From Flavobacteriaceae bacterium MAR_2009_75 (GTDB lineage Bacteria > Bacteroidota > Bacteroidia > Flavobacteriales > Flavobacteriaceae), in the NCBI GenBank assembly GCA_002813285.1, contig PHTZ01000001.1:1797501-1861500 (forward strand): a stretch of 64,000 nt of DNA, read 5' to 3'. A program made the translations under genes and the position numbers. The notes under the pieces were generated by a model. It worked only from the letters and a program-made list of their open reading frames with translations. It made no database searches and had not been told where the DNA came from. Position 1 is the stretch's first letter; the number at the start of each line of letters is the position of its first letter. Below, piece by piece: positions 1 through 64,000 of the stretch.

Positions 1-11
1 TTATTTAAATG

Positions 12-76
12 CATCCTGTACTTCCTTGTACGCTAATTTTGGTAAAAACTTTACAATACCAGTATTGTACAGGATG
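12..76. repeat. Nested inverted repeats upstream of the first sulfatase
   Basis: Two perfect inverted repeats are nested here. The outer arms CATCCTGTAC (12-21) and GTACAGGATG (67-76) are 10 bp each. Inside them TACAATAC (52-59) and GTATTGTA (62-69) form an 8-bp palindrome with a 2-nt spacer. They lie 80-140 bp before the first sulfatase start, so an operator, a transcript hairpin or the end of a small mobile element are all possible. There is no T-run typical of a terminator. Confidence 0.5.
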
Positions 77-153
77 AAGAAAATTGGATTTATCCATTTA
101 TTGCCACAAAATAAGTCGCGACCGTGCTGCTGGCCACTATATCAGACATAAAA

Positions 154-1761
154 ATGTACAGGAAAAGTAATCCCCTTCTTTTATTACTATTGATTCTATT
201 TTGTTCTACCATCGTAGGTCAAGAATCCACAAGACCTAACATTATACTAATCGTAGCAGACGACCTTGGTTACAGTGACCTTGGCTGTTACGGCAGTGAA
301 ATAAAAACACCTCATCTCGATAATTTGGCGGCCAATGGAGTCAGGCTCGCCAACATGAACAATGCTGGTATGTGTGTTATTTCAAGAAGTTCAATGCTAA
401 CAGGAAAATATTGGCCCGAAACGGGTTATGGTATTAAAAAAGGGAAAAATTTGGCCGAAATGCTTAAAAAAAGGAATTATCACACCGGAATCGTTGGTAA
501 ATGGCATTTGGATGGAAATCCAATAGAGAAGGGTTTTGACTATTTTTTTGGTTTTCTTGGAGGATATTCAAGCTATTTTGAGGGAAGCCCTGATTATAGA
601 TTGAATCATCAGCCTTTTAGCGATTTTGGGGAGAATTTTTACAGTACCGATGCATTTTCAGAGCGTGCGGCCAGCTTTATAAAGCAGAGTTCTAAACTAA
701 AGGACAAACCTTTTTTCCTTTATCTGAGTTATCAGGCACCGCATAATCCCCTTCAGGCTCCAAAAGAAGAAATAATGAAGTACAGGGGAAAGTATCTTCA
801 GGGTTGGGAAAACATCCGTGACGCACGAATCAGAAAACAAAAGCATTTGGGCATTGTTGAAAAGCAAGTTCCACTTCCAGCTTATCCAAAAAACCTACCG
901 CTATGGGAAACATTGTCCCCCAACCAAAAAGACTTGGAGGATCTTAGAATGTCCGTGTTTGCCGCCATGGTGGAACATATGGATTCAGGTATCGGGAAAG
1001 TTATCACTGCCCTGGAAGAAACTGACGTTCTCAACAATACATTAATACTATTTTTAAGCGATAATGGCACCGACTCTTTCTCGGTCATGGATGATGAAAT
1101 GCTCAAAAGAAACCTTTTGCCAGGCGATATCGGTTCCAATTACCAGCCTGGTACTGGATGGGCATACGCAAGTGTAGCCCCAAACCGTCTCTATAAAATC
1201 AGCCAGCACAATGGAGGTATTAAAACTGGTGCCATTGCCTTTTGGCCCAAAGGCATTTTAAAAGCGAACAGGACCAATAAACAACCTCTTCATGTGGTTG
1301 ATATAGCCCCTACCCTCCTTGAATTAGCAACGCAAGAAGAGCCAAAAAGAGATAAGGAGAACAAGGGTTTTTCCGGTCAATCTTTTATTAAAATCCTAGA
1401 AAACAAGTCTTGGCAAAGAAATGAACCTATGTTCTTTCAATTTATGGATAACCGTGCCATACGAACCAACAACTGGGGGCTGGTAGAAGTTGATGGTAAT
1501 GGATGGGAATTATACGATTTAAAAAAAGACCCTTTGGAAACCCATGACCTTGCCAGTAAACATCCTAACATGGTCAATAAATTGGAGAAAAAGTGGATGT
1601 CCTTGTGGAAACTAACAAGCAATAAGGATGGTTATACGCCAGAGAGTACACGTGAAAGTCCGCATTACAAACCACAGGGAGATCGAGGTTCTGGTGAACC
1701 TTATGTGCCATCTGCCATGCCCCATTTTTTAAAGCAAAAATATCCAATCAGTAAAAATTAG
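154..1761 (+). CDS. Secreted S1-family sulfatase with atypical C-V-I-S-R active-site motif
   Basis: Predicted periplasmic or secreted sulfatase that hydrolyses sulfate esters on a polysaccharide. The ATG at 154 is preferred over a GTG at 124 because it gives a clean signal peptide (MYRKSN, hydrophobic run of Leu, cleavage near VGQ). Family hallmarks seen: the N-terminal metal motif VADDLGYSDLGCYG, the active-site block at Cys74 (C-V-I-S-R followed by SSMLTG), GKWHLDG, and LSDNG. S1 enzymes convert the Cys to formylglycine, normally in C-x-P/A-x-R; here the third position is Ile. The C-terminal part (WELYDLKKDP, then ETHDL) is the usual sulfatase subdomain. First gene of a co-directional glycan locus; the substrate is inferred to be a sulfated rhamnose-containing glycan from the neighbours. 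Confidence 0.9.
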   Translation: MYRKSNPLLLLLLILFCSTIVGQESTRPNIILIVADDLGYSDLGCYGSEIKTPHLDNLAANGVRLANMNNAGMCVISRSSMLTGKYWPETGYGIKKGKNLAEMLKKRNYHTGIVGKWHLDGNPIEKGFDYFFGFLGGYSSYFEGSPDYRLNHQPFSDFGENFYSTDAFSERAASFIKQSSKLKDKPFFLYLSYQAPHNPLQAPKEEIMKYRGKYLQGWENIRDARIRKQKHLGIVEKQVPLPAYPKNLPLWETLSPNQKDLEDLRMSVFAAMVEHMDSGIGKVITALEETDVLNNTLILFLSDNGTDSFSVMDDEMLKRNLLPGDIGSNYQPGTGWAYASVAPNRLYKISQHNGGIKTGAIAFWPKGILKANRTNKQPLHVVDIAPTLLELATQEEPKRDKENKGFSGQSFIKILENKSWQRNEPMFFQFMDNRAIRTNNWGLVEVDGNGWELYDLKKDPLETHDLASKHPNMVNKLEKKWMSLWKLTSNKDGYTPESTRESPHYKPQGDRGSGEPYVPSAMPHFLKQKYPISKN

Positions 1762-1806
1762 TTGTCGACTGTGCAGATTTAACCAAAAACTTCCCGAATA
1801 AATTAG

Positions 1807-2067
1807 AGAGAAACATGCTCGAAAAATCCAACCTCAAAAAACTTATTATTCAGCAATTGTGAAAGCATTGCAAGTAAGGATTTTTCATATATGAATTTTA
1901 CTGAACATAACCATGAAACCTTGTATGATTTAAAAGTTGAACCATTCGAGACAAAAAATCTGATCGGGGATTCAAACTACAAAACCATTTTAACAGAACA
2001 GCGTAAAATTTATAACAGATTAAAAGACGAGTCCAAACAGACAACTCTTGATTATGAAACAAAATAG
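1807..2067 (+). pseudogene. C-terminal remnant of an S1 sulfatase
   Basis: Between the first sulfatase and the GH106 gene, an open frame after a TAG at 1804 reads, from an ATG at 1891, MNFTEHNHETLYDLKVEPFE, then TKNLIGD and about 30 more residues to a TAG at 2065. The pattern ETLYDL-x3-P-x-E-T-x-N-L-x-G-D is the C-terminal subdomain signature of S1 sulfatases (compare WELYDLKKDP in the gene just upstream). No catalytic domain precedes it, so this is the tail of a sulfatase whose front was deleted. Its end overlaps the GH106 start at 2054 in another frame. The region 1762-1806 shows nothing recognisable. Confidence 0.7.
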
Positions 2068-5000
2068 AGGCACATATCAATTAGCAATACCCATACTTTA
2101 TGTTCTGTTACTGCTATTCACTTCATGCGAATTTACAAACGAACAAAAGGCTTTAAATTTCACAAAGCTTCAAGAAGATTTTTCACAGCCAAAAGATAAC
2201 AACACCCTATGGTGCTATTGGTATTGGATAGGTGATGATATTTCAAAAGAAGGCATCACAAAAGACTTGGAAGCTATGAAAAAAGCGGGTATTGGGGCAG
2301 CATTGATTGGAAATATCAATCCAGATGAAAAGGATGGTGAAGTACCCATGTTGAGTGAGGATTGGTGGGAACATATGGTTCATGCCGTAAATGAGGGCAA
2401 ACGTCTTGGTGTTGATATCGGCGCATTTAACTGCCCAGGGTGGAGCCAATCAGGCGGGCCGTGGGTAAAACCCGAAATGGCCATGCGCTACATGACCTTT
2501 TCTGAAGCCAAAGTGAAAGGAGGTCAAGAAGTGAAGGTAAAGCTGGCCAAACCCACCTCAGAGTTCCAAGACACTTATGTACTTGCATTCCCTTCAATTG
2601 CATCCGAGGTGAAAACGCTTTCCAGCAGTAATGCAAAAATCAATGTTACTCCAGTCATCAAAAATGTAGACAAACTCATAGACAGGGATACCACAACGGT
2701 AGCCGGATTTTTAAAATCGGTTGAAAACTATCAAGTCGATATTACTGCCAACGAAGCTTTTGTTGCAAGAAGTCTGCGACTTATCCCTTCAACTGATGAG
2801 TTTAAGGCAACATGTGAGGTATATGCAAATACAGACGGAACTTATACCAAAATCAAGTCTTTTGATATAGACCGAAGCAAATTGAGTCCTAACGTGGGGC
2901 CAGATAGATATGCTCCAATATTGGTTGCGCTGCCCGAAACTCAAGCCAAGGAATTTCGAATAAAATTTAAGGCCGAGGGCGACGTATTCCAATCCAATAC
3001 CTATCCCAACGCCAAAATAGAAGCTTTGAACCTATCCGAAATAGTGTTCTCGAAGGCTGTAGGACTTGAGGACTATACTGAGAAAAGTTTGGGCAAAATG
3101 CATCCAACACCATTTCCATCATGGGATAGTTATTTGTGGGAACAGCAAGAAGCCATAGATAAAAGCTCCCTAAAAATAGCCAAAGACCAAGTAATCAATG
3201 TCACTGATAAAATGGAGGCCGATGGAACACTTTCTTGGAAAGCACCTGAAGGGGAATGGACCATTCAACGCTTTGGAATGACACCTACCGGAACCAAGAA
3301 TGCTCCTTCTGCACCACAAGGGAAAGGTTATGAAATTGATAAAATGAGCGAAGAACTTGTGCGCTTTCATTTTGAACAATTCATAGGCAAGTTCATTGAC
3401 AAGATTCCAGAAAAAAACAAAAGTGCCTTTAAATATGTCATTGCAGATAGTTATGAAATGGGCTCACAGAACTGGACCGATAATTTCGAGGTAACCTTTG
3501 AGAGCACCTACGGTTATAATCCACTTTCTTTTTTACCGGTTTACTCAGGCAAAATCGTTCAAAGCCTTGAGGCCTCTGAACGTTTTCTTTGGGATGTAAG
3601 ACGGCTGGTTGCTGATAAAGTAGCCTATGAATATGTTGGAGGGTTAAGAAAGATAAGCGAAGAAAACAACTTAAAACTATGGCTTGAAAACTACGGTCAT
3701 TGGGGCTTTCCTTCAGAATTTTTAATGTACGGTGGGCAATCCAGCTTGGTTTCTGGAGAGTTTTGGAATGAGGGGACATTAGGAAATATTGAGTGCAAAG
3801 CGGCGTCTTCCGCTGCCCATATTTACGGAAAGCCAATGGTATCGGCCGAAGCTTTTACAGCTGCGCATAGAAGCTATGTAAGACATCCGGCGTTATTGAA
3901 GAAAAGGGGGGATTGGTCCTATACCGAAGGGATCAATCATTTTGTATTGCATCTTTACATACATCAACCCGATGATACAAGGATTCCCGGCGTCAATGCT
4001 TGGTTCAGCACAGAATTCAACAGGCACAATACTTGGTTCGAAAAATCTAAGGCCTATTTTGATTACTTGCGCAGATGCCAGCATATGCTACAACAAGGTA
4101 ATTATGCTGCAGATATCTGTTACTTCATTGGAGAGAATACCCCTTTGATGACAGGCCCCACAAACCCGGAAATTCCTAAAGGATATTCCCATGATTTTAT
4201 CAATGCCGAAGTCATTTTAAATGATATGAAAGTGGAAAAAGGAGACTTGGTATTGTCAAACGGTATGTGATATAAAATGATGGTTTTGCCCTCACTAAAC
4301 ACCATGCGGCCCGATCTGCTCGAAAAAATAGAATCACTTATTCGCAAAGGAGGCAAAGTCTACGGCAGTCATCCAGAAAAATCACCAAGCCTACAAAATT
4401 ATCCAGAATCGGATAATAAGGTTGAAAATTTGGCGCAGAAAATTTGGCAAGATGCCACTAGCAAAATACAAACGTATGGCGATGGCACCGTTTTGCAGAA
4501 CATGGCTTTGGATTCTGCCCTGACCCATCTAAAAATTGCTAAAGATGTAGATTTAAATGCGGATATACCTGTGCTATGGACACATAGAAACCTACCTGGA
4601 ATGGATATTTATTTTTTGACCAATCAGGGTGATGAAAAACTGGAATTTGCGCCTTCTTTTAGGGTTAAAGGATTAAAACCACAGTTGTGGGATGCCATGA
4701 CGGGTACAATAAAGCATCTAAGTGAATACACTCAAACAGAAAACCATATCAAAATGCCATTGGTCATGCAGCCTGGACAAAGTTGGTTTGTTGTTTTCAC
4801 CAATAAAGAAAACAACGCTGTAGCCGATGCTTACCGAACCAACTTTCCCAAAAACAAAGTTGTTAAGGAGCTCAATACCAATTGGGAACTAAATTTTTCA
4901 GATAAAACCATTGGACCAGAAGAAACAATTCAATTGGATAACCTTATGGATTGGACCCAAAGCGAAAATCCTAAAGTAAAATACTACTCGGGCACCGCTA

Positions 5001-5341
5001 GCTATTCTACTACGTTTGAGATAAATAAGGAAGAAAAAACCGAATATCTATTGGATTTAGGGCAGCTTGGTGTTATGGCTTCAGTAAAACTCAATGGAAC
5101 TGAAATAGGCACCTCTTGGATGCCTCCACATGTCTTAAAACTTGGCGATGTACTCCAAGAAGGAGAAAATCAACTAGAATTTGAAGTTGTAAATGTCTGG
5201 CGCAATAAGTTGACCGGTGATGCCCAACTGCCCGACCAGGAAAAAAGTACATGGGTCACAGATGATTGGATTACTGAAGAAGAAGCTTTAATACCTTCTG
5301 GCCTCATGGGACCAGTGACCATAAAAAGTCTGGTAGAGTAG
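2054..5341 (+). pseudogene. GH106 alpha-L-rhamnosidase interrupted by one in-frame UGA
   Basis: The start ATG at 2054 yields a lipoprotein signal (LLLLFTSC, Cys25). The N-terminal part carries WCYWYWIGDDISKEGITKDL and MKKAGIGAALIGNI, then FNCPGWSQSGGPWV, characteristic of GH106 exo-alpha-L-rhamnosidases. Translation stops at TGA 4268-4270 (codon 739), but the same frame continues without shift to 5341. The continuation YKMMVLPSLNTMRPDLLEKI is the expected GH106 sequence, and a C-terminal beta-sandwich follows. The whole is 1095 codons, normal family length. A Ser codon TCA would become TGA by a single C-to-G change (inference). Re-initiation at ATG 4277 or 4280 would give only a 354-residue non-catalytic fragment. 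Explanations: recent nonsense mutation, sequencing error or readthrough. It sits in the operon between a sulfatase and a GH78. Confidence 0.88.
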
Positions 5342-5427
5342 AAAAGTCACATCCAAATTTTAATCACAGCATAGGACAGGATGGATTAATTCTGTTCCCC
5401 TTGTATTTTTAAGGCAAATAAAATTAT

Positions 5428-7185
5428 ATGAAACATAGCATTCTATTCTTAATCACTGTTCTTGCATATACCTTAGGTTTGAACGCTCAACTTCCACCAT
5501 CATTCGGAAAAGATGTGTCTGAAAGAGCGCGACCTTCAGAAATGACCAAGGTATATCTAACCCCTTCAAAAGTAATCTGGAAGTCTGACAATACCGGTCA
5601 ATTTCTCATCAACCCAGAGCAGCTTTTAAAAAAGGGAAATGGTCAACTTGCCGTCAACGAGAATAATCTCTTTCAACTCAAGAGTACCCATGAGAACAAG
5701 CCTGGAATCCTTTTGGATTATGGAAAAGAGATACATGGCGGTGTTAAAATAGCCATGGGCATCAAAAAGGATAAATCACCCGTAAAATTGCGTTTGCGTT
5801 TTGGTGAATCTGTTGGGGAAGCCATGTCTGAAATTGGCGGGGAAACCAACGCCACCAACGAACATTCCATGCGTGATTTTGTAGTTGAAGTACCGTGGTT
5901 GGGCACTATAGAGGTTGGTGAAACAGGGTTTCGCTTTCTGCGTATTGATGTGGTCGAGGCCAATCAGGAAGTTCCCCTTAAATCTGTGGAAGCCGCTTTT
6001 GTTTACCGTGATATTCCCTATTTGGGATCCTTCAAAAGTAGCGATGAAAGACTCAATGAGATATGGCTCACCGGTGCTTACACTGTCCAATTGAACATGC
6101 AAGACTATCTTTGGGACGGCATCAAAAGGGACCGTCTGGTCTGGGTCGGTGATATGCATCCAGAGGTAATGACCATAAATACCGTTTTTGGCAATCATGA
6201 TATCGTCCACAAAAGTTTGGACCTAGCCAGAGACCAACATCCGTTGCCTCAATGGATGAACGGTATAAGCTCATACTCCATGTGGTGGCTATTGATTCAT
6301 AAAAACATATATGACTATCACGGTGATCTTGAATATCTAAAGGAGCAAAAAAGTTATATGATTGCACTTTTGGACCAACTTGCATCCTTTATAGACAAGG
6401 ACAATAAGGAAACCCTTGATGGAGTCCGGTTCATGGATTGGCCTACCAGTGAAATTCCAGAGGCAGTTCACGCAGGGCTTCAGGCTATGATGGTAATGAC
6501 CTTTGAGGCTGGAAGCGAAATCATGGATATTTACGGAAAACCAGAACTAAAGAAAAAGTATGGCAAAGTAGCCGAAAGACTTCGTAAGCATAAACCTAGG
6601 GACAACACTACCAAACAAGCCGCCGCCTTGATGGCATTAGCCGATTTAGAAGATGCCAAAAAAATCAATACCACCATTTTAAAGAAAGATGGTGTAGAGC
6701 GAATGTCAACGTTTTACGGCTACTACATTTTAGAAGCCATGGCCAAAGCCGGGGATTATGATGGAGCCCTAAATGTAATTCGCGAGTATTGGGGCGGTAT
6801 GCTCGATTTAGGGGCCACAACCTTTTGGGAAGATTTTGATATCCTCGATACCAAAAACACAGGACGTATTGATGAGCTGAGTCCTCCCAACAAATTCGAT
6901 ATTCATGGTGACTTTGGCGAGTATTGCTATGTGGGCTTCAGGCACAGCCTGTGTCATGGTTGGGCGAGCGGACCAACAGCGTGGCTCAGTCAATATGTAC
7001 TAGGAATCAACGTAATGGATGCTGGTGAAAAGATTGAAATCAAACCCAATCTTGGAAATTTAAAATGGGCCAAAGGAAGTTTCCCAACAAAATATGGCTT
7101 GTTACAAGTAAGCCATACGAGAAATACCGATGGTTCTGTAAAAATTGAATATGACGCGCCTGAAGGATTAATCATAATCCAATAG
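5428..7185 (+). CDS. GH78-like alpha-L-rhamnosidase
   Basis: Predicted secreted exo-alpha-L-rhamnosidase releasing terminal L-rhamnose. Signal peptide: MKHSILFLITVLAYTLGLNA. An N-terminal beta-sandwich (about residues 25-200) precedes an (alpha/alpha)6 barrel. The GH78 acidic cluster maps to D230-G-I-K-R-D235-R-L-V-W-V-G-D242; known GH78 enzymes often have Glu at the position of D235. GATTFWEDF places E468 where the family's catalytic base lies, and HGWASGPTAWL near residue 510 is the family C-terminal block. At 585 residues it is short because it lacks the extra N-terminal sandwiches of large GH78s. It starts 86 bp after the GH106 reading frame and 15 bp before the next gene, so co-transcription is likely. 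It may compensate for the damaged GH106, though linkage specificities usually differ. Confidence 0.85.
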   Translation: MKHSILFLITVLAYTLGLNAQLPPSFGKDVSERARPSEMTKVYLTPSKVIWKSDNTGQFLINPEQLLKKGNGQLAVNENNLFQLKSTHENKPGILLDYGKEIHGGVKIAMGIKKDKSPVKLRLRFGESVGEAMSEIGGETNATNEHSMRDFVVEVPWLGTIEVGETGFRFLRIDVVEANQEVPLKSVEAAFVYRDIPYLGSFKSSDERLNEIWLTGAYTVQLNMQDYLWDGIKRDRLVWVGDMHPEVMTINTVFGNHDIVHKSLDLARDQHPLPQWMNGISSYSMWWLLIHKNIYDYHGDLEYLKEQKSYMIALLDQLASFIDKDNKETLDGVRFMDWPTSEIPEAVHAGLQAMMVMTFEAGSEIMDIYGKPELKKKYGKVAERLRKHKPRDNTTKQAAALMALADLEDAKKINTTILKKDGVERMSTFYGYYILEAMAKAGDYDGALNVIREYWGGMLDLGATTFWEDFDILDTKNTGRIDELSPPNKFDIHGDFGEYCYVGFRHSLCHGWASGPTAWLSQYVLGINVMDAGEKIEIKPNLGNLKWAKGSFPTKYGLLQVSHTRNTDGSVKIEYDAPEGLIIIQ

Positions 7186-7200
7186 AACATAGAATTCCCA

Positions 7201-10095
7201 ATGAAGAAATTAAAGCTAAATTTTATTAGAACATGCTATTCACTAGTCATTCTCATCCTAGTAAGCCACACGATGATCGCAAAGACCATTATCTTGACCA
7301 GCGATCAACAATTGACCGATTTAACCGATCCCGACAAAAAAATAGACATGTCCACGGGTTATACAAAACGGTATGCCAGTCTTAGGGATGTCTGCGAAGA
7401 GGCGAAACGAAATGGCGACCACATCTTGACTATTGCTTTTGATGAATTCTTCAGACAATATCGAAATCAAGAAGCAACGGAGCGTAAACTGACCCCAGAT
7501 ATGGATGCCTATGTGGATAAAATCAAAATTATCGCTGATTTTGCGGCTAAATACTGCCTGGGAATGGGGCTAAGTCTGTTAAGCCCGCTAGAATTAGGGC
7601 CTGCCTTTAAAAACAAAACAGGGAAAAATGGCCTTTGGCTCCATTACAAAGTAGGGCTCCGCGACCCGCTGACCGGTAAGTTTAATGTACCGCTGTGGCA
7701 ACAAACAACTTGGTCCAACAACAAAGGTAATTTTACCATTAAGCTTAAGGCGCATAAAGCCTACGCATTTAAAGAAAAAATGTTGCCAAACAGTCCTTAC
7801 AAAGTGGTTGATCGCGAGAATATATTGCGTTTGACCAATGTGAAATTGGATGTTTGGAAAGAGCAACCAGATGCTGATAATGATAGAGTTATGGACAACG
7901 ATTTGTGGAGCAACCCCTCTACACCAAATCCAAATCGAAGTAAAAGAGTCAGTGTTTATGCCGATGAAACTGACGAATTGAAGGGCTATGACCGGGTCTT
8001 GGTACTATTGGAATATGAAGTCCCTGAAATGGAGTATTTCAGCCCTGAAGCATTGCCTTTTTTGAAGGATTTATTAAAAAAATATGACGATAAAGGCATC
8101 AAAATAGAGCATTTTTATTCCGACGAAATGCACATCCAGCAAGACTGGAAATATTTTCAACATCACGACAATGGTCAATTAGCATTGCGCTATTATACAC
8201 CAACCATGGGACAGCTTTTTGAAAAAAAATTTGGAACCCCCTTTGAAGAAAAGGACATACTGTTCTTTGCGTATGGACCAAACATATATAACAACAATGC
8301 CACTGCAACCCAAAATGTGCAATATGTATTTGGGGAATCCGATGAGGATATTCAGCGTACGTTCCTATTCCGGGACCGCTATTATAAATTGCTTAACACC
8401 CATGTTGTTGACCTGTTCAAAGAAGCAAAAGAATATGCCAGTGGGCTATTTGGAGTCGATGATTTTGGAACAAGCGGACATTCCTCATGGGCAGAAAGTC
8501 CCACGGTTGACCTATGGAATACTGAAGATTTGGAGCGCCATGCCTATAAATATGAGTACACCTCAAATTTTATTTGGGGAAATACGGTGCAACAGGCGGC
8601 AGCCGCCTGTTACGATTATTTTAAATGGGGCGAATATCTTGAGCCAACAAGAAACGATTTTGCCGAATTAGGTTGGAACGATCGAAATTATTACGGAGCT
8701 GCCATGTCTGCCTCTCTAGGGGTTTTGAACCGAATACCTGCCTCCTACCCTGCATTTTGGGGAATGCCCGAAGAGGTCAAGGAAAGAAAAGGAGCCATTA
8801 ACGATGCCTACGGAGGGCGTACGCACGCAATGGCAATGGACCTCCTTTCCAAAAAAGTGCATCGCGATGTGGACGTCCTCATTCTTTATCCCATGAACCT
8901 CGTTGCCGTAGAGGAACGTTTTGGCAGCTGGATGACCCAATACGGCTACGCAAATTTTATCACCGCAGAAAAATTATTGGAGCTCGGTAAGATAAATTCC
9001 AATGGAAAACTACAAATAAAGGAAAAAGAATACAGCACGCTTGTTACCCTGTTCGAACCCTTACCACAAGCTGGTCTTCTGGACATTATGGCTGATTTAA
9101 ATCACAAAGGTGGAAAGGTCTTTTGGTTTGGTCCGCCACCAATCTTAAACGGGAATGGAGAAAATTGTCTAGAAAAATGGGAAAATCTCTTTGGCGTGGA
9201 TTATGAATCCGAAAAAGTACAAGGCCAAATTGCAGTGGGCAAGAGAATCGATTTTCACAATCAATTGAAAAAAGTTTCACCACAGTATATCCTTACTGAC
9301 TTTTTAGTTGACCGCATTTACCCTGTAAAAGCCAAAAATGGCACTTCAAAACTGTCGTATTGCGATAATACTTTGCTGGTAGGAACGGGAAATGATGACG
9401 CCTACTATTTTGGATTCAGGCCCAGAGATGATCAATCTTCTAGTTTGGGCTACGAAACACGTACTCTTTTTGAACTATTGGATGGCTTAGGCGCATATTC
9501 CTCCACAGGCACTTTTCCTATGGTCAATGACAACACAGAACATATTTCAAGAACAACAGATTATTTGGCAACCCGTTTCCCGAACGGAGCAACGGTAATT
9601 GTTCGTCATTATAACAAACATAGGGAAACTTGGGCAGGCGGATTCTCAAGAGATAATGAAGAAGACAAAGAAGCTTTGGAACAAAATCCATTGCCGTCAG
9701 CTGATCTTCAACTTTCAAATTTTAAGGTCAATGGTCATGAAGTGGACTTTCAAGGAAGATTGACTATGGGTTTCCGATTCAATGAAGAAAAAGAACTTAT
9801 CGCCTTTCAGGGGCAGCAGTGTAACTCAGTGACCATTGATGGAAAAACCTATATATTCTCTCAGAGTCCATTGAAGAAAATTGCATTTGCCCCGTCTTTG
9901 AACAAGAGTGAAAACATCACGCTGATATGGGTGGAAGGCAGTGGACATGTATCCATTCCACTATCAAATGCTCACGCCCGCCATCCCCAGTTAAAAAACG
10001 AAAAAGGAAGAAATATTAAACATAAGGTTGTCGATAGCTCAATTCAATTTCAGCTGGATGGGAAATCCAATGGCAACTGGCTCAGCTTATACTAA
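7201..10095 (+). CDS. Large secreted protein of unknown function, TIM-barrel-glycosidase-like
   Basis: A 964-residue protein with an N-terminal signal peptide (hydrophobic SLVILILVSHTMIA). I do not recognise a family with certainty. What can be seen: an N-terminal region (30-240) and a middle segment with acidic motifs typical of alternating beta/alpha barrels (FYSDEMHIQQDW near 305; FGVDDFGTSG near 420). A later stretch (VDVLILYPMNLVAVEE near 560, then GGKVFWFGPPP near 640) resembles the Rossmann-like domain that follows the barrel in GH42 and GH106 enzymes. A beta-rich C-terminus follows. The operon position between GH78 and a sulfatase makes a glycoside hydrolase acting on the same glycan the best guess; Glu/Asp of SDEMH and GVDDFG would be catalytic candidates. 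Function is inference only. Confidence 0.6.
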   Translation: MKKLKLNFIRTCYSLVILILVSHTMIAKTIILTSDQQLTDLTDPDKKIDMSTGYTKRYASLRDVCEEAKRNGDHILTIAFDEFFRQYRNQEATERKLTPDMDAYVDKIKIIADFAAKYCLGMGLSLLSPLELGPAFKNKTGKNGLWLHYKVGLRDPLTGKFNVPLWQQTTWSNNKGNFTIKLKAHKAYAFKEKMLPNSPYKVVDRENILRLTNVKLDVWKEQPDADNDRVMDNDLWSNPSTPNPNRSKRVSVYADETDELKGYDRVLVLLEYEVPEMEYFSPEALPFLKDLLKKYDDKGIKIEHFYSDEMHIQQDWKYFQHHDNGQLALRYYTPTMGQLFEKKFGTPFEEKDILFFAYGPNIYNNNATATQNVQYVFGESDEDIQRTFLFRDRYYKLLNTHVVDLFKEAKEYASGLFGVDDFGTSGHSSWAESPTVDLWNTEDLERHAYKYEYTSNFIWGNTVQQAAAACYDYFKWGEYLEPTRNDFAELGWNDRNYYGAAMSASLGVLNRIPASYPAFWGMPEEVKERKGAINDAYGGRTHAMAMDLLSKKVHRDVDVLILYPMNLVAVEERFGSWMTQYGYANFITAEKLLELGKINSNGKLQIKEKEYSTLVTLFEPLPQAGLLDIMADLNHKGGKVFWFGPPPILNGNGENCLEKWENLFGVDYESEKVQGQIAVGKRIDFHNQLKKVSPQYILTDFLVDRIYPVKAKNGTSKLSYCDNTLLVGTGNDDAYYFGFRPRDDQSSSLGYETRTLFELLDGLGAYSSTGTFPMVNDNTEHISRTTDYLATRFPNGATVIVRHYNKHRETWAGGFSRDNEEDKEALEQNPLPSADLQLSNFKVNGHEVDFQGRLTMGFRFNEEKELIAFQGQQCNSVTIDGKTYIFSQSPLKKIAFAPSLNKSENITLIWVEGSGHVSIPLSNAHARHPQLKNEKGRNIKHKVVDSSIQFQLDGKSNGNWLSLY

Positions 10096-10126
10096 AAAAT
10101 ATTAAAATTAAAATGATCAATCCGAT

Positions 10127-11677
10127 ATGATACGATCTTTGAAAATATTCTTGATTGGGACTCTAGTATTATCAATGGCCCATGTTCTGAACGCCCAAAG
10201 CAGCGAACCCATGAACATAGTCTTTATTTTGGCCGATGATTTGGGTTGGAGCGACACCTCACTATATAGCACTACGGACTTTTATCAAACCCCCAACCTG
10301 GAACGACTGGCCGCTCGTGGAATGACCTTTACCAGAGCATATTCTGCCAGTCCACTCTGCTCACCCACACGGGCCAGCATATTAACGGGGCAAACCGTGG
10401 CAAGACATGGTTTTACAGCACCGGAAGGCCATTTACCCGAAGTAAAACTTTCAGCAACGCAATCAGATAAAGCACCTTCCAAGGAGAAGGCCATCATTAC
10501 TCAATCGGCCACTAGATTGAATACGACCTACCCCACTTTGGGCAAGTTATTTAAAAAAGAAGGATACAGTACCGCACATTTTGGAAAGTGGCACTTGGGC
10601 CCTCCTCCCTACAGCCCATTGGAACATGGTTTTGATGTGGATATTCCCCACTGGCCAGGGCCAGGGCCTGCGGGAAGCTTTGTGGCCCCGTGGAAATATC
10701 CCGATTTCAAGGAAAAATACCCCCAAGAGCACATAGAGGACCGTATGGCCGATGAGGCTGTTGTTTGGTTGAGAAAACAAGACAAAAACGTTCCTTTTTT
10801 TATGAACTATTGGCAATTCTCTGTACATGCACCTTTTGATGCAAAAGAAAGTCTCATCAAACATTACCGAACCAAGGTCGATTTCAACAATCCGCAGCAC
10901 TCCCCCACGTATGGAGCCATGGTGCACTCGCTTGACGATGCAGTGGGAACCTTGCTCGATGAAATAGATCGCATGGGTGCCGCAGACAATACCATCATTA
11001 TCTTTTTCAGTGATAATGGAGGTAATATGTACGACGGCATCGTTGAAACACTTCCCGATGGGGAAAAATTCTTGACCGAACCGACTAGCAATAGGCCGCT
11101 CAGGGGAGGCAAGGCCACTATTTTTGAAGGCGGAATTAGGGTGCCCTGCGTTGTGGTTTGGCCAGGAGTAACTTCACCAGGGTCGGTCTCCAGCGATATC
11201 ATACAAGCTACGGATTTCTATCCCACCTTGCTTGAGCAAATGAACATGCAAAAACCGCAGAATCACAAAATTGATGGTGTCAACATACAAAAAGCATTGA
11301 CAGGTGGTACTTTGGAGCGCGATCCCATCATCACGTATTTTCCGCATCAACCGCCCGTTCCCGATTGGTTACCCGCCTCCGTGTCGGCCCATGAAGGGGA
11401 TTGGAAATTGATTCGCCTGTTTCATCAGGGTGAAAACGGAAAGCACGATTACCGTTTGTACAACCTAAATTGGGATATTGGTGAAACACACGATATGTCT
11501 GCGGTATATCCCGAAAAAGTTGCGGAATTGGATGCATATATCGAAGAGCATCTAAAAGATGCAAATGCAGTCATACCAAGAATCAATCCAGATTTTGACC
11601 CAAAAGAATACCACCCAGAAGTAATTGGTATTCAGCCTAATGGTCCAAGAAACAAAACCAAAATAGAAATCGACTGA
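10127..11677 (+). CDS. Secreted S1-family sulfatase (C-S-P-T-R)
   Basis: Arylsulfatase-type enzyme of 516 residues with a signal peptide ending near VLNAQ. All core motifs are present: [10 protein letters not shown] (metal Asp pair), Cys78 in [11 protein letters not shown] (formylglycine site), HFGKWHLGP (Lys and His of the sulfate pocket), FFSDNGGN (metal Asp/Asn) and a gated [18 protein letters not shown] region that is common in family members acting on exo positions. The C-terminal [18 protein letters not shown] is the usual subdomain. It is 31 bp after the preceding gene and 31 bp before the next. It must be activated by a formylglycine-generating system encoded outside this window. The substrate is presumably a sulfated residue of the same rhamnose-containing glycan. 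Confidence 0.93.
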
Positions 11678-11708
11678 CATAAGTGATTACTTCAAACAAA
11701 TTTTAAAT

Positions 11709-13808
11709 ATGAAACAGATTATTTTTCCCAAAATCGTCATGATTTTGTTTTTACTGGGTTCTGTGATGGAAACCGTAGGTCAGAACAAGCCAAATAATAA
11801 ACGCACTAGTTACTCCGGGGAGTCGTTCTCGATGGAAAACGAATATATTAAACTGAATTTTTATAAAAGGGTTCTAGGATGGGGATGGGGCGAAGTGATT
11901 ACATCTTCAGGTAAAATGATGGCCGTATTGGAACACTTTGGGGAAATAAAGCTACAAGACCAAGACATTCCCATTCGTTTTGTTGCTGAAGCCTATTCCA
12001 AAAAAAAGACCGAAAATGGTGAAGAGGTGGTTTTTGATGTTGCTTCGGTGGTTATAAAGGAAGTGCTTGAAGGCACTTCTTTTGAAAATTGGATGGCGTA
12101 CCCTTACACAGAACCTGCCATAAAGGGAACCGTGACCTTTACAATTGAAAATGATTCTCGGTTCGTAAAACTAAAATATCGATTAAAATCCACAGGAAAT
12201 TATAATGCCCAATATATTCGCGGACCATGGCTCAAGATCGGTGAAACTTCGTTTGAGACCCAAAAAACAGATGCCTTGCTGCCTGGTGTCGATTGGGCCA
12301 TAGAAAAGGAATGGACCAGTGGCACGGATTTCTTCAAGGATCCTTGGGCCAAGCGATTTGTACCGCATCCCAACAAAGTATCCGTTCCAATAATGGCGAT
12401 AAGTTATAAGGGCACAGGTGTGGGACTTTCATGGAACCCCAAACAAACCTCTTCAAGATGGTTCAATTATCGTGCCCATGGACCACAGCCTGTTTTTGCC
12501 TCACCAAATTTCATAGACCGAAAGAACAATCATCTTATGGGGCTTATGGTGCCCGATGCTTCTATTGAAGGACATGAAAATGAAGTGGTCGCCGAGATAC
12601 CTTTGGAGCTTAAAATTGACCAGACCATAAATTTCGACTCCGAATTATGGCTAAGCAAGGGCAATAGCGTAGCCGTTTTAACCGACTGGGTAAAACAACA
12701 TGGCCTTCCAGAACCCTCTGAGCCGCGTTGGCACCATAAAGAAACCCTGGATCGAATTGCGGCAGCATACAATAATAACTTCTGGCATGAAGGCAAAGGT
12801 TTTGGATTGGTTCAACGACCTGAAAAATCTATCAAACCCAATGTGCCTGGCTTTTTATTTCGTTACATCAAGGAGAACAAGAGGAGTAAAACCGCTAGGG
12901 AGCTACAGACCAAGGTAGATTGGAGCCTTTCACAAATGGGCGATGGTTCAAAAACTCAAGATGAACTCATTAAAGAAGGAGATAGGCTATTGGCCGAACA
13001 AAAGTCCGATGGTTCCTTTGTTTTCAATCCAGATGATATCGACAAAGATGATTTTAAGGTGGCAACCACATTTATAGAACCTATGGGTCTTAGAGGTGAA
13101 ACCGCCTTGGATATTACCATAAGACCAGCCACACGCTTGTTGGAAATAGGAATAAAAACAAAAGACCAACGCTTTTTAGACACTGCCCAAAGGGCCTTCG
13201 ACTTTTGCATGGACTATCAAAGACCCGAAGCAGGCGATTTCTGGGAAACTCCTTTACACGCAGCAAACCTTTTGGCCGCAGGACATGCAGCCGTGGGAAA
13301 TTACCTTGCCTACAAAGAATTCAAAGATGAAAAATACAAGGAAAAGGCCATCTATTGGATGCGTACATTGCTCGCCTTTACCCATTTATGGGAACCCGAC
13401 AATCTATCTATGATGTATGACACAAAACCTGTGCTAAGCTCTAGCGATTGGTATTTTGCCAATTGGGTACGTGACCATGTACAGTGGGAAGTACTGGCAG
13501 TATTCGCCGATGTGGCCCAAAACAACCTTAAATGGGATGAAATAGACCCTGACATTGACTGGCTGCGGTACCAAGAAGGGATTACCAACGCAGCGATTCG
13601 GTGGATGGCTGCAGTGACTATCGATAGAAATTGGTTGTCCCATAATTTGCCAGAAACACAAGATCGGTACTTCAGAGGAGAGTACGATTATGCATTTCCA
13701 GATACACATAATAGTGTAAGTGGCAACTACGGCGGAATGATGATCATGCCCTCTTCTATTGCCGAAAACATTTACTACTTATTGGACAGAAAAGCGGAGA
13801 AAAAATGA
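11709..13808 (+). CDS. Secreted six-hairpin-toroid protein of unknown function
   Basis: A 699-residue protein with signal peptide (hydrophobic IVMILFLLGSVMETVGQ). The first 330 residues look beta-rich (FSMENEYIKLNFYKRV, later WFNYRAHGPQPVF). The second half is helical with the spacing of an (alpha/alpha)6 toroid, containing QKSDGSFVFNPDD, TALDITIRPATRLLEIG, GDFWETPLHAANLLAAGHAA and WVRDHVQWEVLAV. This beta-sandwich plus toroid arrangement is shared by several polysaccharide lyases and six-hairpin glycosidases, but I cannot assign a family. The stop overlaps the next start in an ATGA, so the two are translationally coupled. A lyase or hydrolase for the same algal glycan is the working guess; conserved His/Asp in the FWETPLHAANL and NWVRDHVQWE segments are candidate active-site residues. 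Confidence 0.6.
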   Translation: MKQIIFPKIVMILFLLGSVMETVGQNKPNNKRTSYSGESFSMENEYIKLNFYKRVLGWGWGEVITSSGKMMAVLEHFGEIKLQDQDIPIRFVAEAYSKKKTENGEEVVFDVASVVIKEVLEGTSFENWMAYPYTEPAIKGTVTFTIENDSRFVKLKYRLKSTGNYNAQYIRGPWLKIGETSFETQKTDALLPGVDWAIEKEWTSGTDFFKDPWAKRFVPHPNKVSVPIMAISYKGTGVGLSWNPKQTSSRWFNYRAHGPQPVFASPNFIDRKNNHLMGLMVPDASIEGHENEVVAEIPLELKIDQTINFDSELWLSKGNSVAVLTDWVKQHGLPEPSEPRWHHKETLDRIAAAYNNNFWHEGKGFGLVQRPEKSIKPNVPGFLFRYIKENKRSKTARELQTKVDWSLSQMGDGSKTQDELIKEGDRLLAEQKSDGSFVFNPDDIDKDDFKVATTFIEPMGLRGETALDITIRPATRLLEIGIKTKDQRFLDTAQRAFDFCMDYQRPEAGDFWETPLHAANLLAAGHAAVGNYLAYKEFKDEKYKEKAIYWMRTLLAFTHLWEPDNLSMMYDTKPVLSSSDWYFANWVRDHVQWEVLAVFADVAQNNLKWDEIDPDIDWLRYQEGITNAAIRWMAAVTIDRNWLSHNLPETQDRYFRGEYDYAFPDTHNSVSGNYGGMMIMPSSIAENIYYLLDRKAEKK

Positions 13809-14884
13809 GATTCAAAATTTTATGCGAGCTATTGCTGTTATTCTTGATGCCCATTTTTGCAGTTTCCCTTCCAGATCCCGGAAAGGAATATCACATTTTT
13901 CAGTTTCCTAAGAACCAAATCCCCCGAATTGACGGTGAGTTTTCAGACTGGGATATGGTACCGGAATCTTATAGCATAGGTCTGGACCAGCTTATGGACA
14001 CCCGCTTTGGCAATGGGATAAATCTAGACCCAAAGGATTTTGATATCTCCGTAAAGGTAGGTTGGGTTAAAGGACTGAATAGGTTGTACTTCTATTTGGA
14101 AATGTATGATGATTATTGGGATTTTAACGACCGGGCACTCGGCCAGGATATTTTTGAGTTGGTAGTGGATGGAAACTTATCCGCAGGCCCGTTCATCAAA
14201 CAGCATAATGGCAACAAAGACAAAATTTCCGTAGAAGAACTGCATTTTAAAGGTCATGGTGCCCATGCTCAAAATTACCATATTTTCACTCCAGTCCAAG
14301 ATAAGGATGCTGTCATGATATGGGGAAATACACCTTGGATAAAGGAGTTTCCACATTTTAATGTGGCCTATGATTATGCTTTCGAGCATTCGGAAAGTGG
14401 AGAATTAAAAATGGAGTTTTGGATGACTCCGTTTGACCATGCGGCCGTTGAAGGCTTTCAAGAATCTACTGTAACCCAGTTGAAAGAAAACAATCATATT
14501 GGACTTTCTTGGTGCTTCCTTGATTTTGATGGTGAGGCTTGTGAATCGTTCATGAACTTGGCACATGAAACCAAAATGATTTATGACGCTACGTACCTCA
14601 ATATTTTTCGGTTGATGCCCCTAGAAAAAAAGTTTACAAAATCCATGGAAACCAATTGGGACTTTGTTGAACTGGACCGTGACCAACGGTGGTTTCAATT
14701 TAAGGATGAATCCAAAGGAAACATTACAAGCTGGCACTGGGATTTTGGTGATGGAAATTCGTCAAACGCTCAACATCCCTCGCACAGGTACAACGAGGCC
14801 GGCGAATGGACCGTAATATTAACGGTAGAAGGTCCAGAAGGTAAATCGATACGTTCCAAAGTTTGGGATGTTGTAACAAAATAA
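13805..14884 (+). CDS. Secreted CBM9-like plus PKD domain protein
   Basis: A 359-residue exported protein (signal peptide with LLLLFLMPIFAVS). Residues about 35-275 form a CBM9/DOMON-like beta-sandwich, opened by PRIDGEFSDWDMVPES, the classical start of this fold (IDGxxxDW). Residues about 285-358 are a PKD domain: WHWDFGDGNSSNAQHPSHRY and WTVILTVEGPEG. PKD modules are Ig-like spacers of extracellular enzymes. No catalytic motif is seen, so it is probably a glycan-binding accessory protein. It overlaps the upstream gene by 4 bp (ATGA) and is 9 bp from the downstream GH71/99-like gene, which carries a related CBM9-like tail. Confidence 0.8.
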   Translation: MRFKILCELLLLFLMPIFAVSLPDPGKEYHIFQFPKNQIPRIDGEFSDWDMVPESYSIGLDQLMDTRFGNGINLDPKDFDISVKVGWVKGLNRLYFYLEMYDDYWDFNDRALGQDIFELVVDGNLSAGPFIKQHNGNKDKISVEELHFKGHGAHAQNYHIFTPVQDKDAVMIWGNTPWIKEFPHFNVAYDYAFEHSESGELKMEFWMTPFDHAAVEGFQESTVTQLKENNHIGLSWCFLDFDGEACESFMNLAHETKMIYDATYLNIFRLMPLEKKFTKSMETNWDFVELDRDQRWFQFKDESKGNITSWHWDFGDGNSSNAQHPSHRYNEAGEWTVILTVEGPEGKSIRSKVWDVVTK

Positions 14885-14893
14885 ACTATATAT

Positions 14894-16717
14894 ATGAAAT
14901 TAGGATTATTATGTAAAAATCGTCTCGTAGTCATTAACTTATTGGTTCTTGGCTTAGGCAGTATAGACGCTCAAAAATCATCACCTCCACTGGTCTCCCA
15001 ACAATTTGCAGATACCTGGAGTGCCATCGATGATTTTCAGCGCAGCTTGCCATTGAACAAAGAAACCGGAAATCTTAAAAAAGATAAGTTCGTGGGTATC
15101 TTTTATTTTACGTGGCTCGGTGCGCATGGATATGACGAGCACACGCAGACCCTTCCTGAGGAAGGGGTACATCCCACAACGGCTGCTGATACTCTTAGTC
15201 CCTATGATATTACTGAAATTATAAAGGTAAATCCAAGAAACCCAAAATATGGTCCGGTTAATGCTTTTCATCATTGGGGTGAACCTTACTTTGGATATTA
15301 TTTAACAGATGACGAATGGGTCATTTTGAAACATGCCCAATTATTGTCCGATGCAGGCATTGATGTCATCGTTTTTGATGTAACCAATTCCTTGGCATAT
15401 CTTCCGCAAGTCAAAAAAATTTGTAGGGTTTTCACAGAGCTTGAGGAAAAGGGTTGGGCAGTACCTAAAATTACCTTCTTGACCAACACCAAGCATGTTG
15501 AGACCACAGAGAAAATATACAATGGCTTTTATAAGAAAGGACTTTACAGAAATCTTTGGTTTTATTGGAAAGGCAAGCCACTTTTGATGGGCAATAATGA
15601 AGGCTTGAATACCGAACTGACCGATTATTTCAACTTTAGAAGGTCCTGGGCCTGGACGGATGGCCAAGAATGGTTTGGAGACGGAGAGGACAAATGGCCC
15701 TGGATTGATCATTATCCGCAGAACTTTGGTTGGCACGATTCTCCCGATATACCGGAACAAATTGTGGTTTCAACTGCGCAACACCCTATTTCCAATATAG
15801 GACGCAGTTTCCATAATGGAAAACAGCCGTCAACAGATAGCCTTCAATCTGGGAAGGGGCTATTTTTTGATGAGCAATGGAGAAGGGCACTAGAGGTAGA
15901 CCCCGAATTTGTGTTCATTACCGGGTGGAACGAATGGGTGGCCATGCGGTTTGAGGATGGTAAGGCCAAAAACATGATGGGCCAGCCTATTAAAAAAGGG
16001 GAAACCTATTTTGTTGACCAATATAATGCCGAATTCAGCAGGGACATTGAACCGATGAAAGGTGGCTTTAAAGACAATTATTATTATCAAATGGTGGCCA
16101 ATATCAGGAAATTCAAGGGTACTAGACCGTTTTCACAAGATACAGACCTCCACAAAATAAGAATTGATGGTAGATTTGCTGAATGGGAAAAAGTTTCTAC
16201 CTCCTATTACGACCATGAAGGAGATATTCTTCATCGATCCCACCCTGGCTGGGGTCGAATAACGGCATACCAAAACACGTCGGGAAGAAATGATTTAATA
16301 GAGGCAAAGGTTGCTGAAAATTCTCAGAACCTTTATTTTCTCCTTAAGATCTCAGAAAAATTTGAAACCAAAGAATGGCCTACGGAGCTGGTTTTTTTTA
16401 TTAAGGACAACGAATCCAATCAACCTGCCTGGGAAGGGTTTCATTACATGATTAAAATCGGGGTGAACGGTTTACAACTTCATGAATCCAATGGAGGATG
16501 GAATTGGAAGGAAAAAGCTAAAATTGACTCAAAATTATCGGGCAATGCGTTAGAACTTGCCATTCCAAAATCGGTTTTGAACTTAAAAGGAAAAAATCTG
16601 GAATTCAAATGGGCCGATAACACTTCCACCGATGGGGATATCATGAAATTCTATGATCAAGGCGATGTTGCCCCAAACGCCAGGTTCACCTATCGGTATA
16701 AAATCATAAATCCGTAA
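14894..16717 (+). CDS. GH71/GH99-like (WbsX-type) secreted hydrolase with C-terminal CBM9-like domain
   Basis: A 607-residue exported protein. After the signal peptide, residues about 60-420 resemble the GH71/GH99/WbsX barrel: FVGIFYFTWLGAHGYDEH, AGIDVIVFDVTNSLAY, FWFYWKGKPLLMG-like strand, and FVFITGWNEWVAMRFEDGKA, whose WNEW block with Glu is the family hallmark. Residues about 445-605 begin with KIRIDGRFAEWEKVS and form a CBM9-like sandwich homologous in layout to the preceding gene. GH99 enzymes are endo-alpha-mannosidases, but this branch is largely uncharacterised, so the bond cleaved is unknown. The operon context (rhamnosidases, sulfatases, RhaM 10 bp downstream) suggests it works on the same sulfated glycan. 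Confidence 0.75.
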   Translation: MKLGLLCKNRLVVINLLVLGLGSIDAQKSSPPLVSQQFADTWSAIDDFQRSLPLNKETGNLKKDKFVGIFYFTWLGAHGYDEHTQTLPEEGVHPTTAADTLSPYDITEIIKVNPRNPKYGPVNAFHHWGEPYFGYYLTDDEWVILKHAQLLSDAGIDVIVFDVTNSLAYLPQVKKICRVFTELEEKGWAVPKITFLTNTKHVETTEKIYNGFYKKGLYRNLWFYWKGKPLLMGNNEGLNTELTDYFNFRRSWAWTDGQEWFGDGEDKWPWIDHYPQNFGWHDSPDIPEQIVVSTAQHPISNIGRSFHNGKQPSTDSLQSGKGLFFDEQWRRALEVDPEFVFITGWNEWVAMRFEDGKAKNMMGQPIKKGETYFVDQYNAEFSRDIEPMKGGFKDNYYYQMVANIRKFKGTRPFSQDTDLHKIRIDGRFAEWEKVSTSYYDHEGDILHRSHPGWGRITAYQNTSGRNDLIEAKVAENSQNLYFLLKISEKFETKEWPTELVFFIKDNESNQPAWEGFHYMIKIGVNGLQLHESNGGWNWKEKAKIDSKLSGNALELAIPKSVLNLKGKNLEFKWADNTSTDGDIMKFYDQGDVAPNARFTYRYKIINP

Positions 16718-16727
16718 AGTAAAGAAT

Positions 16728-17042
16728 ATGACCAGAAAAGCCTTTAAAATGAAATTGTTTCGCAATAAGGTTCAGGAGTACACCCAAAGGCATAATCCCA
16801 TTTGGCCAGAACTTGAAGATACACTCAAAAAACATGGTGTAACTAACTACAGTATTTTTTTGGATTCGGATACCGATACTCTCTTTGGCTATGCCGAAAT
16901 TGAATCCGAAGAAAAATGGAATGCCATTGCCGAAACAACCATCTGTAAAAAATGGTGGGCCTATATGGGCGATTTAATGGATACCCATGATGACAATAGT
17001 CCTGTATCAAAAGAACTGAAATCTGTATTTTATATGCCTTAA
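16728..17042 (+). CDS. rhaM: L-rhamnose mutarotase
   Basis: A cytoplasmic 104-residue protein of normal length for RhaM, which interconverts alpha and beta anomers of L-rhamnose before isomerisation. The family pattern is clear: KMKLF at the first strand, YTQRHNPIWPEL, NYSIFLDSDTDTLFGYAEIE, KKWWAYMGDLM and the C-terminal SPVSKELKSVFYM. No signal peptide. It is 10 bp after the GH71/99-like gene and 3 bp before a sulfatase, thus in the same operon as the two rhamnosidases. Its presence is the strongest evidence that L-rhamnose is a product of this locus. The isomerase, kinase and aldolase genes are not in the window. Confidence 0.95.
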   Translation: MTRKAFKMKLFRNKVQEYTQRHNPIWPELEDTLKKHGVTNYSIFLDSDTDTLFGYAEIESEEKWNAIAETTICKKWWAYMGDLMDTHDDNSPVSKELKSVFYMP

Positions 17043-17045
17043 CTT

Positions 17046-18518
17046 ATGAAAACATTAATTTATTTTACATTATTTTCATTTTTAGCAATAACGTTTGCTT
17101 GTAAAGAAAAAACTCAAGAGGAGCCCAAAACTAAACAACCACTTAATGTTGTAATAATCCTTACCGACGATCAGGGTGCGCATCTATCTGCTCTTGGAAC
17201 CAAAGGAATTGTAACGCCGAACGTTGATGCATTGGCAAAAAAAGGAATGATGTTTACCAACTCTTTTGCTGTTGTCCCTTCATGCTCTCCCAGTAGAAGC
17301 TCCATAATGACGGGCATGTACCCTCATGCCAATGGACATTGGCGGAATACAATAACACCCAAACTATCTGATGGGGACACAGAATTTACTAAGGCATCTT
17401 CCACTGTGGACAAAGTGGGCATCCATGAGTATATTGAAACACTTCCTGAGATACTTCAAGAAAATGGATACTTCACCGCTATCACGCAAAAGTTCCACAT
17501 GAGTCCGCCATGGAAGTTTCCATACAGCGCAAGAAACGCCGTTCAAAATGGTCCAGAAGAATTCAAGAAGGTCATTTCTGATTTTATTACTGAGGCGGAT
17601 GACAAACCTTTCTTTTTTCAGGCCAATATTGCACCCCCCCATCGAAATCTGGATACGCACATGGAAGATTTTCCGGAATTCCTTCCCCATAGGGACAGCA
17701 TAGAAGTTCCCGAATATTTGGCTGATACTCCTGCCATGCGAGAAGATTTGGCCAAATATTATGGCTCTGTACAGTTGGCAGATGCCTGTGCAGGGAGAAT
17801 TATCGATGTTCTGAAGGATAAAGAACTCTTGGAAAATACCTTGATTATCTATACCGGCGACCAAGGTGAGCCTTACCATCGGGCGAAAGCATCACCATAT
17901 TACGCCGGACTCCATGTTCCCTTTGTAGCGAGTGGCCCAATGGTGGAGAAAGACAAGGTTTCCGAGGCGTTGATATCACATATCGATATTATGCCTACTA
18001 TCTTGGATTATTTAAAAATCGATATTCCCGAAACCGTTCAAGGTAAATCTTTAAAGCATGTTTTTTCTGGAGAAGCCGAAAAAGTACAAAGACGTAATTA
18101 TGTCTTCGGAGAACATAACTCTCACGGTCCCATACGAGCAGAACAATATCCCAGTAGGGTAATCTTTGATGGGAGATTTTACTATATCCAAAATTTGATG
18201 CATCAAAAAACATACGAATTACCCGCAGATCTGATGTTAGAGAAAGGATGGGGCAATGGAAGCTACCAAGCGACCTTGGATGCAGAGCTAACACACCCTG
18301 TTCAATACAAACTATTAAAACAGTTGGAATCGGGTCGCCCATTCGAGGAATTGTATGACATGCAAAACGATCCCGGGCAATTAATCAACCTAGCAGGAAA
18401 AGAAGCTTATCTTGAAAAACAGGAAGAACTCAAAAATGCACTTTTAAAATGGAGAGATGAATCGAATGACTTGTCTGACGATCCACAATACATTAGAACT
18501 AGGCTCTTGCTAAATTAA
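17046..18518 (+). CDS. S1-family sulfatase lipoprotein (heparan N-sulfatase-like)
   Basis: A 490-residue lipoprotein: signal MKTLIYFTLFSFLAITFAC with lipidated Cys19, so probably anchored at the outer or inner membrane. Motifs: IILTDDQGAHLSALG (metal Asp pair), Cys80 in C-S-P-S-R-S-S-I-M-T-G (formylglycine site), MYPHANGHW, IAPPHRNLD and YTGDQGEPYHRAK. In place of the common SDNG it has TGDQG, as in the sulfamidase-like (S1_8) branch. The C-terminal PFEELYDMQNDPGQLINLAG is the typical end. Start is 3 bp after rhaM. Last intact gene of the first glycan locus; after it lies mobile-element debris. Confidence 0.92.
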   Translation: MKTLIYFTLFSFLAITFACKEKTQEEPKTKQPLNVVIILTDDQGAHLSALGTKGIVTPNVDALAKKGMMFTNSFAVVPSCSPSRSSIMTGMYPHANGHWRNTITPKLSDGDTEFTKASSTVDKVGIHEYIETLPEILQENGYFTAITQKFHMSPPWKFPYSARNAVQNGPEEFKKVISDFITEADDKPFFFQANIAPPHRNLDTHMEDFPEFLPHRDSIEVPEYLADTPAMREDLAKYYGSVQLADACAGRIIDVLKDKELLENTLIIYTGDQGEPYHRAKASPYYAGLHVPFVASGPMVEKDKVSEALISHIDIMPTILDYLKIDIPETVQGKSLKHVFSGEAEKVQRRNYVFGEHNSHGPIRAEQYPSRVIFDGRFYYIQNLMHQKTYELPADLMLEKGWGNGSYQATLDAELTHPVQYKLLKQLESGRPFEELYDMQNDPGQLINLAGKEAYLEKQEELKNALLKWRDESNDLSDDPQYIRTRLLLN

Positions 18519-19622
18519 ATAAGTATGAGATATACCTTGTCCTTTACGCTTGCAAAATAAACCCAAAAAAAGCTATGGTATCCATTGCAAACTAGACAAC
18601 CTATGCTTTTATTCAATTTACAGATTAAAAGCGCGCCCAGGCTACATGTTATGCTGGAGATTCCAATGTAACAACCTCATACTTTAATAGTTTGGCCGCT
18701 TCAACCATTAATCTCGAAAATGCGTTTTCGGCAATGCCTTTTTATTCTCATACAATGCCTTGATGATCTGGCTCTCGGTAAACTTGCTATTTCATATGAC
18801 AGTAAAATTTTAAAGTTAGAAAATTCTAATTTTAAGCTGTCCTATTTTTAGGTAAGCCTACATAAACTGAACTCCCCCAAACTTTGTACGCCAATTACCA
18901 ATTTTTGTCCAGACAACATGAAGGCTTCTCTGCTTTTAAAGTCTTCTAAATTAAAAATGCATCCAATTAGTCTCCTCTCTATAAACCGGACAGATTTAGA
19001 ATCAGAAAATAGCGACCTTCATCTTTGAATTTATCTCCAAGTTCTGACCATCCACCCAATTACACTTCCTGATGGCTGGGATTAACGCTTTATAACCAAA
19101 CCAAAACAGATAAATAAGTCCGCTCCCCATCGGAAAGCCATCATTTCGGTTTTCATGACGGGATTTACGGCAAGGACTTCTTTGGCCCTTGCTCGAAAAT
19201 ACCTAAAAACCGAACCGCTGTCCTTCACATTTTAAGTGGTTTATAATGGATGAAGCCTTTTCTGTTTTTCGGGGCATCGAAAAACAGGCAGTGCATAACC
19301 AATTCTAACTCAAAACCGATCTCTCATTTCGCTTAACGGCTGGTACGCTCAAATCCCGATCAGCTTTAAAAGAATTGCTAATGCCCTTATGGAACTAGTT
19401 AAGACCATGGCAGGTTTTAGTGAAAAATAAGGTTTCTACTTCCTTGAATCCCACAAAAAAACGGCGGGATTACTACGTCGCAGACACTCCTGATTTATTC
19501 CATAAAAGTCTTGACAAAACCCACTTCATCCATTGTGTGGGGCACAAAAGAAAGCAAACACGCCTCGAAATTAATCCAATTTAAATCTATGAGGGAATTA
19601 TTAATCCTTTAAAACTTTAATC
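18519..19622. other. 1.1-kb non-coding stretch with mobile-element debris
   Basis: No intact gene is visible. Short peptides with protein-like composition occur in all frames but are broken by stops, e.g. NGWYAQIPISFKRIANALME (plus strand near 19340-19430), ending in a TAA. An IS3 orfA scrap (18715-18797, minus) is listed separately. The rest I cannot assign; it looks like decayed accessory DNA at the end of the sulfatase operon. Confidence 0.6.
18715..18797 (-). pseudogene. IS3-family OrfA N-terminal remnant
   Basis: On the minus strand a short reading frame gives SKFTESQIIKALYENKKAL. S-K-F-T-E-x-Q-I-I is the N-terminal helix of IS3-group OrfA transposase proteins, which carry a helix-turn-helix. 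The ATG-AAA just before it is out of frame by a small deletion, and the frame stops after about 26 codons. It is therefore a relic. It lies on the same strand as, but downstream of, the orfB remnant near 20.2 kb, the reverse of the normal orfA-orfB order, so the two are from different or rearranged copies. Confidence 0.6.
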
Positions 19623-19967
19623 ATGAGTATTATCAAAAATCACGTGCAATTAATTGGAAATATGGGGCAAGAGCCAACAATCACGAACCTTGAAATCGGC
19701 AAGAAAGTAACCCGATTTTCATTGGCTACTGATGAATATTATAAGGATGGCCAAGGGAACACACAGACCGACACGAATCGGCATACTATTGTTGCCTGGC
19801 GGTGGCGCACCGGAAAGCGGCATGAGAAACGGTCCCGTCACGGTACGGACATGGTAGAGGTACGCGTAGGGACCACCCGATGCATGCAAAACCACAGAAC
19901 AAATCCTTCAAAACGAAAAAATCCGCGAGTAGCTACTTTCCGCAGACTAATTATTCCTACCAGATAA
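19623..19967 (+). pseudogene. ssb: Damaged single-stranded DNA-binding protein gene
   Basis: The first 58 residues are a standard bacterial SSB OB-fold start: VQLIGNMGQEPTITNLEIGK, VTRFSLATDEYYKDGQGNTQ, TDTNRHTIVAW. After HTIVAW the expected strand (GK-x-AE-x-AEK) is lost and becomes Arg-rich (RWRTGKRHEKRSRHG), though GTDMVEVRVGTTR still resembles the following SSB strand. Small indels or substitutions have thus destroyed the middle and C-terminal half, and the acidic tail is missing. Extra ssb genes are common on plasmids and integrative elements; this copy is probably a relic of such an element. It could be expressed as a 114-residue protein but is unlikely to bind DNA normally. Confidence 0.7.
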
Positions 19968-20084
19968 CGAAAAACGGACTTACTCCTGAAAGTGCCTGTT
20001 GAATAGGCTGAAACTCCTTCCCATTATGAGGCTTTCAGACATGACTGTTTTTTTTCAAATTATAAATCTGTTTAACCATTAAAC

Positions 20085-20440
20085 TAACCACTTCCCATAC
20101 AGTCCATACTAATCTTTATGTTGTTGGAAAGTACAAAACGGGTGAATACCTCCGAGGTAAACTGACTGCCTTGGTCAGTAATCACGATTTCCGGCTTTCC
20201 ATGCACATTATAGCATCCTCCAGAGTCTCTTTGTACCATTTTGCATCCATGGTATTGGATACGGACCAGTTGAGTACGTAACGACTGTGCAGGTCGATAA
20301 CGGCGACCAAATACAAGGGTATATAAGTGATGTCCGTTGGCCCATACCTGATACGGCCATTCTGAAGGCTTCCCTGTTTTTGACTAACGAAATACGCACC
20401 AATTTTTTAAGTTTGGCATCGACATGACGCTTAGTAAAAG
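20085..20440 (-). pseudogene. IS3-family transposase (OrfB, DDE domain) remnant
   Basis: Reading the minus strand gives, across frameshifts, YIPLYLVAVIDLHSRYVLNW followed by SVSNTMDAKWYKETLEDA, which contains the first Asp of the DDE integrase core (VIDLHSR). In another frame come GKPEIVITDQGSQFTSEVF (second Asp, TDQGSQF) and LSNNIKISMD. These are the rve-domain blocks of IS3-group OrfB. At least two frame changes and loss of both ends make it a non-functional relic. The flanking intervals 19968-20084 and 20441-20496 show no gene. Confidence 0.85.
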
Positions 20441-20496
20441 CCTGAAAAAGGTAAGCTATCAATAGCTCAGACCATATAAAGTTGAAGATTTGAGAA

Positions 20497-20778
20497 TTAT
20501 TTCAAAAACAGTTCGTTCATTTTGTTTTCCAAATACTCATCTGATAAATTCAGCTCTCCCAGTAGCCACGCATCAATCACATCTTTGTGAAAAAATTTTT
20601 GGCGTATGTGCTGGTTATTGCCCGTGGGAATTAATTTCAGTTGTGTGAGCTTATAAATTTTACTTTTGGAAAGACCTGTATAATTGGCAAGGTCCTCAAC
20701 ATTCAAAACTTTCTTGTTAAAGGACAGTAGTCTTTTTATGTCCTTCAGAAGCTCCAGTACATTATTATCGTCGTTCAT
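20497..20778 (-). CDS. Excisionase-like helix-turn-helix protein
   Basis: Start ATG at 20778 (MNDDNNVLELLKDIKRLL) is preferred over an upstream candidate at 20883 because the extra 35 residues are low-complexity Asn/Lys/Ser sequence. The 93-residue product has VLNVEDLANYTGLSKSKIYK followed by LTQLKLIPTGNN and a basic wing, the MerR/excisionase-type HTH_17 fold: E-D-L-A-x-Y-T-G-L-S-K-S-x-I-Y. In Bacteroidota such small proteins commonly sit in integrative elements next to integrase and mobilisation genes; no integrase is seen here. It may regulate excision or simply be a leftover of the same decayed element. Confidence 0.75.
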   Translation of the reverse strand: MNDDNNVLELLKDIKRLLSFNKKVLNVEDLANYTGLSKSKIYKLTQLKLIPTGNNQHIRQKFFHKDVIDAWLLGELNLSDEYLENKMNELFLK

Positions 20779-20898
20779 AACATATATTTCAGAATTAATA
20801 ACGAGTAAATGGCCATTTACATTTTTAGAATTCTTGCTGAAATATAAATAGTTGTTACTTATGAACGACTTAATTACTGACATGTCAGGGTAAAAAAG

Positions 20899-21570
20899 TC
20901 AAATGTCAGTCAATGAATCATAAAAACTATCAATATGATCTTCAAACTCTCGATCAGGTCGACTGTCACTGTAGGCACTGGTTAGAGACCTTTGAGTTAT
21001 CAGCTTATTCTTATTATATATTCTTTTCGATTTCTCAAAGGTCGTTAGGGACAACCCCTTTTTCAACCCTTTAATTTTATCAAGTAAATATTTAAGTTCT
21101 GCAAGATTCATAGTAAAATATATCCTTGAACTATGTTTGTCAAAATCTAGTAACATAAGGTTATAAAAATCATCTGGACTTGTTCGATCGATATCCAAAT
21201 AGTCATATCTTGAAAGGTAATTATAAATTTTCGTGAGGACTATTTGATTAAAGTCAAGATGAATTCCGGTTAACTTAGAATTATTTGTTGAACTATTATT
21301 TTGTAATCTCTCATTCAATCTTGAAGAAAGTGTTAGGGCAAATAAAAGTACAATCATCACAACAAATGGTATTCCCGTCCAGAAGAGATTATTCGAAGTA
21401 TTATAAATAAAGACCGATATAATTAGGAAAGGTATAGAAAATAAGCAAACTGCAATTATTCGATCATTGTTACCTTTTTTGAGAAAAGCATCCATTCCAT
21501 TGTTGATATTATCTTTTCTTCCGCTAAGACCATAAAGCAAATTGACAAGTCTATCCAATATCTTATCCAT
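20899..21570 (-). CDS. Hypothetical protein with two transmembrane helices
   Basis: A 223-residue protein when started at ATG 21570 (MDKILDRLVNLLYGLSGRK), the first start giving ordinary composition. Two adjacent hydrophobic helices (IIAVCLFSIPFLIISVFIY and GIPFVVMIVLLFALTL) form a hairpin around residues 40-90; both ends would be cytoplasmic. The C-terminal 120 residues are charged and rich in Lys, Asp and Tyr (FYNLMLLDFDKHSSRIYFTM, AELKYLLDKIKGLKKGL). I recognise no family. It lies between an excisionase-like gene and tRNA-Asp in an apparent island, so it may be element cargo. Codon use is more AT-rich than the neighbouring operons. Confidence 0.6.
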   Translation of the reverse strand: MDKILDRLVNLLYGLSGRKDNINNGMDAFLKKGNNDRIIAVCLFSIPFLIISVFIYNTSNNLFWTGIPFVVMIVLLFALTLSSRLNERLQNNSSTNNSKLTGIHLDFNQIVLTKIYNYLSRYDYLDIDRTSPDDFYNLMLLDFDKHSSRIYFTMNLAELKYLLDKIKGLKKGLSLTTFEKSKRIYNKNKLITQRSLTSAYSDSRPDREFEDHIDSFYDSLTDI

Positions 21571-21647
21571 ATCAAAGTCATTGTGATATAAAGATAAGGA
21601 AATGGCAAAAAACGAAGATTTGTTGTATGTATGTTGTACGGATTGGA

Positions 21648-21677
21648 AATAAAAAGCCCTCACATCCGTGAGGGCTT
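21648..21677 (-). terminator. Rho-independent terminator after tRNA-Asp
   Basis: A perfect 10-bp stem AAGCCCTCAC / GTGAGGGCTT (21654-21663 and 21668-21677) with loop ATCC. Read on the minus strand it is followed by TTTATTT, so it terminates the leftward tRNA-Asp transcript. It is also a stem in the opposite orientation but lacks a good T-run on the plus strand. Confidence 0.85.
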
Positions 21678-21685
21678 GATTTTAT

Positions 21686-21762
21686 TGGCGGTCTGGACGG
21701 GACTCGAACCCGCGACCCCCTGCGTGACAGGCAGGTATTCTAACCAACTGAACTACCAGACC
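21686..21762 (-). tRNA. tRNA-Asp (anticodon GTC)
   Basis: The minus strand folds as a complete cloverleaf. The acceptor stem is GGTCTGG/CCAGACC, and the D-arm contains TAGTTCAGTTGGTTAGA. The anticodon arm CCTGC-CT-GTC-AC-GCAGG gives anticodon GTC, and the T-arm is GCGGG-TTCGAGT-CCCGT with a genome-encoded CCA end (21686-21688). The 3' end faces the decayed mobile-element region to the left, the usual geometry when an element has integrated into a tRNA 3' end. Confidence 0.96.
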
Positions 21763-21835
21763 GTGGCGTTTAGCGTGTGCAAATATACATCGCTTATTCA
21801 ATTGCACAAACTTTTTTTTCAAAAATAATCTTGTC

Positions 21836-22765
21836 TTACAAAAAATTTCTGCGCTCCACCAAATACGTGTTCAGCACCTTCGAGAAATTACCCTGCACAT
21901 CGACTTCGACATATTTTATTCTATACTGGGCACACTTCAACTTAAGCACCTCAAAATAAGCGTTTATGGCTTTTTCGTAATTCTCTTTTACCGAATCACT
22001 ATATAAATCGACGTGCTCGCCCGTTTCTACATCGACAAATCTCTTGGGCACATTTTCAAAATCAAAATAATATTCGGTAGAACGATCCAATAAGTGAAAA
22101 AGCACTACTTCGTGTTTATTATATTTTAAGTGCCGTAGTGCATCGAATAATTCTTCATCATCGGTTTCCGACTGAAACATATCGGTAAACAGAAAAATTA
22201 AACTACGTCGCCTAATTTTTTCCGCTATCTGGTGTAAATAGGTGTACGTCTCCGTACGTTGGGGTGGTTTGGGCTCTAAAGCAAGATCACTTAATTTGTT
22301 CAAAAGCATTTGATGGTGGCGTTCACTGCCTTTTTCAGGTGCGTAATACTTATATCCATCAGAAAAAACACTAAGTCCAACAGCATCGCGCTGTCTTTTC
22401 AGTACGTTCATTAATGCCGCTATGGCCAACACCCCAAAACCAATTTTGTTCAAATGGGATATAGATAAATTCTCTACTTCTGGATAATGCATCGAAGCCG
22501 AATTATCTAGGATCATATGACACCGAAGATTGGTCTCTTCTTCATATCGTTTAGTATAAAGTTTATCTGTCTTGGCAAAAAGTTTCCAATCTATATGCTT
22601 GGTGCTCTCACCGTCGTTATAAATTTTGTGTTCGGCGAATTCCGCAGAAAAACCATGAAACGGACTTTTGTGAATACCGCTGATAAAACCTTCGACCACT
22701 TGATTGGCCAAAAGCTCTAGGTTCTGGAAAAGGGAAGCTTTATGAAGTTCCGATTGTAAGTTCAT
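21836..22765 (-). CDS. DUF58 family protein (vWA-like)
   Basis: A 309-residue cytoplasmic protein of the DUF58 family, which is usually encoded beside MoxR AAA+ ATPases and BatA/BatB von Willebrand proteins. Seen here: GFISGIHKSPFHGFSAEFAE, then IYNDGESTKHIDWKLFAKTD, the DUF58 signature with its Arg/Asp-rich R/T-x-I-DW core. A vWA-like half follows, with HMILDNSASM (D-x-S-x-S metal-binding MIDAS-type motif) and LIFLFTDMF. Function in the family is unclear, possibly chaperone-assisted maturation or envelope stress. Downstream is tRNA-Asp; upstream by 41 bp is the GAF protein, so the two are probably co-transcribed. No moxR is present on either side within the window, which is unlike the usual arrangement. 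Confidence 0.88.
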   Translation of the reverse strand: MNLQSELHKASLFQNLELLANQVVEGFISGIHKSPFHGFSAEFAEHKIYNDGESTKHIDWKLFAKTDKLYTKRYEEETNLRCHMILDNSASMHYPEVENLSISHLNKIGFGVLAIAALMNVLKRQRDAVGLSVFSDGYKYYAPEKGSERHHQMLLNKLSDLALEPKPPQRTETYTYLHQIAEKIRRRSLIFLFTDMFQSETDDEELFDALRHLKYNKHEVVLFHLLDRSTEYYFDFENVPKRFVDVETGEHVDLYSDSVKENYEKAINAYFEVLKLKCAQYRIKYVEVDVQGNFSKVLNTYLVERRNFL

Positions 22766-22806
22766 ACCACTAAGATAGGCATCTTACGATTGATAGGAAG
22801 ATAAGC

Positions 22807-25179
22807 TTATGCTTGCAATTCTTTCATAAGGTCATCGTAGGTATACGTTTTTTCTAGTGTCTTGTCTGACTTCTTATAAAGAATATCGGCTCGTATAGCT
22901 TTAAGACCAGAAACACCTTGTAGCCCTTCTAAATCGACAATCTCAACCTTTCCGGTAAAGTACCCTTTAGATTTCAAGAACTTTATGTAACGTAAATACT
23001 CTAGTTCGTCTTTCTTCTGAGAATAAACGATGACCATTTTACCCGGTTGCGTCAAACGTTCGTCAGTACCTTTGATAAAAGATTTATCAATTCTCTTCTT
23101 AATAACCTCATAGCGGGCATTATATGTACCATCTACATCAAATCGTTTTTCATCCATTCTAAACCGAATAGATAAAGAGGTATTATAGACCAAAACCAAA
23201 GATGCTACATCAAGCGGCACCGGCAACTCTGGCTTAAGTTTGTAGTGGGCGTTTTCCATCTCGCACATCACCTGCAATTGCCATAGCCTTAAGTTATTTA
23301 AAAAGATAGGATTATACTCCAGTTCACCAGCGATAGAATCACCGATATACATATTGTGTTCAACCCCATCAGTTTTGTAACGTTCGAAATAATGGGGAAA
23401 CATATCTTGTGCATTTCGCTGCTTTCTATCGATAAGTGCTGCCAGTCTTTTGTTGATCAACATGACACTTTCATCATAATTTCGACGGTGATCATAATAT
23501 GAGTCGGTACCCATATCAATAGATGATTCATAGGAAGTGATCAAATTACCGACTTCAGCATCTGATTTTTTCAAATGCGCAAATACTGGGTGTACTTCAT
23601 CGGCCACAAAATTGAATATTGCCTGTTCGCTATTGGTATGCAAGCTTTCCTTGATATTATCCATATGGTCATTGACCCTGAACATCAGTTCTTCGTATAT
23701 AGGTAGCTTATTCTTCTGCCAAGCCGCATCTAAAACTTGATTGACCGTAGAGAGTTGAATCATCAAATCACGCTGAATAGCGCTATTTCTAGCATCAGAA
23801 GAATTTTTAATATCTATTTGACCGTAAAGCGGATGCACTTCTTTAAAAACAATTTCTTTAAAAGTAGGCTGAATACCTTCAAGGTCGTCTTTGATAAAGC
23901 GTTTCGCCTCTTCTTGAAAACGCCAATAAACAGAGTCATGAACCGAAGTGCATTCATGTTGAATAACGGCATCTATTAAATTCTCTTCTTCACTTTTCGA
24001 TCGTAATACCGCTGAAACTATAAAAGGCATCACATCTTCAAGTTTATTTGCATTAACGCTGTTCAATGCATTTTTCTCGGTAGAGACCAATTCCAATACC
24101 CCTAGTAACTTATCGTTATCTGCGATGGGAGCGAATATGGCACTTTTAATACCTTGTTTCTTTAGATTCTTGTAAAAGTAAGCCTCAGACTTTTTTGCAT
24201 ATCTGTCTACATCAGAAATAGCATAATAAGATTTCTCTTTCAACAATTTATGGTACGAATGCGCGCAAAGCATTTCTTTACAATTATGGGTTTCTTTATC
24301 GCGCAGCACAAAACTTTCCATACCCTTGCCATAAACCGGCTCGAAACAATCGACTTTAGGGTTATAGATCATAAACCCCGCCTTAAGGTTGGCTCGATTG
24401 AAAAATGATTGAAAGGTTTCTTGTAGATTTTCTATAAAGCCTTCATTAGCTCTTTTATCACTTGCTATCAGACTTGATTTAATCTCTGAAATCGAATGTT
24501 CGGCCGTAACGTCGAACATATTCGATATTACGAAACCTCTAGAAACAAAGCTATTGGGCGGAATTTTATCTTTCCAGAGTTCAATATTGTCAAAATTCGC
24601 AAGCAATTCATCGATATCGTCTCTCGTAAGCTTTTTAGCCATTTCTGTCGGCTCTATCTCGATGAAATCGGCATTATAAAGTATGCGATAATGTCTCATT
24701 ACCCCATTTGCATCGGGTATATCATAGAAGAAAGGGCGTTTAAAGTCTAATGAAAAGCCGTAATAAAAGTTTAGAATTACGGTACAGGCCATCACATAAA
24801 GATGTTCTTCGGGCATATTTCGCATTTCAAGCACAAAATCATCGCCTGCATCTTTTATAATCTTCTTGAACCTTTTTGAAGAATTAAATATGATATTATC
24901 ATACGGCAACGAGGCAGCCTTTATTTCGTTCTCGGTCAAAACCTCTGAAAAAAGATCTTGCAAAAGAATCTGAATAAGATCTCTATGCTTTTCGAGTATG
25001 CTCTCGTCTGTAAACCCTTCTCGAAGTTCAGGATAAGGAGCTTGGGCAGCCAAGATACGCTTTGCCCTTTCGGCAAGATTGGCATCATCACTACTTGCCA
25101 TTTCCTCATACCTCTCCAACAATTTGTTAAAACTGATGAGCTGTGACAACGGAAACTCCTTTTCTCTTACTCCTTTCAT
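22807..25179 (-). CDS. Large GAF-domain protein
   Basis: A 790-residue soluble protein without signal peptide or membrane helices. The centre (about 245-400) is a GAF domain: SLIASDKRANEGFIENLQET start helix, FFNRANLKAGFMIYNPKVDC, KSAIFAPIADNDKLLGVLEL (typical GAF strand pair). The N-terminal third and C-terminal half are long helical regions with many charged residues and no known catalytic motif (no HisKA, GGDEF or HATPase). GAF domains sense small ligands or redox state. Flavobacterial proteins of this length and layout are annotated only as GAF proteins. It precedes the DUF58 gene by 41 bp on the same strand. Divergent from the metallophosphoesterase gene. Confidence 0.75.
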   Translation of the reverse strand: MKGVREKEFPLSQLISFNKLLERYEEMASSDDANLAERAKRILAAQAPYPELREGFTDESILEKHRDLIQILLQDLFSEVLTENEIKAASLPYDNIIFNSSKRFKKIIKDAGDDFVLEMRNMPEEHLYVMACTVILNFYYGFSLDFKRPFFYDIPDANGVMRHYRILYNADFIEIEPTEMAKKLTRDDIDELLANFDNIELWKDKIPPNSFVSRGFVISNMFDVTAEHSISEIKSSLIASDKRANEGFIENLQETFQSFFNRANLKAGFMIYNPKVDCFEPVYGKGMESFVLRDKETHNCKEMLCAHSYHKLLKEKSYYAISDVDRYAKKSEAYFYKNLKKQGIKSAIFAPIADNDKLLGVLELVSTEKNALNSVNANKLEDVMPFIVSAVLRSKSEEENLIDAVIQHECTSVHDSVYWRFQEEAKRFIKDDLEGIQPTFKEIVFKEVHPLYGQIDIKNSSDARNSAIQRDLMIQLSTVNQVLDAAWQKNKLPIYEELMFRVNDHMDNIKESLHTNSEQAIFNFVADEVHPVFAHLKKSDAEVGNLITSYESSIDMGTDSYYDHRRNYDESVMLINKRLAALIDRKQRNAQDMFPHYFERYKTDGVEHNMYIGDSIAGELEYNPIFLNNLRLWQLQVMCEMENAHYKLKPELPVPLDVASLVLVYNTSLSIRFRMDEKRFDVDGTYNARYEVIKKRIDKSFIKGTDERLTQPGKMVIVYSQKKDELEYLRYIKFLKSKGYFTGKVEIVDLEGLQGVSGLKAIRADILYKKSDKTLEKTYTYDDLMKELQA

Positions 25180-25401
25180 ACTCCTTATAGTCGTATACTA
25201 GGGTACAAAATTACAAAAGAAATACCTCTCTTATAGTTAAATGATTCTCTAAACACCCTTCTTAACCATACTTTTGGCGAATTTTTTAGCTTAGATTGCA
25301 AATACCAATTCATTAAAGACCAATTCTATGAATCATTGGCTATACGTTTTGGTATAACGATTAACTGTTTAAATTAGCGCCTACGTTAAAATATTAAGAG
25401 C

Positions 25402-26304
25402 ATGTCATCGAACCAAAGGATATCTAGAGCATACGAAAAGGCCAAGATTATCGGTTTTGATGATCATACCAAGTTCATTCTTTTTAGCGATTGCCACAGG
25501 GGCGACAATAGCTTTGCCGATGATTTCGCCAATAACAGAAACATTTATTTTCACGCATTGAGCTTTTATTACAAAGAGGGTTTTCAATACTGTGAATTGG
25601 GTGATGGTGACGAACTATGGGAAAATCTACATTTTGAGTCTATTTTCGAGGCACACAAAAATGTTTTTCAACTGCTACGAAAATTTCATTTAGAGGGGCG
25701 ATTGCACATGATATGGGGCAACCATGACATGGTCTACAAAGACCATGAATATGTCAAAACCCATTTAAGCAGTTATTTTGAACCGATAGATGGCAAATCG
25801 AAAGAACTTTTTGAGGGTATAAGTTACAATGAAGCTGTAATCTTAAAGCATAATTCTACCGACCAAGAAATTTTTTTGGCCCATGGGCACCAAGCCGACT
25901 GGTGGAACTATACCTTTTGGCGGTGGAGTCGTTTTCTTGTAAGGGTACTCTGGAAACCTCTTCAGGTATGGGGCATTGCCGACCCGACCAGCCCTGCCAA
26001 AAACTATACTGAACTCATTAAAATAGAGCGAAGAATAAAAAGATGGATTTTACAAAAAGACCTCATACGTACTATAGTAGGCCATACCCATAGACCAAGA
26101 TTTCCAGAGCCAGGCGATATCCCCTTTTTCAATACGGGAAGTTGTGTTCACCCCAGAAGCATAACCGGTATCGAAATCGAGGGGGGTGAAATCTCATTGG
26201 TCAAGTGGCAAATAGCAACGACCGAAGATGGCATTTTACGAGTGGTGAGAATATTATTGGAGGGGCCTCAAAAACTTATCGAGTACCAAAACCAAAAAGA
26301 ATAA
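25402..26304 (+). CDS. Calcineurin-like metallophosphoesterase
   Basis: A 300-residue cytoplasmic phosphoesterase with every metal-binding motif of the superfamily intact: D30-x-H32 in FSDCHRGDN, G-D68-G-D in ELGDGDELWE, G-N107-H108-D in IWGNHDMVYK, a His in AHGHQADWW, and G-H228-x-H230 in VGHTHRPRF. It has an insertion rich in Trp and Tyr (WWNYTFWRWSRFLVRVLWKP) that may associate with a membrane or lipid, as in UDP-2,3-diacylglucosamine pyrophosphatase-type relatives; that substrate is only a possibility. It stands alone, 98 bp downstream ending before the AraC gene spacer. It is a useful contrast to the degenerate phosphoesterase domain at 29.7-30.7 kb. Confidence 0.9.
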   Translation: MSSNQRISRAYEKAKIIGFDDHTKFILFSDCHRGDNSFADDFANNRNIYFHALSFYYKEGFQYCELGDGDELWENLHFESIFEAHKNVFQLLRKFHLEGRLHMIWGNHDMVYKDHEYVKTHLSSYFEPIDGKSKELFEGISYNEAVILKHNSTDQEIFLAHGHQADWWNYTFWRWSRFLVRVLWKPLQVWGIADPTSPAKNYTELIKIERRIKRWILQKDLIRTIVGHTHRPRFPEPGDIPFFNTGSCVHPRSITGIEIEGGEISLVKWQIATTEDGILRVVRILLEGPQKLIEYQNQKE

Positions 26305-26436
26305 ATCGAACCCTTTGTTTATGAAACCTAGTCAGTATTAAGAATCGTTTTATAAAAAAGTTGCATATTTAACCCCAGAAGCCTTCTTTTCTTTTTCGCT
26401 ATTGAAAAGTCTAGAAACCCATAATCTACAGGACCC

Positions 26437-27474
26437 ATGATTACTATTGAGGTTAATTCGCTTCCGATTGCCGAGGTAATGAGCGACATATCCGAAGCCT
26501 TTAAAACTAAAGCGCAAGAAAATTGCGGTGAGTACTATTTAGATTTGCCTAAAGATATTGGCGAAGGGTACATTCGTGGTATTAGTTTTGACGGAGGATT
26601 GGGTATTTTGCAATATGATTGCCTTTTTAAACAAGATGTAGAGTTTTGTTTTACCGTAAATGAAGTTCATCCTCTTAAATTTTTATATTGTCTAGAGGGA
26701 AAGCTAAGACATCGATTTGAAAATTCAGAAGAAGACCATAAAATCGCCCAATATCAGGAGGCAATAGTAGCCAGTGACTTCTTGAACGGACATATTCTAA
26801 GTTTCGATGCAGGGTCTCGAACAATAATTAATAGCCTTGAAATTTCTCGTAAAGAGTTTCAAAAGAAAATTCAGTGCAACTTGGTAACGATGAACGATAC
26901 CCTACAAGATTTGTTCAATGATACCGATGCCTCAAAAACCTTTTATCATGATGGTTTTTACAGTCTGAAACTGGCAGACCTTTTTAGAGAAATGCAATCT
27001 TTTGAAAACAAAGATTTTCTTCGAAAACTATTTCTAGAAGGCAAAGCATATCAAATGTTGACCAAACAGATTCTTCAATTCGAAGATGACCTTTCGGATG
27101 TTGGCAACCGTGCTATATTGAGACGTTCTGAAATCGCCCAAATAGAAAAAGCGGTTCAGCTCATAAAGGGTAGGCTCTATCAATCTGACACCGTCGAAGT
27201 TATCGCCCAAGAGGTTGGGCTCAACGCCAATAAGCTTCAAGAAGGCTTTCAAAACCTTTACGGACTAACCGTGAACCGATTTATTCAAAAAGAAAGATTG
27301 AACCTCATCAAAGACCTAATACTCAATACTAACTACAGTATTTCTGAAATTAGTGACATGACCGGTATTTCAAGCAAAAGCTATCTATCAAAAATTTTTA
27401 GAGAAGAATACGGCACTTCCCCATCAGAGTACCGAAAACATTTTGTTGAATCTTTACTCAATAGAAAAAAATAA
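26437..27474 (+). CDS. AraC-family transcriptional regulator
   Basis: A 345-residue DNA-binding regulator. The last 100 residues carry the two AraC helix-turn-helix motifs: SDTVEVIAQEVGLNANKLQE (first) and YSISEISDMTGISSKSYLSK followed by IFREEYGTSPSEYRKHF (second, with the family end signature). The N-terminal 230 residues look like a cupin-type sensor (HPLKFLYCLEGKLRHRFE) but I cannot name a ligand. It ends 33 bp before the convergent end of the kinase-like gene. Its target is unknown; the neighbouring kinase-like/DUF2652 locus is a candidate. Confidence 0.93.
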   Translation: MITIEVNSLPIAEVMSDISEAFKTKAQENCGEYYLDLPKDIGEGYIRGISFDGGLGILQYDCLFKQDVEFCFTVNEVHPLKFLYCLEGKLRHRFENSEEDHKIAQYQEAIVASDFLNGHILSFDAGSRTIINSLEISRKEFQKKIQCNLVTMNDTLQDLFNDTDASKTFYHDGFYSLKLADLFREMQSFENKDFLRKLFLEGKAYQMLTKQILQFEDDLSDVGNRAILRRSEIAQIEKAVQLIKGRLYQSDTVEVIAQEVGLNANKLQEGFQNLYGLTVNRFIQKERLNLIKDLILNTNYSISEISDMTGISSKSYLSKIFREEYGTSPSEYRKHFVESLLNRKK

Positions 27475-27507
27475 GGTATTCATTTAAAAAAATCAAAAAT
27501 ACAGTAC

Positions 27508-28785
27508 CTATTGAGCGTTGCAATCAAAACAACTAATATTGACTTCTTGAGCAGTTTTATCTTCAGAACCTTTTAACGGTTCTACTAAAAACTCTCGCTC
27601 TTCTAAAATATCTTTAAATGCTTGAGCATATTCCAATAAATTATTTCTCCTAATTTTGATAGTATTGGCGATTTCTTCCGCATCTAAATCACGGATATTT
27701 TCAGGCCAAACCTCAAAGGCAGCATCGATTGATTGATCAGTAAGCGAACTTTTAAGCCTTTGAGCTTCATTTAAGAACAACTCTAGCTCGGTTCCCTTTA
27801 GAAAATAGATATCGAAAGGCATAACCAAACCTGGCAAGTAATCGATTTCTTTATCAAAAGACTGTAGACCTGGCAGAATATGCCTATTTGAAATTAAGGT
27901 CGGTAAAATACCCTCAATTGTGAAAAAAGCGTTGTCACGATCCCCCGGCAGTGGTATCGCAATGAATTTTTCGTTTTTTTCTTGTATTACCCAGCCCCAT
28001 TGCTTGGCATGACGGTCCCAGTCACCAATTAAAATATCGAAAAGTCTAGCTCTTACCAGCAATGCCTTATCTATCGTAACCTTCTCGCCATGCTCTTTTC
28101 TCAATTCTTGTAAATCATCGGTATCGATAATTTCCTTTACCTGCTCAAAGTCCGTCCAATTAGCACCTCCCTCCGTTTCGCGCTCAAAAAGAAAAAGACG
28201 ATTACCGAATTTGTTATTATAGGCTCCCAAATGTTTGTGTTTCGGAACGAAAAATATTTCTGGTTGCGTATGTAAAATACCTGCCCTATCGGCCAATTGG
28301 GCCGCTGCGAGCGCTGCATAGGGGTGCTGTGCAGAAATACCATCGACAATAATATTTTCTAGACCTAGTTGTTTGGCAAATTCAGGGATCAAGGCTTTGG
28401 GGTCTTTATTGACTCCCCTAAGGGAAAACACAAACCCGTCTTTAGACCGAAGCTTAAGTGAATGGGTCTGCTTTCCACCACCTTCTTTCAAGATTTCCAT
28501 TCCCCCTTTCAAGGTATCAAGAAAAACAATGGGCACTTTAATCGGGGCGGCCCAAACCTCACGATATTGACTACCTTGAAAAATATCTTTGATTAGTGTA
28601 CTCTTGTATAGGGTACTTGCAGCTACTAGAACAGAGTCATGTTTTGTAAAATCAATTTTCTCAATATCTGCTACTCCTAGAATCTCACAAGTTGAAAACA
28701 CGTTATCTGTCGAAGACAGTGACACATAAAGAAACCCAATGAAAATTGCAAGTATAACCCCCACGATTACAAGTATCTTTCTCAT
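27508..28785 (-). CDS. Membrane-anchored atypical kinase-like protein
   Basis: Start at ATG 28785 gives a 425-residue protein beginning with a single membrane anchor (ILVIVGVILAIFIGFLYVSL). The exported domain contains DTLKGGMEILKEGGGKQTHS, FVFSLRGVNK, RARLFDILIGDWDRHAKQWG (D255, D257) and PLPGDRDNAFF. The order Gly-rich block, strand with basic residue, D-x-D-R-H and D-R-D-N resembles atypical kinases of the HipA, PI3K/PI4K and Fam20 type (D-R-H...D-N), but this is inference from motif pattern. The same set of blocks occurs inside the three-part protein at 29.7-33.4 kb, so the two are paralogous. The C-terminus has SCFDCNAQ. Transcribed away from the DUF2652 gene; convergent with the AraC gene. 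Confidence 0.65.
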   Translation of the reverse strand: MRKILVIVGVILAIFIGFLYVSLSSTDNVFSTCEILGVADIEKIDFTKHDSVLVAASTLYKSTLIKDIFQGSQYREVWAAPIKVPIVFLDTLKGGMEILKEGGGKQTHSLKLRSKDGFVFSLRGVNKDPKALIPEFAKQLGLENIIVDGISAQHPYAALAAAQLADRAGILHTQPEIFFVPKHKHLGAYNNKFGNRLFLFERETEGGANWTDFEQVKEIIDTDDLQELRKEHGEKVTIDKALLVRARLFDILIGDWDRHAKQWGWVIQEKNEKFIAIPLPGDRDNAFFTIEGILPTLISNRHILPGLQSFDKEIDYLPGLVMPFDIYFLKGTELELFLNEAQRLKSSLTDQSIDAAFEVWPENIRDLDAEEIANTIKIRRNNLLEYAQAFKDILEEREFLVEPLKGSEDKTAQEVNISCFDCNAQ

Positions 28786-28974
28786 AACAACTAAAATAAT
28801 CAAGAAAATACACCTTCATCAATTATTGATTAATACATTCCGATATTTTTATAACACAAAACATTCTTGTTGGTTTCTACTTCTTACCTAAATGAATTTA
28901 TATCATACCGACTTCCTCATTCGAATAGTACAATTATAAAACCGATAGCACTAACTGTTAGAATGCCCTTGAAA

Positions 28975-28982
28975 TAACTTTG
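28975..28982 (+). promoter_or_regulatory. Candidate Bacteroidota -7 promoter element
   Basis: TAACTTTG matches the Bacteroidota -7 consensus TAnnTTTG exactly and lies 36 bp before the start of the DUF2652 gene in the divergent intergenic region. No convincing TTG is seen at -33. Confidence 0.45.
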
Positions 28983-29018
28983 CGTCACGCCCATTGTTAA
29001 CTAAAACAACACTGGCCT

Positions 29019-29624
29019 ATGAAAGCACTTCCAACTTTACTTTGCATACCTGACATTAGCGGATTCACTCAATTTATGAGCGATACCGACTTCGAACTCA
29101 GTTCAAAGGTAATCCCATCATTGTTAAATAAAATCATCTATTCTAACGAAATCGGATTGAAAATTTCGGAAATTGAAGGAGACGCTGTCCTGTTTTATAG
29201 AACAGGTGATCTACCTGCATTTAGAGAACTAATTGCACAGTGTAAGTTCTTCTACACCGAATTTTACAAACAACTATCAAGTCTTCGCCAACAATATATG
29301 GGAGAGAACGGGGCATCTAAAATTCCAGAGATTCTTGGTCTAAAAATAATTCTTCATTTTGGGGAAGAAATAGGCGTGGTACCTGTAGGCAAGTTGATTA
29401 AACTGATGGGGGAAGATGTAATCGTTGCGCATCGTCTTTTAAAGAACGATGTTCCCTTTGATGAGTATCTTTTGATTTCTGAAGAGCTTATGGATCAGTA
29501 CGAAAATGGGGTGAAAGACAAGAATTTTGAATGGGGAGATATAAAAAAAGGTGACATGCATGTTGAACATGTGGGTACCGTTCGCTATCACTACATCAAC
29601 CTTTCTTCCTTAAACCAAGAATAA
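29019..29624 (+). CDS. DUF2652 protein with class III nucleotidyl-cyclase-like fold
   Basis: A 201-residue cytoplasmic protein. The pattern follows class III adenylate/guanylate cyclase catalytic domains: IPDISGFTQFM (metal Asp12, compare D-x-x-G-F-T), EIEGDAVLFY (second metal Asp55, compare G-D-x-x-x-x-F), GLKIILHFGE (the strand before the dimer loop) and GKLIKLMGEDVIVAHRLLKN (compare G-x-x-V-N-x-A-x-R-L). The two metal aspartates are present, while the family's Asn/Arg transition-state pair is changed to Ile-Val-Ala-His-Arg. DUF2652 proteins have no proven activity that I know of; nucleotide binding or cyclase activity is inference. It is followed at 20 bp by a 23-codon ORF and then the phosphoesterase-kinase-barrel gene on the same strand. 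Confidence 0.75.
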   Translation: MKALPTLLCIPDISGFTQFMSDTDFELSSKVIPSLLNKIIYSNEIGLKISEIEGDAVLFYRTGDLPAFRELIAQCKFFYTEFYKQLSSLRQQYMGENGASKIPEILGLKIILHFGEEIGVVPVGKLIKLMGEDVIVAHRLLKNDVPFDEYLLISEELMDQYENGVKDKNFEWGDIKKGDMHVEHVGTVRYHYINLSSLNQE

Positions 29625-29644
29625 CCAAATTCAACAACCTACCT

Positions 29645-29716
29645 ATGGCCCAGAAGGTCTACTTTAAAGACCACCGGCTTTACCTGTCGTGCCTAAACGA
29701 AAAAACCAAACGATGA
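29645..29716 (+). CDS. Possible 23-residue peptide translationally coupled to the next gene
   Basis: ATG 29645 opens a frame MAQKVYFKDHRLYLSCLNEK-TKR ending in TGA 29714-29716, which overlaps the ATG at 29713 of the large downstream gene (ATGA). Composition is protein-like, and KVYFKDHRLYLS resembles the first strand of flavobacterial NUDIX proteins, so it may be a fragment as well as a leader. Without conservation data its reality is uncertain. Confidence 0.3.
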   Translation: MAQKVYFKDHRLYLSCLNEKTKR

Positions 29717-32700
29717 ATTATTCTAAGTCTATCAAAAAAATATGGGCTTCTGGCTCCATATTGCTTCTTTCAGCCTGCGCCACTTACGCACCTCAAACAT
29801 CTTCAGATCTAACAGAACGAAAAAAGCTAGACAAGAAAGCTGTTCATACGTTTTATATTGCGGGAGGTTTTGGAAACATGGGCGATAACCCTAAAGCTAA
29901 AACTCTATCTCTACTGACTTCACATCTTTCGAAAGCTGATTCTGCGAGTACCTTACTATTAACGGGAGACAATATTTCAGCGTATGACAATTGGAAAAAA
30001 AATAAGGTATTTATTGACCGCCAGCTAACTTTGACCGAAGGGTTCAAGGGCAATACTATTTTTATTCCGGGCAACAATGAGTGGGAAAGCTACAATACTG
30101 AAAAAATCGAAAAAGTTGAGAAATATCTAGATGATAAAAATTTGGATGGTATAAAATTCTATCCGAAGAACGTATGCCCCATAGAACACAAGGTTATCAA
30201 TGATGACCTAGACCTCATTATAATAGATTCGAAATGGTTTATTTCTAATTGGTCGAGAATAGAGAACATCAATAAAAAATGTACCGATATCGTTACCCGA
30301 AGAAGATTTGCCGAAGAACTAGAGGGCTATATCAACGACGGGCAGGGTAAAAATATTATTATTGCCATGCACCACCCGATATTCAGCAATGGTGTCTACG
30401 CCGGCAAACAGAGCTTTAAGAGCAACATGGTTCTACTACCCCTTGTAGGTTCTGTTCGCAACGGCCTTATGAATCTTGGGGCATTCTCTCCTGATTTATT
30501 GAACTCAAGACGGTATAACTACCTCAGAATATTGGTGAGTTCATTGGCAAAGGCTTCTGACCGAATTACATTGGTTTCAGGCCACGAAGAAAGCTTACAG
30601 TATTTAAATGGTGGCAATATTCATCAAATCATTAGTGGCTCGCTGAGTAAAAATACAGTAACCCGAAGGTCAAAAGATAGAATCAATACCATCGGGGGAT
30701 CTCTGAGTTACGAGGGAAAATATTCCCATGGCATTCGAGGGTTCGCCAAATTGATTTATTTTGAAGACGGCTCGTCGCAGGTAACTTTTATAGATGAGCA
30801 CGGTGAAGAAACCGATGTACCCATCTTATCTGAACTAAAGTCCGATGAATCAGATTTTAAGTTCAGTGAGCAGAAACAAAATTCAAGAAAAAAAGCGCTA
30901 GTTGACGATTACGAGGAAATCAATAAATCTAGATTTTATAAATTTCTTTGGGGAAATCGGTACCGTAAGTATTTCGGGAAATCGGTGACTGCACCAGTGG
31001 CTCTTCTAGACACCTTATATGGCGGACTTAAGGTCACTAAAGAAGGTGGTGGTCACCAATCGTATTCCATTAGGCTTGAAGATAAAAACGGCAAGGAGTA
31101 TTCTATGCGCTCGCTTCGAAAGAATGCACTGAAGTTTTTGAAATTCAAGGTGCCGGGAGTTGCCTATACCCAAGACGATTACGATGACACTTTTACCGAA
31201 GAAGTCATTTCCGATTTCTTTTCTACCGCTCATCCTTATATGCAATTGGTCATTAACCCTCTGGCAAAGGCGGTAAACGTAAATCACTCAAGCCCATCAC
31301 TTTTCTACATACCGAAACAAGAACCGCTTGGCGAACTCAACGAAGAGTTTGGCGATGAACTCTATTTTATTGAAGAGCGACCATCAGACGAACAGTTAAA
31401 TTTTAAAGGCTATAAACGTACCATTAATGAGTCGGGCAAGATCAATGAGTTTGAGAGCACTACCGATATGTTCGAAAAAATCAGAAGCGACGAATCATAC
31501 ACGGTTGATCAGAAAGATTTTATTAGAGCTCGCATTTTCGATATGCTCATTGGCGATTGGGATCGCCATCAAGATCAATGGCGCTGGGTCGAATACGAAA
31601 CCAAAGAAGGCGATAAAACTTTTCTTCCCATACCGAGAGATCGTGACAATGCCTTTCCGAAGTTCGATGGTACCGCCATGAAATTCATTAAACTTATGGT
31701 ACCGAATGCAAGAAGATGGCAATCATACGGGCCGGAAGTCAAAAACGTAAAATGGTTGAACGTAGGCGGAAATCAAGTTGACCGAGCACTCTTGACCCGT
31801 TTCGGGCCAGAAGTATGGGTAGAAGAAGCTCAATTTATTCAAGAAAATCTGACTGAAGCAGATATTGATAACGCATTCAATAGATTGCCCCTTGAAGTGC
31901 AAGATGAAACAGCAAAGCAAATACGTGAAAACCTAAAAGATCGATTAACCTACCTAACCGATTATGCACATGAATATGCTGTTTACCTCGATAAATTGGT
32001 GGCTCTACATGCAACAGAAAAAGACGATAAAATTACGGTGACCCGCCTACCTGACGGAAAAACAAGAGTAGTGATGAAGCGCCTGCTTAGTAACGAAACC
32101 GATGAGCTTATGTTCGACCGTACTTTTGACAGCTCAAAAACAGATGAAATATGGATTTACGGCTTGGGTGATGACGACAAATTTGAGGTCTCGGGAGAAA
32201 GAAACAACAAAATTCTGGTTCGACTGGTCGGGGGCTACGGAAAAGATGTTTTCAATATATCAAACAAAAATTCTGTTAAGGTTTATGATTGGAAACATGA
32301 AGAAATCGAATTTACCGAGAAAATACCGAGAAACGAACTTACCGATGTTTACAAAACCAATACTCACCACTGGCGGTTCTTTGAAGAAAATAGTAATGTT
32401 GTCAAACCAAATATCGGTTTTCGAACCGATGATGGCTTTTATCTCGGGGCTACCAATATCTACAAATACAATGGTTTTAATGGCAACGATTTTAAACAGA
32501 AACATAGCTTAGCAGCCAATTATTATTTCAAGTTTAAGGCGATTGAATTAGATTATTCAGGTATTTATGCCAATATTTTTCCGAAATGGAATTTTGAAAT
32601 GAACGGCTATTATACCAATGACAGTTATTCGAACAACTTCTTTGGTATTGGTAACGAAACGCTCAACCTAGAGGATGATCTCGGAAGAGACTATTATCGG

Positions 32701-33414
32701 GCACGCCTGCAAAAAATACGTTTTGACGCTGGTATCGCCTACCATACCCTGAGATTGAAAGCGCTCTTTGAATCTTACAAAGTAAAAGAATTGTCTGAAC
32801 GGTTTTTCGTTCCTTCTAACCTTAATTCAGAGGTGTTCGGTTCGCAGAATTATGTGGGTCTTGAAACCTCTGCAAAGTACAACTTGGCCGATGCCAAAGA
32901 TTTTCCATCAAAATCGATTACTATGCAACTCGCAGCCGGTTATAAGGCGAACACGAACATTGGTGAAAATCAGTTCGGATATTTAGAGTTCAAAGCGGGA
33001 TTTAGCCATAAACTAATACCATCAGGTAATCTTGTATTTGGTACTTTAGGTGAAGTAAGAACAAATTTCGGCAACAACTATTTCTTTTATCACGCGCCCT
33101 CTTTAGGTGGCAATAATGGTTTGAGAGGTTTTCGAGATGAAAGGTTTACAGGCAAGACTTATTTCTACCAAAGCTCTGACCTACGCCTGCGGTTAAAACG
33201 ATATATTACCGCAATTGCCCCGATAACGGTTGGGGTTTATGGTGGTTTTGATTACGGTAGGGTTTGGTCACCTGCAGATAGCTCTAACGTATGGCATACC
33301 TCCCAAGGTATTGGTTTTTGGGCCAGTGGGGTTGATTTTATAACCTTGAGCGCAGGGTATTTCAATTCTGTGGAAGGCAATCTGGTTCAAGTCGGATTCG
33401 GTTTTGCTTTTTAA
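29713..33414 (+). CDS. Lipoprotein fusing degenerate phosphoesterase, kinase-like domain and outer-membrane beta-barrel
   Basis: Start ATG 29713 (1233 residues) gives a lipoprotein signal ending LLLSAC (Cys22). Residues about 43-320 align by eye to a calcineurin-like phosphoesterase, but its metal sites are eroded. Motif I is G51-G-F-G in place of GDxG. D86 in TGDNIS is kept. The GNHD site reads G120-N-N122-E. H220-H221-P is kept, and the GHxH site reads G290-H-E-E293. Residues about 420-700 form the kinase-like domain shared with the minus-strand paralogue: VTKEGGGHQSYS, GDWDRHQDQW (D615, D617), PRDRDNAF (D643, D645). Residues about 900-1233 are an Omp85/BamA-like barrel, with LRGFRDERF near 1138 and a C-terminal Phe (VQVGFGFAF). 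A predicted surface or periplasm-facing enzyme anchored in the outer membrane. Function unknown. Confidence 0.75.
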   Translation: MNYSKSIKKIWASGSILLLSACATYAPQTSSDLTERKKLDKKAVHTFYIAGGFGNMGDNPKAKTLSLLTSHLSKADSASTLLLTGDNISAYDNWKKNKVFIDRQLTLTEGFKGNTIFIPGNNEWESYNTEKIEKVEKYLDDKNLDGIKFYPKNVCPIEHKVINDDLDLIIIDSKWFISNWSRIENINKKCTDIVTRRRFAEELEGYINDGQGKNIIIAMHHPIFSNGVYAGKQSFKSNMVLLPLVGSVRNGLMNLGAFSPDLLNSRRYNYLRILVSSLAKASDRITLVSGHEESLQYLNGGNIHQIISGSLSKNTVTRRSKDRINTIGGSLSYEGKYSHGIRGFAKLIYFEDGSSQVTFIDEHGEETDVPILSELKSDESDFKFSEQKQNSRKKALVDDYEEINKSRFYKFLWGNRYRKYFGKSVTAPVALLDTLYGGLKVTKEGGGHQSYSIRLEDKNGKEYSMRSLRKNALKFLKFKVPGVAYTQDDYDDTFTEEVISDFFSTAHPYMQLVINPLAKAVNVNHSSPSLFYIPKQEPLGELNEEFGDELYFIEERPSDEQLNFKGYKRTINESGKINEFESTTDMFEKIRSDESYTVDQKDFIRARIFDMLIGDWDRHQDQWRWVEYETKEGDKTFLPIPRDRDNAFPKFDGTAMKFIKLMVPNARRWQSYGPEVKNVKWLNVGGNQVDRALLTRFGPEVWVEEAQFIQENLTEADIDNAFNRLPLEVQDETAKQIRENLKDRLTYLTDYAHEYAVYLDKLVALHATEKDDKITVTRLPDGKTRVVMKRLLSNETDELMFDRTFDSSKTDEIWIYGLGDDDKFEVSGERNNKILVRLVGGYGKDVFNISNKNSVKVYDWKHEEIEFTEKIPRNELTDVYKTNTHHWRFFEENSNVVKPNIGFRTDDGFYLGATNIYKYNGFNGNDFKQKHSLAANYYFKFKAIELDYSGIYANIFPKWNFEMNGYYTNDSYSNNFFGIGNETLNLEDDLGRDYYRARLQKIRFDAGIAYHTLRLKALFESYKVKELSERFFVPSNLNSEVFGSQNYVGLETSAKYNLADAKDFPSKSITMQLAAGYKANTNIGENQFGYLEFKAGFSHKLIPSGNLVFGTLGEVRTNFGNNYFFYHAPSLGGNNGLRGFRDERFTGKTYFYQSSDLRLRLKRYITAIAPITVGVYGGFDYGRVWSPADSSNVWHTSQGIGFWASGVDFITLSAGYFNSVEGNLVQVGFGFAF

Positions 33415-33732
33415 AAACCCTTTTAAGAGGGTTAGATCAAATATTGTTATTCATCCTAAATTAGATTTCTAACGCATCTCATGAAATAGCGGTGCTTTGC
33501 CTATTCTAAATTTTACTACATGCATTTTTTCTTCATTGCATGTTGGCCATTACAGATATCACTAATTAAATTCCACACCATAACTAGCAATAGGCCTTTC
33601 AGCCCATAAGGTGGTTTGATGGAGAGAGTAAAGATGAAATAGAGCCTAAATAGTATTTTCTTTTAATTGTTTTTTTTATCGTTTATTTTCTATTTTTAAT
33701 TATATTAGTAGGCTTTCTTATACTTAATATTC
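33415..33732. other. 318-bp intergenic region with a weak hairpin and AT-rich promoter zone
   Basis: It begins with an AACCCT/AGGGTT 6-bp stem (33416-33433), a possible but weak terminator for the large upstream gene, since no clear T-run follows. Positions 33655-33725 are extremely AT-rich with long T-tracts, as often found upstream of Bacteroidota operons; it probably holds the promoter of the pectin-type locus. No coding potential is seen. Confidence 0.45.
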
Positions 33733-35217
33733 ATGATTTACTGTCTCAACCACTATCTTAAAATCTGTTTTTACCCTCTTTTAATATTGTCTGTAATGGC
33801 ATGTTTTGGTCAGGCAAAATCTCCTGAAAACTATGTGAAACCTAGAATTATTGTTACTTCTGACGGAGAAATCGATGATGAGTGCTCAATGGTTAGGTTT
33901 TTGCTATATTCCAACGAGTGGAATGTAGAAGGTATCATTACATCAAGTTCTCAGTACCATTGGCATGGTCATAAGTGGGCTGGTGACGATTGGCTGAATC
34001 CGTATTTAGACGCTTATGAGAGTGTTTACCCTAACTTAAAACAACATAGTGAAGATTACCCTTCGCCGAGTTATCTACGATCAATAAACCATTTGGGCAA
34101 TGTGGAAGCAGAAGGCGAAATGGATTCGGTTACACCTGGCTCGCAGCATATAGTAAAAGTGATATTGGATGAGACGAAAAATGAACCGATTTGGATTCAA
34201 GCCTGGGGAGGTACCAATACCATTGCAAGAGCATTAAAGACAATCGAAGAAGAACATCCCGAAAAAATGGAGTACGCTGCAAGCAAACTACGTTTTTTCT
34301 TCATATGGGAGCAAGACAACACCTATCAATCTTATATCAGACCTAACTGGGGAAAGTATAACATCCCCACGATAATCTGTGATCAATTTTGGGCCATGGC
34401 CTATCAATGGGATAAGATATTGCCGACAGATAAGATAGAATATTTCAAGAGCGAGTGGATGAAAGAAAATATACTAGAAGGCCATGGCGCACTGTGCTCC
34501 TTATATGAAGCGTATAAGGGGGGCAGCGATAACGAGGGTTGGAGTGCCGGTGATGCCAAATCTCAAGGTTCTTTTCGTTCGGAAGGCGACTCACCAGCTT
34601 TCATTCATGCCATACCTACTGGCTTACGATCTTTAGAATCTCCAAGTTATGGAGGATGGGGAGGCCGTTATACACTCATTCGAGAAAATACGTGGCTAGA
34701 CCCCGTACCCGAAAAAAATTATACCTATCCGAAGGGGCGTTGGTACACCAAATCTGCTTGGGGAAGAAACTATATGAGAGAAACATACCCAAAAAACGAA
34801 GCTTTAATGACAGCCTACTTCAAACCTATTACACGCTGGGCAGATGCACTACAAAACGATTTTGCCGCGCGAGCCGATTGGTCAGTGAAATCTTTTGACG
34901 AGGCGAATCACGCACCAACCGTAAAACTCGACAAACCTTTAGACCTCAATGTAAAAAGCGGCGATAAAATCGTAATCAACGCAGACGAAAGTTACGATAT
35001 AGATGATGATCCTTTGTCAATACGTTGGTGGCAATACGAAGAAGCCGACACCTATACTGGTAACGTCGAGATTTCAAATGCACAAACTTCGGTTGCCACG
35101 ATCAAGGTTCCGGCCAATGCCAAAAAAGGGGAAACCATTCATATAATATGTGAAGTAACCGACAATGGCACACCCCAGCTAACAAGGTATCAAAGAACTA
35201 TTTTAACCATAGATTAA
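33733..35217 (+). CDS. Secreted DUF1593 protein (nucleoside-hydrolase-like)
   Basis: A 494-residue exported protein (signal peptide around LLILSVMACFGQ). The N-terminal domain (about 35-330) has RIIVTSDGEIDDECSMVRFL; D-x-E-x-D-D matches the calcium-binding D-x-D-x-x-x-D-D motif of nucleoside hydrolases, and VEGIITSSSQYHWHGH and IWIQAWGGTNTIARAL fit the DUF1593 branch. The C-terminal 100 residues (VKSGDKIVINADESYDIDDD) form an Ig-like module that often follows. Members of this branch occur in polysaccharide loci and are thought to act on glycans instead of nucleosides, but the reaction is not established. First gene of the pectin-type cluster; next gene 95 bp away. Confidence 0.85.
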   Translation: MIYCLNHYLKICFYPLLILSVMACFGQAKSPENYVKPRIIVTSDGEIDDECSMVRFLLYSNEWNVEGIITSSSQYHWHGHKWAGDDWLNPYLDAYESVYPNLKQHSEDYPSPSYLRSINHLGNVEAEGEMDSVTPGSQHIVKVILDETKNEPIWIQAWGGTNTIARALKTIEEEHPEKMEYAASKLRFFFIWEQDNTYQSYIRPNWGKYNIPTIICDQFWAMAYQWDKILPTDKIEYFKSEWMKENILEGHGALCSLYEAYKGGSDNEGWSAGDAKSQGSFRSEGDSPAFIHAIPTGLRSLESPSYGGWGGRYTLIRENTWLDPVPEKNYTYPKGRWYTKSAWGRNYMRETYPKNEALMTAYFKPITRWADALQNDFAARADWSVKSFDEANHAPTVKLDKPLDLNVKSGDKIVINADESYDIDDDPLSIRWWQYEEADTYTGNVEISNAQTSVATIKVPANAKKGETIHIICEVTDNGTPQLTRYQRTILTID

Positions 35218-35312
35218 CCGAACCGTTTTTCAGTAAGTCGACCAGAAAATTGAAAAACCACCAATAAATTTCGAAACCCATTACCAACATTCAAAACTTT
35301 AGTACGCAATCA

Positions 35313-36776
35313 ATGAAAAAATCAAAAGAACTACTGTTGTTGGCATTTACACTATTGATTGCCTCCATTAACGCACAATCCCCTTGGGAGAAAGGAAAGC
35401 TGGAAGTTTCGGATAACGGACACTATCTTCAACATACCAACGGTGATCCCTTTCTATGGATCGGCGATACTGGTTGGGGAATGTTTCAACAATTGACAAG
35501 AGAAGAGATCGACCTCTACCTCGACAGCCGTCAAAAACTGGGGTTTACCGTAATTCAAGCCGTTGCCCACTGGTCACCCCATGGTGGCGGAATGAAAAGG
35601 AGTCCTGATAACGCGGCAAACACCTATGGCCACCGCCCTTTCGCTGGAACCGAAAAAGACCCTAACACCTCTGAACCCTTAGTGGTGAAAGGAGGAAACA
35701 AAAATTCACCCAATGACTACTGGGATAATGCAGACTATGTGATAGAGGCGGTGAAAAAGCGTAATATGTATTTGGCCCTTTTGCCCCTATGGGCAGCCCA
35801 ACTGATAACGGGCACAGAACAGTATACGGCAGAGGAAGCTAAAACATACGGAAAATTTTTAGGCAATCGGTATGGCAAAGAACCTCATATAATCTGGGTT
35901 TTAGGTGGTGATACCAAAGCACAGTTCGATGCTTATGACAAAAACCAGAATTACACTTCATATGATAATCTTTCCATATATCGGGCAATGGCTGAAGGTA
36001 TCGTTTCAGGGGTAACCGGCAAAAGTCCGGCATGGAATGAACAAAATCCTGCTTGGGACGAAGTTCTATTAACCTATCACCCAAATGGCGATTACCCTTA
36101 TGGTTCTTCTCAGTGGTTTCACAATGACGTATGGCAAGACGTAAACGGTGTGGAAGTTTGGAAAGAAGTTAACGATGTGTATAGAACAATGCTTGATGAC
36201 TACCAACTAAAAGAACCTGTAAAGCCAAGTCTTTTTCTAGAAGGTTCTTACGAATATGGTACCTATCGCCATGAATGCGGCTGGATAACCCCTGTGAGAG
36301 TGCGTAGACAGTTTTACCAAACGTTTTTTGCAGGAGGAGCAGGCCATACCTATGGCGCTGGGCCTATATGGGCCATGCGCGGGAATGATGGAGATTACAA
36401 CTGCGGCTACACTTGGCAACAGGCCTTAGATTTTCCGGGCGCCAGACAAGTAGCCGAAATCGGCAAAGAATTTCTGAGAACCCACAAATGGAACGAATGG
36501 ATACCTAACGGGAGTGTAATTTCAGGAGTAGGCGAAAATGAGAGCTTGAAAACTGCGGTTACCACCTCATCCAAAAATATGGCCTTAGTCTACTTCTCTA
36601 ACAATTCAAGCTGTCAAGTAAATAATGTACTAGATGGAGATGCCGAAGCATATTGGTTTTACCCTAGAGATGGAGCCAAAGAGAATTTAAAGCCATTTAA
36701 GCAAAATGAATCACGCGACATAATACCCCCGTCCAATTGGGAAGATGCCGTATTAGTATTAAAAATAAAGGTGTAG
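35313..36776 (+). CDS. GH140-like (DUF4038) apiosidase-type glycoside hydrolase
   Basis: A 487-residue secreted TIM-barrel enzyme with signal peptide ending SINAQ. The start HYLQHTNGDPFLWIGDTGWG and LGFTVIQAVAHW are the DUF4038 signature. Candidate catalytic acids are Asp in HIIWVLGGDTKAQ (strand 4) and Glu in SLFLEGSYEYG (strand 7). The last 90 residues (LVYFSNNSSCQVNNVLDGDA, WFYPRDGAKEN) form the collagen-binding-like beta domain usual for the family. The founding GH140 member hydrolyses a bond to apiose in rhamnogalacturonan II. Here the company of PL1 and PL10 pectate lyases supports an apiose-substituted pectin as target, which is inference. Next gene is 42 bp downstream. Confidence 0.82.
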   Translation: MKKSKELLLLAFTLLIASINAQSPWEKGKLEVSDNGHYLQHTNGDPFLWIGDTGWGMFQQLTREEIDLYLDSRQKLGFTVIQAVAHWSPHGGGMKRSPDNAANTYGHRPFAGTEKDPNTSEPLVVKGGNKNSPNDYWDNADYVIEAVKKRNMYLALLPLWAAQLITGTEQYTAEEAKTYGKFLGNRYGKEPHIIWVLGGDTKAQFDAYDKNQNYTSYDNLSIYRAMAEGIVSGVTGKSPAWNEQNPAWDEVLLTYHPNGDYPYGSSQWFHNDVWQDVNGVEVWKEVNDVYRTMLDDYQLKEPVKPSLFLEGSYEYGTYRHECGWITPVRVRRQFYQTFFAGGAGHTYGAGPIWAMRGNDGDYNCGYTWQQALDFPGARQVAEIGKEFLRTHKWNEWIPNGSVISGVGENESLKTAVTTSSKNMALVYFSNNSSCQVNNVLDGDAEAYWFYPRDGAKENLKPFKQNESRDIIPPSNWEDAVLVLKIKV

Positions 36777-36818
36777 CCTTATCTCAAACCCTATTCTTAA
36801 ACTATTAAATCCGCAATT

Positions 36819-38240
36819 ATGAAACGAGTTGTATTTACATGTATTACTATTTTAATCGGTTTAGGTTTATCAGGGCAGCAATTGGCTTTTCCTACAGCTG
36901 AAGGGTATGGAAAATATACCAAGGGAGGTCGTGGCGGCGACGTTTACCAAGTAACTAATCTCAACGATTCAGGTGAAGGAAGCCTTCGTGCAGCAGTGGA
37001 AGCCGAGAACCCGAGAACCGTTGTTTTCCGAATTTCCGGAACAATTAATCTTGAAAGCGACCTGCGTATTAAAAACCCCTACATTACCATTGCCGGACAA
37101 ACCGCACCTGGTGATGGTATCTGTTTGAAAGGTTATCCTTTAATGATTGATGCAGACGAAGTGATCATACGTTATATTAGGGTAAGATTCGGCAATGAAT
37201 CAGGTCAAGATTCCGATGCTATTTCCAGCAGATATGTCAAAAACCTTATTCTTGATCATGTATCTGCCAGTTGGAGCATAGATGAAACTATGTCTATATA
37301 TCATGGCGAGTACACCACGGTTCAATGGTGTGTGATTTCAGAAAGTCTATTTAATTCGAACCATGTTAAAGGAGCTCATGGCTTCGGTGGTATTTGGGGT
37401 TCAAATTATAGTAGCTATCACCATAACCTCATCGCAAATCATTCTAACCGTAATATACGTTTCGCCTCTGGTAGCGGAAATACCGACTATCGCAATAACG
37501 TTATTTACAATTGGGGTTATCAATCTGCTTACGGCGCAGAAAACCAACAAGTAGGTAACGATAAGTTCAATTTCTCTAACATCAATATGGTCGCCAATTA
37601 TTACAAACCAGGGCCTGCCACGAAACCAGGTAAAATATCACAACAAATCGCGGCTCCTTGGTCACGCAATGGTGCCAAAGATTATGGCAAATGGTACATT
37701 TCAGATAATGTGATGGTAGGCAGTGAGGAAGTTACGAACGACAATTGGAAAGGGGTCGTACCATCATTAACCACTATTAAAGGCGTGCAAGAAGGCAACC
37801 CAAGTAATGTTAAGGCAATACCGACCTTAAAACTCGATAAACCTTGGCCTGCTATGGCAATCAAACAACAGACTGCCGATAAAGCATACACCTCCGTTCT
37901 TGAAAATGCAGGTGCTATTTTACCCAAAAGAGACCCTGTTGACCTGCGTATTATCGATGAAGTTCGCAATGGGTATGCCACTTTCGAAGGGTCATCATAC
38001 GAAGAGCGTTACGAGGTAGCCGATAAATCTAAAAACTGCGGTATTATCGATTCTCAAAACGATGTTGGTGGGTGGCCCAAACTTTCAAGCGAACCTGCCC
38101 CAACCGATACCGATAATGATGGTATGCCAGATGAATGGGAAAATCTCCATAAATTAGATAAAGCAAATCCTAACGATAGAAATAAAATCGGACCCGACGG
38201 GTACACTTTTTTAGAGGTATATTTAAATTCAATAGAATAA
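36819..38240 (+). CDS. Pectate lyase, PL1 family
   Basis: A 473-residue exported enzyme. The opening FPTAEGYGKYTKGGRGGDVY and VTNLNDSGEGSLRAAVEAEN are standard for PL1 enzymes, as is IAGQTAPGDGICLKGYPL. Right-handed beta-helix turns follow (IIRYIRVRFGN, LILDHVSASWSIDETMS, YSSYHHNLIANHSNRNIRFA, YRNNVIYNWGYQSAYG). Asp in DAISSRYVKN and DHVSASWS are likely Ca2+ ligands. The C-terminus (DTDNDGMPDEWENLHKLD) is a calcium-binding TSP3-like repeat. It cleaves de-esterified polygalacturonate by beta-elimination. Start ATG 36819 follows the GH140 gene by 42 bp; the LamG gene begins 16 bp after its stop. Confidence 0.93.
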   Translation: MKRVVFTCITILIGLGLSGQQLAFPTAEGYGKYTKGGRGGDVYQVTNLNDSGEGSLRAAVEAENPRTVVFRISGTINLESDLRIKNPYITIAGQTAPGDGICLKGYPLMIDADEVIIRYIRVRFGNESGQDSDAISSRYVKNLILDHVSASWSIDETMSIYHGEYTTVQWCVISESLFNSNHVKGAHGFGGIWGSNYSSYHHNLIANHSNRNIRFASGSGNTDYRNNVIYNWGYQSAYGAENQQVGNDKFNFSNINMVANYYKPGPATKPGKISQQIAAPWSRNGAKDYGKWYISDNVMVGSEEVTNDNWKGVVPSLTTIKGVQEGNPSNVKAIPTLKLDKPWPAMAIKQQTADKAYTSVLENAGAILPKRDPVDLRIIDEVRNGYATFEGSSYEERYEVADKSKNCGIIDSQNDVGGWPKLSSEPAPTDTDNDGMPDEWENLHKLDKANPNDRNKIGPDGYTFLEVYLNSIE

Positions 38241-38256
38241 TAGTTCTACTACTCAA

Positions 38257-38973
38257 ATGTCTAGAACAGTCATATCAAGAAGATGTCTTTTATTTATATC
38301 GCATCGGTGCTTAGCTAGTTTCGTACTATTGCTTGGTCTGGCCGTTCCATCTTCACTTCAATCGCAAAATGAACAGAAAGTGAAATCCGTAGAATGGTCG
38401 GTTGTTGACCTTCTTCGATCAAAATCAGATACTGTTCAGATTCATGGATCACCTTCAATTGTCGATGGCCCTTATGGTAATGCAGTATATTTCGACGGAG
38501 TCAACGATGCCTTGTTTCTAGATGCCATGCCGATTGATTCGCTAAAGAACTTTACTGTTGAAATGATTTTCAACCCGGCATCTGACGGACCATTTGAACA
38601 AAGGGTACTGCACATGGGCGAAGTATCAGGTGACCGTATATTGCTTGAAATTAGAACCTTAGAAAACGATTGGTATTTTGATGGCTTTGCTGCCTCCGGT
38701 ACGAATAAAACGGCGCTAATCAATGAAAATTTGTTGCATCCATTGAACGAGTGGCACCACGTAGCCTTCATAGTGACAACCGATAGCTTGCGGACCTATG
38801 TTAACGGCCAACTTGAATTAAATGAGCCTTATTCTTTCAAACCTATATTGAGCGGGCGTAGTTCTATTGGTGTAAGATTAAATAAACGCTCTTGGTATAA
38901 GGGTTTCGTTTATAAAATACGTATTACATCAAAAGAGCTCAGTCCAGAAGATTTTATGTCGATGAGCCATTAA
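38257..38973 (+). CDS. Secreted LamG / concanavalin-like lectin domain protein
   Basis: A 238-residue exported protein with an N-terminal signal (FVLLLGLAVPSSLQSQ). The rest is one LamG-type jelly-roll: AVYFDGVNDALFLDAMPIDS, FTVEMIFNPASDGPFEQRVL, EWHHVAFIVTTDSLRTYVNG, RSSIGVRLNKRSWYKGFVYK. No catalytic residue is visible. Such single-domain proteins in glycan loci probably bind the polysaccharide, but this has not been shown for this group. Tightly placed between the PL1 and PL10 genes (16 and 19 bp). Confidence 0.8.
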   Translation: MSRTVISRRCLLFISHRCLASFVLLLGLAVPSSLQSQNEQKVKSVEWSVVDLLRSKSDTVQIHGSPSIVDGPYGNAVYFDGVNDALFLDAMPIDSLKNFTVEMIFNPASDGPFEQRVLHMGEVSGDRILLEIRTLENDWYFDGFAASGTNKTALINENLLHPLNEWHHVAFIVTTDSLRTYVNGQLELNEPYSFKPILSGRSSIGVRLNKRSWYKGFVYKIRITSKELSPEDFMSMSH

Positions 38974-38992
38974 CGCACAATATATCGATCTC

Positions 38993-40582
38993 ATGAAATT
39001 TCAAATCTTGATTACTTTTCTATTATCTTTTAGTCTCACTAGCTATACCAAGGCCCAGAGTGATACTTTGAACGACCGAATTCAAGAGACCATGTTAGAT
39101 GCTACCACCTTTATGGTAGAAACCGTAAGCACCAATGGAGGTTATGTATGGTTGTACTTACCCGATTTTTCTCGTCGATGGGGTGAAATGGAGGCGTATA
39201 AAACCATGATTTGGTTGCAAAACCCAGGTACCATAAGTATGGGTCATGTATTTCTCGATGCCTACCGTGCCACTGAAAATGAGTACTATTATCAAGCCGC
39301 TGAAAAAGCTGCCTCAGCAATTATCTGGGGTCAATTAAGTGAAGGCGGTTGGAATTATATGGTCGATTTTGCCGGAGATAGGTCTCTGAAGAATTGGTAC
39401 AAGACTATCGGAAAAAATGGATGGCGCCTAGAAGAGTTTCAAAATTACTATGGCAACGCTACTTTCGATGATGATGTTTCTACCGACGCTACGCGTTTTC
39501 TGTTAAGAATGTATCTTGAAAAATTAGACCCAAAATATAAACCTGCCTTGGACAAGGCCATCGGTTTTATTCTTGAAAGTCAATATTCGAATGGGGGGTG
39601 GCCACAAAGGTATCCGTTGAGATACGATTTTGAAAAACATGGTTTTCCTGACTACACCTCGTTCTATACATTCAATGATGATGTAATTTGGGAAAATATA
39701 GATTTTCTCATTTATGCTTATTTAGTGTTGGGCGAGAACCGATTTTTAGAGCCGATATACAAAGGCATGGATTTTTACAGAATATCGCAAGATACCAGTG
39801 GCGCATGGGGGCAACAGTTAGATATGCAAATGAAAGCTGCGAGTGCACGCACTTACGAACCCACCGCCTTTCTTCCGGGTGCTACGGCGGAAAATGCATT
39901 TCTGCTAATGAAATTCTACCAGCTGACGGGTGACACCAAATTTTTAGAGGGCGTGCCAAAGGCAATAGATTGGCTAGAAAAAACACGTTTGCCAGAAGAT
40001 AAAAATGAAGGCGATCGTACACATCCCACATTTGTCGATATAGAATCTCACAACCCAATATATGTTCACCGAAAAGGTTCTAACTCAAAGTATGGCAGAT
40101 ACTATACCGACACCGATGATAAGAATCTTTTATCTCACTATTATGGCAAAACAAGGGTGCCGCTTCAGAAATTAAAAGCTGAATACCAACGTATATCAAA
40201 GCTTACTAAAGAAGAGGCTACTCAAAACTCTCCATTGAGCCCGGCGCAGTTTCTTCAAAATGAAACTCCTCAAAAATATTATGGAGTAGATGCCAATGAT
40301 AATCTCTCTAAAATCGATAAAGATGAAGTTCTGAACATCTTAAATGCATTAGACAATGACCATAGATGGTTGTCAAAGCATGTATATATTAGCAACCCTT
40401 ATATAGGCGATGGTGTAAATAGCGAACCAACTACGGCCTATGCAACGACACGAGTCGGCGATGAAACCGACACGTCTCCTTATATCGACGAATCACAACA
40501 GGAATATATCTCTACCCGAACATATATTTCGAACATGAAATTGCTCATTCGCCATATCAACGCATCCAAAAGCAACAAATAG
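38993..40582 (+). CDS. Pectate lyase, PL10 family
   Basis: A 529-residue exported enzyme; signal peptide ends near TKAQS. The (alpha/alpha)3 toroid markers of PL10 are present: GGWNYMVDFAGDRSLKNWYK, GNATFDDDVSTDATRFLLRM, SQYSNGGWPQRYPLR, YTFNDDVIWENIDFL, QDTSGAWGQQLDMQMK and RTYEPTAFLPGATA. FDDDVST and FNDDVI hold candidate Ca2+ and substrate-binding Asp residues. PL10 enzymes cleave polygalacturonate by anti beta-elimination, complementing PL1. The C-terminal 130 residues (after YYTDTDDKNLLS) form an extension with the conserved end RTYISNMKLLIRHI. Long compared with the minimal catalytic unit. Confidence 0.9.
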   Translation: MKFQILITFLLSFSLTSYTKAQSDTLNDRIQETMLDATTFMVETVSTNGGYVWLYLPDFSRRWGEMEAYKTMIWLQNPGTISMGHVFLDAYRATENEYYYQAAEKAASAIIWGQLSEGGWNYMVDFAGDRSLKNWYKTIGKNGWRLEEFQNYYGNATFDDDVSTDATRFLLRMYLEKLDPKYKPALDKAIGFILESQYSNGGWPQRYPLRYDFEKHGFPDYTSFYTFNDDVIWENIDFLIYAYLVLGENRFLEPIYKGMDFYRISQDTSGAWGQQLDMQMKAASARTYEPTAFLPGATAENAFLLMKFYQLTGDTKFLEGVPKAIDWLEKTRLPEDKNEGDRTHPTFVDIESHNPIYVHRKGSNSKYGRYYTDTDDKNLLSHYYGKTRVPLQKLKAEYQRISKLTKEEATQNSPLSPAQFLQNETPQKYYGVDANDNLSKIDKDEVLNILNALDNDHRWLSKHVYISNPYIGDGVNSEPTTAYATTRVGDETDTSPYIDESQQEYISTRTYISNMKLLIRHINASKSNK

Positions 40583-40622
40583 CCTACTTTGAATAGTGAA
40601 AACCTGACTATTGATCAATTGC

Positions 40623-40630
40623 TATATTTG
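40623..40630 (+). promoter_or_regulatory. Candidate -7 promoter element before the sulfatase
   Basis: TATATTTG fits TAnnTTTG in the 185-bp space before the sulfatase at 40768. No TTG lies at the expected -33 spacing, so it is a weak call; a separate promoter would split the sulfatase from the pectate lyase transcript. Confidence 0.25.
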
Positions 40631-40767
40631 TTTGTTACCAAGAATTGCCTTTACCTTAAACAAAGAACATTACCATCAAAAATTTCGAAGTTTTTTTGAA
40701 TTTTATACTGCCTAGCAGTTAAAAATCCCATTAAAGCGATTAACACTGAAAATAATAGTTTGAATTT

Positions 40768-42390
40768 ATGAAGTTATACCATTTTTCCCTTTCGACCATT
40801 ACCCTATTGTCCATGCTTTGTCTTTGGTCAAATAATTACTCACAAGACCGCCCTAACATTCTTTTTGCCATAAGCGATGACCAATCTTTTGGTCATACCA
40901 GTTTTGAAGGGAGCACATACATCAATACCCCGGCATTCGACCAAGTTGCTAAAGAGGGTGTTTATTTCTCAAATTGCTATGCCGGTTCGCCCGGATGCGC
41001 GCCCTCGAGAAGTTCTATCGTAACGGGACGTTATCATTGGCAGAACGAACAATCAGGCCAACATGCTTCTTCCTGGTTAAAAAAACACATCTCGTTTATA
41101 GACCTTTTGGAACAAAACGGTTATAAGACCGGCAGAACGGGCAAAGGCGTTGGCCCTTTTAAATATGCTGAAGATGCAGGCGATTCTTTATTTCGAACTA
41201 TTAATGCCGCAGGTGTAGAACATAGCAATATTACATATACCATAGAAAACGATGAACGGTACGCCAGTGGCATAAGCAAAGTCAACTACTTTGAGAACTT
41301 TAAACACTTTATGGAAAACACCCGAAAAGAAGAGCCCTTCTTTTTTTGGTACGGAGCAACAGAACCCCATAGAAGATATGAACAAGACTCATGGAAACGT
41401 CGGGGCAAAAAATTGGAAAGCGTAGAAGTACCCGAATTTTTACCCGATAATGGACTTATACGTGGTGATATTCTTGATTATGCCATAGAAATAGAATGGT
41501 TCGACCTTCACCTTCAGCGTATGCTTGAATATTTAAAAGAAAAGGGAGAATTAGAAAACACCATTGTAGTGGTCACTGCAGATAATGGCATGCCCTTTCC
41601 AAGAGCAAAAGCCAATGGCTACGATTATGGGGTTCATGTTCCTATGGCCATTCGCTACCCCAAAAAATTTCCTGCGGGCAGAACTATTGACGACCCGATA
41701 AGTTTTATCGATTTGGCGCCAACCATACTAGAGCTCACGAAAACCTCTGGTGATGGTATGCTACCTATTGCCGGAAGAAGTTTCTCTAATCTTTTAACAG
41801 CCGAAAAAAGCGGAAAAATAGATGATTCTAGAACCTTTGCCCTAGCGGGTCGCGAGCGACATTCTTCTGCACGCTACCTCAATAAGGGCTATCCACAACG
41901 GATATTAAAGGGGGGTGACTATTTATATACATGGAATATAAACCCCGAACTCTGGCCTGCTGGAGCCCCACAAAAATACCATCCCAAAGATAGCACCGAA
42001 TTAATGCCAATGTTCGGGCTTGATATAAATGGAAAATATATTCCCGATGCGGCCTTTATGGATATTGACGACTGCCCTACAAAGACCTTTCTTATCGAAA
42101 ATCATGATGACAAAGAAATTCAAAAGTATTTTAAATTGGCAGTTGCCAAAAGACCCGAATTCGAGCTTTTCAATGTAAAAGAAGACCCTTCATGCATTAA
42201 GAATCTTTCCGGTCAAGAACAATACGCAGAAATTGAACAGAAATTGAAAGGGCAAATGATGCGAGAGTTAAAAAGAACAGGAGACCCAAGAGTTACTGGC
42301 CCCGTGAAAGAAATATTCAACACCTATAAAAGATATTCGCCCATTAGATACTATCCAAACCCCCAAACTTCAGAACAACCTCAGATTTAG
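40768..42390 (+). CDS. Secreted S1-family sulfatase (C-A-P-S-R)
   Basis: A 540-residue exported sulfatase (signal peptide ending near NNYSQ). Motifs: NILFAISDDQSFGHTSFEG (metal Asp pair), Cys77 in C-A-P-S-R-S-S-I-V-T-G (formylglycine site), YGATEPHRRYEQ, VTADNGMPFPRAKANGYDYG and the C-terminal FELFNVKEDPSCIKNLSGQ. It uses ADNGMPFPRAK in place of the plain SDNG, like the sulfatase at 17046. A sulfatase next to PL1 and PL10 lyases implies that the pectin-like substrate is sulfated in the sea, or that a second glycan is processed. It needs formylglycine maturation encoded elsewhere. Confidence 0.92.
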   Translation: MKLYHFSLSTITLLSMLCLWSNNYSQDRPNILFAISDDQSFGHTSFEGSTYINTPAFDQVAKEGVYFSNCYAGSPGCAPSRSSIVTGRYHWQNEQSGQHASSWLKKHISFIDLLEQNGYKTGRTGKGVGPFKYAEDAGDSLFRTINAAGVEHSNITYTIENDERYASGISKVNYFENFKHFMENTRKEEPFFFWYGATEPHRRYEQDSWKRRGKKLESVEVPEFLPDNGLIRGDILDYAIEIEWFDLHLQRMLEYLKEKGELENTIVVVTADNGMPFPRAKANGYDYGVHVPMAIRYPKKFPAGRTIDDPISFIDLAPTILELTKTSGDGMLPIAGRSFSNLLTAEKSGKIDDSRTFALAGRERHSSARYLNKGYPQRILKGGDYLYTWNINPELWPAGAPQKYHPKDSTELMPMFGLDINGKYIPDAAFMDIDDCPTKTFLIENHDDKEIQKYFKLAVAKRPEFELFNVKEDPSCIKNLSGQEQYAEIEQKLKGQMMRELKRTGDPRVTGPVKEIFNTYKRYSPIRYYPNPQTSEQPQI

Positions 42391-42477
42391 TGGCAATAGC
42401 TTACTGTAAACGAACGAAATTTTTTATCTTGTATATCCACCGATAAATAATCGGGCTCATCTACTAATCAAAACGAT

Positions 42478-42702
42478 ATGAAAACAATGACTTGCAAGCA
42501 ATTGGGCGGAGCCTGTGACCATGAATTTCGCGCCGAGACCTTTGAAGAAATTGCTCAACTAAGCAAAAAACATGGTTCAGAAATGTTTGAAAAGGGTGAT
42601 AAACCCCATTTAAAGGCTATGGAAGAAATGCAAGGCTTAATGCGTTCACCCGAAAATATGCAGAACTGGTTTGAAAATAAAAGAATTTGCCGCACTTCCT
42701 GA
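42478..42702 (+). CDS. DUF1059 family small protein
   Basis: A 74-residue cytoplasmic protein with the DUF1059 pattern: MTCKQLGGACDHEFRAETFE, then HGSEMFEKGDKPHL. The cysteines in CKQLGGACDH could bind a metal, which is inference. No function is known to me. It ends 2 bp before the alpha/beta hydrolase start at 42705, so the two are probably co-translated. Confidence 0.8.
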   Translation: MKTMTCKQLGGACDHEFRAETFEEIAQLSKKHGSEMFEKGDKPHLKAMEEMQGLMRSPENMQNWFENKRICRTS

Positions 42703-42704
42703 TA

Positions 42705-43553
42705 ATGCCTAGAAAAACTTATTGTCTTCTTGCTATAGTAACGATTTATTTCTTTACCTATATCGGACATGCCCAAACTGAAATCTTGTACAAGCAGGTA
42801 GATACTACCCGACTATATTTAGAAGTCCATAAACCGGCGAAGCCAGATGTTTCCAGAAAATATCCAGCATTTATTTTTTTCTTTGGAGGAGGATGGCAAA
42901 AAGGCGATCGCTCTCATTTTAAATATCATGCCGAATATTTCAAGCAGAGAGGCATGGTTTGTATTTTAGCTGATTATCGTATCGAAAGTACACATGGCAC
43001 CTCACCTTTTATTGCCGTTCAAGACGCTAAATCTGTAATAAGATATGTACGCAAGAATGCCGATAGTTTAGGGATAGACCCAAGTAAAATTATAGCTTCG
43101 GGAGGTTCTGCTGGTGGTCATTTGGCAGCTTCGACCGCTTTAATTGAAAAATACAATGATCCCAACGATGACTTGCAAATTGATTGTAAGCCCAATGCTT
43201 TGGTACTTTATAATCCTGTAATCGATAACGGACCCGGCGGATATGGGTACGAAAGAATTGGAGACGCCTACAAAGATTTTTCGCCCCTACATAACATAGA
43301 AAAAGGGGCGCCACCTACACTTCTATTTTTAGGAACTAAAGACCATCATATTCCAGTAGTTACCGCGGAGTATTACAAAATGGTAATGGACGAGGTAGGT
43401 AGCCGTTGTGATCTAAAAATTTATGAAGATAAAGGCCACGGCTTTTTCAATTACCCATTCAAAGCGATGTATAAGAAAACGATTCAAGAAACTGACGAGT
43501 TTCTTAAGTCCTTAGGCTATGTAGACGAGCAACCTCTAGTTCAAATCAATTAA
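42705..43553 (+). CDS. Secreted alpha/beta-hydrolase (esterase-like)
   Basis: Start ATG 42705, 2 bp after the DUF1059 stop, gives a 282-residue exported protein (signal around TYIGHAQ). It has the oxyanion-side motif FFFGGGWQKGDR, nucleophile Ser135 in GGSAGGHLAAS and a His in EDKGHGFFNYP; an Asp in LGTKDHHIPV completes the likely triad. The BD-FAE/hormone-sensitive-lipase-like family includes carbohydrate esterases that remove acetyl or feruloyl groups. Its place after the pectate lyases suggests deacetylation of pectin, but it may be unrelated. The next gene starts after 78 bp. Confidence 0.85.
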   Translation: MPRKTYCLLAIVTIYFFTYIGHAQTEILYKQVDTTRLYLEVHKPAKPDVSRKYPAFIFFFGGGWQKGDRSHFKYHAEYFKQRGMVCILADYRIESTHGTSPFIAVQDAKSVIRYVRKNADSLGIDPSKIIASGGSAGGHLAASTALIEKYNDPNDDLQIDCKPNALVLYNPVIDNGPGGYGYERIGDAYKDFSPLHNIEKGAPPTLLFLGTKDHHIPVVTAEYYKMVMDEVGSRCDLKIYEDKGHGFFNYPFKAMYKKTIQETDEFLKSLGYVDEQPLVQIN

Positions 43554-43631
43554 ATTGTCTTCACATTCCGCTCCATAAAATAATGATTTTCTCAAAATTG
43601 TATATTTAAAGCTTATTACTAAAACCGACCT

Positions 43632-44945
43632 ATGCCTCTCGCCATTGTTATTGCCGGAATCATTCTTTTATTCATTCTAATTGCCCGTTTTAGGCTGAAT
43701 GCTTTCATCGCTTTCGTTATCGTGTCTCTTCTGGTCGGTGTTGCCGAAGGCATGGACTTTCTTACGGTTTCTAAATCGATACAAACTGGAATCGGGAATA
43801 CTTTAGGCTATCTTATTTTGATTCTTGGCCTCGGTGCCATGTTGGGTAAATTAGTTGCGGATAGCGGAGCGGCACAACGCATTACAACCCAATTGGTAGA
43901 GAAATTCGGAAAGAAAAATATTCAGTGGGCCGTAGTTTTGACCGGCTTTATCGTGGGTATACCCATGTTTTATACGGTGGGGTTCGTTATTCTTATTCCA
44001 CTTGTATTTACGGTAGCCGCTGCTACAGGGCTACCATTGATTTATGTTGGTCTGCCCATGTTGGCCTCCTTATCGGTTACTCACGGCTATCTACCACCAC
44101 ATCCCGCACCTACTGGTATTGCGGTAATGTTCAATGCTGATATCGGCAAAACGTTGCTGTACGGAATTATTGTCGCCATCCCGGCCATTATTGTCGCTGG
44201 CCCACTTTTTTCACGAACAATAAAAAATGTTGAGGCCACTCCATTAAAAGAATTTTTGAATCCTACGGTACTGTCAGACGATGAGATGCCGAGCACCATG
44301 ACCAGTATAGTTTCGGCTTTGTTACCTGTTATTCTTATTGGCTTACAATCTGTGGTAGCGTTGATTCTTCCCGAAGAAAATATAATTAGAAAAATAACTG
44401 ACATTCTAGGTGATCCGGTAATAGCCATGCTAATTTCAGTTTTGGTCGCCATTTACACTTTGGGTATCGCTCGAGGTAAAAAAATGAAAGAGGTAATGGA
44501 TTCTGTCGCAAGTGCAGTGTCGGGCATAACAATGGTGCTTTTGATTATCGCAGGCGCCGGAGCTTTAAAACAGGTACTTATCGATAGTGGTGTGAGCGAA
44601 TATATTGGTGATATGCTAAAAGGTTCTACCATTTCACCACTAGTTCTCGCCTGGCTCATCGCTACGGTGATTCGCGTTTGCGTAGGCTCGGCAACGGTAG
44701 CCGGCCTAACAGCGGCTGGTATCGCCATGCCTTTGGTCGGCAATGGGGTGAGCCCTGAACTCATGGTATTGGCCATAGGTTCTGGCAGCTTGATGCTTTC
44801 TCACGTAAATGATGGGGGTTTCTGGCTTTACAAAGAATACTTTAATCTATCTATAAAAGATACCCTGCGCACTTGGACGGTTATGGAAACCACCGTAGGT
44901 ATTATGGGTCTTATCGGAGTTTTAATTTTAGACACATTTATATAA
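43632..44945 (+). CDS. GntP-family organic-acid:H+ permease
   Basis: A 437-residue inner-membrane transporter with about 12 hydrophobic segments. Family blocks: LILGLGAMLGKLVADSGAAQ, GFIVGIPMFYTVGFVILIPL, LSVTHGYLPPHPAPTGIAVM (loop conserved in GntP) and SGSLMLSHVNDGGFWLYKEY near the end. GntP proteins import gluconate and other sugar acids or hydroxy acids, and some carry D-serine (DsdX). In view of the D-amino-acid enzymes that follow, D-serine/D-threonine or dipeptide-derived substrates are plausible here. First gene of a tight operon; RidA begins 5 bp after its stop. Confidence 0.93.
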   Translation: MPLAIVIAGIILLFILIARFRLNAFIAFVIVSLLVGVAEGMDFLTVSKSIQTGIGNTLGYLILILGLGAMLGKLVADSGAAQRITTQLVEKFGKKNIQWAVVLTGFIVGIPMFYTVGFVILIPLVFTVAAATGLPLIYVGLPMLASLSVTHGYLPPHPAPTGIAVMFNADIGKTLLYGIIVAIPAIIVAGPLFSRTIKNVEATPLKEFLNPTVLSDDEMPSTMTSIVSALLPVILIGLQSVVALILPEENIIRKITDILGDPVIAMLISVLVAIYTLGIARGKKMKEVMDSVASAVSGITMVLLIIAGAGALKQVLIDSGVSEYIGDMLKGSTISPLVLAWLIATVIRVCVGSATVAGLTAAGIAMPLVGNGVSPELMVLAIGSGSLMLSHVNDGGFWLYKEYFNLSIKDTLRTWTVMETTVGIMGLIGVLILDTFI

Positions 44946-44950
44946 AAAAT

Positions 44951-45415
44951 ATGAGCGATTCACCATCAGAAAGAATAAAGGCACTCGGTCTAAAACTACC
45001 ACCAGCCCCTCCGCCGGCAGGTCTGTACAAACCGATTTTGGTAGTAGATAATTTTCTGTATATCTCAGGTCAAGGCCCCATGTTACCTGACGGCAGCCTT
45101 ATGAAAGGTCGTGCCGGTCATGATATGACCCTTGAAGAAGCTAAATTGGGTGCGAGACAAGTAGGTTTAACTATGATTTCAACAATTCAGACCCATTTTG
45201 GCGATATTAATAGAATTAAAAGAATTGTAAAAACCTTGGGGATGGTAAACTCAGACCCTGATTTTGGCGATCAACCTTTGGTCATCAATGGTTTTAGCGA
45301 ACTCATGGCCGATATTTTCGGGTCTGATAACGGGGTTGGTGTACGAAGCGCCGTCGGCATGATATTACCTGGTGGAATACCTGTTGAAGTAGAAGCCATG
45401 TTTGAACTACACTGA
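44951..45415 (+). CDS. RidA-family (YjgF/YER057c/UK114) protein
   Basis: Start ATG 44951, 5 bp after the permease stop, gives 154 residues. The fold is clear: ILVVDNFLYISGQGPMLPDG, DMTLEEAKLGARQVGLTMIS, and VRSAVGMILPGGIPVEVEAM with the Arg used by RidA enzymes. It is longer than canonical RidA (about 128) and carries an extra N-terminal segment (RIKALGLKLPPAPPPAG). RidA proteins hydrolyse reactive enamine/imine products of PLP-dependent dehydratases such as 2-aminoacrylate. The downstream PLP enzyme would make this kind of product if it is a D-serine/D-threonine dehydratase. Confidence 0.9.
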   Translation: MSDSPSERIKALGLKLPPAPPPAGLYKPILVVDNFLYISGQGPMLPDGSLMKGRAGHDMTLEEAKLGARQVGLTMISTIQTHFGDINRIKRIVKTLGMVNSDPDFGDQPLVINGFSELMADIFGSDNGVGVRSAVGMILPGGIPVEVEAMFELH

Positions 45416-45419
45416 TTTT

Positions 45420-46535
45420 ATGACAAATAACCTACCGTGGTACGCACTTAAAAATACCGAAAGTGTAATCTCACCTTCATTGTTGGTGTATTCTGAACGC
45501 ATAGAATATAACATTAGAACGATGTTGAAAATGTCCGGAGATGTTGATTTTTTAAGGCCTCATATAAAAACCCATAAATCGGCAGAGATAATCAAACTGC
45601 AACTACAACAAGGTGTTTATAAGTTCAAGTGTGCCACGATAGCAGAGGCCGAACTTTTGGCAAAATGCAATGCCCCAGATGTTTTGTTGGCCATGCAGCC
45701 TGTCGGTGCAAATATTGAGCGTTTCTTTAAACTGGCAGAAACGTTTCCAAACACAAAATTTTCCACATTAGTAGACAATCCAAGCATAGTAAACCAAATA
45801 GCACGTGAGGCCAGTAGAAAAAATGTAATAGTTCCCCTCTGGATGGACATCAATACAGGAATGAACCGTACGGGCATTCTACCGGATGAAACTGCTATTG
45901 AACTTTATCGCCAAATGGAAGCCGACCCCAATATTCGCCCCATGGGGTTTCATGCTTACGACGGCCATATTAGAAATACCGATGTACTAAAACGTGAAAA
46001 AGAATGTAACGAAGCCTTTGAGAAAGTTTTATCTCTAAAGAGTAAGTTGATATCGGAAGGCATCGAAATAAAAAATATTGTGGCCGGTGGGTCACCTACC
46101 TTTCCGTTTCATGCCAAAAGAGAAGGTATAGAAGCCAGCCCCGGAACCACATTGCTTTGGGATGCCGGTTATGGAGGGTTATTTCCCGAAATGAATTTTA
46201 TTCCAGCAGCAGTTCTTTTCACGCGCATTATAAGTAAACCCGCAAAAAATACGCTCTGCACCGATTTAGGGCATAAATCACTAGCTTCAGAAATGTCTTT
46301 TCCGAGAGTTCAATTTTTGAATGTAGACGATTGGAATCAAAAAGGTCAAAGTGAAGAACATTTCGTGATCGATTGCGAAAACAGTCAAAACTATCATGTA
46401 GGCGATGCAGCTTATGCCATTCCCATGCACATCTGCCCAACGGTTGCCAAATATGAATATCTACAGGTTGTTTTCGATGGTGAAATTATCGATATATGGA
46501 AGGTTGCCGCCCGTAATCAAACCCTAACGCTCTAG
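45420..46535 (+). CDS. D-threonine aldolase / D-serine dehydratase-like PLP enzyme
   Basis: Start ATG 45420, 4 bp after RidA, gives 371 residues. It belongs to the fold-III alanine-racemase-like group: FLRPHIKTHKSAEI (Lys50, likely Schiff-base lysine), VPLWMDINTGMNRTG, GFHAYDGHIRN and VAGGSPTFPFH. Near the C-terminus IPMHICPTVAK has H337-x-C339; the His-x-Cys pair binds zinc in known eukaryotic-type D-serine dehydratases, whereas D-threonine aldolases use a His/Asp pair. This favours dehydratase chemistry, producing 2-aminoacrylate, which the adjacent RidA would clear. The annotation is inference from these residues and the neighbours. The dipeptidase gene begins 2 bp after its stop. Confidence 0.85.
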   Translation: MTNNLPWYALKNTESVISPSLLVYSERIEYNIRTMLKMSGDVDFLRPHIKTHKSAEIIKLQLQQGVYKFKCATIAEAELLAKCNAPDVLLAMQPVGANIERFFKLAETFPNTKFSTLVDNPSIVNQIAREASRKNVIVPLWMDINTGMNRTGILPDETAIELYRQMEADPNIRPMGFHAYDGHIRNTDVLKREKECNEAFEKVLSLKSKLISEGIEIKNIVAGGSPTFPFHAKREGIEASPGTTLLWDAGYGGLFPEMNFIPAAVLFTRIISKPAKNTLCTDLGHKSLASEMSFPRVQFLNVDDWNQKGQSEEHFVIDCENSQNYHVGDAAYAIPMHICPTVAKYEYLQVVFDGEIIDIWKVAARNQTLTL

Positions 46536-46537
46536 AC

Positions 46538-47605
46538 ATGTTTATTTTCGATGCTCATTTAGACCTTAGCATGAACGCCATGGAATGGAACCGTGATTTA
46601 ACCTGGTCGGTTTCAGATATTCGTAAAAGCGAACAAGGCATGACCGATAAACCTGACCGTGGCAGAAACACCGTTTCTCTTGAGGCCATGCGAAAAGGAA
46701 ATATCGGACTATGCATGGCTACCCAAATTGCCCGCTATGTGAAAAAAGAAAACCGTTTACCGGGATGGAACTCACCCCACCAAGCTTGGGCGCAGACCCA
46801 AGGTCAATTGGCTTGGTACCGAACCATGGAAGATCTTGGTGAAATGGTTCAAATCAGAAATAAAGAACAATTAGAAAAGCATCTTGACCTATGGGAAACT
46901 AAAGAAGGTAAAAAACCTATAGGTTACATCTTGAGCCTTGAGGGTGCTGATTCTATAGTGTCTTTAGATTATTTGGAAAAATCTTATGAAGACGGACTTC
47001 GAGCTATAGGTCCGGCACATTATGGCCCCGGAACCTACGCTTTCGGTACCGACTCTTCTGGCAGTATTGGTGTAAAGGGCAAAGCACTATTGAAGGAAAT
47101 TGAACGGTTGAATCTTATTTTAGACGCCACACATTTGTGCGACCAAAGTTTTTGGGAAACCCTAGATTATTACAATGGGCCCGTTTGGGCCAGTCATAAC
47201 AATTGTAGGGCACTGGTCGACCATAACCGGCAATTTTCCGATGAGCAAATTAAAGCGTTAATCGAAAGAGGAGCGGTAATCGGAATGGCTTTGGATGCTT
47301 GGATGATGGTGCCCAACTGGAAGCGGGGCAAATCGACCCCAAAAGCCATGAACTGTTCTTTAGAACAAACGCTCAATAATATTGACCATATTTGCCAAAT
47401 TGCAGGTAACGCCAAACATGTCGGTATCGGCACCGATTTAGACGGAGGTTTTGGCACTGAACAATGCCCTATGGATGTTGATACCATTGCCGACTTGCAG
47501 AAAATTCCTGAACTTTTGCAAGACCGCGGTTACAAGAACCACGACATCGAAGCTATCATGAGCCGAAACTTTTTAAATTTTCTAAAAACGACTTGGGAAG
47601 ACTAG
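46538..47605 (+). CDS. Membrane dipeptidase-like, peptidase M19
   Basis: A 355-residue zinc dipeptidase related to renal dipeptidase, without an obvious signal peptide. The metal ligands are present: H7-x-D9 in IFDAHLDLSM, Glu in YILSLEGADS, His in ILDATHLCD and VWASHNN, and Asp in HVGIGTDLDGG. M19 enzymes hydrolyse dipeptides and tolerate a D-amino acid at the C-terminal position; some bacterial forms act on D-amino acid derivatives. It follows the PLP enzyme by 2 bp. A scheme in which a D-containing dipeptide is cut and the D-residue is then degraded would fit. Confidence 0.92.
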   Translation: MFIFDAHLDLSMNAMEWNRDLTWSVSDIRKSEQGMTDKPDRGRNTVSLEAMRKGNIGLCMATQIARYVKKENRLPGWNSPHQAWAQTQGQLAWYRTMEDLGEMVQIRNKEQLEKHLDLWETKEGKKPIGYILSLEGADSIVSLDYLEKSYEDGLRAIGPAHYGPGTYAFGTDSSGSIGVKGKALLKEIERLNLILDATHLCDQSFWETLDYYNGPVWASHNNCRALVDHNRQFSDEQIKALIERGAVIGMALDAWMMVPNWKRGKSTPKAMNCSLEQTLNNIDHICQIAGNAKHVGIGTDLDGGFGTEQCPMDVDTIADLQKIPELLQDRGYKNHDIEAIMSRNFLNFLKTTWED

Positions 47606-47637
47606 TTTTTTTAGATTTTTACGTATAAGTTTAAGGC

Positions 47638-48381
47638 ATGAATCGAAGACAGTTCGTCAACAGCTCCGCACTTGCATTATTGGGCAGCAGCCTAATAGGC
47701 TGTTTCGACGGACAAAAATTTAAGCTCGAAAAAAACATGGTCATCGGTTGTTTTGGTGATAGTATTACCAACGCTGGCGGCCACGGATATGTAGAAATAT
47801 TACAGGAAAAATTTGATGCCGAACATCCTGAACTTAACTTAAAGTTTTTGAATTTCGGTAAAAGTAGCGAAACCGTCTCCGGACTTACCGAAGAGGACCA
47901 CCCCGGCCCAAGACCTTATCTTTTTGAACGCCTTGATGAAATTCTTACCAAAAACAAGCTTGATGTGGCTTTGTTCTGCTATGGAATCAATTGCGGTATT
48001 TATGGTAAACCCTCCGAAAAGCTGTTCAATAGTTTTAAAATCGGGGTGTACTCGTTTCTTGAAAAACTTCGACAGAAAGATATTCAAGCCATTCTTTTGA
48101 CCCCTCCACCCTTGGCACTGGAGGCAGCTCCCTTGAAGCATCTTTCCAACTCAGTACCCTACGGTTATAAAAACCCCTACCCGAACTACGAAACAGAAGT
48201 ACTTCTTGAATTTAAGGATATTGTTTTGGGCATGCAGCATCCGATTTCTAAAATGCAAATCGATATTCATAAACCGTTGCTTGCCAAACAACAAACCTGT
48301 TACGATGAGGACCCGATACACCCAAACTCAACCGGTCATCAAATAATTGCAGATACGATTTTCAGCAAATTATCGTTTTAA
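47638..48381 (+). CDS. SGNH/GDSL hydrolase, predicted Tat lipoprotein
   Basis: A 247-residue protein with signal MNRRQFVNSSALALLGSSLI followed by G-C. RR-x-F plus a lipobox with Cys22 suggest Tat export and lipid anchoring. SGNH blocks: FGDSITNAGG (Ser42 nucleophile), NFGKSSETVSG (Gly/Asn-type oxyanion), CYGINCG (block III) and the catalytic D-x-x-H in DEDPIHPNSTG. The substrate (acetyl ester, lipid or glycan ester) cannot be read from the sequence. It is 32 bp after the dipeptidase gene, so it may share the transcript, though its link with amino-acid catabolism is unclear. Confidence 0.88.
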   Translation: MNRRQFVNSSALALLGSSLIGCFDGQKFKLEKNMVIGCFGDSITNAGGHGYVEILQEKFDAEHPELNLKFLNFGKSSETVSGLTEEDHPGPRPYLFERLDEILTKNKLDVALFCYGINCGIYGKPSEKLFNSFKIGVYSFLEKLRQKDIQAILLTPPPLALEAAPLKHLSNSVPYGYKNPYPNYETEVLLEFKDIVLGMQHPISKMQIDIHKPLLAKQQTCYDEDPIHPNSTGHQIIADTIFSKLSF

Positions 48382-48437
48382 CAGAGTGTTAAGCACCCGT
48401 GGCAGGGTATTTGTTATCTTTACTTTGCTATATAATT

Positions 48438-49091
48438 ATGTTCAGGAAATCGATATCTATCAGTTGTTTGTTCTTCTTGCTGTCCTTCTTAGGTATGGCC
48501 CAAACTGATATTCCCGCACAAAAAGAACTTAAAATCGATATTGCCAATAAAATTGACGACAACAAAAAACCCGAGCAGGGCACCTCATTAAAAATACCCT
48601 CGGTCGTTAATAACAATCCTGAAGTTAAAATGGATATGAGTGCTCGAAACCCTGTAAAGATGGAAGATGACCGTAATTTGGTGCAAGCGGGCTACGGTAT
48701 GAAAATTGACCCTAAAGCAGGGCCCAGAAGACCTAAAGAAGGCTCAAAAGATCATTTCCCCGATATGTATTTGGGTGATGTCAAAAGTAATGGCAAGTTC
48801 GTAGGTATTGTCTGCCGCGATCATGAATATGTAGATGGTGACCGTGTAAAAATCTATGTTAATGATAAGGTAGCCGATCCGAACATCTTATTGACAGGAA
48901 CATTTAAAGGGGTAAACGTCGATTTAGAAGAAGGGTTCAACCGAATCGATTTTGAGGCTTTGAATGTTGGCTCATCTCCTCCCAATACCGCACAGATCGA
49001 TGTCTATGACGATCAAGGTAAATTGATCTATTCCAACAAGTGGCTGCTGTCGACAGGATCCAAAGCTTCTTTGATTATCACTAAAGATTAA
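48438..49091 (+). CDS. Secreted protein of unknown function
   Basis: Start ATG 48438 gives 217 residues with a signal peptide (SISCLFFLLSFLGMAQ). The mature part begins with a charged low-complexity segment (KELKIDIANKIDDNKKPEQG) and ends in a compact beta-rich domain: MYLGDVKSNGKFVGIVCRDH, YVDGDRVKIYVNDKVADPNI, GFNRIDFEALNVG and KLIYSNKWLLSTGSKA. The latter looks like an Ig-like or C2-type sandwich, but I do not recognise it. It lies between an SGNH lipoprotein and an ABC exporter, both on the same strand. Confidence 0.7.
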   Translation: MFRKSISISCLFFLLSFLGMAQTDIPAQKELKIDIANKIDDNKKPEQGTSLKIPSVVNNNPEVKMDMSARNPVKMEDDRNLVQAGYGMKIDPKAGPRRPKEGSKDHFPDMYLGDVKSNGKFVGIVCRDHEYVDGDRVKIYVNDKVADPNILLTGTFKGVNVDLEEGFNRIDFEALNVGSSPPNTAQIDVYDDQGKLIYSNKWLLSTGSKASLIITKD

Positions 49092-49184
49092 GCCGGTATC
49101 AATTTTAGACATTGAACTTCAATTCTTTATCACTTGTCATTCTTTCTACGGAATGCCGTAACTTTGATGGCTCTAAAATCTACT

Positions 49185-50924
49185 ATGTCAGAAAAGAAAG
49201 TTAGCATCCTCACTGCCTTTAAAACAATTATTTGGCCTAGAAGAAAATTGGTGTTTCTCGGGTTGTTTTTGATTATTATCAGCAAAGCTGCCAGCTTTGT
49301 CGCCCCGGTATCCCTCAGGTATTTTTTAGATGATATCGTACCCAATAAAAACTATGATCTGCTCAAGATTTTGGTGGCGGTGGTCATTCTGGCATTTTTG
49401 ATTCAGGCAGTAATGTCATTCCTGTTGACAAAAGTGCTTAGCATTCAAGCGCAGTTTATGATTTCAGAATTGAGGGCCCAAGTTCAGAAACAAGTACTTT
49501 CACTGCCCATTCGTTTTTTTGATAACACCAAATCAGGTGCTTTGGTTTCAAGAATTATGAGTGATGTTGAGGGTGTTCGCAACCTTATCGGCACAGGTCT
49601 CGTACAATTGGTTGGCGGTAGCCTTACCGCAATTGGCTCGCTTATTTTATTATTACGTATTAGCCCATCGATGACCTTGTTGACTTTTATACCGCTTATA
49701 TTATTTGCCTTTATCGCCCTAAAAGCCTTTAAAATCATAAGACCTGTTTTTAGAGAGCGTGGTAAAATCAATGCCGAGGTAAAAGGCAGATTGACCGAAA
49801 CACTTGGAGGTATTAGGGTAATCAAAGGGTTCAATGCCGAACATCAAGAAGGAAAAGTATTCGAACAAGGGGTAGAAAGACTTTATAACAATGTGAAAAA
49901 GAGCCTGACGGCAACGGCTTTGATGACCAGTTCATCTACCTTTCTGCTGGGCTTGGCCACAACAGGTATCATGATGGGCTTTGGCGGCTATAAAATGATG
50001 CAGGGGGAACTGACGACCGGTGAATATTTTGAGTTTACTTTTTTGCTGGCATTAATGGTTGCGCCTATCGTACAAATGAGCAACATTGGTAGTCAGTTGA
50101 CAGAGGCTTTAGCGGGATTAGATCGTACCGAAGAACTAATGAACCAAGTTTCGGAAGCTGACGAAAAAGATAGAACCGTTGTTCTAACAGAGTTTAGGGG
50201 AGAGATGAGTTTTAACGATGTCTCTTTTGCTTACGAAGAAGACAAAGAAGTGTTACACAACATCAGTTTTGACGTAAAGGCAGGAGAGGTAATAGCCCTG
50301 GTCGGAAGCTCAGGTTCTGGAAAATCTACTATTGCCGGTCTCGCTGCTAGTTTTTTGAATCCTGATGGGGGGCAAATAAGTATCGATGGTAAAGATTTGT
50401 CAAAAGTTGACCTGACCAGTTTTAGACAATTTCTCGGTGTGGTTTTACAAGATGATTTTCTATTTGAAGGTACTATCAGAGAGAATATTCTGTTCCCGAG
50501 GCCCAACGCTTCAGAAGAAGAATTGCAGGCTGCCGTTAAAGCGGCTTATGTAGATGAATTTACCGACCGCTTTGATGATGGATTGGAAACCCTTATCGGA
50601 GAACGTGGTGTAAAACTCTCTGGAGGGCAACGCCAACGTTTAGCTATAGCAAGAGCAGTTCTAGCAGACCCTAAGATTTTGATTTTAGATGAAGCCACCT
50701 CAAACCTTGATACCGAAAGTGAGGCCCTGATTCAGAAAAGTTTAGCTACTCTAACCGAGGGCAGAACTACTTTTGTTATCGCCCACAGGCTAAGTACCAT
50801 TCGAAAAGCGGACCAGATTTTGGTTATCGAAAATGGTAAGATTGCCGAACAGGGCACGCATGAAGAACTGATTACGAAAGAAGGTAGATATTACAACCTG
50901 TTTACCTATCAGGCCAGAATTTAA
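49185..50924 (+). CDS. ABC exporter, MsbA/lipid-flippase-like half-transporter
   Basis: Start ATG 49185 (MSEKKVSILTAFKTIIWP) is the first sensible start; two upstream candidates add a non-conserved tail. The 579-residue protein has six membrane helices (about 20-300) and a C-terminal nucleotide-binding domain: Walker A GSSGSGKST, Q-loop VVLQDDFLF, signature LSGGQRQRLAIARAVLA, Walker B KILILDEATSNLD and switch His in VIAHRLSTI. It would act as a homodimer or heterodimer exporting lipid, drug or peptide. The last 4 bp overlap tail-to-tail with the ferredoxin gene on the other strand. Confidence 0.93.
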   Translation: MSEKKVSILTAFKTIIWPRRKLVFLGLFLIIISKAASFVAPVSLRYFLDDIVPNKNYDLLKILVAVVILAFLIQAVMSFLLTKVLSIQAQFMISELRAQVQKQVLSLPIRFFDNTKSGALVSRIMSDVEGVRNLIGTGLVQLVGGSLTAIGSLILLLRISPSMTLLTFIPLILFAFIALKAFKIIRPVFRERGKINAEVKGRLTETLGGIRVIKGFNAEHQEGKVFEQGVERLYNNVKKSLTATALMTSSSTFLLGLATTGIMMGFGGYKMMQGELTTGEYFEFTFLLALMVAPIVQMSNIGSQLTEALAGLDRTEELMNQVSEADEKDRTVVLTEFRGEMSFNDVSFAYEEDKEVLHNISFDVKAGEVIALVGSSGSGKSTIAGLAASFLNPDGGQISIDGKDLSKVDLTSFRQFLGVVLQDDFLFEGTIRENILFPRPNASEEELQAAVKAAYVDEFTDRFDDGLETLIGERGVKLSGGQRQRLAIARAVLADPKILILDEATSNLDTESEALIQKSLATLTEGRTTFVIAHRLSTIRKADQILVIENGKIAEQGTHEELITKEGRYYNLFTYQARI

Positions 50925-51250
50925 CTCTCAGGAGCCAATTCTACCTCAAGGCCATTCAAATCTTCGGTCATATGAATTTGACAGCCCAAACGACTATTAT
51001 CCTCTACATTAAATGCTTCAGCTAGCATGGCGTCTTCATCATCGGACATTTCAGGAAGTTCATGTTCAGACTTCACATAGCATTGACATGAGGCACACAT
51101 GGCCATACCCCCACAGACACCGATAGTACCTTCTGGCGCAAGTTCATACGAACGCACCACTTCCATGAGGTTCATATTCATATCAGTCGGTGCATCTACT
51201 TCGTGAGTAACCCCTTCGCGGTCAGTTATTTTTATTTTGATATCGGACAT
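50921..51250 (-). CDS. [2Fe-2S] ferredoxin, adrenodoxin-type
   Basis: A 109-residue electron carrier. Cysteines C46-x5-C52-x2-C55-x34-C90 (VCGGMAMCASCQCYV and RLGCQIHM) match the vertebrate/bacterial adrenodoxin-type [2Fe-2S] pattern. No signal peptide. It is separated by a 198-bp spacer from the ferredoxin reductase gene upstream on the same strand; they likely form one redox pair. The 198-bp spacer (51251-51448) contains no gene and may carry its own promoter. Confidence 0.94.
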   Translation of the reverse strand: MSDIKIKITDREGVTHEVDAPTDMNMNLMEVVRSYELAPEGTIGVCGGMAMCASCQCYVKSEHELPEMSDDEDAMLAEAFNVEDNSRLGCQIHMTEDLNGLEVELAPES

Positions 51251-51448
51251 GGCCCTAATTCATTTGATATTACGCCTTAGGCCAATTCTGTTGGCCTACA
51301 AGCTAAAATTTCCGCAAATATAAGGTAGATTAATCTAAGAATTAGACTCGAACAACATTCTCACAAAAAAAGGGCTTATCAAAGATTAATAGAACAAAAC
51401 ATGATGTTGAGGCTTGGTAAACCAATCGCTACCAAATTTTCAGGCTAC

Positions 51449-52507
51449 CTAATCGATACTTTTGATTACGGCTTTAGGAGCTTCCTTTTTAGACCCGTCA
51501 AACCCAGTTACACCGCCTACGGTCGTATACTTCATTACATATTTCTTATCAGGATATATGCGTTGATAAGCGCTCTGGCACATCAATGTCGCCTCGTGAA
51601 ATCCACAAAGAATCAACTTTAATTTACCTGGGTAAGTATTAATATCACCAATGGCATAGATTCCGGGAACATTTGTCTGATAATCAAAAGTATTTACCTT
51701 GATGGCGTTTTTTTCGATTTCCAATCCCCAATCTGCGATAGGACCTAGCTTTGGGGATAGTCCGAAAAGGGCAATAAAGCTATCGACCTCTAAAGTAATA
51801 TCTTCAATGGCGGTTGTTTTCTTACGAATCATAACCGATTCTAGCTTATCTTTTCCGTTTAACCCAACAATTTCAGCAGGAGTAATCAAATTAACCTTAC
51901 CCTCATTTTTTAACTGTTGTACTTTTTCTACAGAATCCAAAGCTCCACGAAATTCATTTCTTCGGTGAACCAGGGTTACCTCAGAGGCGACATCCGCCAG
52001 AAAAATACACCAGTCCAAGGCAGAATCTCCTCCTCCGGCAATGACCACCTTTTTACCGCGATAAACCTCAGGGTCTTTCACCATATAGGCCACTCCGTTG
52101 TCTTCAAATTTTTTCAGGTTCTGAAGCAAAGGTTTTCGCGGTTCGAAACTTCCTAATCCGCCAGCAATGGCAACTATAGGTGCTTGATGCTTTGTACCCT
52201 TGTTAGTGGTTACAATAAAAGACCCATCTTCAAGCTTTTCGATAGTCTGTGCGCGTTCACCAAGGGTAAATCCTGGCTGAAAAGGTTCAATCTGTTTCAT
52301 CAAGTTACCGACCAAGTCACCGGCCAACACCTCAGGAAATCCAGGAATATCATATATAGGCTTTTTAGGATAAATTTCTGAACATTGCCCCCCCGGTTGT
52401 GCCAGAGCATCTATCAGATGGCACTTCAGTTGTAATAGACCAGCTTCAAAAACGGCAAAAAGACCGGTAGGCCCTGCCCCAATAATCAGGATATCTGTTT
52501 GAATCAT
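51449..52507 (-). CDS. Ferredoxin--NADP+ reductase, thioredoxin-reductase-like type
   Basis: A 352-residue FAD/NAD(P)H flavoprotein. FAD motif GAGPTGLFAVFEAGLL (residues 9-24), DALAQPGGQCSEIYPKKPIY (isoalloxazine loop), NADPH motif VVIAGGGDSALDWC and HRRNEFR (phosphate-binding Arg), and the family end GIYAIGDINTYPGKLKLILC. It lacks the CxxC of thioredoxin reductase, as expected for TrxR-like FNR. It would supply electrons to the adjacent ferredoxin. The next gene upstream (Nfu-type) is 51 bp away. Confidence 0.94.
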   Translation of the reverse strand: MIQTDILIIGAGPTGLFAVFEAGLLQLKCHLIDALAQPGGQCSEIYPKKPIYDIPGFPEVLAGDLVGNLMKQIEPFQPGFTLGERAQTIEKLEDGSFIVTTNKGTKHQAPIVAIAGGLGSFEPRKPLLQNLKKFEDNGVAYMVKDPEVYRGKKVVIAGGGDSALDWCIFLADVASEVTLVHRRNEFRGALDSVEKVQQLKNEGKVNLITPAEIVGLNGKDKLESVMIRKKTTAIEDITLEVDSFIALFGLSPKLGPIADWGLEIEKNAIKVNTFDYQTNVPGIYAIGDINTYPGKLKLILCGFHEATLMCQSAYQRIYPDKKYVMKYTTVGGVTGFDGSKKEAPKAVIKSID

Positions 52508-52558
52508 TCAGTGGACTTGTTAAATGGAGAAAAAACTTCAGTAAAAAATCAAACCGCA

Positions 52559-52807
52559 TCAAGCAACATTGACCACTTCCTCGATTTGAGGGGCATATTT
52601 TTTAATGGTCATTTCAACACCGCTCTTCAGCGTCATTTGGTTTACCGTACACCCGACACAGGCCCCTTCAAGCTTCACTTTTACAGAATTTTCATTGTCG
52701 ATGGAAATTAATGAGATATCGCCCCCATCGCTCTGCAAAAAAGGACGTATTTCTTCTAGTGCCTTTTCGACGTTCATTCGCAGTTCTTCAGCAGTCATTG
52801 TTGTCAT
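52559..52807 (-). CDS. NifU C-terminal domain (Nfu-type) Fe-S carrier
   Basis: An 82-residue single-domain protein with the Nfu signature EGACVGCTVNQMTLKSGVEM; C50-x-x-C53 binds a [4Fe-4S] cluster at a dimer interface in the family. It starts 2 bp after the Mrp stop and belongs to an Fe-S assembly operon with Mrp and the redox genes. No N-terminal or A-type domain is fused. Confidence 0.92.
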   Translation of the reverse strand: MTTMTAEELRMNVEKALEEIRPFLQSDGGDISLISIDNENSVKVKLEGACVGCTVNQMTLKSGVEMTIKKYAPQIEEVVNVA

Positions 52808-52809
52808 AC

Positions 52810-53952
52810 CTACTTTTTCTTAACGGCGGAACAGCCCGCCATTGTTGTTATTTTGATAGCTTCGGTGGGCGGCAGGCTTTTGTTACGGCTAACCACTTCT
52901 CTAACCACATTTTTGGTCAATTCTTCGAAAGCCTCTTCAACGGGTGTTGCCGTTTGCAATGCGGCCGGTCGGCCCACATCGCCAGCTTCACGAATACTCT
53001 GTACCAAAGGTATTTCCCCTAAAAAAGGCACGCCCAAATCTTCAGACAAATGCTTGGCCCCTTCTTTACCAAAGATATAATATTTGTTTTCGGGAAGTTC
53101 CTCAGGTGTAAAATAAGCCATATTCTCAACGATTCCTAATACGGGAACATTAATTGAGTCTTGTTGAAACATAGCTACACCTTTTTTAGCATCGGCCAAA
53201 GCCACCTCTTGCGGTGTACTCACCACAACTGCACCCGTAATGGGCATCGCCTGCATAATACTCAAATGAATATCGCCCGTACCCGGAGGCAAATCAAGCA
53301 ATAAAAAATCGAGCTCGCCCCATGCCGCATCGAAAATCATTTGGTTCAACGCCTTTGAGGCCATAGGACCTCGCCAAATAACCGCTTGGTTTGGTTGGGT
53401 AAAAAATCCGATAGATAGCATTTTCACCCCATAACTTTCAATAGGCTTCATCTTCGATTTACCGTTCACATTGACCGCCAAAGGTTTTTCGTTCGCCACA
53501 TCGAACATAATTGGCATCGAAGGCCCATAAATATCGGCATCGAGAAGCCCTACTTTGAAGCCCATCTTTGCTAGAGTGACCGCCAAGTTTGCCGTAACCG
53601 TTGATTTTCCGACTCCCCCTTTTCCAGAAGCTACTGCAACAATGTTTTTTATACCGGGAATTGGTTTCCCTTTTATTTCATTGACTTTTGGTTTGGCCGC
53701 CGGCGCATCTACCTTGATATTAATTTTAATTTTTGCCTTTTCATAGACTTCGCTATGAATAATCTTTAAAATCTCTACTTCGGTCTTTTTGCGAGCTTGC
53801 AAACTTGGATTGGAAATGGTAATGTCGATTTCAACCTCATCTCCAAAAATCTGAACATTTTTTACCGCACCTGCCTCGACCATATTCTGGCCTTCACCTG
53901 GTACCGTAATATGTTCTAATGCCTTTAAAACTTCCTTCTTATCTATCTTCAT
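52810..53952 (-). CDS. Mrp/ApbC-type Fe-S cluster carrier ATPase
   Basis: A 380-residue P-loop protein. The N-terminal MIP18/DUF59 domain (1-95, VLKALEHITVPGEGQNMVEA) leads into the deviant Walker A SGKGGVGKSTVTANLAVTLA and GLLDADIYGPSMP, with LLLDLPPGTGDIHLS as Walker B. The region where many Mrp proteins have C-x-x-C reads ENMAYFTPEELPENKYYIFG, so the cluster-binding cysteine pair is missing there; the C-terminus has a single Cys in MAGCSAVKKK. It probably transfers Fe-S clusters with Nfu. First gene of the minus-strand set (upstream of it a 143-bp gap). Confidence 0.93.
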   Translation of the reverse strand: MKIDKKEVLKALEHITVPGEGQNMVEAGAVKNVQIFGDEVEIDITISNPSLQARKKTEVEILKIIHSEVYEKAKIKINIKVDAPAAKPKVNEIKGKPIPGIKNIVAVASGKGGVGKSTVTANLAVTLAKMGFKVGLLDADIYGPSMPIMFDVANEKPLAVNVNGKSKMKPIESYGVKMLSIGFFTQPNQAVIWRGPMASKALNQMIFDAAWGELDFLLLDLPPGTGDIHLSIMQAMPITGAVVVSTPQEVALADAKKGVAMFQQDSINVPVLGIVENMAYFTPEELPENKYYIFGKEGAKHLSEDLGVPFLGEIPLVQSIREAGDVGRPAALQTATPVEEAFEELTKNVVREVVSRNKSLPPTEAIKITTMAGCSAVKKK

Positions 53953-54095
53953 TATATAAAATCATTCTAAACAACAAAGATAGAACATAAGGTCAAGAAA
54001 CTAAAGCGTTTGTATTGAAATGTGGTATGGCCATATAGGCAATAGTAATCAAAGTAATTAATGAAAAAATGAAATTTTAGAAAGCCTTTACTCTT

Positions 54096-54758
54096 CTATA
54101 CCCTGCGCCCGTCCAATAAATTGATTATCCGTGTGCCATACGCCGCATTTTTTTCGGAATGGGTCACTTGAACTATGGTCACTCCCTCATCGTTCAATTC
54201 TTTGAACAACCGCATAATTTCTTCCCCTTGAGCAGAATTCAGATTACCGGTAGGTTCGTCGGCAAGAATAAGTTTCGGTTTTGATATTAAAGCTCGTGCC
54301 ACACCTACCAATTGCTGTTGACCACCACTAAGTTGGGTCGGGAACAAATCTTTTTTCCCCACGATATTAAATCGGTCGAGCATATCGGCAACCATCGCCT
54401 TACGTTCAGAACCCGAATGTTTTTTATACAATAATGGCATTTCAAGGTTCTCGTACACAGTAAGTTCATCTATCAGATGATAGGCTTGAAAAACAAAACC
54501 GATATACTGCTTGTACAAATTGGCTCGATGCTTCTCTTTCAATTGATGTACGGGTTCATCAAGAAAACTATATTCGCCCTCATCAAAATTGTCTAACATT
54601 CCGATCACGTTCAATAAAGTTGATTTTCCCGAGCCTGATGGCCCCATGATTGAAATAAACTCTCCTTCTTCCACCTGAAGATTGATATCTTTCAACAAAA
54701 AGACCCGTTGCCCCCCTTGCTGTACCCATTTGAAAATATTGCTTAGTTGTAGTAGCAT
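54096..54758 (-). CDS. LolD/MacB-type ABC transporter ATPase
   Basis: A 220-residue nucleotide-binding subunit. Walker A MGPSGSGKSTLLNVIGMLDN, Q-loop VFQAYHLIDELTVYENLEMP, signature QLSGGQQQLVGVARALISKP (with Leu-Val-Gly where many relatives have Arg-Val-Ala), Walker B LILADEPTGNLNS and VTHSEKNAAY. It serves the four upstream permease genes on the same strand. The start ATG (54756-54758) directly abuts a 7-bp tandem repeat, unlike any other start in the window. Confidence 0.93.
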   Translation of the reverse strand: MLLQLSNIFKWVQQGGQRVFLLKDINLQVEEGEFISIMGPSGSGKSTLLNVIGMLDNFDEGEYSFLDEPVHQLKEKHRANLYKQYIGFVFQAYHLIDELTVYENLEMPLLYKKHSGSERKAMVADMLDRFNIVGKKDLFPTQLSGGQQQLVGVARALISKPKLILADEPTGNLNSAQGEEIMRLFKELNDEGVTIVQVTHSEKNAAYGTRIINLLDGRRV

Positions 54759-54784
54759 AGTAGTTAGTAGTTAGTAGTTAGTAG
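54758..54784. repeat. 7-bp tandem repeat TAGTAGT x3.9 at the ATPase start
   Basis: Three perfect copies of TAGTAGT and a truncated fourth (TAGTAG) run from 54758 to 54784. On the minus strand they read CTACTAA-CTACTAA-CTACTAA-CTACTA and end exactly at the ATG of the ABC ATPase gene. A normal ribosome-binding site is absent in this interval. Confidence 0.85.
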
Positions 54785-54826
54785 AAAATGCATTTTTAAT
54801 TTTTTATTGTCAATGGCTCAGGATGG

Positions 54827-57226
54827 TTATTCGGTTCGCAAACTTTTTATAGGATTGGCGTTGGCAGCTTTTATGGCCTGAAAGCTTACCGTCAAAATAG
54901 TGATGGCCAAAGCGCCTACAACCGCAAGAAGAAATATCCACCATTCTAATAATACCCTATACGGATAATCTTGCAGCCAGCCGTTCATCACATAGTAAGC
55001 AATCGGTATGGCGATAAAACAGGAAATGACCACCAACTTTAAAAAATCTTTGGAAAGCATGTTCCAGACGTTAAATACCGAGGCTCCCAACACCTTACGG
55101 ACGCCTATCTCCTTTTTGCGTTGCTCTGCCACATACGAAGTGAGTCCGAACAGCCCAAGACAACTAATGAGAATGGCCAAAGCCGTGAAAATAGCCGACA
55201 GTGTTCCTATACGCTCTTCGGCGGCAAACTTTTCACCGTACTCAGAGTCGACAAAATCATATTGAAAGGGAATGTCGGGAAAATGGGTGGTAAACACATT
55301 TTCAATCGTAGCGATATTCTCACTGGCACTTCTATCGGGATTCAGGCGAAGGTTATAGAAACTTTGATTACCCCATTTATCAAATGCATATACGGCTTGT
55401 TTTACAGGCTCATAGGGCGATTGGGCAATCATATCTTGCACAACACCAATTATTTTCATGGGAGGGAAAGGGTCTTTCACGTCTTCGTCTTTAATATAAG
55501 TTCCTACTGGATCGGTCAAATTCATATATCTTTTTGCAGTTTCATTGATCAACACCGCATTGGAATCAGATGCCAGTTCACGATTAAAATTTCGACCCTC
55601 CAATAATTTAAGGTTGAGCGATTTAACGTATTCAGGGGTCACTTCCGTCCATGCCATATCTTCTTGAAAACTATCGGGTTTTCCTTCCCAGGTAAATCCT
55701 CCCCTGTTAGACCAAATGGAAGTTGTTGGAGCACTGGAAGCGGACATTTCAACTACCGACCCTGACTTGATAAATTCACTGCGCATTAAATCGTATTTTC
55801 CATCAAAATCTCTACTCATCACTGGAATTTGTACAAGCCCTTTTGTATCATAACCAACGGGCCTATTCTTAGCGTAATTAATTTGTTGCATTACAATCAC
55901 CGTTCCGATAATAAAAGCCACTGAAACCGTGAACTGGAGCACCACTAAAATTTTCCTAGGCAAACCAGCATACCGACCTACGGCAAGAGTTCCCTTTAGC
56001 ACATCAACCGGTTTAAAAGACGATAAATACAACGCAGGATAGCTTCCCGCCAAAAGAGATGTAAACAAGATAAAAGCGAGGGAAATCAACCAAAAAAGTC
56101 CATTTTTCCATGGAAAAACAATTTCCTTTCTAGACAAATCATTAAACCCATCTAGCAACAGCAGCACCGTAATAACAGCCAATACATAAGCGAAAAGAGT
56201 AACAAGAAATGACTCGCTTAAAAATTGATTGATAATCTGCTGACGTTGCGAGCCTATTGATTTTCGAATACCTACCTCCTTGGCTCTTTTCTCTGAACGG
56301 GCCGTACTCAAATTCATAAAGTTGATACACGCTAAAAGAAGCACAAAGGCCCCAATAATACCGAAAAGCCATACATACTTAATTCTACCGCCCACTTGTT
56401 GGCCATTTTGAAAACTGTTACGCAAATACCAGTCTTTCATTGGCAAAAGGAATAATTGTGGATTAAATTCGGCTTCATCTCCACTTTCGTTCTTTTTTAC
56501 GTCTTCAATGGTCGCCGTTACCTGATCCATGGTACTGTTCTCAGGTATTTCAGCGAACAACTGAAAAGAGTTATTGCCCCACTGATCCTCGGCGTTCTTA
56601 ATCCACTCTTGAACAGTAAGATATTTTTCCCAAGGGAGTATAAATTGTAGATCGTCAAAAGAATTATTAACCGGAATATCTTCATAAACCGCCGTAACCT
56701 CAGCATCAAATTGACTATTGACCTTCACTACCTTTCCTATAGGATCCTCGTCGCCAAAAAGGGCATTGGCCACAGACTTGGAGAGCATAATGGAGTTAAT
56801 CTTCCGAAGTCCGTTTTTTTCGCCCTTTAAAATATTTAAGTCCAGCATATCAGGAGCTCCCTGTTGCATATAATTACCTTCTTTAGAAAGGCTTTTTTCA
56901 CCATAACCGAGATACAAAGGCGTTGTCCAAGAAGCCATGACCAAATGTTTAAAGTTATCACCATAACCTTCCCTTAAGGCGAATTCCAAAGGACGAGGTA
57001 TGGCAGGGCCCGTACCTATCTCGCCGTTAAAAGTCTGCGACTGGAAAATTTGTGCTATCCGGTCTTTCTTTTTAAAGTAATCGTTATGAGACAATTCATC
57101 ATGCACCCAAAGCCCAATAATCAGGGTAACTGCCATACCTAAGGCAAGCCCACCAATATTTATAATCGAATACCCTTTATTTTTCATTAGGTTCCTCCAG
57201 GCGATTTTTAAATAATTTTTTATCAT
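54827..57226 (-). CDS. FtsX/MacB-type ABC permease (copy 1)
   Basis: A 799-residue inner-membrane protein of the double-FtsX type common in Bacteroidota: N-terminal helix (YSIINIGGLALGMAVTLIIG), a MacB-like periplasmic domain, a helix set around LLLACINFMNLSTARSEKRA, a second periplasmic domain, a second helix set (ILISCLGLFGLTSYVAEQRK), and the family end (VSFQAIKAANANPIKSLRTE). The block REIGVRK-type coupling motif (KEVGIRKSIGS, KEIGVRKVLGA) appears twice. These permeases move lipoproteins, peptides or stress signals without crossing the membrane themselves. Adjacent to the ATPase gene at 54758. Confidence 0.9.
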   Translation of the reverse strand: MIKNYLKIAWRNLMKNKGYSIINIGGLALGMAVTLIIGLWVHDELSHNDYFKKKDRIAQIFQSQTFNGEIGTGPAIPRPLEFALREGYGDNFKHLVMASWTTPLYLGYGEKSLSKEGNYMQQGAPDMLDLNILKGEKNGLRKINSIMLSKSVANALFGDEDPIGKVVKVNSQFDAEVTAVYEDIPVNNSFDDLQFILPWEKYLTVQEWIKNAEDQWGNNSFQLFAEIPENSTMDQVTATIEDVKKNESGDEAEFNPQLFLLPMKDWYLRNSFQNGQQVGGRIKYVWLFGIIGAFVLLLACINFMNLSTARSEKRAKEVGIRKSIGSQRQQIINQFLSESFLVTLFAYVLAVITVLLLLDGFNDLSRKEIVFPWKNGLFWLISLAFILFTSLLAGSYPALYLSSFKPVDVLKGTLAVGRYAGLPRKILVVLQFTVSVAFIIGTVIVMQQINYAKNRPVGYDTKGLVQIPVMSRDFDGKYDLMRSEFIKSGSVVEMSASSAPTTSIWSNRGGFTWEGKPDSFQEDMAWTEVTPEYVKSLNLKLLEGRNFNRELASDSNAVLINETAKRYMNLTDPVGTYIKDEDVKDPFPPMKIIGVVQDMIAQSPYEPVKQAVYAFDKWGNQSFYNLRLNPDRSASENIATIENVFTTHFPDIPFQYDFVDSEYGEKFAAEERIGTLSAIFTALAILISCLGLFGLTSYVAEQRKKEIGVRKVLGASVFNVWNMLSKDFLKLVVISCFIAIPIAYYVMNGWLQDYPYRVLLEWWIFLLAVVGALAITILTVSFQAIKAANANPIKSLRTE

Positions 57227-57266
57227 GATGATTGATTTTTGTTGATGATATGATTGCTGTTTTTAG

Positions 57267-59741
57267 TCATTCTGTGCGCAGGCTTTTTACGGGGTTGGCG
57301 GTAGCGGCTTTAATAGCTTGAAAGCCCATCGTTAACATGGCTATGATTAGGGCCATGACACCGGAGCATAAAAACACCCACCACGGGATCTCAATCTTAT
57401 AGGCAAAGTCTTGCAACCATTTGTTCATAAAATACCAGGCGATCGGTGAAGCAATCAGCATTGCAATTACAATCACTCTAATAAAACCGATAGCAAGTAA
57501 GCGTACGATTTCGCCAATGCTGGCTCCTAGAACTTTTCTGATTCCTATTTCTTTTGTTTTCTGCTGCGCCGTAAAAGCTATCAAGCCCAGCAAGCCGATA
57601 CATGCGATAAATATGGTTAGCACCGAGAAAATACCGAACAAATTTGCCTGTCTTTGATCTGAGAGGTATGCGGTGTTTAAATCATCATCTAAAAATGAGT
57701 ATTCAAACGGAACATCGGGTTGGTAGCTTGCCCATTTACGCTCAATATCTTCTAGTAGTTTTGATGTGTTTTCAGATTTAACTTTTAAGGTTATGTAAGA
57801 TACACCTGTATCATAACTTTCTGATGCATTGTAAAACAAAGCAAATGGCGTGATGTGACTATGTAATGATTCTAGATTAAAATCTTTTAAAACACCAATC
57901 ACTTTGTACGATTCCATTTTACCACCAGGGTATTGAATCATACTACCGACAGGGTTTTTCCATCCTATTTCTTTGGCCGCCGCTTCATTAATAATTACAG
58001 ATAAAGAGTCATTGAATTTGGAATCAAAACCTCTGCCTTCAATAAGGTTTAAATCTAAAGTTGACATAAAATGTTCATCAACCAAGTAAGATTGTAAAAT
58101 AATATCCTTTGCAATATTATCTTCCGAATTAATTGCTTCTGGAAAGTAAAAATCTCCAAAAGTATTTTTAGTTATCATACCTGAAGAAATTGCAGCACTT
58201 TTTACTTCTGACAACCCTTCGATTTCTTGTCTAAAGGTTTCTTCGCTATCTTCAAGTTTTTCTGTATTCTGAAGAACCAACAAGTTTTCTTTGTCATAAC
58301 CCAAATCTCTATTTTGGGTATAGTTTAATTGCAGATAAACGATGCTTGTTGCGATAACCATGGTAATGGCGATAGTAAATTGAAAAACCACGAGCCCATT
58401 TCTGATAAATCCGCTTTTGTTGTTCGATACTCCGGTCAGACCTTTCAAAACATTAACTGGCTTAATGGAGGTAAGGTAGAAAGCTGGGTATATGCCCGCT
58501 AGAAGTGCGGTCAGAATACTCAAACAGACAACGAACAACCAAATGCCATCTTTAAAGATTGATTGAAAAGGGAGAGTTTTACCTGATACCTGATTGAAAA
58601 GGGGTAGCAAGGCCCAGACCAATAAGACTGCCAGTAATGTTGAAATAATCGTGTAAAAGACAGCTTCTGAAAGAAATTGTTTTATGAGCTGAATTCTGTA
58701 CGAACCCAAAACCTTACGAATACCAATTTCTTTACCTCTTTTTGAGGCCTGTGCGGTTGCTAAATTGACAAAATTGACACAGGCCAAAACGATAATAAAA
58801 AATGCGATTATCCCGAATATGTACAGGTTTTTGATACTATTCTGTTCGGTTATTACGCTTGTTATCTCGCTAGAATGTAAATGAATATCGGTCAAGGGCT
58901 GTAAGTGCAAATTCCATTTGTTACCATTTTCTAAAAACTCTTCATAAGGCTGACCAATTCTATCGAAAGCATTCGCAGCGTGCACCTTTACCATCTCGGG
59001 AAATTGAGATTCAAGATGATTTAAAATATTGGGGTCAGCAGCTGCTTTATCGTTTAATTTTACATAGGTCGCCATTTGAAGCCACACCCAACTCCAATTA
59101 AAGTAGGTTACACTTTCGAAGTTTTTGACCGGGATCAAAATATCAAACTTTACAGAAGCAGGCAGGTTGGCCATATCTTGCAATACACCCGTTACCTTTA
59201 ATGGTTTTCTATTTTTTCCATAGAAAAGTATTTTTTCCATAGGGTCAGTATCTCCAAAATACTTTTGGGCTACACTATTGGTAATAACTACGCTATTGGT
59301 TTCTGCAAGACAGCTTTTAGGATCTCCTTTTACCAGGGGATAACTGAGCACTTCGAGAAAATTTGAATCTACCGCATATACCCTATTTTCATTAAAAATT
59401 TGCTTTTCGGTACCACTGCTATATTCAAGAACATCAACACCTGGTCTATATATTCTGGTAAAGCTCTCTATCTCGGGAAAATTTTCGACAAGCGTTTCAC
59501 CTGCCGGCGGGGGTGTATAGCCCGCATAAAACTCACCGTCGCCCATCTTGCCATTAATATTTACCCTATATATCTGATCGGCATCGTTAAAGAATCGGTC
59601 ATAGCTCAATTCATCGGTCACAAAGAGGGCTATTAAGATTACGCAGGTCAACCCTATTGCAAGACCTGAGATATTAATAAAGCTGTTGCTCCTGTATCTT
59701 AGCGCATTTCTGAATGCTATCTTGAAATAGTTCTTGAACAT
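57267..59741 (-). CDS. FtsX/MacB-type ABC permease (copy 2)
   Basis: An 824-residue paralogue of the neighbouring permeases with the same architecture. The N-terminus has FINISGLAIGLTCVILIALF; the mid block VNLATAQASKRGKEIGIRKVL and the C-terminal block GLIAFTAQQKTKEIGIRKVL carry the coupling motif twice. It ends GFQAIKAATANPVKSLRTE. Its second periplasmic segment contains DIHLHSSEIT, aligning with DIHLYSN in copy 3 and with the cut edge of copy 4. It starts 40 bp upstream of copy 1 (stop at 57267). Confidence 0.9.
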   Translation of the reverse strand: MFKNYFKIAFRNALRYRSNSFINISGLAIGLTCVILIALFVTDELSYDRFFNDADQIYRVNINGKMGDGEFYAGYTPPPAGETLVENFPEIESFTRIYRPGVDVLEYSSGTEKQIFNENRVYAVDSNFLEVLSYPLVKGDPKSCLAETNSVVITNSVAQKYFGDTDPMEKILFYGKNRKPLKVTGVLQDMANLPASVKFDILIPVKNFESVTYFNWSWVWLQMATYVKLNDKAAADPNILNHLESQFPEMVKVHAANAFDRIGQPYEEFLENGNKWNLHLQPLTDIHLHSSEITSVITEQNSIKNLYIFGIIAFFIIVLACVNFVNLATAQASKRGKEIGIRKVLGSYRIQLIKQFLSEAVFYTIISTLLAVLLVWALLPLFNQVSGKTLPFQSIFKDGIWLFVVCLSILTALLAGIYPAFYLTSIKPVNVLKGLTGVSNNKSGFIRNGLVVFQFTIAITMVIATSIVYLQLNYTQNRDLGYDKENLLVLQNTEKLEDSEETFRQEIEGLSEVKSAAISSGMITKNTFGDFYFPEAINSEDNIAKDIILQSYLVDEHFMSTLDLNLIEGRGFDSKFNDSLSVIINEAAAKEIGWKNPVGSMIQYPGGKMESYKVIGVLKDFNLESLHSHITPFALFYNASESYDTGVSYITLKVKSENTSKLLEDIERKWASYQPDVPFEYSFLDDDLNTAYLSDQRQANLFGIFSVLTIFIACIGLLGLIAFTAQQKTKEIGIRKVLGASIGEIVRLLAIGFIRVIVIAMLIASPIAWYFMNKWLQDFAYKIEIPWWVFLCSGVMALIIAMLTMGFQAIKAATANPVKSLRTE

Positions 59742-59818
59742 GATTTTATGATTTTATAATCGATGATGAATTTCTATTTGATAACCCTTATAAATGACTT
59801 TTAAAATTGGCAATTGTT

Positions 59819-62251
59819 TCACTCGGTTCGTAAACTCTTAACAGGGTCTGATATCGCCGCTTTAATACTTTGAAAGCTTACTGTAACCACTGAAATAAAT
59901 ACCGCCACAAATGCTGCCAAAGCAAGTATCCACCAGGGAATATCAATTCGGTAACTAAAGTCTTGCAGCCATCGGTTCATGGCGAACCAACCCAAAGGCA
60001 ATGCGACCAATACGGAAATCCCCACGAGCTTTAGAAAATCCAATGTCAACTTATAGGTTATTTGTGCTACGCTGGCACCCAACACTTTTCTAACCCCAAT
60101 TTCCTTTGTACGTTTTTGAGCATTGAAAGCTGCCAATCCAAAAAGTCCCAAACAGGCAATAATGATGGACAAAATGGTGAATACGATAAAAATATGCCCT
60201 AATCTTTGCTCCATTTGATAGGTATCATTGAAAGATTCGTTCATAAAATAATAGTCGAAAGACTGGCCGGGCACCAATTCGTTCCAAACACTTTCTAACT
60301 GGGCAATACTCGAACTAAAATCCCCCGGTTTCAACTTAACCACCATGGAATTGGAAAAATCACCCAACACCATATTCCACGCTCCAATTTCATTGCGAAG
60401 GGATTCAAAATGAAAATTCTTGACCACCCCAACTACGGTGTAAAACGAAGCGTCTTCATTTCCTAAATCGCTTGAAAACCTCTTTCCTAGTACCTCATCC
60501 GCCGTTTTACCCATTTTGGCCAAAGCACTTTCATTGATAATCATAGCTAGGGAATCAGTAGGAAAGTCTCTGCTAAAATCCCTGCCGGCCACGACTTCTA
60601 AATCTAAAGTAGACGCGTAATCGTGGTCTACAAACCACCGTTGCATTTGTACGGCATACTCTTGATCGGTTATTCCCTCCTCAAAATAAGAATTATCACT
60701 TCTGCTGGAAGGTGTTGGCAAATAGCTGCTCAATGTCGCGTTTTCGACAGAAGTAAGCTTTTTGACCCGCTCTTTGAACGCCTGTCTTTGATTACCAAGG
60801 GTAAAAACATCATTAAGCACCAATACTTGTTCTTTGGAATAGCCCAAATCCTTACCTTGAATGTATTGCAGTTGACGATAGATGACCAAAGTGCCCACAA
60901 TGAGAAATACCGAAATGGCGAATTGGGTGACGACCAATGCACTTCTTACCCGGCTTCCACCGATACTTTGCTCCCCGCTACCTTTTAGAACTTTCACAGG
61001 TTTAAAGCGCGACATAAAAAAGGCAGGATACCATCCGGAAAGCAACCCAAGAAAAACACTACCCATCACAAGAAGTAACCAAAAAACAGGGCTGTTAAAA
61101 GGCATCGCTATTTCTTTACCTGCCAACTCATTAAAATAAGGCAATGCTGAAATAGCCAGTAGCAATGCGACTACTAAAGAGGCAAAACTAATTAGACCTG
61201 CCTCTGTTAAAAATTGGCTGACCAAACTTTGCTTTTTAGAACCCAAGGTTTTTCGAATACCTACTTCTTTGGCCCTTTTTAAAGAGTGTGCCGTTGATAG
61301 ATTCATAAAATTGACACTGGCCAATATGAGCAAAAACAGACCAATAGAAGCCAGGATATAGATGTTTTCAATTCTACCGTTCTGACTTAATTCTATATGC
61401 CGATTGGAATACAAGTGAATATCTTCCAATGCCGTTGTACTATAGCGAACGTAATTGCCAGAGGCCAAAAAAGACTCTTCGGTAATCCCGGGATAATAGC
61501 GTTGTACGGAAGGTATCATATGTGAAGACACCAACGATTGCAGAGGGGCCTGAAAATTCTCAATAGAATAACCGGGAAGCATTTTTACAAACGTAAAGTA
61601 GTTATGACTACCCCATTGGGTTGACCGGGAGTCTTCAAAACCCAACATGGACATAAAAACGGTGTGTTCACGTAGCAATGAATTTTTGGGCATATCCTCA
61701 ACCACGCCGGTCACCGTATAGACTTCTTCATTGTTCAATCGGACCGATTTACCCAAAGCTTCGGAATCTTTGAAATACTTTCGGGCGGTACTTTTAGTTA
61801 ACACCAAAGTATTGCTATTTTCCAGTGCGGTTCGGGTATCCCCTTCAAGGAATTTAAGTCCGAAAAACGCAAAGAAATTAGGATCTACGTAAGCGGACCT
61901 ATCTTCTTTACCGTTGTCTTTAGAATTCTCCCTTGAAACCAATAAGCTTCCCCAATTTCGTATACGGGTTACGGTTTCTACCTGATCAAAATCCTTCTCC
62001 AAAACAGAAGCCATAGGGGCAGCCGTTTCAGCCATGTTCATTACCGCACCTCCAAATTTTATATCGGCATTGACCCTATAAATTCTTTCTGAATCTGCGA
62101 ACATGGTATCGTAATTCAGTTCGTCATAGATGTAAAGGGTTATTAAAATGGCCCCTGCCATACCAATGGCCAAACCGAACACATTTAAGGAGGTGATAAA
62201 GGGTTGCTTTTTAAGACTCCTCCAAGCGATTTTTATATAGATTTTGAACAT
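59819..62251 (-). CDS. FtsX/MacB-type ABC permease (copy 3)
   Basis: An 810-residue paralogue. Blocks: TSLNVFGLAIGMAGAILITL, LASVNFMNLSTAHSLKRAKE followed by VGIRKTLGSKKQS, DIHLYSNRHIE, FGLAAFNAQKRTKEIGVRK and the end ISDPVKSLRTE. Spacing to copy 2 is 77 bp. As with its neighbours, two MacB-type periplasmic domains and about eight helices can be drawn. Divergence between copies in the periplasmic domains is much greater than in the helices, as expected if each partner or substrate differs. Confidence 0.9.
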   Translation of the reverse strand: MFKIYIKIAWRSLKKQPFITSLNVFGLAIGMAGAILITLYIYDELNYDTMFADSERIYRVNADIKFGGAVMNMAETAAPMASVLEKDFDQVETVTRIRNWGSLLVSRENSKDNGKEDRSAYVDPNFFAFFGLKFLEGDTRTALENSNTLVLTKSTARKYFKDSEALGKSVRLNNEEVYTVTGVVEDMPKNSLLREHTVFMSMLGFEDSRSTQWGSHNYFTFVKMLPGYSIENFQAPLQSLVSSHMIPSVQRYYPGITEESFLASGNYVRYSTTALEDIHLYSNRHIELSQNGRIENIYILASIGLFLLILASVNFMNLSTAHSLKRAKEVGIRKTLGSKKQSLVSQFLTEAGLISFASLVVALLLAISALPYFNELAGKEIAMPFNSPVFWLLLVMGSVFLGLLSGWYPAFFMSRFKPVKVLKGSGEQSIGGSRVRSALVVTQFAISVFLIVGTLVIYRQLQYIQGKDLGYSKEQVLVLNDVFTLGNQRQAFKERVKKLTSVENATLSSYLPTPSSRSDNSYFEEGITDQEYAVQMQRWFVDHDYASTLDLEVVAGRDFSRDFPTDSLAMIINESALAKMGKTADEVLGKRFSSDLGNEDASFYTVVGVVKNFHFESLRNEIGAWNMVLGDFSNSMVVKLKPGDFSSSIAQLESVWNELVPGQSFDYYFMNESFNDTYQMEQRLGHIFIVFTILSIIIACLGLFGLAAFNAQKRTKEIGVRKVLGASVAQITYKLTLDFLKLVGISVLVALPLGWFAMNRWLQDFSYRIDIPWWILALAAFVAVFISVVTVSFQSIKAAISDPVKSLRTE

Positions 62252-62298
62252 GGTTTTCGTTTTTTGATGATGATGGTTCTCGTTATTCGTTGTTCGTT

Positions 62299-62318
62299 CA
62301 TCTCGACTGCGCTCGATG
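62299..62318. repeat. Short intergenic palindromic element
   Basis: CATCTCGACTGCGCTCGATG is a near-palindrome (TCGA-x6-TCGA core) in the 153-bp space between permease copies 3 and 4. From general experience, similar TCGACTGCGCTCGA units recur in flavobacterial intergenic DNA; this is not verified here. Confidence 0.45.
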
Positions 62319-62352
62319 TAACAGTTCGTTCTTAAGGAAAAATGTAACCTTT

Positions 62353-62400
62353 AACTTCTAACTCATAACTTCTAACTCATAACTTTTAACTACTAACTTT
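62353..62400. repeat. 14-bp tandem repeat AACTTCTAACTCAT
   Basis: Two perfect copies (62353-62366 and 62367-62380) are followed by degenerate AACTTTTAACTACTAACTTT. The repeat is next to the stop of copy 4 and shares the TAACTACTAAC core with the minus-strand reading of the 54.76-kb repeat. Spacer content only; no gene. Confidence 0.8.
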
Positions 62401-62404
62401 ATAC

Positions 62405-64000
62405 TCACTCCGTTCGTAAACTCTTCACCGGATTCGCCACGGCAGACCTCAACGACTGCATGCCTACCGTTAATAGGGTAATGATCAGGGCAAAACCGCC
62501 GCTGAGTACAAATACCCACCATTCAATTTCAATGCGGTACGTAAAACCTTCCAGCCAACGAGACATTAGAAAATAGGCTATGGGGGAAGCTATTAAAAAG
62601 GCAATCATTACTAGCTTTACAAAGTCTTTGGTCAACAGTTGCACAACCGAATGTACGCTGGCGCCCAATACTTTTCGTATGCCTATTTCCTTCTTTTTTT
62701 GTTCGGTCACGTATGATATGAGTCCGAATAAGCCCAAGCAACTTATAAAAATGGCCAAAAAGGTAAATGCTACGGAAATTAGTCCCAAACGTTTCTCTTC
62801 ATCATATAGCCGTTCTACTTCCTTATCTACAAATCGGTAATCAAAGGGCACATTGCTGACGGTTGATTTCCATTGATCCTCCATTCCGGCAATAAGGTTT
62901 CCATAATTATCAGTATTGGTTTTCAAGAATAGCCAATTAGGTTCAGTTTCCTTGTGTAGAAACAAAGGTTGAATTTCTTCCCGAAGGGATGCAAAATGAT
63001 AATCGGCCACCACCCCAATAATGCGCATTTCATCGGTCTCGCCATCATAACTTTGCAACAGTGTACTGCTTAGCGCATCTTCGAGTTTTATATTAAAAGC
63101 TTTTAAAGTAGCCTCATTTACAATAATTTGGTCAACGGTATCGGCCGCTGTAAAATCACGTCCTTCCAAAATGGATATACCCATGGTTTTGAAATAACCA
63201 TCGCTCACCCCATTTCTTTTTACCACCGTTCTGTTTTCGCTATTTTTTCCGGGAAGGTAGAAACCGTTGTCGGCCAAAATCATTTCCGAAGGGGCATAAT
63301 TACCACTGGCCACACTCGTGACCCCGGGAATATTCAAAAAAGATGATTTTAAGGATTCAAACTTGCTGGAAGCTTCTTCCGTACCGATTCTTAAAGCAAT
63401 TAGGTTGTCTTTTCTATAGCCCAGATCTTTGGTCTGGGTGAATTTAAATTGTTGGGAAATAATGATTACCGTTGCGACAAGTCCGATAGAGACCACAAAT
63501 TGAAATACGACCAAGGCTTTGCGAAAATTTCCGCTACCAGATTGTAGAACAGTAGCACTTTTAAGTGCCTTGACCGGTTTAATGGAAGAAAGGATAATGG
63601 CAGGATAAATACCGGCCGCCAAGCCCGTAACAACTCCTATCACCAACAAAAGCGACACAATCTGCCATTGGTATAGATGCAAATAGGTCAAAGATTCTTG
63701 AGTCAGGTCATTTATAATTGGCAGTAAAAGAATTACGATGGGTATGCTGATAAGCATCGCAAAAAGTGACATTAACAGCGACTCGCCCAAGAACTGCCGC
63801 ATTAAGGCATTTTTGCCGGCACCTACAACCTTACGAACCCCTATTTCACGAGCCCTTTTGCTTGCTCTGGCCGTACTGAGGTTTATAAAGTTAATACAGG
63901 CCACCAATTGAATAAAAAAGGCAAGACTCAAAAGAAAATATAAAAAGGTAATATCAGAAACTTTGTCCAGTTGGTTGCTTCTACCCTCACTGTACAAATG
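62405..64000 (-). CDS. FtsX/MacB-type ABC permease (copy 4), 5' end cut by the window
   Basis: A partial permease paralogue: about 531 C-terminal residues are visible, and the reading frame remains open to the window edge (HLYSEGRSNQLDKVSDITFL). It aligns with copies 2 and 3 from the DIHLYS-type block onward, so roughly 270 N-terminal residues are missing. It has QLVACINFINLSTARASKRA then REIGVRKVVGAGKN, FGLISYVTEQKKKEIGIRKV and the same end (VANPVKSLRTE). An apparent TTG start at 63997 is an artefact of the edge. Fourth member of the tandem array. Confidence 0.9.
   Translation of the reverse strand, partial: HLYSEGRSNQLDKVSDITFLYFLLSLAFFIQLVACINFINLSTARASKRAREIGVRKVVGAGKNALMRQFLGESLLMSLFAMLISIPIVILLLPIINDLTQESLTYLHLYQWQIVSLLLVIGVVTGLAAGIYPAIILSSIKPVKALKSATVLQSGSGNFRKALVVFQFVVSIGLVATVIIISQQFKFTQTKDLGYRKDNLIALRIGTEEASSKFESLKSSFLNIPGVTSVASGNYAPSEMILADNGFYLPGKNSENRTVVKRNGVSDGYFKTMGISILEGRDFTAADTVDQIIVNEATLKAFNIKLEDALSSTLLQSYDGETDEMRIIGVVADYHFASLREEIQPLFLHKETEPNWLFLKTNTDNYGNLIAGMEDQWKSTVSNVPFDYRFVDKEVERLYDEEKRLGLISVAFTFLAIFISCLGLFGLISYVTEQKKKEIGIRKVLGASVHSVVQLLTKDFVKLVMIAFLIASPIAYFLMSRWLEGFTYRIEIEWWVFVLSGGFALIITLLTVGMQSLRSAVANPVKSLRTE

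Follow-up and report, generated by a model that had tools for sequence, protein, structure and literature searches.

The single chain claimed for 29713-33414 in a preliminary description of this DNA proved to be one unbroken frame in the window, the 64,000-nucleotide stretch of Flavobacteriaceae bacterium MAR_2009_75 analysed here (Table 1). From the N-terminus, the encoded protein consists of a lipobox cysteine (Cys22), a calcineurin-like phosphoesterase domain, a kinase fold, an all-beta linker without POTRA and an Omp85 barrel, and the three-part chain observed previously is thereby confirmed. The lipobox had been placed correctly (L19-S-A-C22, with Cys22 in 126/129 full-length homologues), as had the motifs GGGHQS (445-450), GDWDRH (614-619), DRDNAF (643-648) and LRGFRDERF (1137-1145) and the terminal F1233. 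The bounds given earlier for the two soluble domains (43-320 and 420-700) were roughly right; the model instead puts them at ~43-372 and ~390-760, followed by the beta linker (~762-876) and the barrel strands (894-1232). Architecture, fold, conservation, degeneration and gene linkage were all computed. Across the order (42/148 genomes) and also phylum-wide, homologues retain this open frame, and R466, K470, D617, R618, D645, R744 and R1138 are identical in 129/129 full-length homologues, so the motifs are far from chance. Two features had been missed earlier: the absence of calcineurin metal ligands (although the word 'pseudophosphatase' had been used) and a neighbouring stand-alone paralogue. 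The window lies beside a cluster resembling those for polysaccharide degradation, with sulfatase-like and lyase-like ORFs.

Table 1 Features of the locus, in positions of the window.
Feature	Position	Strand	Basis or remark
Stand-alone exported kinase-fold paralogue P0002, 426 aa	27508..28788	-	GGGKQT, GDWDRH, GDRDNAF
DUF2652 gene (PF10851, 1.3e-30), directly upstream	29019..29624	+	Recurrent neighbour in the window clade
Whole gene	29713-33414	+	One uninterrupted frame, 1233 aa
Lipoprotein signal peptide, lipobox LSAC, Cys22 codon 29776-29778	29713..29778	+	Translation; Cys22 126/129
Calcineurin/purple-acid-phosphatase-like domain, res. ~43-372	29839..30828	+	Ligand columns vs 129 homologues, model match
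Kinase-fold domain (predicted), res. ~390-760	30880..31992	+	AlphaFold2 model, Foldseek
Glycine-rich loop GGGHQS, res. 445-450	31045..31062	+	Conservation; between two strands in model
Catalytic-loop-like GDWDRH, res. 614-619	31552..31569	+	Conservation; after helix, before two strands (model)
Putative metal-binding DRDNAF, res. 643-648	31639..31656	+	Conservation; after second strand past catalytic loop (model)
All-beta linker, res. ~762-876, in POTRA place	31996..32340	+	Secondary structure, full-length model
16-strand Omp85 (BamA/TamA-like) barrel, res. 894-1233	32392..33411	+	Model, Foldseek
Omp85 loop-6 motif LRGF, res. 1137-1140	33121..33132	+	Conservation

The kinase-like fold claimed for 420-700 was borne out by structure prediction. 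When the AlphaFold2 model of residues 390-785 (built from 86 homologues, pLDDT 93.5) was compared with the PDB using Foldseek, the 23 best matches were CtkA (E=2.4e-6), HipA, HipT and related bacterial Ser/Thr kinases, and all 24 matches at E<=0.001 were kinases. Of the relatives suggested beforehand, HipA was among the next-best matches, PI3K was not among the 50 best fold matches of the kinase-domain model, and Fam20C was marginal (4kqa, E=0.012). The HMMER alignment pairs GDWDRH with GNFDRH of CtkA, to which there is a weak sequence-profile link (E=0.005-0.016); phmmer with the single window chain against the PDB returned chance matches only. The three motifs are highly conserved: each Gly of the GGGHQS loop is found in 124-125/129 homologues and Q449 in 122/129, D617 and R618 of GDWDRH in 129/129 and H619 in 124/129, and D645 of DRDNAF in 129/129 and D643 in 124/129. 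The usual beta-3 lysine position is apparently held by Arg466, with Lys470 four residues further on; both are invariant, and Asp501, a candidate for the helix-C acid, is present in 126/129.

No Pfam or NCBIfam model covers this domain above its cut-off. HipA_C (PF07804) gave 14.1 bits with the stand-alone paralogue on the same motif (E=0.038, gathering score 30.5) and Fam20C (PF06702) gave 16.8 bits, under its gathering score of 26.8; weak matches among the 86 members were to Fam20 (6/86) and CotH (1/86), below gathering scores where shown. Profile-profile comparisons with HipA_C (probability 0.2%) and CotH (PF08757; 2.7%) were not significant, though the catalytic motifs lined up, so that membership of either family is not supported and both were rejected as the family's identity. 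PHROGs yielded weak matches to families of unknown function only. As modelled, the domain is a two-lobed protein-kinase-like fold of an uncatalogued family with putative kinase activity.

The phosphoesterase fold was recognised through GAP50 (3tgh), matched by the full-length model at E=3.1e-8. PF00149 does not exceed the Pfam cut-off in the window protein itself; Metallophos does so in an intact paralogue from the same genome, L002 (8.9e-8). In the ligand columns of 129 homologues, the metal site of the window copy is degenerate (D52G, H122N, H293E), a loss that it has in common with a 15-row clade, while all seven scored metal-ligand positions are kept in 104/129 full-length homologues. 'Pseudophosphatase' thus describes the window copy and its clade and is wrong for the family as a whole. 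Judged by these columns, the phosphatase domain of the window paralogue is dead. Rows L077, L082 and L113, seemingly without a phosphoesterase, come from cut or masked contigs and were left out as an architecture.

The C-terminal Omp85-type barrel with RGF that had been claimed was also recovered, with 16 BamA/TamA-like strands in the model and a loop-6 motif in which R1138 is present in 129/129 homologues and G1139 in 113/129. Foldseek matched the barrel to BamA (4k3c, E=7.9e-11) and to the TamA barrel (E=3.4e-9, TMt 0.74), and NCBIfam Omp85_fam matched at 7.7e-12, under its curated cut-off. No POTRA fold was seen in the full-length model, where the all-beta linker stands instead; PMC4104836 recognises Omp85 subfamilies that have no POTRA (Metallo, noNterm). 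Inspected by eye, the residues from Cys22 onwards (C-A-T-Y-A-P-Q-T, with positions +2 to +5 free of acidic residues) hold no lipoprotein export signal, which, together with the even strand number and the precedent of PlpD, suggests that the soluble part faces the periplasm.

Across 297 Bacteroidota genomes, the kinase-fold domain was found in 114, in three exported architectures; most of the kinase-barrel and stand-alone members whose start is clear have a recognisable signal peptide. The putative catalytic residues are near-invariant across these architectures, including clades with a dead phosphoesterase. None of the relatives lie on viral contigs and few on plasmids. The stand-alone paralogue next to the window gene is 32% identical to residues 414-761 of its product (BLASTP, E=3e-52). 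Since the stand-alone gene lies elsewhere in other genomes, the two were rejected as a conserved pair.

The family is linked to a gene that encodes HD-PycTM (PF18967): 96 of the 297 genomes have both, 18 and 16 have one of the two and 167 have neither, a co-occurrence that partly reflects shared ancestry and whose Fisher p-value is blind to phylogeny. The family is present in 93/95 genomes with a strong HD-PycTM match. In 73 of the 85 genomes that have both on one contig, HD-PycTM is no more than 6 kb away; these genomes span ~18 family codes and several gene orders and orientations, and within Flavobacteriaceae the pair shows steady synteny and is mostly single copy. The HD ligands are intact in 54/56. 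In the genome studied here, the single PycTM gene adjoins the intact paralogue L002, and the window copy has no adjacent PycTM gene. The DUF2652 product encoded upstream of the window copy is possibly class-III-cyclase-like; the best PDB match of its profile is CyaB (E=0.015), so that the likeness to cyclases is marginal. DUF2652 is found in 24/297 genomes and is rarely linked, adjoining a PycTM or kinase-fold gene in G000, G102, G358, G256 and G296.

We tentatively propose, with somewhat less than even confidence, that the protein is either a phosphotransferase or a receptor for phospho-ligands, anchored in the outer membrane and facing the periplasm, and that it normally has an inner-membrane HD-PycTM protein as its partner. 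The kinase fold of the ancestral pair would transfer phosphate to, or sense it on, a substrate in the envelope; the phosphoesterase would reverse or trim this mark; and the HD-PycTM protein, encoded next door, would be the counterpart on the other side of the periplasm. Catalysis, the substrate and a physical partnership with HD-PycTM are what we infer here. As its phosphoesterase has lost the metal site, the window copy would depend on the kinase fold only, and the dead domain would serve for binding or regulation. The phosphate donor poses a problem, since ATP is not, to our knowledge, expected in the periplasm. A wider and more doubtful proposal is that of envelope signalling throughout the Bacteroidota, in which a new family of outer-membrane kinases, with or without a built-in phosphatase, and inner-membrane HD-PycTM proteins would together write, erase and read phosphorylation outside the cytoplasm, from one side of the periplasm to the other. 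Writer-only and writer-eraser pairs would then result from the phosphatase site being lost repeatedly next to a sister gene that stays intact.

The fold could instead be that of a pseudokinase scaffold that binds nucleotide, phospho-glycan or lipid phosphate without catalysis, as an envelope sensor or outer-membrane assembly accessory. Consistent with this are an Arg where the beta-3 Lys would probably lie, a DRHxDQ where HipA has DRHxxN, a phosphoesterase already dead in the window clade and a periplasm without ATP, and the assembly of membrane proteins is the usual role of Omp85 barrels. However, the acidic residues of DRH and DxD scarcely vary beside a decaying enzyme, for which retained catalysis is the easiest explanation, and Fam20 kinases are active despite non-canonical residues; we regard a scaffold as rather unlikely. 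Less probable still is an outer-membrane insertase or translocase of the BamA/TamA/TamL type, whose soluble domains would simply take the place of POTRA and pick out clients bearing phosphate or glycans. The BamA/TamA-matching barrel with its loop-6 RGF would fit such a role, and Bacteroidota possess an important Omp85 lipoprotein, TamL (PMC12045153). By contrast, there is no POTRA fold, the kinase-fold domain also occurs without any barrel, an Omp85 barrel can merely anchor a periplasmic enzyme, as in PlpD (PMC11116518), and no such protein turned up for the terms searched in the published account of the F. johnsoniae BAM complex.

A surface-exposed or secreted phospho-enzyme (type Vd-like), for phosphate scavenging or acting on host or algal targets, appears very improbable. 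Surface lipoproteins are numerous in Bacteroidota, and the polysaccharide-degradation-like cluster adjoins the window, but no export signal was seen past Cys22, the terminal Phe and the 16 strands would put the N-terminal part in the periplasm, and pairing with an inner-membrane protein gene is conserved across many families. Moreover, PlpD, formerly deemed secreted, proved to be periplasmic (PMC11116518). We give least credence, and very little of it, to a Pycsar-like anti-phage defence, which would draw on the PycTM linkage (HD-PycTM being a Pycsar effector family), on DUF2652 as perhaps a nucleotide cyclase adjoining PycTM or the kinase-fold gene in five genomes, and on weak PADLOC PDC-M03A matches to the kinase fold. 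These matches may merely reflect kinase-fold kinship, DUF2652 is confined to 24 genomes, relatives are absent from viral contigs and few on plasmids, and the steady, mostly single-copy pair in Flavobacteriaceae resembles housekeeping.

The kinase-fold domain, for which Pfam and NCBIfam have no model, is present in over one third of the Bacteroidota genomes sampled, and genes named for the phosphoesterase or the barrel would conceal it mid-chain. If the proposed outer-membrane phosphotransferase is active, phosphotransfer would occur in a compartment thought to be ATP-free. The HD-PycTM link would give a 'Pycsar effector family' a role beyond phage defence, and the usual position next to the gene of a signalling protein in the inner membrane hints at undescribed cross-envelope signalling. 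The question is directly testable, as Flavobacterium has genetics.

The preliminary description knew of no described function for the arrangement, which is not entirely new: phosphoesterase-Omp85 fusions already figure, under the name 'Metallo', among the Omp85 subfamilies of a 2014 paper (Heinz and Lithgow, PMC4104836), in which no kinase is mentioned. There, PF00149 is called a metalloprotease and the subfamily is described as conserved at genus level. Likened by description, both have an Omp85 barrel, an N-terminal PF00149 and no POTRA, whereas the window family has a kinase fold between the two parts and reaches 114/297 Bacteroidota genomes. TamL, also from Bacteroidota, has a lipid anchor and an Omp85 barrel as well; identity with it was rejected on account of its three POTRA domains, and the paper names neither a kinase nor a phosphoesterase for it (PMC12045153). 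As kinase, phosphatase and phosphoesterase go unmentioned in the paper on the F. johnsoniae BAM complex, the protein was also rejected as a subunit reported there. CtkA of Helicobacter pylori (3akj/3akk/3akl) is the best match in both fold and profile and has the DRH catalytic loop in common, but is only ~10-13% identical and has neither barrel nor phosphoesterase. HipA and HipT (PF07804), the next-best fold matches, resemble the window family in their kinase fold and D-containing catalytic loop; unlike them, it is exported and lacks both a HipB-like partner and the N-terminal domain of HipA. Fam20 (PF06702), with weak Pfam matches, comprises secretory-pathway kinases that likewise act beyond the cytosol. 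A Riemerella anatipestifer metallophosphoesterase with phosphatase activity is reportedly listed as a type IX effector. PlpD (patatin-Omp85, type Vd) differs in its enzyme and in having POTRA, and we know of no lipid anchor in it. As in the window protein, however, an N-terminal enzyme is joined to a 16-strand Omp85 barrel, and in PlpD this enzyme stays periplasmic (PMC11116518).

P0001, the lipoprotein combining a calcineurin-like phosphoesterase, a kinase fold and an Omp85 barrel, is translated from one unbroken frame of 1233 aa, and all the motifs listed in the preliminary description were found in it at the residues assigned. In a model of residues 35–1233 (pLDDT 89.1) the calcineurin-like domain is followed by the kinase fold, then by a linker that is all beta structure and a barrel of 16 strands; POTRA domains are absent. 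The model's top PDB matches were the barrels of BamA and TamA, and GAP50, a calcineurin-type protein, was matched at 3.1e-8. Homologues with the same part order occur in 42/148 genomes sampled from the same order, and the genome of P0001 itself holds three full-length paralogues, including the window copy, plus P0002, in which the middle domain stands alone.

Coordinates of P0001, neighbouring genes and related loci
Feature	Position	Strand	Observation
P0001	29713-33414	+	three-domain protein
P0002	27508-28788	-	32% identity to P0001 414-761, E=3e-52
DUF2652 gene	29019-29624	+	immediately 5' of P0001; motifs PDISGFT and EGDA
790-aa protein	22807-25179	-	weak GAF match
Second, separate calcineurin-like phosphoesterase	25402-26304	+	near P0001; cytoplasmic by appearance; Metallophos_2 4.2e-5, slightly under cut-off
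ORF	19623-19967	+	start resembles single-stranded-DNA-binding protein, then seems to leave frame (by eye only); perhaps an ssb copy that is broken or frameshifted
Sole PycTM gene of the genome	C1:2998899		pairs divergently with the intact paralogue (3000109)
Stand-alone kinase-fold genes (family f23)	L147:5129-10148; L148:4436-7775		two or three side by side; signal peptides lipobox-like in some

No Pfam or NCBIfam family exceeds its cut-off in the middle part of P0001, and among family members weak matches to Fam20C, HipA_C and CotH are scattered, those to Fam20C and HipA_C in P0001 and P0002 extending onto the DRH segment. The AlphaFold2 model of residues 390-785 (mean pLDDT 93.5, pTM 0.93) has an order of strands and helices consistent with a kinase: strands flank the glycine loop, the catalytic loop follows a helix, and the DxD motif comes after the second strand downstream of that loop. 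When compared with the PDB by Foldseek, this model matched CtkA best (2.4e-6), and the top 23 consisted of CtkA, HipA, HipT and bacterial Ser/Thr kinases related to them. Every one of the 24 matches with E<=0.001 was a kinase; Fam20C was matched at E=0.012. PI3K, also put forward for comparison, was absent from the 50 best matches. Independently, HMMER aligned the DRH loop to that of CtkA (E=0.005; 0.016 with a wider set). The earlier guess of a kinase-like domain held for the fold; as profile-profile comparisons with HipA_C and CotH were not significant, the results support 'kinase fold' and neither family name. P0001 and P0002 also gave weak PADLOC matches on this segment to PDC-M03A, a phage-defence candidate (best 3.5e-6), which probably reflect fold kinship with HipA-like proteins.

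The domain, aligned across 86 collected homologues, is present in 114/297 sampled Bacteroidota genomes. Open frames indicate three architectures: a lipoprotein-phosphoesterase-kinase fold-barrel form (~1200-1400 aa), a signal peptide-kinase fold-barrel form (~840-960 aa) and exported proteins with the kinase fold alone (~430-590 aa). Flavobacteriaceae or Bacteroidota bins account for the best 79 contig loci, and the five plasmid matches fall in Hymenobacter, Persicobacter and Parabacteroides.

Among 129 full-length proteins, all seven scored phosphoesterase ligand positions are kept in 104 and not in 25; P0001 has lost three (D52G, H122N, H293E). On the kinase-domain tree, at least four changes are required to explain the degenerate rows, and the P0001 clade is degenerate throughout (15/15 rows; support 97 by a quick method). 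At seven loci (L071, L079, L083, L086, L103, L115, L128) degenerate and intact full-length paralogues are neighbours within a stretch of at most ~13 kb. R466, K470, D617, R618, D645 and R744 are invariant in the same 129 proteins. Because the putative catalytic residues are kept while the fused enzyme decays, the sequences suggest that function is carried by the kinase fold.

An HD-PycTM gene (PF18967 3.5e-37, HD 2.5e-9), encoding an inner-membrane protein, lies near the three-domain gene in 59/79 Flavobacteriaceae loci, usually adjoining it divergently across a few dozen bases; in part of the window clade it is immediately downstream and co-directional. No PycTM gene stands beside P0001, the genome's single copy lying elsewhere. 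A PF18967 search over the same 297 genomes found both families in 96, kinase fold only in 18, PycTM only in 16 and neither in 167, with the kinase fold in 93 of the 95 strongest-PycTM genomes. Where both share a contig, they lie within 6 kb in 73/85 genomes, and close pairs span ~18 family codes (counted from tables) and several gene orders; this proximity in changing gene orders is a stronger argument for linkage than the Fisher p-value (1e-41), which ignores shared ancestry. HD metal ligands are complete in 54/56 partners. Given this partner gene, the data suggest that the putative kinase and HD-PycTM would form a two-membrane signalling pair, the main rival being a pseudokinase sensor.

Other genes recur nearby. 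Relatives of the 790-aa protein are near the three-domain gene in 43/79 Flavobacteriaceae loci, mostly adjoining HD-PycTM. DUF2652 reappears near the kinase-fold family or PycTM in genomes G000, G102, G358, G256 and G296; among PDB entries its profile matched the adenylyl cyclase CyaB best (E=0.015). Set against Guanylate_cyc it gave a probability of 34%, with the PDISGFT and EGDA motifs not aligned.

The phosphoesterase-barrel part is already known, since the Omp85 subfamilies of Heinz and Lithgow include one, 'Metallo', that has PF00149, named there a metalloprotease domain; their text nowhere mentions a kinase (PMC4104836). In the open-licence literature searched, no description turned up of the kinase-fold middle, of relatives with the kinase fold alone or joined to a barrel, of clades with a dead phosphatase or of a link to HD-PycTM, which is weak evidence of absence. 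A periplasmic orientation of the soluble part of P0001 is suggested by its lipobox, its even strand number, the terminal Phe and a sequence after Cys22 that lacks acidic residues. PlpD offers a precedent, its patatin domain, formerly thought to be secreted, remaining periplasmic (PMC11116518).
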